DNA of 37,172 nt, from the NCBI GenBank assembly GCA_003171215.1, contig PMYN01000154.1, forward strand, positions 40,869 through 78,040, in the 5' to 3' direction. The DNA is from Gemmatimonadota bacterium. GTDB taxonomy: Bacteria > Gemmatimonadota > Gemmatimonadetes > Gemmatimonadales > Gemmatimonadaceae. Each line of letters opens with the position of its first letter. Position 1 is the stretch's first letter. The notes under the pieces are model-generated. The model saw only the letters and a list, made by a program, of their open reading frames with translations, was not told where the DNA came from and ran no database searches. Shown in pieces: positions 1-37,172 of the stretch. The position numbers and the translations under genes were made by a program.

Positions 1-553
1 TGAGGCAGAGCGACCGCGACGATGCGAGCGCGGCGACCCGCGCATCGGTATGACACCCGGCACACCCTTCGTGCGCGCTGCGATCGTGTCCTTCGCGCGC
101 GGTTGGATGGCAGCCGGCACAATCGCGCGCCGGCGCGTGATGGTCCGCATGGCAGTCATTGCATGAGGCCGTGACCGTGCGCTTCACGTCGCTCGCGTGG
201 CAGCGCGCACACTCGACCGCGCGGTGCCGCGCATGCGAGAAGGAGATTGAACGCGCGATCGTCTCACGCCGAACCGATACGCGGAAACTCACCGGCACCG
301 CATGCGGCGCCGCCGGTCCAGCGGCATGGCAGGCGACGCACGCGGCGCGCTGCGCGGGACCGTGGTGACACGCCAGGCATCCGCCTGGCACCATGATCTT
401 CAGGCCACCGCGGCCCCCGGACATCGAGTGGCAGTCGAGGCAGGCGATCGACTTGTGGCGCGAGTGGTCGAAGAGGGTGTCCGGCTGCTGTGCGTGAACG
501 GGCACCGCGGGTCCCTGCAGCAGGAGCGAGAGCAAGAGCAGTGGGCCGATCAT
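1..553 (-). CDS. Multiheme c-type cytochrome, class III-like (partial, C-terminus off the left edge)
   Basis: The gene is read from an ATG at 553 leftwards with no stop before the window edge, so about 184 residues are visible. The N-terminus is a signal peptide (MIGPLLLLSLLLQ..., likely cut after VHA), placing the protein in the periplasm or outside. Seven CxxCH heme c motifs follow: CLDCH, CLACH, CVACH, CARCH, CNDCH, CAGCH and CAGCH. Two are preceded by an F-(D/S)-H-x-R-H stretch of the kind that supplies distal His ligands in cytochrome c3/c7 folds. The likely role is electron transfer through a chain of bis-His hemes. It lies 108 bp downstream of a second multiheme cytochrome on the same strand, with a hairpin between them. 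No strong Shine-Dalgarno sequence is visible before this ATG. The heme motifs make the reading frame certain; the redox partner is unknown. Confidence 0.88.
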   Translation of the reverse strand, partial: MIGPLLLLSLLLQGPAVPVHAQQPDTLFDHSRHKSIACLDCHSMSGGRGGLKIMVPGGCLACHHGPAQRAACVACHAAGPAAPHAVPVSFRVSVRRETIARSISFSHARHRAVECARCHASDVKRTVTASCNDCHADHHAPARDCAGCHPTAREGHDRSAHEGCAGCHTDARVAALASSRSLCL

Positions 554-579
554 TGGTCAGTAGAGTCTCGACGTATACG

Positions 580-625
580 CATGCGGGGCTGGATGCCCCT
601 GACAAGAGCGCTCCAGCCCCGCATG
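580..625. repeat. 14-bp perfect inverted repeat between two cytochrome genes
   Basis: The arm CATGCGGGGCTGGA at 580-593 is repeated as its exact reverse complement at 612-625, separated by an 18-nt loop. It lies in the 108-bp gap between the two cytochrome genes, both on the minus strand. No T-run follows in either direction, so it is not a textbook intrinsic terminator. It could be an mRNA-stabilising or processing hairpin, or a partial terminator adjusting expression of the downstream gene. Confidence 0.6.
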
Positions 626-661
626 AACTTCCACATCTTCTCTCCGTCTATCGGTTCGGGG

Positions 662-2182
662 CTACTTGAACAACCGGCCGAACAGTCCCTTGTTCTTCGA
701 CGGCAACACGATCTGCGGCGTCAACGGATAGAGCACGCTGGGCGTGATGCCGTACTGGGTCTGCATCTGGGTGATGGTCGTGATCAGCAACTGCTCGATC
801 AGGAACGGGTTGTGGACGAACGCCCCTGGCTTCGTTGCCAGCGAGACGTTGAAAATCATCCCCATACAGGTCGTGAAGGCCGGAAGGGTCGTTGTGGCAG
901 CTTCGTTGCATTCCGCGCTCTTGATGGCCGTCTCCTTCTTGATCAGGGAGTTGGCCATGGTGACGAGCTGTTGCACCCGCAACGAATCCGTGTTGTACGC
1001 CGAGATCGCCGCCGTCTCGCTCGCGTGGCAGCCGCTCTGCACGCACGAGCGGTAGGTCTTGCTCGTCTGCGCGCAACTCTGCGACGTCGTGGGCTGACCG
1101 TTCGCGTCCACGCAGGGAGCCGCGATGAATGAGTGCCCGGCGTCCTGGAAGACGAAGGTGCTCGTGCCGGCCTTGTTGACCGTGAAGCGCTGGACGTGGC
1201 AGCCCGCGCAGAGCGTCGGGTTTGCCGACGGGGTTCCGTGCGTGCCGATGATCGTGTCCGCAGCGTTCCAATTGGGCGGGAACCAGCCGGCCAGGCCGAA
1301 GAGCGTGGGCCCCTCGGGCGAGTGCGCGCTGTTGCGGGTCGTCAAGGCGACAGGAGATGGGTACCGCTGGTGGCACTGCACGCAGAGGTTCTGGTCCACG
1401 CTCGGCGCGCTGATCGAATAGCGGAGTTGATGGGTGTTGGGCGACCCGTGCGGATCGTGGCAGACGGCGCAGACGATCGGCAGCGCGTTCGCCGCCGTGA
1501 TGGCGGTGGGGCTCGAGACTTGCTCGACGAAATTCGCGGTCGGAGCGAATCTCAAGAGGGCGCCCTGCGCGGTGTGGCAGCCCACGCAATCCGTGCTGGC
1601 GTTGCCCAAGGCGTGCGATTGGATCTCGCTATGGGTCAGTCCGGACGCGTTCGACATCTTCCACTGGTTCACGAACGGCTCGTGCGTGCCGGTGTGGCAC
1701 TCGCCGCAGCCGTTCGTAGCATTGGTGTCCGCCTTGATCGACGCCAGAGGGACGTTACCCTGACTAGGACTGCTCGCGTGCGTGAGTCCGGGGCCGTGGC
1801 AGCTCTCGCACTGGACGTCGTGGTAGCGCACGTCCTGCGTCGAACGGTACCCGACGGCGGTGTCGGTCACCGCGTTGCCCAGGTTGTTGGTGGAGTGACA
1901 CGCATAGCACACGCCGCTTGCGCCGCCACTCGCCTGCAGGTCGGCCCACGCACTGGCATGCTTGGTCTGCGACCAGCGCGTCTGGTAATCGACGTGGCAC
2001 GAACCGCACACCGTCTGCTTGTTCGCGGCGTCGAAATAGCCGACGAAGCTGGCGGCCGTCGTGGCGGGAGCGGCGAAGTTCGCGCCGCTTCGGTACTCGA
2101 TTTTCTCGCTCGTGCATGCTGCCGCGATCGCGCAAGCGGAGAGCGCGATGAACATCAGATGGTTGTGTTTGAAGAACCTCAT
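662..2182 (-). CDS. Multiheme c-type cytochrome lipoprotein (cytochrome c554-like)
   Basis: This is a 506-residue exported cytochrome. The start at 2182 (MRFFKHNHL) was chosen because GGAGGAA sits 8 nt upstream; a longer reading frame exists but lacks such a site. The N-terminus is a lipoprotein signal with lipobox IAAAC (Cys23). Eight CxxCH motifs follow in order: CGSCH, CYACH, CESCH, CGECH, CVGCH, CAVCH, CVQCH and CAGCH, then an unusual CX4CH (CVQSGCH). The first motif is followed by a W-SQ-KHA-A pattern typical of cytochrome c554-type domains. After the last motif comes a heme-free region of about 110 residues. The protein probably carries electrons at the outer face of a membrane. It lies downstream of ccmH in the same direction, separated by 185 bp. 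Its electron donor and acceptor cannot be told from sequence. Confidence 0.9.
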   Translation of the reverse strand: MRFFKHNHLMFIALSACAIAAACTSEKIEYRSGANFAAPATTAASFVGYFDAANKQTVCGSCHVDYQTRWSQTKHASAWADLQASGGASGVCYACHSTNNLGNAVTDTAVGYRSTQDVRYHDVQCESCHGPGLTHASSPSQGNVPLASIKADTNATNGCGECHTGTHEPFVNQWKMSNASGLTHSEIQSHALGNASTDCVGCHTAQGALLRFAPTANFVEQVSSPTAITAANALPIVCAVCHDPHGSPNTHQLRYSISAPSVDQNLCVQCHQRYPSPVALTTRNSAHSPEGPTLFGLAGWFPPNWNAADTIIGTHGTPSANPTLCAGCHVQRFTVNKAGTSTFVFQDAGHSFIAAPCVDANGQPTTSQSCAQTSKTYRSCVQSGCHASETAAISAYNTDSLRVQQLVTMANSLIKKETAIKSAECNEAATTTLPAFTTCMGMIFNVSLATKPGAFVHNPFLIEQLLITTITQMQTQYGITPSVLYPLTPQIVLPSKNKGLFGRLFK

Positions 2183-2367
2183 CCTGTCGTTCCTCCAGAG
2201 GCCCAGCGTTGATTCCGGATACTCCTTCCCCAATTCGACACCGTAAGACTACGGATACCTGCCAATCCTCGAAGTCGGGGAAGCCCCGAATTCTTGAAGG
2301 GTTTACGGGAGTGTTTCATGGCCGAAAACTGTCGCCGATTCCCCTGTTCCGGACGGCTGCAGGAGGC

Positions 2368-2823
2368 TCAGTGCGTGGCCGAGTCGGCGGGAGCCGTGGT
2401 CCATCGCCGAACCGCCAGCACGACGACGAGCAGGCCGCCAAGCACCAGGAGGATCGGCAACGCGTAGACGATGAGGTTGATCCCCCTCGGCGCGGGTGAC
2501 AGGAGGATCCACTCACCATACTTCGACACGAAGTACGCCTGCACGTCAGCAGGACTCCGACCTGCGGTCAGCTGGTCCCTGACAACGGAGCGCATCTGTT
2601 GCGCCAGCTCCGAGGGCGACGCCTGAATCGAGAGACCCTGACACACCGGGCAGCGCAACTGAGAGGCGACGGCCGACGTGCGCGCCTCGAGCGCGGAGTC
2701 GGCGGCAGGCGTGACTACACCCGACGGAGGCGCGCCGGCGGGCGCTCCCTGGCCCGGTCCGGCACTCGCAAGAGGGCCCGCCCATAGAGCGGCGACCACG
2801 ACGAAGCGCACGGCGCGCTTCAT
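2368..2823 (-). CDS. ccmH: Cytochrome c maturation protein CcmH (CcmH/CycL thioredox subunit)
   Basis: A 151-residue protein with a signal peptide (residues 1-21), the signature RCPVCQ at 57-62 with the redox pair Cys58/Cys61, a CcmH fold (SxxLAxxMR...YGEWILLxP) and one C-terminal membrane helix at about 115-138. CcmH helps reduce apocytochrome cysteines and present them to the CcmF heme lyase. The start at 2823 overlaps the stop of the TlpA-like gene by 4 nt (ATGA) and has AGGA just upstream. A Gly/Pro/Ala-rich stretch of about 30 residues between the signal and the CXXC domain is longer than usual. No CcmI follows, so this is the last ccm gene of the operon. Identification is secure. Confidence 0.93.
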   Translation of the reverse strand: MKRAVRFVVVAALWAGPLASAGPGQGAPAGAPPSGVVTPAADSALEARTSAVASQLRCPVCQGLSIQASPSELAQQMRSVVRDQLTAGRSPADVQAYFVSKYGEWILLSPAPRGINLIVYALPILLVLGGLLVVVLAVRRWTTAPADSATH

Positions 2824-3410
2824 CGATTCCTGTTCGTCGGCGCGCCGTCCTTCTCCGCGACAGCGAGGAGTGAGTCCGCCACCCTGGCGAGAACCTGGGC
2901 GGATGCCGGACCCGTCTGCTTGTACGCCACGCGTCCGTGCACGTCGAGAAAAAACGTCTCGGGCACGCCGTACAGACCGTAGTCGATTGCCGTTCGCGCA
3001 CCCGGATCGTTCAGTGAGGCGTAGCTCTGCCCGCCCATCTCCTTGATCCACGCCGTGCCGGACACGGGTTCGTCGTTGTAGAGCACCCCGAGGAATTGGA
3101 TCGGCTTGCCCGCATACTGGCGCGCGACCGCGGAGAGCGTCACGTGTTCATCCCTGCACGACAGGCACCACGAGGCCCAGAAGTTGAGCACCACAACCTG
3201 GCCACGAAGATCCGCGAGCCTCACGGTATCTCCAACGGTTCGTGCGAGCGGCTGTTGTCCCGGCGCGAACACCGAGAGCGCGAACGACGGCGCCGACTTC
3301 CCCGGGAGCGGCGAAGGAATGTCCTTCGGATCGCGCGTCATTCCCCATGCGAGGAGCGCGATCACCGGGAGTGCCGCGGCCACGCCCAGCGACGCGCGCC
3401 TCCAGTTCAT
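2820..3410 (-). CDS. ccmG: Periplasmic thiol:disulfide oxidoreductase, CcmG/TlpA/ResA family
   Basis: A 196-residue thioredoxin-fold protein with an N-terminal membrane anchor (residues about 7-24). The catalytic motif is WCLSC (Cys82, Cys85), embedded in the VVLNFWAS context of TlpA/DsbE proteins, and the cis-Pro loop reads GVPETFF. Its likely job is to deliver reductant to CcmH and apocytochrome c in the periplasm. The start codon at 3410 overlaps the ccmF stop by 4 nt, and its own stop overlaps the ccmH start by 4 nt, so it is translationally locked into the ccm operon. The CLSC dipeptide differs from the CPTC or CEPC common in CcmG, so the family name is firmer than strict CcmG orthology; position argues for ccmG. 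Confidence 0.88.
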   Translation of the reverse strand: MNWRRASLGVAAALPVIALLAWGMTRDPKDIPSPLPGKSAPSFALSVFAPGQQPLARTVGDTVRLADLRGQVVVLNFWASWCLSCRDEHVTLSAVARQYAGKPIQFLGVLYNDEPVSGTAWIKEMGGQSYASLNDPGARTAIDYGLYGVPETFFLDVHGRVAYKQTGPASAQVLARVADSLLAVAEKDGAPTNRNR

Positions 3411-5440
3411 GTGGCCTCCACGTTCGCGTGCAAGCCGGCCAGCGCGCCGCGTGCACCGGTCGCGGGCTGCCGCGCATCGGCCTCGTGCGCGACGCGCACG
3501 CGCTGCGGCAGGATCGACGTGATCGCGCCCAGCACCACGATCAGCCCGCCCGCCCAGATCCAGGGCACGAGCGGCTCGTAGATCACTTTCACCGTGACGT
3601 TCGAACCGTCGGGCCGGAACGCCTGCAGGTTCACGTACACGTCGCCCAGGAGCGAGCTGCGCACCGCCGGAGTAGGCACTGGTTGCTGCGAGGCCGGATA
3701 GAAGTTCATGCGAGGCTCGATGATCCCGGCTACCCGGCCGTTCTCGACGAACTCCAGCGTCGCACCGACCACCGAGCGCTGCGTCTCGTCCCGCCCCCAC
3801 ACCGACTTCAACCGGAGCGTTCGTCCCGCTACCGTAATGGATTCGCCGGGCTTCAGCGTGGCCTCGCGGTCGGAGCGCATCGATGACGACGCCGCGATCC
3901 CGATCGCGACGGCGAACACTCCGATGTGCGCGAGATACCCGCCGAATCGGCGCCGATTCCCGCTCGCCAACTTGAGCAGCGCGACGCCCCAGGCCTCCCC
4001 GCGCGCCTCGTGACGCGCCTGCATGCCGATGACGATCTCACGCGCGTTCGCGACGATCGAGTAGCCGGCGAGGGCGACCACCGCGAGCGCGTACGCATTT
4101 CGCATTCCGGCGACGAGCGCGATCGCAAGCAGCAGCGCCGCACCCGCGGCCGGCGGGACGAGCTTGCGTCGCATCTCGTCGCGCGACGCGCGACCCCACG
4201 GCAGCGCCGGCCCGACTCCCATGAGGAACACGAGCACGATCACGACCGGGAGCGACATCCGGTTGAAGAACGGTTCGCCGACGCTCACCTTCACGCCGCG
4301 AATCGCTTCGGCGACGAGCGGGAACAGCGTGCCCACGAGCACCGTGAACATGAAGACGGTGAGGAACAGGTTGTTCAACAGGAACACCGTTTCCCTCGAC
4401 GCGGCCGAATCCAGGTTGCCGGCGCTTCCCAGCCGGTCCGAGTTTCCGGCCACCAGCCCGAGCGACGCGACCAGCACCAGCGCGATGAACGCAAGGAAGA
4501 AGTAGCCGATCGTGCCGGTCGTGAACGCGTGCACCGACGAAATGATTCCCGAGCGCGTGAGGAATGTGCCGAGGATCGTGAGCACGAACGTCCCGACGAC
4601 GAGGTTCACGTTCCACAGGCGCAGCATGCTGCGACGCTCCTGCATGATCGCCGAGTGGAGGAAGGCCGTCGCCGTGAGCCATGGCATGAACGACGCGTTC
4701 TCGACCGGATCCCACGCCCAGTAGCCGCCCCACCCGAGCACTTCGTACGACCACCACATGCCGGCGATGATCGCCGCGGAGAGGAATCCCCACGAGAGCA
4801 ACGTCCAGCGGTGCGTGAGTTTGATCCAATCGTTGGAGCCGATCTCGCCGGAGAGCATCGCCCCCACGGCGAACGCGAACGGCACGGTCATCCCGACGTA
4901 GCCGAGGTAGAGCAGCGGCGGGTGCACCGCCATCAGGATGTGATTCTGGAGCAGCGGATTGGGGCCGGGCCCGTCCGAGGGAACCGGATACACCGGATGA
5001 AAGGGATTCGCGGGGCCGATGAGCAGGATCGCGAAGAACAGCGACACGCCGAGCAGCGCCGTCGCGGACCACGGCACGAGCGCGCCGGCCCTGCGACGAT
5101 TGGTCCACACGACGACGGCCGCGTACAGCGAAAGCACCCATCCCCAGAAGAGGATCGAGCCCTCGAGCGCGCTCCACAAGGAAATGATCGTATAGAACAG
5201 CGGCGTCGCGCGGCTGCCGACCTGTGCCACGTACGACACCGAGAAATCGTGCGTGACGAGCGCCACGACCATCGCGCCCGTCGCGATGGTGACCAGCACG
5301 AAGTTCGTGTAGACGGCGGAGTAGACGGCGTTGATCCAGTCCTGGGTTCGCAGACGCCCTGCCATGACTCCGGCGCCGATGCCAAGCACGATGACGGCGA
5401 CGGAGATGAGCAGCGCGCCGTGTCCGATGAGTCCGTTCAC
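3407..5440 (-). CDS. ccmF: Cytochrome c heme lyase CcmF
   Basis: A 677-residue polytopic membrane protein. The tryptophan-rich WWD signature that handles heme at the periplasmic face spans about residues 237-255 (WGGYWAWDPVENASFMPW). Conserved histidines are seen in AVHPPLL (His173) and KLTHRW (His210). The large periplasmic domain near the C-terminus and the final membrane helix are also typical. CcmF attaches heme from CcmE to the CxxCH cysteines of apocytochromes. The GTG start at 5440 was chosen because it overlaps the ccmE stop (GTGA) and gives the normal MNGLIGHGAL N-terminus. The stop overlaps the next gene by 4 nt. Length matches the family. Identification is secure. Confidence 0.96.
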   Translation of the reverse strand: MNGLIGHGALLISVAVIVLGIGAGVMAGRLRTQDWINAVYSAVYTNFVLVTIATGAMVVALVTHDFSVSYVAQVGSRATPLFYTIISLWSALEGSILFWGWVLSLYAAVVVWTNRRRAGALVPWSATALLGVSLFFAILLIGPANPFHPVYPVPSDGPGPNPLLQNHILMAVHPPLLYLGYVGMTVPFAFAVGAMLSGEIGSNDWIKLTHRWTLLSWGFLSAAIIAGMWWSYEVLGWGGYWAWDPVENASFMPWLTATAFLHSAIMQERRSMLRLWNVNLVVGTFVLTILGTFLTRSGIISSVHAFTTGTIGYFFLAFIALVLVASLGLVAGNSDRLGSAGNLDSAASRETVFLLNNLFLTVFMFTVLVGTLFPLVAEAIRGVKVSVGEPFFNRMSLPVVIVLVFLMGVGPALPWGRASRDEMRRKLVPPAAGAALLLAIALVAGMRNAYALAVVALAGYSIVANAREIVIGMQARHEARGEAWGVALLKLASGNRRRFGGYLAHIGVFAVAIGIAASSSMRSDREATLKPGESITVAGRTLRLKSVWGRDETQRSVVGATLEFVENGRVAGIIEPRMNFYPASQQPVPTPAVRSSLLGDVYVNLQAFRPDGSNVTVKVIYEPLVPWIWAGGLIVVLGAITSILPQRVRVAHEADARQPATGARGALAGLHANVEAT

Positions 5441-5883
5441 GAGCCGGATCCCTTGATCAGCGTGCGGTACATCTCCTGCGGCTTCTCTCCCGCCTTCGGT
5501 GCGCGATACTCGTTCGAGTGCTTGACCATGAGGCTCGTGGCGTCGAACACGGAGTCGCGGCCGAAACGCCCCTCGAGCACCACGCCCATGCCGTCGCGGA
5601 ACATCTGCGGCGGCGTCCCCTTCGAGTGCACCGCGACCTCCGAGCTGCCGTCCGTCAGCGCGAACCGGAGCTCGAGCGTCTGGTCGTTCCATTTCACGGA
5701 GCCCGGCCTCACCTGCCCGCCGAGCCGGACGGGCACGTCATATCCCTTCGTGCCCTTCGCGAGCAGTTCCTTCGGCGTGAGAAAGAAGACGACGTTCTTG
5801 TCGAGTCCGCCGTACAGCATCCAGCCGAAGACCGCAATGATCGCGGCGGTTCCGGCGATCGCCCATTTCCTTTTCGGCGTCAT
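5437..5883 (-). CDS. ccmE: Heme chaperone CcmE
   Basis: A 148-residue protein with one N-terminal membrane helix (residues about 7-24) and an OB-fold periplasmic domain. The heme-binding motif is K-H122-S-N-E-Y126: His122 forms the covalent bond to heme and Tyr126 is the axial ligand in the HxxxY class. CcmE receives heme from the CcmABCD complex and passes it to CcmF/CcmH. The ATG at 5883 overlaps the ccmD stop by 4 nt; an upstream in-frame extension is only ccmD read out of frame. The GTGA overlap at the 3' end couples it to ccmF. Length and motif agree with the family. Confidence 0.95.
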   Translation of the reverse strand: MTPKRKWAIAGTAAIIAVFGWMLYGGLDKNVVFFLTPKELLAKGTKGYDVPVRLGGQVRPGSVKWNDQTLELRFALTDGSSEVAVHSKGTPPQMFRDGMGVVLEGRFGRDSVFDATSLMVKHSNEYRAPKAGEKPQEMYRTLIKGSGS

Positions 5884-6047
5884 TGCCAGGATGCCTCGGT
5901 GGAGGAGTGACCGCCCGCCTGCGCGAGCGCACGGCGCGCGCGGCGGAGTGTCCGGTGCACGTGCACCGCGTATCCGCCGATCACGAGCCATGCCGCGGCG
6001 TACGCCGCAGCGACGAAGATCCAGTTGGAGCCCTGTATGGCCTGCAT
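5880..6047 (-). CDS. ccmD: Small heme exporter subunit CcmD
   Basis: A 55-residue protein with a single membrane helix (WIFVAAAYAAAWLVIGGYAV, residues 9-28) followed by a basic cytoplasmic tail (HRTLRRARRAL). The size, the topology and the place between ccmC and ccmE fit CcmD, which holds CcmE in the CcmABC heme-release complex. Its start lies 2 nt after the ccmC stop and its stop overlaps the ccmE start (ATGA). Sequence alone would be weak evidence for so short a protein; synteny makes the call good. Confidence 0.85.
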   Translation of the reverse strand: MQAIQGSNWIFVAAAYAAAWLVIGGYAVHVHRTLRRARRALAQAGGHSSTEASWQ

Positions 6048-6049
6048 GG

Positions 6050-6757
6050 TCAGCGCCCTCCCAGTGCGACCGCCTGGGCGGCGAGCTCGGCGTCCCGCTC
6101 GATGCGGGCCGCTTCGTACCGCTGGCGGATGAAGTAGATCATCACGAACAGGAACGCGAACGCGTTGGCGCGAAGGAAGAGCACGTAGAGCGGATCCACC
6201 GTCGACGGGCTCGACTGTACCTGGTGCAGCGTGCGCCACCAGCGCACCGAGAGGTACACGATCGGCACGTTGATCGCGCCGAGGATCCCGACGGCCGCGC
6301 TCCACTGCGCCCGCCGCACGGGCTCGTCGATGAACGCGCGCAGCGAGAGATAGCCCACGAAGATCAGAAAGAGCACGAGCGTCGACGTGAGCCGCGCATC
6401 CCACGTCCACCACACGCCCCACGTCGGCCGGCCCCACAGCATGCCAAGCACGAGCGTGAGACCATTGAACGTTGCGCCCACCTCGGCCGCCGACGCCGCC
6501 AGCAGGTCGTCGTTCTCGCGCCGCTGCCACAGATAGCGCACGCTGTACACGAGCACGACGAAGAACGAGAGCATGGTGATCCACGCGGACGGCACGTGGA
6601 CGTACATGATCTTCTGCAGGTCGCCCATGTCGCGATCCGCCGGCGACGTGATGATGGCGAGCGCCTGAGACGTGATCAGGAAGAGGAATGCGAACGCGCC
6701 GAACCACGGCCAGCGGCGGGACGATGGAAGCGCGACGGGAATCGTGACAGCGGTCAT
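6050..6757 (-). CDS. ccmC: Heme exporter / heme-presenting membrane protein CcmC
   Basis: A 235-residue membrane protein with six hydrophobic segments. The WWD signature WGVWWTWD spans residues 113-120, and His54 in the YVHVPSAW motif is the usual first heme ligand of CcmC. CcmC binds heme in the periplasmic leaflet and loads it onto CcmE. The gene starts 10 nt after ccmB and ends 2 nt before ccmD. It belongs to the same WWD superfamily as CcmF, but its length and motifs are those of CcmC. Confidence 0.95.
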   Translation of the reverse strand: MTAVTIPVALPSSRRWPWFGAFAFLFLITSQALAIITSPADRDMGDLQKIMYVHVPSAWITMLSFFVVLVYSVRYLWQRRENDDLLAASAAEVGATFNGLTLVLGMLWGRPTWGVWWTWDARLTSTLVLFLIFVGYLSLRAFIDEPVRRAQWSAAVGILGAINVPIVYLSVRWWRTLHQVQSSPSTVDPLYVLFLRANAFAFLFVMIYFIRQRYEAARIERDAELAAQAVALGGR

Positions 6758-6767
6758 GGACGAGACC

Positions 6768-7454
6768 TCAGACTTCGATGACGTATTCGAACGCCAGGTG
6801 AGTGATGATCAGGAACACCAGGTCATACGCGACGAGCAGACGCATCCACGCTCCCGACTCCTGCATCAGGTCGGCGCCGAACAGCGCCTTGGACGCCTGG
6901 ATCGCGGCCAGCAGCACGGGAACCATCATGGGAAAGAGCAGCAGGGGCAGGAGCACCTCTCGCGCGCGGCTCCGGCTCGCCATCGCGGCGTAGAAGGTGC
7001 CGAGCGTCACGAGTCCGATCACGCCCAGCGCAAGCACGGCGAGCAGCGTGGGCCACTGGGCCGGCACCTGCACCTGAAAGAGCACCGCGCCGACGATGAG
7101 CACGATCACGAGCATCATCATCACGAACGCGAGGTTCGCGAGCAGCTTGCCGGTGAAGATCGTCCATCGCCCACCGCCGTAGAGCAGCAGCGTGTCGAGC
7201 GCCCCACCGTCGAGTTCCACCTGGTACGAGCGGTTGAACGTGAGCACGCCGGCAAAGAAGACCGCGAGCCAGAGCGCGCCGACCGCGGCGTCGCGCAGCG
7301 CGCGCGTGTCCGGTCCGAGCGCGAATCCGAACAGGACGAGAATCGTGATGCCGAGGGCGGCGACACTGTAGAACCCGGCCTTCGAGCGACGCTCGGCCGT
7401 GAGGTCCTTCCACGCGATGGCGCGAATGCGGCCCCAGTCCGCCGAGCGTCCCAT
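6768..7454 (-). CDS. ccmB: Heme ABC exporter permease CcmB
   Basis: A 228-residue membrane protein with about six helices and the CcmB hallmark LLFPMMVPVLLAA in its second half. It forms the permease part of CcmAB, whose ATP hydrolysis releases loaded CcmE from CcmC. The start ATG shares one base with the ccmA stop (TGATG at 7452-7456), which indicates translational coupling. Length is normal for the family. Confidence 0.93.
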   Translation of the reverse strand: MGRSADWGRIRAIAWKDLTAERRSKAGFYSVAALGITILVLFGFALGPDTRALRDAAVGALWLAVFFAGVLTFNRSYQVELDGGALDTLLLYGGGRWTIFTGKLLANLAFVMMMLVIVLIVGAVLFQVQVPAQWPTLLAVLALGVIGLVTLGTFYAAMASRSRAREVLLPLLLFPMMVPVLLAAIQASKALFGADLMQESGAWMRLLVAYDLVFLIITHLAFEYVIEV

Positions 7455-8155
7455 CAGTCGGCGCCAACCAGGGCGAAACGCGGCTCCGCTTCGGCGGCGT
7501 CGAACCCGCTGGCGATGCGCCCGTCGTGAACGGTCGCGAGCCGGTCGATCACTCCCGCGCTGGGCGCGAGTTCGTGCAGCACCACGAGGGCCGCGCCGCC
7601 CGCATCCACGGTGTCGGTGATCAGCGAGTTCATCAGCACCGTTCCGGCGGTGTCGAGATTGCTGTAGGGCTCGTCGAGCAGGAGAACGCGCGGCCGCGAG
7701 AGCGCGAGCCGTGCGATGGCGAGTCGGCGCTGCATCCCCGCCGAGAACCCGCGCACGCGCTCGTCGGCGACGTGGGTCAAGGCGACGCGCTCGAGGGCGC
7801 CGTCAATATCGGCCGCGGGCGAACCGAGCATCGCGGCGGCGAAGACCAGGTTTTCGCGCGCCGTCAGGTCGTCGTACAGGCCGGGCGTGTGCGCGAGAAA
7901 CCCGATGTTGTGGCGCACCGCGTCGGGCTCCCGCATGATGTCGTAGCCCGCGATCGTCGCGGTTCCGGCATTTGGACGAAGCAGCGTCGCCAGCACCCGC
8001 AGGAGCGTGCTCTTGCCGCTGCCGTTCGCGCCGAGCAACCCGACGACTTCGCCGGATGCGACGGTGATCGACGCGCCGCGAAGGACCCATCGCGCGCCGA
8101 AGCGGCGGGCGATGTCTCGAGCATCGAGCAGTGTGTGTGATTTCCAGGAAGCCAT
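7454..8155 (-). CDS. ccmA: Heme exporter ATP-binding protein CcmA
   Basis: A 233-residue ABC ATPase. Walker A is GANGSGKS (residues 42-49), the signature loop is FSAGMQRR (137-144), and Walker B is RVLLLDEP (156-163). It pairs with CcmB to drive release of holo-CcmE. It is the first gene of the ccm operon: GGGGA lies 5 nt before the ATG, and about 120 bp of non-coding DNA separate it from the hydrogenase locus, so its promoter is probably there. ABC domains are similar across families; the ccmB neighbour makes the CcmA assignment firm. Confidence 0.94.
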   Translation of the reverse strand: MASWKSHTLLDARDIARRFGARWVLRGASITVASGEVVGLLGANGSGKSTLLRVLATLLRPNAGTATIAGYDIMREPDAVRHNIGFLAHTPGLYDDLTARENLVFAAAMLGSPAADIDGALERVALTHVADERVRGFSAGMQRRLAIARLALSRPRVLLLDEPYSNLDTAGTVLMNSLITDTVDAGGAALVVLHELAPSAGVIDRLATVHDGRIASGFDAAEAEPRFALVGAD

Positions 8156-8214
8156 GTGAATCCCCGGTGAGTCATTGTGACGCCGGAGGATACGGATTCA
8201 GGGATTTACCTACA

Positions 8215-8254
8215 GTCAGCGACCATCCGTTGCGTGCGTCGGGGAATCGCTGAC
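8215..8254. terminator. Possible terminator hairpin between the hydrogenase locus and ccmA
   Basis: GTCAGCGA at 8215-8222 is matched by its exact reverse complement TCGCTGAC at 8247-8254, around a 24-nt loop. It lies just after the nickel transporter stop in the 121-bp gap before ccmA. No clear U-run follows on the minus strand, so termination is only a possibility. It may instead lie in the ccmA leader. Confidence 0.3.
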
Positions 8255-8276
8255 CCAGTTGTCGGGTGGGGCGAGG

Positions 8277-8918
8277 CTACTCCGGAATCCAGTGCGGCGT
8301 CGCCGTGAACAGGCCGTCGACGAAGCCGATCTTGTAGCCGAGGTAGGCGCCGAACGCGAGGCTCGCGAAGCCGGAGGCGAGACGGACGCCGCGCTGAAGG
8401 CCGGCCAGCCGCGCTCCCGCGTACAGCGACGGGGCGGCGATCGCCATGGTGACCAGCGCCATGCCGGCGACCGTTCCGGCGCCGAACACCACGAGATACA
8501 CCAGCGCCCACCGCACGTCGTCGATCAAGGGGAGGATCAGGAGCGTGGCGGCCGCCGAGCCCGCGAGCCCGTGCACGACGCCGACGATGAACGGACGCAA
8601 CCGCGGCACCGGCATCGGCTTGCCGCTGCGGGAGGTGAGGTTCAGCGTGCCCAGTACGACGAGCATCAGCGCGACGCTGAACTCCATCGAAAGTCCCAGC
8701 CGTGGCGTGAACGCGAACCTGTACAGGATGATCGCCCCTCCGACCGCGAAGATCGTGACCGTGTGCCCGATGCCCCACAGCACGCCGACGCCGATCGACC
8801 GGCGCACCGATCGCTCGCGGCTCACGATCGTCGTGACCGCGACGATGTGATCGGGATCGGTGGCGTGGCGCATCCCGAGCAGCAGGCTCGCGAGGAACGC
8901 GAACGGAAGGCTGATCAT
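8277..8918 (-). CDS. Nickel transporter, NicO/UreH-like family
   Basis: A 213-residue polytopic membrane protein. Near the N-terminus it has RHATDPDHI (His18, Asp23, His24), the HX4DH signature of NiCoT/NicO metal permeases. A second GVVHGLAGSAAA element mid-protein is also typical of NicO/UreH proteins. It probably imports Ni2+ for the hydrogenase active site. It is the last gene of the hydrogenase locus, starting 3 nt after the hypF stop. It lacks the long His-rich loop of RcnA exporters, which supports uptake. Cobalt selectivity cannot be excluded from sequence. Confidence 0.85.
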   Translation of the reverse strand: MISLPFAFLASLLLGMRHATDPDHIVAVTTIVSRERSVRRSIGVGVLWGIGHTVTIFAVGGAIILYRFAFTPRLGLSMEFSVALMLVVLGTLNLTSRSGKPMPVPRLRPFIVGVVHGLAGSAAATLLILPLIDDVRWALVYLVVFGAGTVAGMALVTMAIAAPSLYAGARLAGLQRGVRLASGFASLAFGAYLGYKIGFVDGLFTATPHWIPE

Positions 8919-8921
8919 CGC

Positions 8922-11213
8922 TCAGCCTTCGCGAGCGAGGATGGCCGCGGCGACGGCGGCCTGGCCGTAGCTCACGGCACCGTCGTTCGGCCCGAGCCGG
9001 CGCGGCACGAGCACGCGAAGGCCGGCCTCTTCCAGTCGGCCGCGAATTCCCGAGAGCAGGCGGGCGTTCTGGAACGATCCACCCCCGAGCGCGACCATGC
9101 CAAGACCCGCGGCCGCCGCCACCGACCGGGCAACGTTCGCGCAGGCGTGCGCCACGCTTTCGTGGAATCGCGCGGCGAGGAGCCCCACGTCGACTCCACG
9201 CTGGCGCGCCTCGCCGAGCGCCGCGAGCAGCGGAACCGGATCGAGCACCAGCCGCCCGCGCTGCTCGATCACCGGGAACGGGAGAGCCTGAGCGGGAATC
9301 GCTCCCGCGAGGGACTCGAGTTCGGAGGCGGCCTGCCCTTCGTACGATGCGACGCGCCTCACGCCCAGCACGGCGGCGGCCGCATCGAACAGGCGCCCCA
9401 TGGACGACGCGAGCGGCGCGTTCAGGCGCCGTTCGATCTGCCGATCGGCCACGGAGCGTTCGTCGTCGCCGATGCCCTCGAACGCGAGGTCGAACGCCGA
9501 AGCTGCGCCGCGCTCGAGCGAGAGGAACCCCCGCGCCACGCGCCAAGGTTCGCGCGCCGCGAGGTCGCCGCCCGGGAGCGGCACGTAGCGCAGCTGCGCC
9601 ATCCGCTGGTAGCCGCACAGGTCGGCGACCAGCGTTTCGGCGCCCCACACGTTGTCGTCATCGCCGAATCCCGTGCCGTCGAACGCGAGACCCACGACCT
9701 GTTGCGTCACGCCGTGCTCGGCCGCGACCGCCGCGATGTGCGCGTGATGATGCTGCACCACGATGATCCGCTGCACGTTCAGCGACTCGGCCACGCGCGT
9801 GGTGAGGTAGCCGGGGTGAAGGTCGCGCACCGCGACCTCGGGCATGATGCGAAACAGCTGCTGGAACCGGGCGAGGACCGTGTTGTAGTAGGCGAGCGAC
9901 TCGAGTCCGTCGAGGTCGCCGATATGCGGGCTCACGAAGGCGGAGGACTCGCGCACCAGCGTGAACGTGTTCTTGAGATGCGGCCCCACGGCGATCAGCG
10001 GCCGCGGCGAATTCAGCGGAAGCGGGATCGCGAGCGGTGCGTACCCGCGCGCGCGCCGCATCAGCACCGGCGCACCGTCGACCACGCGAGCCACGGAGTC
10101 GTCCACCCTGGAGATGATCTCGCGGTCGTGCAGCAGGAAGACATCGGCGATGTCGCGCAGCTTATCGATCGCCTCGTCATTCCCGATCGCGATAGGTTCG
10201 TCCGAGAGGTTCCCGCTCGTCATCACCAGCGGGCGGCGCACGATATCGAGCAATAGATGGTGCAACGGCGTGTAGGCGAGCATCACGCCCACGCGGTCGA
10301 GTCCCGGCGACACCGACGCCGCCAGTCGCGTCACGTCGCGGCGCGCAAGGAGGACGACGGGATGCTCCGGTCCGCCCAAGAGCGCCGCTTCGGCGGACGA
10401 GATCGTCGCGAGCTCCATGGCCTGATCCATGGTGCGAACCATCACCGCAAACGGCTTCGCCTCGCGCTTCTTTCGATGGCGCAGCTCGCGCACGGCGCTC
10501 TCGTCGGTCGCATCGCACGCGAGGTGGAATCCGCCGACCCCGCGAACGGCGACAATACGGCCGATGCAGAGCAGCGCCGCGGCGTCGTGGATCGCCACGT
10601 CCCCCTCGGACATCTGGCGCCCGTCGTCGAGCGCAAGCCAGACGCGCGGTCCGCAGGACGGACACGCGACCGTCTCCGCGTGATGGCGGCGATCGGCCGG
10701 AGTCTCGTATTCGGCACGGCAGGACGGACACATGCCGAACGCGGCCATCGACGTTCGTTCGCGATCGTATGGAAGCGCACGGATGACGGTATAGCGCGGG
10801 CCGCAGTCGGTGCACGTGATGAACGGATGCCGGTAGCGCCGGTCCATTGGATTCAACAGTTCTTCTTCACACTTTGAACAAATGGCGACATCCGGCGGCA
10901 CCGGCCGGTTTCCGTCGGCGTCCGCACTCGCGAGGATCCGGAATCCTTCGGCTCCCTCCGCGGTCGCGACCTCCGCGACGAGCATGGCGATGCTCGAGAC
11001 CGGAGGCGCCTCCGATGCGAGATCGGCCTCGAACGCCGCGAGCGACCCGTGGTCTCCCTCGACGTGAATCTCCACGGTTCCTGCGACGTTGCGAACCCAC
11101 CCGGCGAGGTCGTGCCGGATCGCGAGACGATGGACGAACGGGCGAAAGCCGACGCCCTGCACTACGCCGGTCACGCGCAGGAACCGTGCGGCGAGCACCC
11201 GGCTCGTCGTCAC
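8922..11213 (-). CDS. hypF: Carbamoyltransferase HypF
   Basis: A 763-residue multidomain protein. It has an acylphosphatase domain (residues about 8-95, with VQGVGFRPFV), two zinc fingers (Cys112/Cys115 with Cys134/Cys137, then Cys162/Cys165 with Cys184/Cys187), a YrdC-like domain (KKREAKPFAVM) and a Kae1-like carbamoyltransferase domain with QHHHAHIAAV and LGGGSFQN. HypF turns carbamoyl phosphate into the carbamoyl group that HypE converts to the CN- ligands of the NiFe site. The GTG start at 11213 overlaps the hypB stop (GTGA), and the protein begins directly at the acylphosphatase domain. All domains are present and the length is normal. Confidence 0.96.
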   Translation of the reverse strand: MTTSRVLAARFLRVTGVVQGVGFRPFVHRLAIRHDLAGWVRNVAGTVEIHVEGDHGSLAAFEADLASEAPPVSSIAMLVAEVATAEGAEGFRILASADADGNRPVPPDVAICSKCEEELLNPMDRRYRHPFITCTDCGPRYTVIRALPYDRERTSMAAFGMCPSCRAEYETPADRRHHAETVACPSCGPRVWLALDDGRQMSEGDVAIHDAAALLCIGRIVAVRGVGGFHLACDATDESAVRELRHRKKREAKPFAVMVRTMDQAMELATISSAEAALLGGPEHPVVLLARRDVTRLAASVSPGLDRVGVMLAYTPLHHLLLDIVRRPLVMTSGNLSDEPIAIGNDEAIDKLRDIADVFLLHDREIISRVDDSVARVVDGAPVLMRRARGYAPLAIPLPLNSPRPLIAVGPHLKNTFTLVRESSAFVSPHIGDLDGLESLAYYNTVLARFQQLFRIMPEVAVRDLHPGYLTTRVAESLNVQRIIVVQHHHAHIAAVAAEHGVTQQVVGLAFDGTGFGDDDNVWGAETLVADLCGYQRMAQLRYVPLPGGDLAAREPWRVARGFLSLERGAASAFDLAFEGIGDDERSVADRQIERRLNAPLASSMGRLFDAAAAVLGVRRVASYEGQAASELESLAGAIPAQALPFPVIEQRGRLVLDPVPLLAALGEARQRGVDVGLLAARFHESVAHACANVARSVAAAAGLGMVALGGGSFQNARLLSGIRGRLEEAGLRVLVPRRLGPNDGAVSYGQAAVAAAILAREG

Positions 11214-11884
11214 ACGACGGATCCTGCGGCACGCACGGATGCGCGGAGAAATTCGAACCAGCTCTCCATCCCGTCGCCCTTGAGCCCCGACAGCTGGAAG
11301 AACTCGAGGTCCGGGTTCACGTGCCTCGCATTCTTCATCGCGAGGTCGATGTCGAACGGCACGTGCGCCAGGAGGTCGGTCTTCGTCATCACGGCTTGGC
11401 TGGACCGCTGGAACATCGACGGATACTTCAGCGGCTTGTCCTCGCCCTCGGTCACGGAGAAGAGCACGACTTTCGAGGCTTCGCCGAGGTCCCAGTTGGC
11501 GGGGCACACGAGATTGCCGACGTTCTCGATGAAGAGCAGGCGCGTGTGGTCGAGATCGATCGCGTCGAGCGCCGTCATGATCTGGAGCGCATCGAGATGG
11601 CACGCGCCGCCGGTGACCACCGCGCTCACGAGCCGCGACGTGTGGACGGCGAGCCGGTCCGCATCGTTCTGTGTCTGCACGTCGCCCGTGATGACGGCGA
11701 TGTCGAGTTCCTCGCCGAGCTCGGCGAGCGTCCGTTCGAGCAGCATCGTCTTCCCCGCGCCGGGCGAGGACACGAGGTTGAACGCCGCGATGTCGTGCTC
11801 GGCCAGGCGCGCGCGCACCTGTGCCGCGAGTGCATCGTTGCGCGCCATCACGCGCTCGCGTACTTCAATCGTCCGGACAGCCAT
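11210..11884 (-). CDS. hypB: Hydrogenase nickel incorporation GTPase HypB (no His-rich N-terminus)
   Basis: A 224-residue SIMIBI GTPase. The P-loop is SSPGAGKT (39-46), the G-domain metal site is Cys95-His96 (GGACHLDA), ENVGNLVCP lies at 120-128 with Cys127, and the guanine motif is TKTD (167-170). HypB drives nickel insertion into the large subunit with HypA. The start at 11884 is the only one giving a normal N-terminus; it overlaps the end of hypA by 20 nt. Neither the N-terminal CxxCGC high-affinity nickel site nor a His-rich nickel store is present, so nickel handling would rest on the G-domain site. GTGA overlap couples it to hypF. Confidence 0.95.
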   Translation of the reverse strand: MAVRTIEVRERVMARNDALAAQVRARLAEHDIAAFNLVSSPGAGKTMLLERTLAELGEELDIAVITGDVQTQNDADRLAVHTSRLVSAVVTGGACHLDALQIMTALDAIDLDHTRLLFIENVGNLVCPANWDLGEASKVVLFSVTEGEDKPLKYPSMFQRSSQAVMTKTDLLAHVPFDIDLAMKNARHVNPDLEFFQLSGLKGDGMESWFEFLRASVRAAGSVV

Positions 11885-12122
11885 CGTCCACCTCGAGATA
11901 GGCAACGCGCAGCACGTCGCCGGCGCAGCGCAGGATGGCCGGCCTCGCGCCGGTGAACGGGGGAACGGCGAACACCGCTTCGAGACAGAACTCGAGATTG
12001 GCCGGCTCGACACCCGCGTCGTCGCCGACGTCCACCGCCACGGTCACGAGCTGCGGAGAGCGCTCGCCAAGCTTCTCCTCGGCGATCCGCCCGATTTCGA
12101 GCGCCATGCTCATTTCGTGCAT
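11865..12122 (-). CDS. hypA: HypA-like nickel metallochaperone lacking the zinc ribbon
   Basis: An 85-residue protein that begins with the conserved HypA N-terminus MHEMSMALEI, including nickel-binding His2, and continues through the VDVGDDAGVEPANLEF core. Family members are usually about 113 residues, with a zinc ribbon of two CxxC pairs in the C-terminal third. Here the chain goes from ARPAILRCAGD straight to LRVAYLEVDDG, which resembles the usual C-terminal strand, so roughly 30-40 residues of zinc domain are absent. Only scattered single cysteines (46, 66, 82) remain. A frameshift is unlikely because the reading frame runs directly into hypB. The 5' end overlaps the protease stop by 13 nt. 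A Ni-transfer role is inferred from the N-terminus and operon. Confidence 0.85.
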   Translation of the reverse strand: MHEMSMALEIGRIAEEKLGERSPQLVTVAVDVGDDAGVEPANLEFCLEAVFAVPPFTGARPAILRCAGDVLRVAYLEVDDGCPDD

Positions 12123-12610
12123 GCGGCGTCCACGGCGCGCGGTTCACATTCATGACCCCATCGCCGGAGCTGGCCGATGACGGCGTCGACCATCGCCCCG
12201 ATGGAGCCCTGCACCACCGCGCTGAGTTCGGTGCCGAGCGCGACGACCGCCGGCTCCACGCCGATGGCGACGGATTCCGAGGGAAGCGTGCCGCGCAGTT
12301 CCGCCGCGGCCAGCACGTCGCGGAGATCGGTTTGATGCGGCGACAATGCCCGCGTGAAGTAGATCGGCAGCCGTTCCCGCTCGAGCACGGCGATGTCGCC
12401 GGCCTTGCCGCCCGCAAGGATCGCGTCGACGAAGATGATGCGGTCCGAATCCTCGATGTCCGGCAGAAGAGACATGCCCCACGTGCCGCCATCCACCAGT
12501 TCGACGCCGTCGAGCAGCCACTCATCGCGCAAGACTTCGAGGGCGACGAGGCCTGCGCCGTCGTCGCCCATCAGAGGATTGCCGAGCCCGATGACGACCG
12601 TGCCGCTCAC
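12110..12610 (-). CDS. [NiFe] hydrogenase maturation endopeptidase (HyaD/HybD/HupD family)
   Basis: A 166-residue cytosolic protease of the M52 family. The N-terminal VIGLGNPLMGDDGAG motif and the spaced residues Asp17, Asp62 (FVDAI) and His92 (SPHQ) match the three nickel ligands known in HybD. It removes the C-terminal peptide from the large subunit once nickel is inserted. The GTG start at 12610 overlaps the cytochrome b stop (GTGA). The predicted substrate is the 15-residue tail of the large subunit encoded two genes upstream. Confidence 0.93.
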   Translation of the reverse strand: MSGTVVIGLGNPLMGDDGAGLVALEVLRDEWLLDGVELVDGGTWGMSLLPDIEDSDRIIFVDAILAGGKAGDIAVLERERLPIYFTRALSPHQTDLRDVLAAAELRGTLPSESVAIGVEPAVVALGTELSAVVQGSIGAMVDAVIGQLRRWGHECEPRAVDAACTK

Positions 12611-13428
12611 TCGCTCTTCCCCGGCGCCCGATACTCGCCCGTCGGCCACGGATGCGACGGCACCTTCGCGATGTCGTAGTCCTCGTACGAATGATCGATG
12701 GAGATGTACCGGCCGCCGGTGATGATCGATGACACCACACCGGCCCGCTCGACGTAATCCGAACGGATGGCGAAGTACACATGCATCTCGATGAAGAGGA
12801 TGAACGCCCACGTCATCAAGTGATGGATGACGCGGATGCCCTGCAGACCGCCGAGCAGCGGCGGCAGCCACGAGAACGCGCGGAAGATGACGCTGCCGGG
12901 AGCGGACTGTCCGTACAGCGTGAAGCCCGTCACGACGGTCACGACCGCCATCGCGTACACGGCCGTGTACGACCACTGCTGCATGGGATTGTGACCGACG
13001 AAATTGGGCTGCTTGTCGGGGCGGAACGTGAGGTAGCTGCCGGCCGTCTTCACGAGGTTCGAGATGTTCTTCCCGGTCACCGGAAAGAGCGCAGGCAGCC
13101 GCTCGAACTGGTTCCCGACCATGAGCCAGTACGCGCGCACGATGCCGGTCATCACGAGCACGGCCGCGGCCGCAAAATGAACGAAGCGCACGCGCCCCAT
13201 CAGGAAGTGCGCGCTCGCCTCACCGGACGTGGCGAAGTACGGGCGCGCGATGTAGAAACCGGTGGCGATGAGCGAGAGGATGCACGCAGCCGCGATCCAG
13301 TGCATCGCGCGTATCGGCGCGCTCCAGAGATAGACCCAGGTGAAGTTGCCGCGCTCGCGTGCGAACACGCGCTGGACGCGGCCGAACAGGTCTCGCGCGC
13401 CCCCAAGCGCGCCGACGCGAGTGGTCAT
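12607..13428 (-). CDS. Hydrogenase cytochrome b subunit (HyaC/HupC-like)
   Basis: A 273-residue membrane protein of the Ni/Fe-hydrogenase b-type cytochrome family. It has about four helices, and candidate heme b ligands are His43 (MHWIAA), His84 (FVHFAA), His202/203 (IHHLMTW) and His216 (EMHVYF). It anchors the periplasmic hydrogenase dimer and passes H2 electrons to the quinone pool. The ATG overlaps the large subunit stop by 4 nt and the 3' end overlaps the protease by 4 nt, so structural and maturation genes are translated together. The C-terminal tail of about 45 residues is hydrophilic and cytoplasmic. Confidence 0.93.
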   Translation of the reverse strand: MTTRVGALGGARDLFGRVQRVFARERGNFTWVYLWSAPIRAMHWIAAACILSLIATGFYIARPYFATSGEASAHFLMGRVRFVHFAAAAVLVMTGIVRAYWLMVGNQFERLPALFPVTGKNISNLVKTAGSYLTFRPDKQPNFVGHNPMQQWSYTAVYAMAVVTVVTGFTLYGQSAPGSVIFRAFSWLPPLLGGLQGIRVIHHLMTWAFILFIEMHVYFAIRSDYVERAGVVSSIITGGRYISIDHSYEDYDIAKVPSHPWPTGEYRAPGKSE

Positions 13429-15140
13429 TGCACCTTCACCTCCACGACCTCGCGGCCCTGGGCGTCGAGCACGTGCACGCCGCACGCCATGCAAGGATCG
13501 AACGAGTGGATCGTGCGCAGGATCTCGAGCGGCCGCTCCGGATCCACGAGCGGATGATTGTCGGCGAGCGACGCCTCGTACGGCCCTTCCTGTCCCTTCG
13601 CGTCGCGAGGCGAGCAGTTCCACGTGGAGGGCACCACGCACTGGTAGCGCGAGATCTTCTCGTTTTCGATCTGCACCCAGTGGCCGAGCGCGCCGCGCGG
13701 TGCATCCGTGTACCCGTAGCCTTCCGCTTTCTTCGGCCACGAAGACGGCTCCCAGCGCCTCTTCGTGAACGTCGCCGTGTCGCCGTTGCTGATTCGGCCG
13801 TTCAGCTCGCCGAGCCACGTCTCCATCTTTCGGGCGATGAGGACGGTTTCAATGCCGCGTGCGGCCGTGCGGCCGAGCGTGGAGAAGAGTGCTCCGGGGC
13901 CGACGTTCAGCTTGCCGAGCGCCTCGCCGACGAGTTCGCGGACATCCTTGTGGCCGCTCCCGTACGCGACGAGCATCCGGGCAAGCGGTCCCACCTGCAT
14001 CGCCTTCCCTTCGTACCGCGGCGACTTCATCCACGAGTACTTCGTCTCGTCCTGCAGGTACGTCCAGGGCGCCTTGGGGCCGGTGTACTTCGGCGTCGTC
14101 TCGCCCTTATATGGATGCAGCCCCGTCTCGCCGCCGCCGGCGTACTCGTACCACGAGCTGTGGATGTATTCCTCGACCTTCTTCTGGTCGTACTCGTGGA
14201 CCTTCGTCAGGTCTTTGTCGAGGATGATCCCGCGCGGGAAATACAGCTTGTCGAGGTCACGGACGTCCGCCTCGGGGAACTCGCCGCATGCGAGGAAGTT
14301 CGGCACACCGCCGCCGATTGCGCCCCAGTCCTTATAGAAGCCCGCGATGGCGACGAGATCGGGCCAGTACACCTGCTCGACGAACTCGCGGGCGTGCTTG
14401 ATCATGCCGGCGAGGTCCGCGATGCGCTCGGCATTGATCGTCGCGGTGGAGTCCACGTTGATCGCCGACGCCATGCCGCCCACGAGAAAGTTCGGGTGCG
14501 GGTTCTTCCCGCCGAACACCGTGTGCAGGCGGATCACGTTTCGCTGCCAGTCGAGCGCCTCGAGATAGTGCGAGACGGCGAGGAGGTTCACTTCGGGCGG
14601 CAGCTTGTACGCCGGATGGCCCCAGTAGCCGCCCGCGAAGATGCCGAGCTGCCCGGTGCCGACGAACTTCTTCAGCCGCGTCTGCACGGCGCGCAGTTCC
14701 GACTCGCCGTTGTTCGGCCAGGGAGAAATCGACTGGCCGATCTTCGCCGCCGCGGCCGGATCGGCCGACAGCGCGCTGACGACATCCACCCAGTCGAGCG
14801 CGTGCAGGTGATAGAAGTGGATCACGTGGTCCTGGATGAACTGCATCCCCGTGACCAAGTTGCGGATGGTGTTCGCGTTCGCCGGAATCTTGATGTCGAG
14901 CGCATCCTCCACCGCGCGGCAACTCGCCACCGCGTGCACCGTGGTGCACACGCCGCAGATGCGCTGCACGAACGCCCACGCATCGCGCGGATCGCGTCCC
15001 TGCATGATGGTCTCGATCCCGCGGAATTGCGTGGACGTCGCCCACGCCTTGGAGATCTTTCCGTTTTCCGATTGCGCCTCGATGCGCAGATGGCCTTCGA
15101 TGCGGGTGATCGGATCGACGACGACCTTGGTCTTAGCCAT
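13425..15140 (-). CDS. Uptake [NiFe] hydrogenase large subunit, group 1
   Basis: A 571-residue catalytic subunit. The N-terminal NiFe motif RICGVCTTVH gives ligands Cys62 and Cys65; the C-terminal motif DPCMACGVH gives Cys550 and Cys553. The chain then continues 15 residues past His556, the tail expected to be cut by the neighbouring protease. The early RIEGHLRIE motif and full length are as in membrane-bound uptake enzymes. It oxidises H2 at the periplasmic side after co-export with the Tat-targeted small subunit. It overlaps the small subunit gene by 8 nt. The group 1 call is firm; the exact subgroup would need a phylogeny. Confidence 0.97.
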   Translation of the reverse strand: MAKTKVVVDPITRIEGHLRIEAQSENGKISKAWATSTQFRGIETIMQGRDPRDAWAFVQRICGVCTTVHAVASCRAVEDALDIKIPANANTIRNLVTGMQFIQDHVIHFYHLHALDWVDVVSALSADPAAAAKIGQSISPWPNNGESELRAVQTRLKKFVGTGQLGIFAGGYWGHPAYKLPPEVNLLAVSHYLEALDWQRNVIRLHTVFGGKNPHPNFLVGGMASAINVDSTATINAERIADLAGMIKHAREFVEQVYWPDLVAIAGFYKDWGAIGGGVPNFLACGEFPEADVRDLDKLYFPRGIILDKDLTKVHEYDQKKVEEYIHSSWYEYAGGGETGLHPYKGETTPKYTGPKAPWTYLQDETKYSWMKSPRYEGKAMQVGPLARMLVAYGSGHKDVRELVGEALGKLNVGPGALFSTLGRTAARGIETVLIARKMETWLGELNGRISNGDTATFTKRRWEPSSWPKKAEGYGYTDAPRGALGHWVQIENEKISRYQCVVPSTWNCSPRDAKGQEGPYEASLADNHPLVDPERPLEILRTIHSFDPCMACGVHVLDAQGREVVEVKVQ

Positions 15141-16278
15141 TGTGCGACTCCTCCTCGGACGTCGACTCGGGTACCTGGTTGGTGCTGCGGCGGCGACGAA
15201 TCTGCGTGAACACCGTGGCCGCGCCGTGCGCGGCGACGCCTGCCGCCGCCCCGATCGCGAGCGCCAGGCCGATCGTGTCCGCGCGCTCCTCGACCGGGAA
15301 TCCGCCCACGTCGGGAAGGCGGCCGTAGAACGGCGTCATGGTGTCCCAGAAGTGCGGCTCGGTGCAGCCGAGGCACGGATGACCGGCGCCGATCGGCCAG
15401 CTGGTCCGATCGTTCCACATGAAGATCGGGCAGGGCGAGAACGTCGCCGGCCCCTTGCAACCCACCTCGTACAGGCACCACCCCTTCCGCGCGCCCTCGT
15501 CGTCGAACGTCTCCACGAACTGTCCGGCGTCGAAGTGCGCGCGCCGCGAGCACTGGTCGTGGATGCGCTTGCCGTATGCGAACAGCGGCCGTCCCTCGCC
15601 ATCAACGGCGGGCAGCCGGCCGAACGTGAGGTAATGCACGACCGTCGCGGTGACGACGTCGCCGATCGGCGGGCATCCCGCAATGTTGAGGATCGGCTTG
15701 TTCTTGATCACGTCGCGCACACCGACCGCGCCGGTCGGGTTGGGGCGCGCCGCCTGCACGCTGCCCCAGTGCGCGCAGGCACCGAGCGCGAGGATCGCCG
15801 CCGCGCCGGACGCGGCCTCTTCGAGCACGGTCTTCGCCGTGCGTCCGCCGATCACCGTGTACATGCCGTCCTCTTTCAACGGCACCGAGCCGGTCACGAC
15901 GAGCAGGTACTTGCCCTTGTTGGCGCTCATGGCAGCCTGCTTGGCCTTCTCGACCGCAGCGCCCGCTCCAGCCATCAGCGTGTGCTGGTAGTCGAGCGAG
16001 ATCACGTCGAGCAGGAGGTCGCCGATCGTCGGGCTCTCCGTGCGGAGCACGCTCTCGACGCAGCCGGTGCACTCCTGCAGCTGCAGCCAGATCACACTCG
16101 GACGCTTGGCTGCCTCGAAAGCCTCGGCGATGCGCGGCGTGGCGGCGCTGCCGATCCCGAGGATGACGGCCATCTCGCCGCAGAACTCCATGAACTCACG
16201 TCGCGAGATGCCCCGCGACTCGAAGTGTTGGACGAGGGTCTCACCCTCGACCCACTGATGTGCGCTGGGCATGATCAT
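15133..16278 (-). CDS. Uptake [NiFe] hydrogenase small subunit, Tat-exported, conventional proximal cluster
   Basis: A 381-residue FeS subunit. The Tat signal is SRREF (25-29) followed by a hydrophobic stretch. Proximal [4Fe4S] ligands are Cys70, Cys73, Cys168 and Cys202. The distal set is His240, Cys243, Cys268 and Cys274. The medial [3Fe4S] set is Cys283, Cys302 and Cys305. A C-terminal membrane anchor spans about 334-357. The extra cysteines of the O2-tolerant [4Fe3S] cluster are absent: those positions hold Gly72 (ECTGC) and Thr141 (DGMYT). The ATG at 16278 was preferred because AGGAG lies 10 nt upstream; another ATG follows at 16272. A 223-bp gap with an inverted repeat separates it from hypE. 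Confidence 0.96.
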   Translation of the reverse strand: MIMPSAHQWVEGETLVQHFESRGISRREFMEFCGEMAVILGIGSAATPRIAEAFEAAKRPSVIWLQLQECTGCVESVLRTESPTIGDLLLDVISLDYQHTLMAGAGAAVEKAKQAAMSANKGKYLLVVTGSVPLKEDGMYTVIGGRTAKTVLEEAASGAAAILALGACAHWGSVQAARPNPTGAVGVRDVIKNKPILNIAGCPPIGDVVTATVVHYLTFGRLPAVDGEGRPLFAYGKRIHDQCSRRAHFDAGQFVETFDDEGARKGWCLYEVGCKGPATFSPCPIFMWNDRTSWPIGAGHPCLGCTEPHFWDTMTPFYGRLPDVGGFPVEERADTIGLALAIGAAAGVAAHGAATVFTQIRRRRSTNQVPESTSEEESHNG

Positions 16279-16430
16279 GCGATCGCGTCTCCTTGGCCAC
16301 ATGCCGTGTTTTGGGGTCGGAAACTCCTGCATGAACGTGAGAGCGTCCCAAACGACGCGCCGTCGGGAAACGGACGAAAGGACGTGCGGGAAACCCTCAC
16401 TTTTCCCATGTTCGGCAATAACCACGAAAC

Positions 16431-16474
16431 GCTGTCACCTGACAGCTGTCAGCTGATGGCTGTCGGGTGACAGC
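16431..16474. repeat. 16-bp inverted repeat made of degenerate heptamers, between hypE and the small subunit
   Basis: GCTGTCACCTGACAGC at 16431-16446 pairs with GCTGTCGGGTGACAGC at 16459-16474, with one mismatch that is G-U in plus-strand RNA and A-C in minus-strand RNA. The 12-nt centre is itself built of CAGCTG-like units, so the element reads with a 7-nt period (roughly NCAGCTG). It lies 28 nt after the hypE stop and about 150 nt before the small subunit start. It could be a terminator, an attenuator, or a dispersed heptamer-type genomic repeat. No U-run follows. Confidence 0.65.
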
Positions 16475-16501
16475 GTCGCAGTTGGTGCGTCGAGGCGGCT
16501 G

Positions 16502-17557
16502 TTAACAGATCCGCGGCAGCTGATCGCCGGGAAGGAGATCCACGATCCTCGTCCCGCCGAGCGACGTGCGCAGCGCCACCAAGCCGGGATGCGCATCGAC
16601 GACGCGGCCAATGCATACGGCGTCCGCGCCGAGCTCGTACGACTGCAGGATTTCCAGCGCGCGCGCGGCCTCGGCCGGCGGAACGAAGGCGAGCAATACT
16701 CCCTCGTTCGCCACGTACAGGGGATCGAGTCCGAGCATCTCGCACGCCGCGCGCACGTCGTCGGGCACCGGCAGTGCGTGTTCGTCGATCTCGATCCCGA
16801 CGCGCGACGCCGATGCGATCTCGTTGAGGGCGCTGGCGGCACCGCCGCGCGTAGGATCGCGAAGCACGTGCACATCCACGCGCGCGGCCTTCAGCCCCTC
16901 CACGAGTTCGACGAGACACGCGCTGTCGCTCGTGATCGTACTCTCGAACGCGAGTCCTTCGCGAGCGGCCATGATCGCCATGCCGTGCCGGCCGAGCGCG
17001 GCGCTCGTGATGATCAGGTCGCCGGCCCGCGCACGAGTCGGCCCGGGACGGAAGTCGGGGTCGGCCGCGCCGATGGCCGTGGTGTTCACGTAGAGCCCGT
17101 CGGCCTTTCCGCGCTCCACCACCTTGGTGTCGCCCGCTACCACGGGAACTCCGGCCCGGCGCGCCGCCTCGGACATCGACCGCACGATTCGATCCAGCAC
17201 GTCGATCGGGAGTCCCTCTTCCAGGACGAATCCGGCCGTCAGGCACACGGGCCGCGCGCCCATCATGGCCACGTCGTTCAGTGTCCCGTGAACGGCAAGC
17301 GAGCCGATGTCGCCGCCCGGGAATTCGAGCGGGCTCACCACGAACGTGTCGGTCGAGATGACGATCTCGGCGCCCGCGACGCTCACGACCGAGCCGTCGC
17401 CGAGTTGTGCGAGCGCGTCATTCGAAAGATGACTGAGGAACCGCTCGCTCAGGAGCGTCGCGCTCATCCGCCCGCCTGAGCCGTGACCGAGCTGCACGCG
17501 ATCGACCACGGTGATCGGCATCGCGCAGACGAGTCCGGCGATTTCGATGGCCGTCAT
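16502..17557 (-). CDS. hypE: Hydrogenase maturation protein HypE
   Basis: A 351-residue PurM-like ATPase. The N-terminal [14 protein letters not shown] motif and the ATP-binding [18 protein letters not shown] region are typical. The chain ends in PRIC, with the C-terminal cysteine (351) that receives carbamoyl from HypF and is dehydrated to thiocyanate. It then hands CN- to iron on HypCD. The ATG at 17557 overlaps the hypD stop (ATGA). Length is usual. The hydrogenase structural genes follow after a 223-bp gap. Confidence 0.96.
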
Positions 17558-18669
17558 GCCATCACCCCGGCGGGTGCGGCGCCGCGATGTTTGGCAATGT
17601 GATAGTAGGCCGCGCACGCGCCCTCGGACGAGACCATCAGCGCGCCGAGCGGATGTTCGGGCGTGCAGCGCGTGCCGAACGCCGCGCACAGCGGCGGCTT
17701 GAGCCGGCCCGTGAGCACATCGCCCGCGCGGCACTCGGCGGGCTCGTTCACGGTGATGCCGCCGAGCCCGAATTTGCGCTCCGCGTCGAACGCCGCGAAT
17801 TCCTCTCTCAGCCGCAGGCCGCTCATCGGGATCTCGCCGATGCCGCGCCACTTCCGGTCGGCGAGCTCGAACACGTCCTCGATCCGCGCGCGGGCCGGCG
17901 GCGTGCCCTCGCGCCGTACCGAGCGGACGTACTGGTTCTCCACTTCGTTGCGGCCATCCTCGAGCTGCTGCACCGCCATGAGAATGCCCTCGAGGATGTC
18001 CAGGGGCTCGAAACCCGTGACGACGATCGGAATCTTGTATTGCTCGGCGAGCGGTTCGTACTCGCTCCACCCCATCACCGCGCACACGTGTCCCGCGGCG
18101 AGAAATCCCTGCACGCGATTCCCGGGCGACTGCATGATGGCCCTGATCGCGGGCGGCACCGTCACGTGCGACACGAGCACGCTGAAGTTGGTGACCCCCA
18201 GCTCACGCGCGCGCCACACCGCCATCGCGTTCGCCGGCGCCGTGGTCTCGAATCCCACCGCGAAGAACACGACCTCACTCTCCGGATTGCGCTGCGCGAG
18301 CGCGAGCGCGTCGAGCGGCGAGTACACGATGCGCACCTGCCCACCCCTCGCGCGAACCTGCTGCAGATCGCAGTCGCTTCCGGGCACGCGCAACATGTCG
18401 CCGAACGAGGTGAAGATCACCCCGGGTCGCGCGGCCAGCTGCAGCGCCTTGTCGATCTGCTCGAGCGGTGTCACGCACACCGGGCAACCCGGACCATGGA
18501 TCATCTCCACCGCGCCGTCGAGCAGTTCGTCGAGTCCCTGCCGCACGATCGTGTGCGTCTGTCCGCCGCAAACTTCCATGAGCGTCCACGGACGGGTGGC
18601 CGTCTTGCGGATGCGCTCGATGAGCGGAAGGGCGATGGACGCGTCGCGGTATTCGGTGAGGTACTTCAT
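17554..18669 (-). CDS. hypD: Hydrogenase maturation protein HypD
   Basis: A 371-residue iron-sulfur scaffold protein. The conserved motifs are VCGGQTH (Cys34), HGPGCPVC (Cys62, Cys65), GFETTAP, and a C-terminal [4Fe4S] region beginning at ECRAGDVL with cysteines in PPLC, GTRC and EGAC. HypD with HypC builds the Fe(CN)2CO unit of the active site. It is coupled by 4-nt overlaps to the unknown TPR-like gene before it and to hypE after it. Length and all key cysteines are present. Confidence 0.97.
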
Positions 18670-19268
18670 TTCTTCGCGGCCGCCGCCGCGCGAAGCGCGC
18701 CTTCGATGTCATGGCGGTGCTCGTCGTACTCGGGCAGCGCAACGGCGAGCTCGGCCGTCTTCGCCGCGATGAAGCGTCGCTGGTATGTGGCGCGCAACGA
18801 TGGAGTGGCCGCCGTGCGCATGGCCAGCAGCAGGCCAAGGAGATGCGTCGGTCGCTCGTTGAGGATGTTCTCCGCTTCCGACCGTGCCTTGAGCGAGTCG
18901 CCGACGACCGCCCAGATCATCCCGACGTCGTAGTGCGTGTGTGCATCGGGCGTGCCCAGCGCGGTGTACGCCTGCAGCGCCATCGGGGCGAAGAAGCGCG
19001 CGCTGTCGAGACGGCCGGTCTCGCCGAAGCGCATGACGCGGTCATACAGGCGGCTCGCGCGCTCCTGCGGCGCCATCGACGCGAAGTCGACCGGACCGCC
19101 GTCGCCCCTCGGTGACTCGGCGCTGCCGAGCGGACTCGCCGCAGGGGTCGATTCGCGGGTCCCCACGCGCTCGCCGGCGAGATACCCGCCGAGCACGGCC
19201 ACCGCCATGACGGGGATCACCCAGGTGAGGACGCTCCGCGATGTCTTGGCTGCCGGCTTTCTGGTCAT
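18666..19268 (-). CDS. Membrane-anchored TPR-like protein of unknown function inserted between hypC and hypD
   Basis: A 200-residue protein that I do not recognise as a known hydrogenase factor. Residues 1-12 are basic, a single helix follows at about 13-32 ([20 protein letters not shown]), and then a Pro/Ser/Gly linker to about residue 60. The rest is alpha-helical with TPR-like spacing: [17 protein letters not shown], then [17 protein letters not shown], then [15 protein letters not shown]. Topology suggests an N-in protein with its helical domain in the periplasm. It overlaps hypC and hypD by 4 nt (ATGA) at each end, so it is made stoichiometrically with them. It may be a membrane-side assembly or scaffold factor for the hydrogenase, but this is inferred only from position. 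CcmI-like TPR proteins are one alternative comparison. Confidence 0.8.
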
Positions 19269-19576
19269 GACGCGGAGTCGCCTGCGGCTGCAGTGGTCGG
19301 AACGCTCGATGGCATGCCGCCGAGTTCTGCCATCCAGTCGAGCTCGTCGTGCTTGCTCATCTCACGCAGCACCTCGAACGTCCGCTGTGCCTCGATTTCA
19401 TCGACTTTGGAGATGGCGAAGCCGACGTGCACGATCACGTAATCGCCCAGGCCGACTTCGTGGCTGACGTAGGCGAGACAGACCGAGCGGCGCACGCCGC
19501 CGAAATCGACGACGCCCATCGGGAGTCCGCCTTCGTCGTGGATCTCGATGACTTTGCCGGGAATGCCAAGGCACAT
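19265..19576 (-). CDS. hypC: Hydrogenase maturation chaperone HypC
   Basis: A 103-residue HypC/HybG-family chaperone. It begins MCLGIPGKV with the essential Cys2, and has GDYVIVHVGFAI with the conserved histidine at position 50. HypC carries the iron with its CN-/CO ligands between HypD and the large subunit. The ATG at 19576 has GGAGG 8 nt upstream and is the only start that puts cysteine second. The C-terminus runs about 20 residues past the usual end and is Ser/Ala-rich. It is the first gene of the hydrogenase operon, divergent from the ATPase operon. Confidence 0.95.
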   Translation of the reverse strand: MCLGIPGKVIEIHDEGGLPMGVVDFGGVRRSVCLAYVSHEVGLGDYVIVHVGFAISKVDEIEAQRTFEVLREMSKHDELDWMAELGGMPSSVPTTAAAGDSAS

Positions 19577-19803
19577 GGAACGGACCTCCAGAATCATGAG
19601 CGCGTGTGCCACCGTGTCGTCAGCGGCCACGGGTCTTGTCGATGAGCATAGCTCCCCCTGATACGCCGTTCTGCGAGGGGAGTCCTGATTTTTGCGACGG
19701 CGATTCCCCTACACGGACCTATGGTATATCCCGATGCCCGCCCTTCCCGCGGACGCCTAACGTGCGGGCGCACCTGCAAATCTCCGCGAAAGGGGGTGCC
19801 TTC
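19577..19803. promoter_or_regulatory. Divergent promoter region between hypC and the A/V-ATPase operon
   Basis: These 227 bp separate the first genes of two divergent operons, so both promoters probably lie here. An A/T-rich island TATGGTATAT at 19719-19728, in otherwise GC-rich DNA, is a candidate core element for the plus-strand operon. TATGCT, read on the minus strand near 19645, is a candidate -10 for hypC. No convincing -35 partner or sigma-54 element was found. GGAGG before hypC and AAAGGGGG before the plus-strand gene mark the two leader ends. Confidence 0.45.
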
Positions 19804-20175
19804 GTGTTTCTGGACGGCCGACGAACAGCAAAAGCCGGCGCGGCGACCCCGTCCGCGCTGGACGAACTGCTCTCCACCGAGCAGGAGATCGCCGCGCAAA
19901 TGGTCGCCGCCGAGCAAGAGGCCGCAACGCTGACCGCGGCCGCGCACAGTGATGCCGAAGCGATCGAGCCTGAAGCGGCGACGGCACTGGCCGCGGAACT
20001 CGCCGCGCTCGAGAAACGCGACGGCGACGCCCGCGCGGAGCTGGTACGCAAGCTCGAGGATGAAGGTTCGCGGCTCGTCACGCGCTATCAAACGCTCGCA
20101 GACGAGGAGGTCGAGCGTCTCGCGGCGTTCGTCGTAGCGGACATCACAGGTCTCACGCTCGAGCCGGGACGATGA
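19804..20175 (+). CDS. A/V-type ATPase peripheral stalk subunit G/H-like
   Basis: A 123-residue, highly charged, alanine- and glutamate-rich helical protein with coiled-coil character through residues about 20-110. It fits the AtpH/subunit G stalk partner that pairs with subunit E. The start is inferred as GTG at 19804: AGGGGG lies about 8 nt upstream and the in-frame codons further upstream give no stalk-like sequence. Its stop overlaps the subunit I start (ATGA). Low-complexity coiled coils are hard to assign on sequence, so position in the operon carries most of the weight. Confidence 0.75.
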   Translation: MFLDGRRTAKAGAATPSALDELLSTEQEIAAQMVAAEQEAATLTAAAHSDAEAIEPEAATALAAELAALEKRDGDARAELVRKLEDEGSRLVTRYQTLADEEVERLAAFVVADITGLTLEPGR

Positions 20176-22079
20176 TCGTCCCAATGGCCAAGGTGCGGAT
20201 CCTTGGACCGCGGCAGCAGCTCGACCCGACGCTGCGTGCGATCCAGGATCTTGGCCAACTGCACCTCGCGGAGGTGCCGACTCCTCCGGGAGTTCAGGCG
20301 GCGCGTCTCGACGCACGGGATGCGCGCCGCCGCCGCCAGCTCGCGTCGGTCCTCACCGACGTCGACGGTGCGCTGCATGATCTCGACATTTCACTCGCCA
20401 CCGCGCCGCAGCCGCAGCCGGCGAGTGTTCCGGAACTCGCGCGATGGGCGCGGCTCGCATCGAAGGTCCGCGGCGCCGCCGGCAAGCTCCGCGAGAAGGA
20501 AACCGCACTCGGCGACGAGCGCGCGCTGATCGCACGTTACCGCGACTTCCTTGAGGCGGTCCTCCCGGGCGTGCGGAAGGTGGCGGGCTCGCCGCGCCTC
20601 ACGAGCCACGCCGTGGTGGTCCCGGCGGCGGCGCGTGCGACGATCGAGCCGCTCGCGGCGGCCCTGCGCGAACAGCTTGGAGCCGAGTTCTCGATGAGCG
20701 TGCATGAGTTGCCCGGCGGCGACGTCGCGATCCTCCTCGTGCTTCCAAAGGAGTTCAGCGGCCGTCTCGAGGAGCGCCTCGCGGAAGCGCGCGTGCCTGA
20801 GGTGCCGCTGCCGGAATCGTACCGGCACGTGCCGCTCGAGGAGGCGATGCCCCGCATGCTCGCGCGCCTGTTCGAGATTCCGGCCGAGGCCCAGGAGTGC
20901 CGCCGCCAGCGCGCGGCGCTCGCCGCCACCAGCAAGCAGGATCTGCTGCGCGCGCGCGCGGCGATCGCGGACTGGAACGCCGCCGCCGCCGCGCACGAGC
21001 ATAGCGCGGTGACCGCGCACGCGTTCACGATCGAGGGATGGTTGCCCGAGGTCAGCGCGCCCGATCTCGAGCGCCGCGTCCACGCGGCCACCGGTCCGTC
21101 GGTCGTGGTGGAGCACATTGCCCGGGAAATCTGGGGCCGCGAGGACGCGCCCGTGGTGCTCTCCAACCCGCGGCTGTTCCGTCCGTTCGAGGCGCTGCTC
21201 TCGCTGCTCCCGCTTCCGCGCTACGGCACGATCGACCCGACACCGTTCGTTGCGGTGTTCTTCCCGCTCATGTTCGGCATGATGCTTGGCGACGTCGGGT
21301 ACGGCGTGCTGCTGGCCGGGATCGCGCTCCTGGTGCACCGGCGCGCGAAGCCGGGCTCGCTCCTGTACAAGGCATCCGAGATCGCGGGCCCTTGCGCGGC
21401 ATTCGCGATCATCTTCGGTGTGCTCTTCGGCGAATACTTCGGCGACCTCGGCGCGCGCACGCTCGGTCTCCGTGCCCTCGCGTTCGATCGCGAGAAGGCG
21501 ATCTTCTCCATGCTCGCGGCCGCCGTCGGAATCGGCGTGGTGCACGTCGTGCTGGGCCTGGTGCTCGGCGCGATTACGGCCGGCAGGCGAGACAAGAAGA
21601 AGGCGATTGGACAGGGAACGTCCGCCGTCATGGTGCTCCTCGTGGTCGCGGCGCTGCTGGCCGCGTTCAAGGTGCTCCCTTCCCGCCTGTTCACTCCCGC
21701 AGTGATCGCGCTGCTCGTGGCGTTTCCGCTGCTCGTGTTCGCGGAAGGACTGATCGCGCCGCTCGAGTTGCTGGCCACGCTCGGAAACGTGCTTTCGTAT
21801 GCGCGCATCATGGCCATCGGCACGGCTTCAGTGATGCTGGCCCTGGTCGCGAACCAGATGGTCGGCGCCGTGGGGAGCACGGCGGTCGGGCTCGTGTTCG
21901 CGCTGCTGTTCCATCTCGTGAACTTCGCGATCGGACTTTTCACCCCCGCGATTCACGCGCTGCGCCTGCAGTACGTGGAGTTCTTCGGAAAGTTCTACAG
22001 TCCCGGCGGGCGTCGGTACGAGCCCTTCGGCCACCGGGTGCCCGAGGCGGCGCCCACGTCAACGAGGTCATTGCCATGA
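20172..22079 (+). CDS. A/V-type ATPase subunit I (a subunit, membrane stator)
   Basis: A 635-residue two-part protein. The N-terminal half (to about residue 340) is a cytoplasmic helical arm; the C-terminal half has seven or eight membrane helices. It carries the family sequence FFPLMFGMMLGDVGYG and, near residue 544, LSYARIMAIG, whose arginine faces the rotor glutamate in the ion path. It links the peripheral stalks to the membrane and forms the ion half-channels. The ATG at 20172 overlaps the previous stop; a second Met four codons later (MAKVRI) is an alternative start. The stop overlaps the subunit K start by 4 nt. Confidence 0.94.
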   Translation: MIVPMAKVRILGPRQQLDPTLRAIQDLGQLHLAEVPTPPGVQAARLDARDARRRRQLASVLTDVDGALHDLDISLATAPQPQPASVPELARWARLASKVRGAAGKLREKETALGDERALIARYRDFLEAVLPGVRKVAGSPRLTSHAVVVPAAARATIEPLAAALREQLGAEFSMSVHELPGGDVAILLVLPKEFSGRLEERLAEARVPEVPLPESYRHVPLEEAMPRMLARLFEIPAEAQECRRQRAALAATSKQDLLRARAAIADWNAAAAAHEHSAVTAHAFTIEGWLPEVSAPDLERRVHAATGPSVVVEHIAREIWGREDAPVVLSNPRLFRPFEALLSLLPLPRYGTIDPTPFVAVFFPLMFGMMLGDVGYGVLLAGIALLVHRRAKPGSLLYKASEIAGPCAAFAIIFGVLFGEYFGDLGARTLGLRALAFDREKAIFSMLAAAVGIGVVHVVLGLVLGAITAGRRDKKKAIGQGTSAVMVLLVVAALLAAFKVLPSRLFTPAVIALLVAFPLLVFAEGLIAPLELLATLGNVLSYARIMAIGTASVMLALVANQMVGAVGSTAVGLVFALLFHLVNFAIGLFTPAIHALRLQYVEFFGKFYSPGGRRYEPFGHRVPEAAPTSTRSLP

Positions 22080-22300
22080 ACAGCCTGTGGGTTCCCGTGA
22101 GCGCAGCGATCGTGCTGAGCGTCGCCGCGCTCGCCACCGCCTGGGCCCAATCGAAGATCGGCACCGCCGGTGCGGCGGCGCTCGCCGAGAAGCCCGAATT
22201 GGCCGGAACGATCGTTATCCTCGTCGCCATTCCGGAGACGATGGTGATCCTCGGATTCATCGTCGCCGTCCTCATCATCCTGCGCAGCGGCGGAGGCTGA
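22076..22300 (+). CDS. A/V-type ATPase rotor subunit K (c subunit, two helices)
   Basis: A 74-residue proteolipid with two membrane helices (about 6-24 and 43-68). The ion-carrying glutamate is Glu54 in VAIPETMVILGF. This is a single hairpin as in many archaeal rotors, not the doubled four-helix form of eukaryotic V-ATPases. The residue after Thr55 is Met, not the Gln found in one Na+-binding repeat type, which leans to protons but does not settle the coupling ion. It is linked by ATGA to subunit I upstream and lies 3 nt before subunit E. Confidence 0.92.
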   Translation: MNSLWVPVSAAIVLSVAALATAWAQSKIGTAGAAALAEKPELAGTIVILVAIPETMVILGFIVAVLIILRSGGG

Positions 22301-22303
22301 GCC

Positions 22304-22903
22304 GTGCCCGGCGCCGCCGGTCCGCTGCTCGAACAGATCCGCAGCACCGCGGTCGCGGCCGCGACCGAAAAAGTCACGGTCGCCCGGACGGAGGCGGACG
22401 CGATTCGCACGGGTGCGCGGGATCGCGCGCAACGCGAACGCGCGAGTGCGGTGGCGGAGCACGAACGTGACGCCGCGACGGCGTCCTCGCGAACGCGCGC
22501 CGAGACCGCGGCCCGCGTGGGTCACGACACGCTCGCGGCGCGCGCGGCCGCCCTCGATCGCATCTTTGTGGCCGCGGACCACCGGTTCGGCTCGCTCGCG
22601 TCGCATCCGGGACTCCGCGACCTGCTCGTCGCGACGCTCAACGACGGCCTGACCTATCTGCCCGACGGGGCGGCGACCGTTGCGTGCGCCGGCGCCATCG
22701 CCGACACCGTGCGCGCCGCGCTCGCAGCCACCAAGCGGGAAGACGTCACGGTGCGCCTCGACGAAACCGTCCCGATCGGCGTGATGATCGAGGCCGGCGA
22801 CCGCTCGGTGAAGGTCGACGGAACGTTCGCCCGGCGGATGGCGCGCGAGCGCTCGCGGCTCTCGACCGTCCTCGCCCACCGGCTCGTGGAGAACCCGAAG
22901 TGA
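22304..22903 (+). CDS. A/V-type ATPase peripheral stalk subunit E
   Basis: A 199-residue protein. A long N-terminal helix rich in Ala, Arg and Glu (residues about 5-85) is followed by a globular domain with VPIGVMIEAGDRSVKVDGTF and RMARERSRL, as in subunit E C-terminal domains. It forms the peripheral stalk with G/H and holds the A3B3 head. The start is GTG at 22304, 3 nt after the rotor gene stop. Its stop overlaps the subunit C start (GTGA). Confidence 0.88.
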   Translation: MPGAAGPLLEQIRSTAVAAATEKVTVARTEADAIRTGARDRAQRERASAVAEHERDAATASSRTRAETAARVGHDTLAARAAALDRIFVAADHRFGSLASHPGLRDLLVATLNDGLTYLPDGAATVACAGAIADTVRAALAATKREDVTVRLDETVPIGVMIEAGDRSVKVDGTFARRMARERSRLSTVLAHRLVENPK

Positions 22904-23913
22904 CGGACTGGGACGACGTGATCGTGCGGGCACGGGGACTGTCCTCGCACATCCTGTCGCCCGCGCGCTGCCTGGCGCTCTGCGATTCGCGAAGCATCGG
23001 AGATCTCTCGCTGCAACTGGTCAACCTCGGACTGGTGAGCGCGCCATCGGCCGACAGTCCCGCCGACGAACACTCGATCGAGCTCGCGTTGCGGCGGCGG
23101 GCCGGCGCCCGGATGCAGTTGCTGGCGAACTGGGCGGGTGCGCGACGCGATCTCCTCGCCCCGATCTTCGACGACGAAGACCGGCGCGCGATCCGCGCGC
23201 TCGTGCGTGGCGCGATCGCACGCGTCGCGCCCCAGCTGCGAACCGCCGGGCTCGTCCCCACTCCGTCCCTGCCGATCCGGGCCCTCGACGAGCTGGCCCA
23301 GGCGGGTGACGTCGCGACGGTGGCCTCGCTGCTGCTCGCGTGGCGCCATCCGTTCGGCGCGGTGGTCGAGGCCGAAGCCCGGCGGCAGCAGCCCGACACG
23401 CTCGAGTTCGAGATGGCGCTGGTACGCGAGTTCGCGGTGCGCGCCCGAGCGTCGGCGGATGCCGGTGACGCGGCCCTGCGGTTGTTCGTGGAGCGGACGA
23501 TCGACATCGAGAACCTGCAGTCGGCGCTTGCGCTGTCGAGCCAGGCCTCCGACGTCCCGCCCGGCCGCCTGTTCGTCGACGGCGGCTCGATCGTCACCGT
23601 CGGCGACCTCGCGGCCGCGCGCGGAGCCGGAAGTGCGATCGATCTCGCCGCGCGTCTCGCGCCGCGAGTGCGCGGCACGCCGCTGGCCGCAATGCTGAAC
23701 CACGGCACGCGCTCCGCCGAAGACGCCGCGCTCGACGCGCTGGTCGGCGAATTCCGCCGTCGTGCGCGCGATGCGCCGTTGAGCCTCGCGCCCGTGATCC
23801 TGTTTACGCTGCGGCAGCGCGCCGAGTTGCGCATGCTGCTCCGGATCCTGTGGGGTGTCTCGCTCGGCGTGCCGCGCGCGACCATGGAGCGCATGGCCGG
23901 GGTTGCCGCATGA
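22900..23913 (+). CDS. A/V-type ATPase subunit C (d-type central stalk adapter)
   Basis: A 337-residue, mostly helical protein in the position and size of subunit C/d, the funnel that seats the central shaft on the K ring. Features are the N-terminal VRARGLSSHIL, helical repeats through the middle, and IDIENLQSAL (residues about 202-211), which resembles the D-x-x-N-x-x-x-x-L motif of the family. The GTG start at 22900 overlaps the subunit E stop (GTGA), and the stop overlaps the subunit F start (ATGA). Divergence is high, so the call rests on motif plus synteny. Confidence 0.85.
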   Translation: MTDWDDVIVRARGLSSHILSPARCLALCDSRSIGDLSLQLVNLGLVSAPSADSPADEHSIELALRRRAGARMQLLANWAGARRDLLAPIFDDEDRRAIRALVRGAIARVAPQLRTAGLVPTPSLPIRALDELAQAGDVATVASLLLAWRHPFGAVVEAEARRQQPDTLEFEMALVREFAVRARASADAGDAALRLFVERTIDIENLQSALALSSQASDVPPGRLFVDGGSIVTVGDLAAARGAGSAIDLAARLAPRVRGTPLAAMLNHGTRSAEDAALDALVGEFRRRARDAPLSLAPVILFTLRQRAELRMLLRILWGVSLGVPRATMERMAGVAA

Positions 23914-24239
23914 GCTGGCGCGTCCGCGTGCTCGCGTCGACGGCGACGTCCGCGGGATACCGCCTCGCGGGCCTCACCGTGGATGAAGTGGGAAATCGGG
24001 CCACCGCCGGCGACCGGCTCGCCGCGGCAGCGGCCGACACCGACGTGGGAATCATCCTCGTCGAGCAGCGTCTGCTCGATGCAGTGCCCGCCGCCATTCG
24101 TCGCGCCGTGGACCGCCGGCCGTTGCCGATCATCGTGCCGATACCCGCGCCGAACTGGATGCACGCCGCGAGCGACACGGAGAGCTACATCGTCGAGCTG
24201 CTGCGGCGTGCGATCGGATACCGGGTGCGGCTGCAATGA
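23910..24239 (+). CDS. A/V-type ATPase subunit F
   Basis: A 109-residue alpha/beta protein with a Rossmann-like core: DVGIILVEQRLLDAVP followed by RPLPIIVPIPAPN. This pattern and its length match subunit F, the regulatory tip of the central shaft, which contacts subunit D. It is coupled to subunits C and A by 4-nt overlaps at both ends. Confidence 0.9.
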   Translation: MSWRVRVLASTATSAGYRLAGLTVDEVGNRATAGDRLAAAAADTDVGIILVEQRLLDAVPAAIRRAVDRRPLPIIVPIPAPNWMHAASDTESYIVELLRRAIGYRVRLQ

Positions 24240-25993
24240 CCGCGATCATCACGCGCGTCGCCGGCTCGCTCGTCGAGGCCTCGCCGCTCCGGGCGGCGCT
24301 CTACGAAATGGCCGCGGTCGGCGAGCGCCGCATGCTCGGCGAGATAATTCGCCAGCGCGGCGACGTCGCGACGCTCCAGGTCTACGAGGACACCACGGGC
24401 CTCACCACCGGCGAACCGGTCGAGGCGCTCGGCGTGACGCTCTCGGCACAGCTCGGACCGGGACTGCTCGGCGCGGTGCTCGATGGTGTCGGCAGGCCGC
24501 TCGCGCGCGTCGCGGAATTGACGGGGGACTTCATCACGCCGGGCACGGCCGCCGACACGCTCGACGCGGCCGTGAAGTGGAAGTTCACCGCCACGTGCAA
24601 ACCCGGCACGAACGTCGCCCCCGGCGACATCCTCGGCACCATCGAAGAGCGCCCGGGGATGACGCACCGCGTGCTGGTGCCGCCCGGAATCGTCGGCGGC
24701 GTGCTCGCTTCACTCGCCAGCGGCGAGTTCACCATCACGGACACCATCGGCGCGCTCGAGGACGGAACGCCGCTGCTCCTCGCGCACCGGTGGCCGGTGC
24801 GCACGCCGCGCCCGTTCGCCGAGCGGCTCACCGGTTCGAGGCCGTTCGTGACGGGCCAGCGCGTGTTCGATCTGTTCTTCCCCGTTCTCGAGGGAGGAAA
24901 CGCGGCGGTGCCCGGCGGATTCGGCACGGGCAAGACCATCATCGAGCAATCGCTCGCCAAATACGCCGAGGCCGACATCGTCGTGTACGTCGGCTGCGGC
25001 GAGCGCGGGAACGAGATGACCGACGTGCTCACCGAGTTCCCGGCGCTGGTCGACGCGCGAACCGGCCGGCCGGTGATGGATCGCGCCGTGCTCATCGTCA
25101 ACACCTCGAACATGCCGGTGGCGGCACGCGAGGCATCCATCTATTTAGGTGTCACCGTCGCCGAATACTTTCGCGATCAGGGCAACCGCGTGGCGCTCAT
25201 GATCGACTCGACGTCGCGCTGGGCGGAGGCGTTGCGCGAGATGGCCGCCCGCATGCAGCAGATGCCGGGCGAGGAGGGATATCCCACCTATCTCGCCAGC
25301 CGGCTCGGACAATTCTTCGAGCGCGCGGGATCCGTTCGCGCGCTCGGGAACCCGGAACGCAACGGCGCGGTCACGATCATCGGCGCGATCTCGCCGCCCG
25401 GGGGCGACTTCTCGGAACCGGTGACGCAGGCGGCGCTTCGCGTGGCCGGCGCGATGTGGGCGCTCGATGCATCGCTCGCGCACCAGCGCCATTTTCCCGC
25501 CGTCGACTGGGACACCAGCTTCTCGCTGTACGCGGCACAGGTCGCTCCCTGGTTCACCGAGCATGGAGGCCCCGACTGGCCCGCCGCTCGCGCCGCACTG
25601 CTCGATCTCCTGCAGAAGGAGCGCGAGCTGCGCGACATCGCGAGCCTCGTGGGACCCGAGGCGCTGGAAGACCGTGACCACCTGACGATGGAAGTGGCCG
25701 CGCTCGTCCGGGAGGGCGTGCTCCGGCAGAGTGCGTACGACGCCAACGATGCCGTCTGCTCGCCGCACAAGACCCACGCGCTCGCCGCGGCGGCGCTCGC
25801 CCTGCTGCGAGCGGGAGAAGCGGCGCTCGCCCACGGAACGGTGTTCGCGGATCTCAATCTCGCGCCCGCGCGGAAAGCGCTCGTCGCGATTCGCGACGCC
25901 GCGGAGAGCGACGTCGACAACCGCGTAGCCGAGGCCGGCCGCACCGCGGAGGCGCTCGCGGGCAGTCAACCCGCGGTGCCGGCGCGCGCATGA
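24236..25993 (+). CDS. A/V-type ATPase catalytic subunit A
   Basis: A 585-residue catalytic subunit. The P-loop reads GGFGTGKT (227-234); the catalytic glutamate is in GCGERGNEM (Glu256). The family-specific insert lies at about 113-190 (VKWKFTATCKPG...), and SRWAEALREMAARMQQMPGEEGYP is well conserved. The P-loop differs slightly from the common GPFGSGKT. It hydrolyses or makes ATP at the A/B interface. It is coupled to subunits F and B by 4-nt overlaps. Length and motif order leave no doubt. Confidence 0.97.
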   Translation: MTAIITRVAGSLVEASPLRAALYEMAAVGERRMLGEIIRQRGDVATLQVYEDTTGLTTGEPVEALGVTLSAQLGPGLLGAVLDGVGRPLARVAELTGDFITPGTAADTLDAAVKWKFTATCKPGTNVAPGDILGTIEERPGMTHRVLVPPGIVGGVLASLASGEFTITDTIGALEDGTPLLLAHRWPVRTPRPFAERLTGSRPFVTGQRVFDLFFPVLEGGNAAVPGGFGTGKTIIEQSLAKYAEADIVVYVGCGERGNEMTDVLTEFPALVDARTGRPVMDRAVLIVNTSNMPVAAREASIYLGVTVAEYFRDQGNRVALMIDSTSRWAEALREMAARMQQMPGEEGYPTYLASRLGQFFERAGSVRALGNPERNGAVTIIGAISPPGGDFSEPVTQAALRVAGAMWALDASLAHQRHFPAVDWDTSFSLYAAQVAPWFTEHGGPDWPAARAALLDLLQKERELRDIASLVGPEALEDRDHLTMEVAALVREGVLRQSAYDANDAVCSPHKTHALAAAALALLRAGEAALAHGTVFADLNLAPARKALVAIRDAAESDVDNRVAEAGRTAEALAGSQPAVPARA

Positions 25994-27387
25994 CGACCAT
26001 CCACGCGGAGCGCGTGTATCGCGGCGCCGCCGCGGCCGCCGGGCCGCTCCTCTTTCTCGATCACACCCGCCGGATCTCACTCGGCGAGTGGGTCGTCGTG
26101 CGCTGCCCGGGTCAGGCCGACCGGCGCGGCCAGGTGATCGACGCCGGAACCACGGCGACGGTCATCCAACTGCTCGACGATACCATCGGCTTCCGGCCGG
26201 ACCAAGCCGAGGTGGTGCTCACCGGCCAGGTCGCGACGGCGGTCGTCGGCGAGGAACTTTTGGGCCGGGTGTTCGACGGCCACGGTGTCGCGACCGACGG
26301 CCTCCCCGCGCCGGTGGGCGACGCGATACGGGCGATCGACGGCGCGCCGATAAACCCCGTGCGCCGAGCCAAGCCGACGGATTTCATCGAGACCGGGATC
26401 AGCGCGATCGACGCGATGAACACGCTCGTGCGAGGACAGAAGCTGCCCGTGTTCAGCGGTCCCGGTCTCCCAGGGCTCGAAATCGCGACACGCATCGTCG
26501 AATGGGCGCGCGCGCCGCACGATGAACCGTTCGCGGTCGTCTTCGCCGGCGTCGGCATCACCGCGCGCGAGACCCGCGGTTTCGTCGAGCGTGTCCGAGC
26601 CAGCGGCGCGATGCCCCGCACGGTGCTTTACATCAATGAAGCCGCGCATCCGGCGGTCGAGCGCCTGCTCGCGCCGCGGCTGGCGCTCACCGCCGCCGAG
26701 TACCTCGCCTTCGAATGCGGAATGCACGTGCTCGTCGTGATCGCCGACATGACCAACTACTGCGAGGCGCTTCGCGAGATTGCCACGGCCCGCGAAGAAA
26801 TCCCCGGACGCCGCGGCTATCCGGGCTATATGTACACCGACCTCGCTTCCATATACGAGCGTGCGGGTATCGTCCGCGGCAAGCCGGGCTCCATCACGCA
26901 GATTCCGATACTCACGATGCCGGACGACGACGTCACGCACCCGATCCCCGACCTCACGGGCTACATCACCGAGGGACAGATCGTGCTGAGCCGCGAGCTG
27001 CACCGTCGCGGCATCGATCCGCCGATCGACGTGCTGCCGTCGCTCTCGCGCCTCATGGGGAGCGGGATCGGCAAGGAGCGCACGCGTCCCGAGCATCGCG
27101 AATGGAGCGATCAGCTGTACGCCGTGTACGCCCGAGGACGCGACGCGAGAACGATGGCGGCGATCGTCGGCGAGTCCGGCCTTCCCGCCGCCGATCATCG
27201 CGCGCTGGCGTTCGCCGAGGCGTTCGAGCGTGAGTTCATAGGGCAGCCGGAGGGCCGGCGCACGATCGCCGACACGTTCGAGGCGGGCTGGCGCCTGCTC
27301 GAGACGCTGCCACGCGAGGAGTTGCTGCGCATCGCGCCCTCCACCTGGGCTGCGCGCGACGCGGCCAAGGCGGCGGAGCATCGATGA
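25990..27387 (+). CDS. A/V-type ATPase regulatory subunit B
   Basis: A 465-residue non-catalytic nucleotide-binding subunit. In place of a P-loop it has FSGPGLPGLEIATRIV (about 155-170), the degenerate loop typical of subunit B. RGYPGYMYTDLASIYERAG and LSRLMGSGIGKERTR near residue 355 are strongly conserved. It alternates with subunit A in the head. Overlaps with A and D (ATGA each) keep it in the translation chain. Confidence 0.97.
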   Translation: MTTIHAERVYRGAAAAAGPLLFLDHTRRISLGEWVVVRCPGQADRRGQVIDAGTTATVIQLLDDTIGFRPDQAEVVLTGQVATAVVGEELLGRVFDGHGVATDGLPAPVGDAIRAIDGAPINPVRRAKPTDFIETGISAIDAMNTLVRGQKLPVFSGPGLPGLEIATRIVEWARAPHDEPFAVVFAGVGITARETRGFVERVRASGAMPRTVLYINEAAHPAVERLLAPRLALTAAEYLAFECGMHVLVVIADMTNYCEALREIATAREEIPGRRGYPGYMYTDLASIYERAGIVRGKPGSITQIPILTMPDDDVTHPIPDLTGYITEGQIVLSRELHRRGIDPPIDVLPSLSRLMGSGIGKERTRPEHREWSDQLYAVYARGRDARTMAAIVGESGLPAADHRALAFAEAFEREFIGQPEGRRTIADTFEAGWRLLETLPREELLRIAPSTWAARDAAKAAEHR

Positions 27388-28013
27388 ACGCGCGCACGCG
27401 CCTGCCGCCCACGCGGATGAATCTCCTCCGTGCGCGACGCGACCTTGCGCGGGTCACGCGCGGCATTTCGCTCACGCGGCGCAAGCGCGAGGCGCTGGTG
27501 GCCGAGCTCTTCAAGCTCGCGCGTCCGGCCGTCGACGTGCGAGCGAAGATCGCCGACGCCGTCACGCGCGCGGCGGAATCGCTCGCGGACGCGCTCGCGC
27601 TGCACGGCGCGGCGGACCTGAGCGCGATGGCATGGCCCGCGGCGGAACCGCTCGTCGAGCTTCGGCCGGCGCAGGTATGGGGCCTCGGCGTCAGCGACGT
27701 CGTCAGCCGGACCCCGATCGCGCGAACGCTCGACGCTCGCGGACTCGCGCCTGCGATCACCGGGCCCGCCGTCACGTGGACGGCCGCCCTCTACGAGGAA
27801 CTGTCGGACCTTCTCATCGATGCCGCGCCGCGAGAACAGCGGGTGCGACGCCTCAGCGAGGCGGTCGCGGAAACGACGAGGCGACTGCTCACACTCGAAC
27901 AGCGCGTGGCGCCGAATCTCGTCGCTCAGATCGGCGCCGTTCGCCAGCAATTGGAGGAACGCGAGCGGGAAGAACACCTGCGCCTGCGCCACGTGAAGCG
28001 CGGCGCAGGCTGA
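27384..28013 (+). CDS. A/V-type ATPase central shaft subunit D
   Basis: A 209-residue helical protein. It starts with the family-type PTRMNLLRARRDLARVTRGISLTRRKREAL pattern and ends with a long helix (EAVAETTRRLLTLEQRVAPNLVAQI...). These are the two antiparallel shaft helices of subunit D, which rotates inside A3B3. It is the last gene of the operon. Only 5 nt separate its stop from the stop of the convergent stress gene, so no dedicated terminator is visible between them. Confidence 0.93.
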   Translation: MNARTRLPPTRMNLLRARRDLARVTRGISLTRRKREALVAELFKLARPAVDVRAKIADAVTRAAESLADALALHGAADLSAMAWPAAEPLVELRPAQVWGLGVSDVVSRTPIARTLDARGLAPAITGPAVTWTAALYEELSDLLIDAAPREQRVRRLSEAVAETTRRLLTLEQRVAPNLVAQIGAVRQQLEEREREEHLRLRHVKRGAG

Positions 28014-28018
28014 TCAGG

Positions 28019-28990
28019 TCACACCACCGTCGCCTGTCCCGCGCCGGCCATGCTCGCCTCGAAGCGCCGTATGGCCTCCACCGCGGCCGTGCGCTGCGGG
28101 CGAACGCACAGCATGGGGCGCGAACCGGCGCGCAGCACCTTGTCGGCGACGCTCCCCACGAGCAGACGGGCGATTCCCCTTCCATGCGTCGCAAGCGCGA
28201 CGAGATCCGGATTCGACGCCTCGATGTGCTCGAGAATCCGGCGTATGGGCCCGTTGTGAACCTCCACGGTCGAGGTAACGCTCAACCCCTTACCTCGAAG
28301 ATGCTCGGCGACGGCGTCGAGCTCGTGTTTTGCCTCCTCGGCAAACGCGTCGATGCCGAATCGGTCGATCTCGCGAGCGAGCACCACCTCGGAATCGCCG
28401 ACCCACGGCGGCACGACGACACGGAACAACTCGATGCGCGCGCCGAACGCCTTCGCGAATGACGTGATATCGGGAAGGATCGCTTCCGACATCTCCGACC
28501 CATCGAGCAGCACGAGCATGGTGGATGGCTTCGTCGTCCGCTCCGTCGCCGCAGCCGACATCGCCAGCACAGGCTTCAACGTGTGCCGGATGACGTAGTC
28601 CGTCACGCTCCCGAACCAGTGCGGCGCCCAGCCGCCGGTGCCGTGCGTCGTGCAGACGATGACTTTTGCGTCGCACTCGGCCGCCGCGGCAACGATCTCC
28701 TCACCCGGCTGCCCGATGCGAAACTCCGAATGCACCGTCAGGCCGGAGTCGCCGCGGATCTCCTTCACCCTCGCGTCCAGCCAGGCTCGCTTGGTCATCA
28801 CGACCTCCGCCTCGATTCTCGCGTCGGGAAAGACCAGCGGCGGTGCCTCGACCGTGACGGGCGCCATCGGCGCGTGCACGCGCACGACGTGGAGCGTGCC
28901 GCCCATTCGGCGCACCAACTCCATCGCATGCGGCACAGCGGCATCGGCCAGCGATGAGCCGTCGAGTGGAACCAGAATATTGTTCGACAT
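28019..28990 (-). CDS. Tandem universal stress protein (two UspA domains)
   Basis: A 323-residue protein with two Usp domains: 1-150 (starting NILVPLDGSSLADAAVPHAM) and about 158-310 (STMLVLLDGSEMSEAI). Each carries a nucleotide-binding loop: THGTGGWAPHWFGS in the first and THGRGIARLLVGS in the second, both compatible with the G-2x-G-9x-G(S/T) pattern. Usp proteins help cells survive starvation, heat or oxidative stress; the specific role is unknown. GGAGAAG precedes the ATG. It starts 21 nt after a small lipoprotein gene and is probably co-transcribed with it from the promoter-like motif at 29380-29412. Confidence 0.93.
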   Translation of the reverse strand: MSNNILVPLDGSSLADAAVPHAMELVRRMGGTLHVVRVHAPMAPVTVEAPPLVFPDARIEAEVVMTKRAWLDARVKEIRGDSGLTVHSEFRIGQPGEEIVAAAAECDAKVIVCTTHGTGGWAPHWFGSVTDYVIRHTLKPVLAMSAAATERTTKPSTMLVLLDGSEMSEAILPDITSFAKAFGARIELFRVVVPPWVGDSEVVLAREIDRFGIDAFAEEAKHELDAVAEHLRGKGLSVTSTVEVHNGPIRRILEHIEASNPDLVALATHGRGIARLLVGSVADKVLRAGSRPMLCVRPQRTAAVEAIRRFEASMAGAGQATVV

Positions 28991-29011
28991 GTTCTTCTCC
29001 TTGATGGCGAC

Positions 29012-29329
29012 TTAGCGCCAGCGTCCCTCGATCCAGAACCATCCGTGGTAGTCGTGCGACCACTGTCCCGGCACCCACTCGCCAAAGCCCGGCGCCACCT
29101 CGATCCACCCGCCCGGAATCCACACGTATTCACGAACGCGCCACGCCCAGTGGCCGGGCATCCATGCGTACCCGCGTCCAGGCCCGGCGACGATGATTTC
29201 CCCGTGCGGCGGCGGAGGCGCGATGCCGACGTAGATCACACCCGGGTGCGGCCTGATGTACATCCCGCACGCCGAAGCGAAAGCGAGCAGCGCGACGAAC
29301 ACACCGCGTCGAACCCTCGACCGTGTCAT
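29012..29329 (-). CDS. YxWxxGxW-repeat lipoprotein
   Basis: A 105-residue exported protein. The signal peptide ends in lipobox FASAC (Cys21). Four tryptophan repeats follow: YAWMPGHW (54-61), YVWIPGGW (68-75), GEWVPGQW (83-90) and WFWIEGRW (97-104). Such WxxGxW proteins are common, short and uncharacterised envelope proteins. GAGGAGAG lies just upstream of the ATG. The Usp gene follows 21 nt later, suggesting an envelope-stress link. Confidence 0.85.
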   Translation of the reverse strand: MTRSRVRRGVFVALLAFASACGMYIRPHPGVIYVGIAPPPPHGEIIVAGPGRGYAWMPGHWAWRVREYVWIPGGWIEVAPGFGEWVPGQWSHDYHGWFWIEGRWR

Positions 29330-29379
29330 GATCTCTCCTCTGGGCGGCTCACGTGGGTTTCGTGGGAGCCACCGACTGA

Positions 29380-29412
29380 ATGATCCGCGCGCGGAGCTCC
29401 AAAGTCAGTCAG
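29380..29412 (-). promoter_or_regulatory. Promoter-like motif upstream of the lipoprotein-Usp gene pair
   Basis: Read on the minus strand this is CTGACTGACTTT, 15 nt, then GATCAT, ending 50 nt before the lipoprotein ATG. The same 12-mer, spacing and ATCAT occur before hsp20 (31337-31369). The arrangement looks like a -35/-10 pair or a shared activator site. Confidence 0.5.
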
Positions 29413-29477
29413 CGGAACCGCCCGTTCGACGTCGGGAATGCCCTTGCCGACGGCAACGCGAACGACCGACATGGCTT

Positions 29478-30335
29478 CTACGCGAGAATGTGCCGCCCGC
29501 GAAGCCGTTCAGGAGCGTTTGCAGTGAACTCGCCACCGCGCACATCTCCGAGCAGGCGCGACGCAAAGAACGCACTGCAGAGCACCGCCACCGCGACAAT
29601 GGGCACGATGCCCATCGGCGCCGGCAGCCCCCGCGCGCGCATCACGAATGTCATCGCGATGATCGCGAGCCCCATCAGCGTCGCGAACACGAGCACGGGC
29701 ACGGCAAAGAGGAAGCCGAGCGGGCGACGGTTCCAGAGCAGCACGGAGGTCGCGATCGTGCCGGGGAGGAACAGTGCGAGATCGAGCACGTGGATCGGGC
29801 TGACCGGGAATCCGCTTACGGTGACGCTCGCGGGAGTGCTGCCCGCGATCAGCGCGGGAACGATGTCGCCGAGCCAGAGGGCTGCAAAGCCGCAGCCGAA
29901 GATCATCAGGAACACGGCGGCCGCCCTCGTGTGCGCCACGCGCTCGAACATCGCCGGCAGCCTCCGGACGTCCACGCTCGACGCGGCGCCGATCAGCGCG
30001 TACGACGACGATCCGAGCACCGCGACGTACACGAGGAACCACGGCCCGAAGTGCACGAAGAACGCGTAGATCACGTACGAGTAGACCACATAAAGCAGCG
30101 CACCCATGCAGACGAGGCGCGCTCGCGTGAGGCCGAGGTGCGCCTGGATCGCGCTTCCCACCAGGACGGGAAAGACAACCATGAAATTTATCATGTCCTG
30201 CCCCGAGCCCTGCGCCGCCCACGACACCGTTTCCCGTACGTAGGTCGCGCCGCTGAGAACGCCGGCGGCGCTGGCGAGTGCCATCAGCACCGCGGCGATG
30301 AGTGAGAGCACGATCCAGCCGTTCGACATGCGCAT
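29478..30335 (-). CDS. Polytopic membrane protein of unknown function
   Basis: A 285-residue protein with about eight hydrophobic segments and short loops; no signal peptide, enzyme motif or transport signature was recognised. The start at 30335 (MRMSNGW) has AGGGGG 6 nt upstream; longer in-frame starts lack this. An intramembrane-type acidic residue is seen in WLGDIVPAL. The gene is divergent from the small 81-residue protein gene, with 166 bp between them. No function is proposed. Confidence 0.75.
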   Translation of the reverse strand: MRMSNGWIVLSLIAAVLMALASAAGVLSGATYVRETVSWAAQGSGQDMINFMVVFPVLVGSAIQAHLGLTRARLVCMGALLYVVYSYVIYAFFVHFGPWFLVYVAVLGSSSYALIGAASSVDVRRLPAMFERVAHTRAAAVFLMIFGCGFAALWLGDIVPALIAGSTPASVTVSGFPVSPIHVLDLALFLPGTIATSVLLWNRRPLGFLFAVPVLVFATLMGLAIIAMTFVMRARGLPAPMGIVPIVAVAVLCSAFFASRLLGDVRGGEFTANAPERLRGRHILA

Positions 30336-30424
30336 CGGCGTCCCCCTGTTGAACAACGGCCGCGCACTGCGCTCGCGGCTCGACCTCAGCATGCGCGACG
30401 GACAGCCGTCACGCAGTCCGGCGC

Positions 30425-30448
30425 GACACCCTACTCATGTCGGGAAAA
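30425..30448 (+). promoter_or_regulatory. Conserved 24-nt block upstream of the 81-residue protein gene
   Basis: GACACCCTACTC, 3 nt, TC, 2 nt, GAAAA. The same block, identical at 19 of 24 positions, occurs at 33262-33285 before the CsbD gene on the same strand. It ends 53 nt before the start codon at 30502. It could be part of a promoter or a regulator site. Confidence 0.4.
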
Positions 30449-30501
30449 CACCGATGGCGCGGCGAGTGGCGCACCGTGATCGTGTGGAACGGGAGGCACC
30501 C

Positions 30502-30747
30502 ATGTCCATGAAACGCGCGTTGCAGGTCGTTTTCACGATCAGCCTGATCGGAGTCGCATTCTCGGGAACGCTCACCTATCGCGAGCTCACGGGTGCGACG
30601 GCGCAGGTCTGTCCGTCGCCTGGAGCGCCGGGTACGATATTCGGATATCCGGCGTGCGTATACGGTCTCGTGATGTACACGATCCTCGCGATCGTGAGCG
30701 GCATAGGGTTAGTCGCAGAATCGAGGCGGACCAGCGCACACACATAG
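30502..30747 (+). CDS. Small two-helix membrane protein with a conserved-looking Cys pair
   Basis: An 81-residue protein with two membrane helices (about 7-24 and 53-72). The short loop between them holds Cys37 (AQVCPSPG) and Cys52 (GYPACVYGL), well placed to form a disulfide. The ATG at 30502 was chosen because GGGAGG lies 5 nt upstream; a longer reading frame has no such site. The GYPACVYG segment has the look of a family motif, but I cannot name the family. The gene ends at a strong bidirectional terminator shared with hsp20. Confidence 0.75.
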   Translation: MSMKRALQVVFTISLIGVAFSGTLTYRELTGATAQVCPSPGAPGTIFGYPACVYGLVMYTILAIVSGIGLVAESRRTSAHT

Positions 30748-30764
30748 CAGCGACGGGAACGACA

Positions 30765-30805
30765 AAACCGGCGAGCGCATCGAGGTTCGATGCGCTCGCC
30801 GGTTT
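30765..30805. terminator. Bidirectional intrinsic terminator
   Basis: A perfect 19-bp stem: AAACCGGCGAGCGCATCGA at 30765-30783 and its reverse complement at 30787-30805, closed by a 3-nt loop. The A-run on one side and T-run on the other let it act in both directions. It lies between the convergent 81-residue protein gene and hsp20. Confidence 0.92.
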
Positions 30806-30814
30806 CTCGGTTTG

Positions 30815-31309
30815 TCACTTCGCCTTGATCTCGATCTTCTTGGCCATGCTCTTCACTTCCTCGGCTTTCGGGATGTGAATCGTGAGCATGCCATTCGCGA
30901 ACTCGGCGACGATCTTCTCTGCGTTCACCGGCTTCGGGAATGCGAATGAACGGAAGAACGTGCCGAAGCTGCGCTCGTACAGGTGAACGCGGTTCTTGTC
31001 CTTCTCCGCTTTCTTTTCCTCTTCCTTCGATCCCCGAATCGTCAGCGTGTCGTCTTCGCACTCCACGGTGACATCGGCGGGCTTCATGCCCGGCAGCTCG
31101 GCGATGACGACGAATTCCGTCGCGCTCTCCGTGAGCTCGACCGCCGGGAGCCAGCCGACCGGCTCAGCGAAGAAATCGGACGGCTCGACCAGCGCTCGGC
31201 CGAATGATTCCGGGAAGAACTGGCGGAGCCGGTTGCGCATCGTGTCGAACTCGCGCGTCGTGGACGGCTCGAGCAGCGCGGGGAGAAGCGAGATGCGAGT
31301 GGTAGCCAT
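30815..31309 (-). CDS. Small heat shock protein, Hsp20/alpha-crystallin family
   Basis: A 164-residue chaperone. An alpha-crystallin domain spans about 54-148, with VVIAELPGMKPADVTVE and the hallmark NGMLTIHIPK (139-148). The C-terminal IEI (159-161) is the IxI anchor used for oligomer assembly. It holds unfolding proteins during stress. The ATG at 31309 has AGGAGG 5 nt upstream. A promoter-like motif lies 28-60 nt upstream of the ATG. No CIRCE element was seen. The gene ends at the shared terminator. Confidence 0.95.
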   Translation of the reverse strand: MATTRISLLPALLEPSTTREFDTMRNRLRQFFPESFGRALVEPSDFFAEPVGWLPAVELTESATEFVVIAELPGMKPADVTVECEDDTLTIRGSKEEEKKAEKDKNRVHLYERSFGTFFRSFAFPKPVNAEKIVAEFANGMLTIHIPKAEEVKSMAKKIEIKAK

Positions 31310-31336
31310 AAGACCCTCCTGTGATGGTGCGATCGT

Positions 31337-31369
31337 ATGATGCAATGCGGACACGAGAAAGTCAGTCAG
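31337..31369 (-). promoter_or_regulatory. Promoter-like motif upstream of hsp20
   Basis: On the minus strand: CTGACTGACTTT, 15 nt, CATCAT, ending 27 nt before the hsp20 ATG, which leaves room for a short leader. It matches the motif before the lipoprotein-Usp genes in sequence and spacing. Confidence 0.55.
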
Positions 31370-31381
31370 GATTCGGCGCAC

Positions 31382-31814
31382 GATCGGTAAGGAACGGGCT
31401 TACGTGTATTTCACCACGAAATTTTTGAATCCGTTCGGTGCGGAAAACTGCTACGATATTTCAGGAAATCCCGTATTGTTCCCGCCGCACGATTTGCGAT
31501 ATTTCTCGTGTGTTCGAGACACGGATTTTCTCGGACGGAGCTTTCTCCCGGGACGCCGGCGGAAGGCAGCGAGTTGGAAGTTCGATTCCAATCCGCAGGT
31601 TGTGAGGTCGCTGGCCACAATCGAGGCCCCGAAGATCTGGGGCACCTGCGCCGGGTCCGTCCGGCAAGGGCGAAGTGCTGATTCAGATTGCGCGAATGCT
31701 CTGTGTACGCGCAATATCGAATCGAACGAAACGGCACCACCAGCGGGTCGAGTCCCCGTCGGAGGCAGGAATGCCACCGCGGGGGCTCACTTTCTTTGAG
31801 GCTACGATGACACC
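31382..31814. other. Gene-free stretch rich in inverted repeats; possible structured RNA
   Basis: No reading frame here has a plausible ribosome site or a recognisable protein. The left part (about 31400-31540) is clearly richer in A and T than its surroundings. Several hairpins are present: CGTGT/ACACG around a GTTCGAG loop (31507-31523), TTGGAA/TTCCAA around a GTTCGA loop (31574-31591), ATTGCGCG/CGCGCAAT (31687-31715), and a compound hairpin at 31754-31784. It may be a non-coding RNA, a long leader for the downstream gene, or decayed sequence. Confidence 0.35.
31754..31784 (+). terminator. Compound hairpin with GGAA loop followed by TTTCTTT
   Basis: CCCCG, T, CGG, A, GGCA on the left pairs with TGCC, A, CCG, CGGGG on the right, closed by a GGAA loop of the GNRA type. 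TTTCTTT lies 6 nt further on at 31791-31797. On the plus strand this resembles an intrinsic terminator, which would end any transcript from the preceding gene-free stretch. Confidence 0.45.
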
Positions 31815-32234
31815 GTGCGACGCCTGACCCCGCTGCTCGCGCTGGTGTTGATCTGCGTGACCTTCTGGCTTTGGTTCACGCAGATCGACGGTTCGACGTG
31901 GCAGCTCCACCATACGATCGGCATGGCGATCACCGCGCCTTCGTGGCTGCTCTGGGCGCGCGCGAGATACGACCTCGGTGCTTCGTTCACCGGCCGGGCT
32001 GAAGCGAGGACGCTCGTCACACATGGCATCTACTCAAAGATCAGGCATCCGATCTACCTGTTCGGCGAATGCCTGTGCGTGGGACTGTTCGTGTTCATCG
32101 GCCAGCCCCTGCTCTGGCTGGTGTTCGTGGTCACGATTCCGATGCAGGTCATTCGCGCGCGCAGGGAGCAGCGCGTGCTCGAAGCGGCGTTCGGCGAGGA
32201 GTATCGGGCGTACGAGAAACAGGTGTGGTTCTAA
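31815..32234 (+). CDS. Isoprenylcysteine carboxyl methyltransferase (ICMT)-family membrane protein
   Basis: A 139-residue protein with three or four membrane helices. The family motif GIYSKIRHPIYL lies at 71-82, preceded by RYDLGASFTG, and the C-terminal RREQRVLEAAFGEEYRAYEK matches the SAM-binding tail of ICMT/PEMT-like methyltransferases. Bacterial members methylate unknown lipid or small-molecule acceptors. The start is a GTG at 31815 with a distant GAGG, so the exact start is less certain. It is followed by the convergent LEA-like gene after 25 nt. Confidence 0.85.
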   Translation: MRRLTPLLALVLICVTFWLWFTQIDGSTWQLHHTIGMAITAPSWLLWARARYDLGASFTGRAEARTLVTHGIYSKIRHPIYLFGECLCVGLFVFIGQPLLWLVFVVTIPMQVIRARREQRVLEAAFGEEYRAYEKQVWF

Positions 32235-32259
32235 ACCGCTCCGCCAGCGCCCGCCGCTG

Positions 32260-32691
32260 TCAGGGCTTCTTCGTTGAGTCCTTCTTCACGGCGGCCTTCA
32301 CGGCGTGCGTCGTCTTCTTCGCAGCGGTCTTCGTGTCACTCGCCCCTTTTTTCACCGCGTTCTTCGTGTCTTTCGCTCCAGTTACCACCGCGTTCTTCGT
32401 GTCTTTCGCGCCGGTTACCACCGCCTTCTTCGTGTCTTTCGCGCCCGTTACCACCGCGTTTTTCGTGTCCTTCGCCCCGGTCACCACCGCCTTCTTCGTG
32501 TCCTTCGCGCCCGTTACGACCGCCTTCTTCGCGTCTTTCGCCCCGGTCACCACCGCCTTCTTCGTGTTCTTCGCCGCCTTGGTGGTGGCGGTCTTGATCT
32601 TGCCTTTCGTCGTGTCCCTCGTCTCCTGGGCGCCCACCGCGGTCGTCGCGGCGCAAACCAACGCGAGGGCGAGCCAACGCATCCGGATCAT
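32260..32691 (-). CDS. Secreted LEA-like protein with 11-residue tandem repeats
   Basis: A 143-residue exported protein. A signal peptide spans about 1-21 (cut after AVGA). From residue 47 it has six near-identical 11-mers, VVTGAKD(T/A)K(K/N)A, then two degenerate copies. The rest is Lys/Thr/Ala-rich with almost no large hydrophobic residues. The 11-residue period and Thr-Ala-Lys-rich content resemble group 3 LEA desiccation proteins, which form amphipathic helices on drying. GGAGG lies 5 nt before the ATG at 32691. Histone-like or DNA-binding Lys/Ala-rich repeat proteins are an alternative, but the signal peptide argues for the envelope. Confidence 0.75.
   Translation of the reverse strand: MIRMRWLALALVCAATTAVGAQETRDTTKGKIKTATTKAAKNTKKAVVTGAKDAKKAVVTGAKDTKKAVVTGAKDTKNAVVTGAKDTKKAVVTGAKDTKNAVVTGAKDTKNAVKKGASDTKTAAKKTTHAVKAAVKKDSTKKP
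32290..32553 (-). repeat. 33-bp coding tandem repeat, eight units
   Basis: Eight consecutive 33-bp units lie within the LEA-like gene. The first six (32356-32553) encode almost the same 11-mer; the last two are degenerate. Silent differences between the copies at the GTC/GTT and GCC/GCG codons show they are not a sequencing artefact of one unit. Confidence 0.85.
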
Positions 32692-32876
32692 CTGAACCTC
32701 CAGCCATGAAGAAAGCAGCGGCAGCACGCCGAGTGGCGGTGAGCCTGTCAACAGGAATCTGTGAGGAGCACCCCGACTGGCGCCAGAGGAGTTTCCGCGG
32801 TGACCTTCAAGTGAGTGCACCGAGGAGGAACTTCCCTCGGCGTGTCTTCTCCAACCTGCATGTTCAAGGAGCCACC

Positions 32877-33158
32877 ATGGGTACGATCAAGAAGTCGGCG
32901 AAAGCCGTGATGACCCGCGGTCGTGATGCCGCCGTGCGGATCGGCAAAGTCGCGAAGTCGGCGGCGGTTGTCGGTGCCAAGGCCGGCGCAGACGCGGCAA
33001 TCGCCGCCGGCAAGCTCGAAGCCGAAAGGAGCTGGAAGGAAACGAGCCCAGCCGCGTCGAAGAAGCGGACGCGGAAGGGAGTCGCCGCGGTCCTCGCGGG
33101 CGCTGCGGTGCTTGGCGCGGCAGGTGTGGCGATTGCGAGATCACGCCGAAAGAAGTAA
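32877..33158 (+). CDS. Small Ala/Lys-rich protein with a C-terminal membrane helix
   Basis: A 93-residue basic protein. Residues 1-66 are Ala-, Lys- and Arg-rich and probably helical (KSAKAVMTRGRDAAVRIGK, GAKAGADAAIAAGK); a glycine/alanine-rich helix at 69-87 and an RSRRKK tail suggest a tail-anchored topology. AGGAG sits 5 nt before the ATG at 32877. It resembles ElaB/DUF883 or YtxH-type proteins in layout only; no family is claimed. It is divergent from the LEA-like gene and upstream of csbD on the same strand. Confidence 0.7.
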   Translation: MGTIKKSAKAVMTRGRDAAVRIGKVAKSAAVVGAKAGADAAIAAGKLEAERSWKETSPAASKKRTRKGVAAVLAGAAVLGAAGVAIARSRRKK

Positions 33159-33261
33159 TCGCAGGGACGTCGGGCCTAGCCCAGACGAGCTACGTCCGAA
33201 TTCATCCCGACGGCGGATGGTGGATCGGCGCACACACCGGCAGACTGCAGGTACGGTTCAG

Positions 33262-33285
33262 GACACCCTACTCGCATCACGAAAA
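33262..33285 (+). promoter_or_regulatory. Conserved 24-nt block upstream of the CsbD gene
   Basis: It shares GACACCCTACTC-N3-TC-N2-GAAAA with 30425-30448. Here it ends only 13 nt before the ATG and its GAAAA runs into the ribosome site AGAGG. If it is a promoter, the leader would be very short. Confidence 0.4.
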
Positions 33286-33298
33286 GAGGCGCCATCAC

Positions 33299-33478
33299 AT
33301 GAAGCCGAGCACAGAGGATAAGGCCAAAGGAAAAGTTCAAGAGGTCAAGGGCAAGCTCAAGGAGCAAGCCGGGAGAATCACCGACAACCCCGACCTCGAA
33401 GACGAGGGGACGGTGGAGAAGATCGGTGGAAAGGTCCGTCAGGCAATCGGCAAGATCGAAAAGGCCGCAGGTGCCTGA
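33299..33478 (+). CDS. CsbD-family stress response protein
   Basis: A 59-residue hydrophilic protein starting MKPSTEDKAKGKVQEVKG and ending GKIEKAAGA. The pattern KGKxQExKGKLKEQAG, then IGGKVRQAIGKIEK, is the two-part CsbD-like signature. CsbD proteins are general-stress proteins of unknown mechanism, under sigma-B control in Bacillus. AGAGG lies 9 nt upstream of the ATG. A strong terminator follows. Confidence 0.9.
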   Translation: MKPSTEDKAKGKVQEVKGKLKEQAGRITDNPDLEDEGTVEKIGGKVRQAIGKIEKAAGA

Positions 33479-33515
33479 AGCCGTCCGCACCGGGAGTTCA
33501 CTTCGTTTGGAAAAC

Positions 33516-33546
33516 ACGAACGGCCGCCTGGTTGGCGGCCGTTCGT
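33516..33546. terminator. Bidirectional intrinsic terminator
   Basis: A perfect 13-bp stem: ACGAACGGCCGCC at 33516-33528 and its reverse complement at 33534-33546, closed by a 5-nt loop (TGGTT). AAAAC precedes it. It lies between the convergent csbD-like and poxB-like genes. Confidence 0.88.
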
Positions 33547-33558
33547 TCGCGAGATGGA

Positions 33559-35292
33559 TCAGACGAGCCCGGTGTTGTGCGCTATCGTCTTGATCACGTC
33601 GTCCATGTGACCGCTCAGTATTTGTTTCGCCAAGCTGAGCGTGAACCCCTTGGCGGCATGAAAGGGAATGTGCGACGGTCTCGAGAGCGCGAACGGATCG
33701 ACGACTGCGTCGACGACCACCGGCCCGCTGCGATGCGCGAGCGCTTCCGCGAGGCCCGCCCGGACGTCGCCGGGCTCCTCGATGCGGATCCCCTTGGCGC
33801 CCATCGCTTCCGCAACCTTGGCGAAGTTCGGATTCTTGAAGTCCACGCCGAAGGGCACCAGTCCCGCCTCCTGCATTTCGATCTTGACGAAATCGAGCGA
33901 TTCATTGTTGAAGATGATGTGGACCACCGGCGTCTTTCGTTGCACCTGGGTCAGGAGGTCGCCGAGGCCCAGCATCGTGAACCCGCCGTCGCCGCAGAGC
34001 GCGATCGACTGCCGGCCGGGGAATGCCAGCTGCGCGCCGAACGCGTTGGGCGCCGCATTCGCCATCGACGCCCAGGAGAACGAGCCGAAGAGGCGGCGGT
34101 GCGGCCCGCCCTGGATGTGTCGCGCCAGCCAGATGCACGGCGTGCCCGTGTCCGCAAAGAACATGGCGTCGGGATCGGCCAGTTCGCTCAGCGTGGCGGC
34201 GAGAAACTCCGGGCGTATCGGTTTGATGCCCGGCCCCTTGTTCACATAGTGCCTGAGCAGCTCGCGGAACTCCTGCGTCGCTGCGAGGTGCTTGTCGAGA
34301 AAACGGCTGTCCGTCTTCTCGTCGATCTTCGTCAGCAGCGCCGCGATCGTCGCCTTGACGTCGCCGACGAGTCCGAGATCGACCGCCGTGCGCCGGCCGA
34401 TATGCTTCGGGTTCGTGTCGACTTGGACCTTCGTGACACCCTTCCCGGGGAGAAACTCCGGGAACGGAAAGTCCGTGCCCAACAGGAGGAGCAGGTCGGC
34501 GCCGTGGATGGCATCGTACGCGCCGCCGTAGCCGAGCAGTCCCGTCATCCCGACGGCGCATGGATTCTCGTGCTCGAGCCATTGCTTGCCACGAAAGGTG
34601 AAACCAACGGGCGCCTGAATTTTTCGCGCGAGCTGAAGCACCTCGGCACGCGCGTTTCGGCATCCGTCGCCCCCGAAGATCGTGACGCTGCCGGCGGCGT
34701 TGATCATGCCCGCCAACGTGTCGAGATCAGCGTCCGACGGGCGGTAGAGCGGCGGCGCCGGAAGCGTCAGCGCGTACGAATCGGCGGGTGCGAGGGCGGC
34801 GGCGATGTCGCCGGGGAGCGAGATCACCGTGGGCCCCCGGTCCATCACGGCCGTGAGAATGGCGGTCGATATGACGGATCGCGCCTGCTCGGGATTGACG
34901 ATTCGTCCAGTGTAAAGCGAGGCCGCATCGAAGAACTTGTACGGATTGAGTTCCTGGAGCGCCGAGGTGTCCATCAGGCTCGTGTCGACGTCGGCTGCGA
35001 TCGCGATGATCGGCGCGCGCTCTTTGCGTGCATCCATGAGTCCGTTGATGAGATGCGCGACGCCCGGACCCGCCGTTCCGCACACCGCCACGGGATTGCC
35101 GGTCAGGGAAGCTTCTGCGACCGCGGCAAACACGCCGTACTCTTCGTGGCGGACGTGGATGAACTCGATCTTCGCATTGCGGTGCAGCGCCGCGATGACC
35201 GGGTTGAGCGCGTCTCCGACGATGCCGTAGCAGCGCGTGACACCGGCTCGCAGGAGCATCTCCCAAAGAACGTCCGCCACCGTGTTCGCCAT
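33559..35292 (-). CDS. poxB: Thiamine diphosphate enzyme, PoxB-type pyruvate:quinone oxidoreductase
   Basis: A 577-residue protein of the acetolactate synthase/pyruvate oxidase family. The catalytic glutamate region is VRHEEYGVF (about residue 50), the ThDP-binding GDGGFTMLGLGDL lies near residue 430, and NNESLDFVKIEMQEAG completes the motif. The C-terminus (KGFTLSLAKQILSGHMDDVI) resembles the PoxB membrane-binding tail, which favours direct oxidation of pyruvate to acetate and CO2 with electrons passed to quinone. The ATG at 35292 has AGGAAG 5 nt upstream. Substrate is inferred; related enzymes act on other 2-oxoacids. Confidence 0.88.
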   Translation of the reverse strand: MANTVADVLWEMLLRAGVTRCYGIVGDALNPVIAALHRNAKIEFIHVRHEEYGVFAAVAEASLTGNPVAVCGTAGPGVAHLINGLMDARKERAPIIAIAADVDTSLMDTSALQELNPYKFFDAASLYTGRIVNPEQARSVISTAILTAVMDRGPTVISLPGDIAAALAPADSYALTLPAPPLYRPSDADLDTLAGMINAAGSVTIFGGDGCRNARAEVLQLARKIQAPVGFTFRGKQWLEHENPCAVGMTGLLGYGGAYDAIHGADLLLLLGTDFPFPEFLPGKGVTKVQVDTNPKHIGRRTAVDLGLVGDVKATIAALLTKIDEKTDSRFLDKHLAATQEFRELLRHYVNKGPGIKPIRPEFLAATLSELADPDAMFFADTGTPCIWLARHIQGGPHRRLFGSFSWASMANAAPNAFGAQLAFPGRQSIALCGDGGFTMLGLGDLLTQVQRKTPVVHIIFNNESLDFVKIEMQEAGLVPFGVDFKNPNFAKVAEAMGAKGIRIEEPGDVRAGLAEALAHRSGPVVVDAVVDPFALSRPSHIPFHAAKGFTLSLAKQILSGHMDDVIKTIAHNTGLV

Positions 35293-35342
35293 GTGCACTT
35301 CCTGTTTGCATGGGGTCGTTCGCTCGCTTCACCTTCCGGTCG

Positions 35343-35355
35343 GCATTGACAATGC
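35343..35355. promoter_or_regulatory. 13-nt palindrome upstream of poxB
   Basis: GCATTG-A-CAATGC: perfect 6-bp arms around one base, 51 nt before the poxB start. It is operator-like in size and position; the regulator is unknown. Confidence 0.35.
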
Positions 35356-35377
35356 TTCCCGGTTTCCGTCATGGAGG

Positions 35378-35391
35378 CAATCGTTCGATTG
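35378..35391. promoter_or_regulatory. 14-nt palindrome upstream of poxB
   Basis: CAATCG-TT-CGATTG: perfect 6-bp arms, 22 nt from the previous palindrome. The pair could be a double operator for poxB. Confidence 0.35.
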
Positions 35392-35786
35392 GAGTAGTTC
35401 GCCATGAGTCACTCGATGTCCCACTTTGGCAAACGAGTGTCACACATTCGCCAGCCGCGATGGCAGAAGCGCGTCGGACGCCAATCGTGTGACAAGGCGT
35501 AAGCCGTTGAACAGTCTATGGCTGTCTCGATTGCGCTCACTCGATCAGCGATATCCCGGGCGCGGCATTCCTCGTGCGTCTGTAATGGGCGCGACGATGC
35601 AACGAGCGCAGTTCCTAAAAGCCGGATTGGTCGTCGCCGGCGACAATGATAGGTGGGCGGCGATCCGCTCCCGTTCGAACGCTGGCGGTGGCCCACGAGG
35701 AAAGAGCGTCGAGCGCGCGCTCAGAATTTCGCGCTGACCTGCGACGATCTGGATGTCGTCGAATCTCGAATCGGGAGGGTCTTCCG

Positions 35787-36035
35787 ATGAAGACGAACGG
35801 TCGACTGGACGGTGCGGCATCGGTAGGACCAATGGATCCACGCGCAGCGGATGCGGGCCCCGCCACGAGGGCAGATACGGCCAGAGGCGGTAGCGAGCCG
35901 GCGGTCTGCTACTGCGGGCTCTATGACGAGTGCCCGCACTGGGACGAAATGACTGACGACGAGCGTCGCGCGTGCAGCGCGGACAAGCGAATGATTTTAC
36001 AGCATTTCTGGAAGAATCGCATAGTCGAAGCCTGA
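35787..36035 (+). CDS. Small Cys-rich protein of unknown function
   Basis: An 82-residue protein. The first 38 residues are Gly/Ala/Pro-rich and probably unstructured. The second half has Cys41-Tyr-Cys43, Cys49, His51 and Cys63 in VCYCGLYDECPHWDEM and RRACSAD, a plausible zinc or FeS site. GGGAGGG lies about 8 nt before the ATG. It has no signal peptide. I cannot name a family. Confidence 0.65.
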   Translation: MKTNGRLDGAASVGPMDPRAADAGPATRADTARGGSEPAVCYCGLYDECPHWDEMTDDERRACSADKRMILQHFWKNRIVEA

Positions 36036-36134
36036 CCACTGCATGCAGATCGCCGGAATTGCAGTGACGCTGCAAGCCAATACAACCAAGGCTGAGTTAA
36101 TCAATGGTCGCCCGCGTGGACGCAGGCACCAAGA

Positions 36135-36212
36135 CTAGAAGTGGCTGAACAGTCCAACGAGGATGATCAGCGGAATCGGAACTCCGAGGAAGAGCAACAG
36201 AATCGAGCGCAT
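36135..36212 (-). CDS. 25-residue hydrophobic micro-protein
   Basis: The frame encodes a single membrane-spanning peptide, MRSILLLFLGVPIPLIILVG and five more residues ending SHF. GAGAGG lies 7 nt upstream of the ATG. It starts 12 nt after the stop of the PhnA-like membrane protein gene on the same strand, so it is probably in the same operon. The GVPIPxIIL core looks like a small-protein motif seen in soil bacteria, from memory only. Below usual ORF cutoffs. Confidence 0.6.
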   Translation of the reverse strand: MRSILLLFLGVPIPLIILVGLFSHF

Positions 36213-36224
36213 ATAGCGACCTCT

Positions 36225-37106
36225 CTAGCGTGTGGGTTCGAGTGGGTGTTCGTGTATGTGTGCCAAGTCGCGCTGTTTGCCACCGAGCGTCGCCGCGATG
36301 CTCGCCGAGAACGCGCCAAGCAGGAGGGCGACGAACAGCCAGTAGAGCGCGTGCGCAGCCGCTTTACGTACGGCATCGACCGCCTGCTGGGCCTGCGCGA
36401 AAATGTCGCTGACTCTTTTGTCCGCGTCGACCGTGCTGAGGCCGGTTCTCGTGGCAACGCTCCGGGCGAGATAGGCCTTGTCGTCCGCTGACATTTCACG
36501 CTGGCGAAGCGAGTGTCCAAAGATGATTCCGCCTTCCGCGCGCATTGCTGCATCGGCGGCGACCACAGTTGGCGGCACTCCCTCTTCCGAGCGGTACAGG
36601 CGATCCACGAAGTATCGATCGACGCCGCCGGAAGACTGCTCGGCCCGAGCCGCGCCTTCGCTGCGTGCTTCGCCGCCGACCATCATGCTGGCGGCAGAGG
36701 TGAGAAACGCGGCGGTGAGAATGAGCGCGACCGCCCAAGAGAGGAAGCCATGTGCAGTGTCGCGGAAATACACCTCGTCGGAATGGACGTCGACCCACTT
36801 GGTGCGCAGCCGCCCGGCCATATAACCGCCAATGGCCGACGCGATGACCTCAATGGCCGTGATCCAGACGAGGGCGCCCATTCCGACCGCGGACGGTGTC
36901 ATGCCGGAAGTGGACCACGGCGAGAGCGATGAAAGCCCCGCGCCCGCGCCAAGCGCGAGGAGAATCAAGCCGAGCGCAGCCGCGACGAACGCGCCGGCCG
37001 CCACTGCTGCCCACGAGACCGCTGAGTGCGATCCCTCATTTTTCCCGACAAACGCGAAACCGTGCGCTTCGGTCGCTCGCACTGGTTCCATGGCGCTCGC
37101 TGACAT
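36225..37106 (-). CDS. PhnA-like polytopic membrane protein
   Basis: A 293-residue protein with four clear membrane segments (about 29-55, 75-97, 118-140 and one near 255-275) and a long hydrophilic region between the third and fourth. The SWAAVAAGAFVAAALGLILLALG segment and the GGYMAGRLRTKW motif match proteins annotated as PhnA-like membrane proteins in other bacteria; these are unrelated to phosphonoacetate hydrolase and have no known function. The start at 37106 (MSASAMEPVR) was preferred over two upstream Met codons because purine-rich AAGGCAGG precedes it. Confidence 0.75.
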   Translation of the reverse strand: MSASAMEPVRATEAHGFAFVGKNEGSHSAVSWAAVAAGAFVAAALGLILLALGAGAGLSSLSPWSTSGMTPSAVGMGALVWITAIEVIASAIGGYMAGRLRTKWVDVHSDEVYFRDTAHGFLSWAVALILTAAFLTSAASMMVGGEARSEGAARAEQSSGGVDRYFVDRLYRSEEGVPPTVVAADAAMRAEGGIIFGHSLRQREMSADDKAYLARSVATRTGLSTVDADKRVSDIFAQAQQAVDAVRKAAAHALYWLFVALLLGAFSASIAATLGGKQRDLAHIHEHPLEPTR

Positions 37107-37172
37107 GACTGCCTGCCTTGGTGAGGTTGACTCCAAGATCATAAGCAATCAGCGCGCGCGACGTTATCGCCC

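Follow-up and report, generated by a model that had tools for sequence, protein, structure and literature searches.

A shared promoter-like element upstream of small heat-shock and universal stress protein genes in a Gemmatimonadota genome

Results

Two copies of the element lie upstream of stress genes

In the window (the whole stretch of Gemmatimonadota DNA analysed, 37,172 nucleotides), the small heat-shock gene hsp20 occupies positions 30815..31309 of the minus strand; its 164-aa product matches Pfam HSP20 (E 3.4e-22), and its ATG at 31309 is preceded by the Shine-Dalgarno sequence AGGAGGG. On the same strand lies a pair of genes, the first of which (29012..29329, ATG at 29329) encodes a small, 105-aa WXXGXW-repeat lipoprotein-like protein (Pfam WXXGXW, E 2.2e-6) and the second (28019..28990) a tandem-domain universal stress protein (Usp), matched by Pfam Usp in two stretches (E 3.2e-44). 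Stress-type genes are clustered around hsp20 between 29012 and 37148; besides the lipoprotein and Usp genes, they encode a VKOR-like protein, a PEMT-like methyltransferase, a PoxB-like pyruvate oxidase and a CsbD-like small protein (assigned by eye). The minus-strand frame at 32260-32694 encodes a low-complexity Lys/Ala-rich protein that has TGAKDTKKAVV repeats and a signal-like N-terminus but matched nothing in Pfam.

The initial annotation had placed a common motif, CTGACTGACTTT-N15-(C/G)ATCAT, on the minus strand at 31337-31369 and 29380-29412, and its coordinates, strand and 15-nt gap all proved exact. The 12-mer CTGACTGACTTT is present as an exact match 5' of hsp20 (31358..31369) and 5' of the lipoprotein-Usp genes (29401..29412); its nucleotides 5-10, CTGACT, form a putative -35 element (4/6 to TTGACA), and it contains a 4-bp direct repeat, CTGACTGACT. 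The putative -10 elements, CATCAT for hsp20 (31337..31342) and GATCAT for the lipoprotein-Usp genes (29380..29385), each lie 17 nt past CTGACT, with 27 nt between CATCAT and the hsp20 ATG and 50 nt between GATCAT and the ATG of the lipoprotein-like gene. No regulator gene lies beside either site.

Outside the motif, the sequences upstream of the two loci could not be aligned convincingly, and a recent duplication of the promoter region was rejected on that ground. An RNA element was also rejected, as the window held no Rfam match. The match would be an artefact if the common string belonged to a coding sequence or a repeat, or if the regions taken as upstream were wrongly assigned; a GTG at 31381 does offer the hsp20 frame a longer version that would take in the motif, but the strong ribosome site 5' of the ATG at 31309, an Hsp20 domain that begins far downstream and the differing flanks make this explanation extremely improbable.

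The motif pair had been described as unlikely to arise by chance, a statement which turned out to be too strong. When 28 upstream regions of 200 bp were simulated, with a look-elsewhere correction within the window, some shared 12-mer appeared in 98% of simulations, and in 10.6% a shared 12-mer was followed, at the same spacing, by a shared 5-mer. This particular 12-mer is A/T-richer and rare; in the 4.14-Mb genome 0.11 exact copies were expected and 2 observed, both in the window. Because such a pair has a 10.6% chance of occurring after the correction, the pair by itself is suggestive of shared control and does not settle it, and the weight is carried by the additional genomic copies.

Near-copies precede two further stress operons

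A search of the genome allowing one mismatch in the 12-mer, with the -10 positions left free, added three sites, at C82, C160 and C126. The C82 copy, CTGACTGACCTT-N15-TAGCGT, begins 110 bp 5' of the ATG of a second tandem Usp gene, itself divergent from a CBS-domain gene; the C160 copy, CTGACTGACTGT-N15-TATACT, lies upstream of an operon encoding YgaP-like, rhodanese and OsmC proteins; and the C126 copy is intragenic. Those on C82 and C160 are correctly oriented for their operons. Exactly 15 nt downstream of the 12-mer, A at -10 position 2 and T at position 6 were found in all four promoter copies, the chance of this A/T combination being ~0.027 per site.

The genome scan proposed with the initial annotation, for enrichment before stress genes, thus placed four of the five matches (at most one mismatch) upstream of stress operons and one within a gene, whereas the reversed motif, used as a control, gave four matches within coding sequence and a fifth where no gene was evident. 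The totals were the same (5 and 5). Assuming about seven Usp loci, the chance that one of three stray matches would land within 200 bp before a Usp locus is ~5e-4; the remaining Usp loci do not carry the box. Since TGAC belongs to the -35 of any housekeeping promoter, matches in promoters are favoured from the outset, which counts against the interpretation of the sites as a stress set.

No wider regulon emerged at two mismatches with the -10 positions fixed, as these matches were mostly intragenic. Among them, the match at a nitronate-monooxygenase-like gene (named by eye; L026) overlaps the start codon, and another, before an HNH gene (L030), was unconvincing.

An ArsR-family gene is transcribed away from the C160 operon, and its likely operator, the near-perfect palindrome GAGTATATCCGAATATACTC (L005, ~1478-1500), fills the spacer between the -35 and -10 elements of the YgaP-rhodanese-OsmC operon. 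This palindrome is likely a self-contained redox or sulfide repressor site; together with the TATACT -10 and the divergent gene, it looks like a repressed promoter overlaid on the same -35/-10 frame.

The layout resembles weak sigma-70-type promoters

Across the four promoters the layout is CTGACT or CTGACC, 17 nt, then CATCAT, GATCAT, TAGCGT or TATACT, with 4/6 matches to TTGACA, 3-5/6 to TATAAT and 7-9/12 in total. The sequence features of a sigma-70-type promoter (a -35-like hexamer, a 16-18 nt spacer and A2/T6 at -10) are there; the match is weak, since a stricter generic promoter scan (9/12) listed no site in the window region. As in promoters read by RpoD/RpoS (group 1-2) sigma factors, a TGAC core at -35, a 17-nt spacer and A/T at -10 positions 2 and 6 are found; unlike them, the present sites begin the -35 hexamer with C where the consensus has T, have weak -10 elements, and share flanking sequence outside the consensus, a CTGA extension on the upstream side and YTT on the downstream side.

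Given this CTGAC(T/C)-17-(-10) layout, an RpoD/RpoS-type sigma factor is the suggested reader. Three non-ECF sigma factors with region 3 are encoded in the genome (C147, C128 and C5), each bearing a TRERxRQ recognition helix; all three scored best against RpoD/RpoS models but stayed below the NCBIfam cut-offs specific to RpoD, RpoS and RpoH.

Several established promoter and operator patterns were sought in the four promoters, and none was present: RpoH (sigma-32; CTTGAA-N12-16-CCCAT or CTTG-N17-19-CYTAT), HrcA/CIRCE (TTAGCACTC-N9-GAGTGCTAA), HspR/HAIR (CTTGAGT-N7-ACTCAAG), EcfG (GGAAY-N15-18-SGTT), SigB (GTTT-N13-17-GGGWA), sigma-54 (YGGCA-N6-8-TTGC), FNR (TTGA-N6-TCAA), CRP (TGTGA-N6-TCACA) and DosR (GGGAC-N4-6-GTCC).

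The element is retained at one Usp promoter in one congener

In 179 genomes of the family, the full pattern was found before a stress gene only in the congener G004, at the orthologue of the C82 Usp gene (protein 93% identical), where the site sits inside an intergenic block whose conservation exceeds that of the coding sequence next to it. The scan of relatives put forward with the initial annotation therefore showed the motif not to be conserved. A looser search of G004 returned seven further two-mismatch matches, not above the reversed control, and the hsp20 and lipoprotein-usp sites were absent among them; elsewhere in the genus and family no box was found before Hsp20 or Usp homologues, including the congener hsp20 and usp orthologues. 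Searching for Hsp20 homologues by name returned a single, distant spirochaete. Two other exact-pattern matches in the family were discarded as stress promoters, one being intragenic (G146) and one lying close 5' of a frame for a Rieske-type iron-sulphur protein (G118). Because relatives lack the box save at the one Usp site, the predicted promoter set is lineage-specific or fast-evolving, or partly coincidental.

Usp orthologues carry other upstream elements. A conserved GTCRGG-type element occurs ~50-150 bp upstream of their starts, exemplified by GTCAGGGAAACCC in congeners (L090-L096), GTCGGGGAATCCCCTCTGGC in Gemmatimonas (L121-L123) and, on the other strand, GTCAGGTGACCTCCC in genus g31 (L098-L107); it was present in 23/52 Usp upstream windows and 28/579 control windows, figures that apply to a pattern picked post hoc and to related genes. 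An ECF-promoter-like GGGAAAC-N18-GGTTATC also precedes Usp orthologues of congeners (L091, L092, L093), and was rejected as a genus-wide regulon, as 18 genus genomes held four matches, three at these same Usp genes and one elsewhere.

Alternatively, the 12-mer might be bound by a transcription factor, either an activator or a repressor, as an operator overlapping the -35 element. The box is longer than a -35 hexamer, inverted repeats lie ~15-50 bp 5' of it at hsp20, lipoprotein and usp, and GTCRGG-type elements recur upstream of Usp orthologues across the family, all of which would fit such a protein. Those inverted repeats, however, differ in sequence, the FNR, CRP and DosR boxes are missing, and the 12-mer, spanning roughly -39 to -28, coincides with the -35 element and is not centred at -41.5. 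Its 4-bp direct repeat would moreover suit a dimeric helix-turn-helix protein poorly, which renders a dimeric activator bound there less plausible, and we regard an operator as improbable overall.

Discussion

From the sequence, spacing and genomic distribution of the sites, and the sigma factors present in the genome, we infer promoter activity, co-regulation, a reader and an inducing condition as follows. The two window motifs would be the core promoters of hsp20 and the lipoprotein-usp operon, of the sigma-70 family, with CTGACT (nucleotides 5-10 of the 12-mer) at -35, a 17-nt spacer and SATCAT at -10. The extended -35 box CTGACTGACYTT would mark a small group of stress promoters particular to this lineage, comprising hsp20, lipoprotein-usp, the second tandem usp and YgaP-rhodanese-OsmC; given the near-copies before the last two, the four operons are probably switched on together under a shared condition, and the most likely reader would be one of the three RpoD/RpoS-like sigma factors. 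We consider this interpretation about evenly balanced between right and wrong.

Most of the remaining probability goes to ordinary housekeeping promoters whose -35 regions look alike by chance and which share no regulation, a quite possible explanation, if short of an even chance. CTGACT-17-SATCAT is a plain, weak sigma-70 layout, the look-elsewhere probability in the window is ~0.11, relatives show no conservation and the motif count equals that of the control; against this, the four promoter copies are functionally coherent (Hsp20, Usp, Usp, OsmC/rhodanese) and their identity extends well past the TGAC core. The earlier proposal that one stress sigma factor or activator controls both window loci is accordingly upheld in part: the near-copies before the second Usp gene and the YgaP-rhodanese-OsmC operon, and the sigma-70 fit, support shared control, but they do not distinguish a dedicated sigma factor or activator from the housekeeping sigma factor, and conservation is confined to one Usp promoter.

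As to the condition under which a set of core stress promoters would act, no evidence pointed specifically to heat. Bradyrhizobium jointly induces Usp, CBS and Hsp20 proteins when oxygen is low (PMC6515984), and in Gemmatimonas phototrophica the small group of low-oxygen-induced genes includes a Usp as well as cbb3 oxidase, hemN and nitronate monooxygenase (PMC11406998; the text searched does not mention a promoter). By analogy with these responses in other organisms, low oxygen is no less likely a trigger than heat. The comparison is one of gene content: the Bradyrhizobium microoxia set and the mycobacterial DosR regulon combine the same kinds of genes, Usp, Hsp20 and CBS-domain (here the CBS gene divergent from the C82 Usp), whereas the four promoters described here have no FNR/FixK-like (TTGA-N6-TCAA) or DosR-like palindrome. 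Likewise, a Usp takes part in the low-oxygen response of G. phototrophica, presumably a member of the same family, yet the Usp regions of its presumed genome (G044) lack the 12-mer box.

Literature searches turned up neither mapped promoters nor stress regulons for Gemmatimonadota. It is a tentative suggestion, and on balance an unlikely one, that the box CTGACTGACYTT defines an undescribed class of Gemmatimonadaceae stress promoter, read by a group 2 sigma factor and serving Hsp20, Usp and OsmC/rhodanese operons. Gemmatimonadota are a widespread soil phylum, and four promoters with a defined box would offer a concrete handle on how its members coordinate small heat-shock and universal stress proteins.
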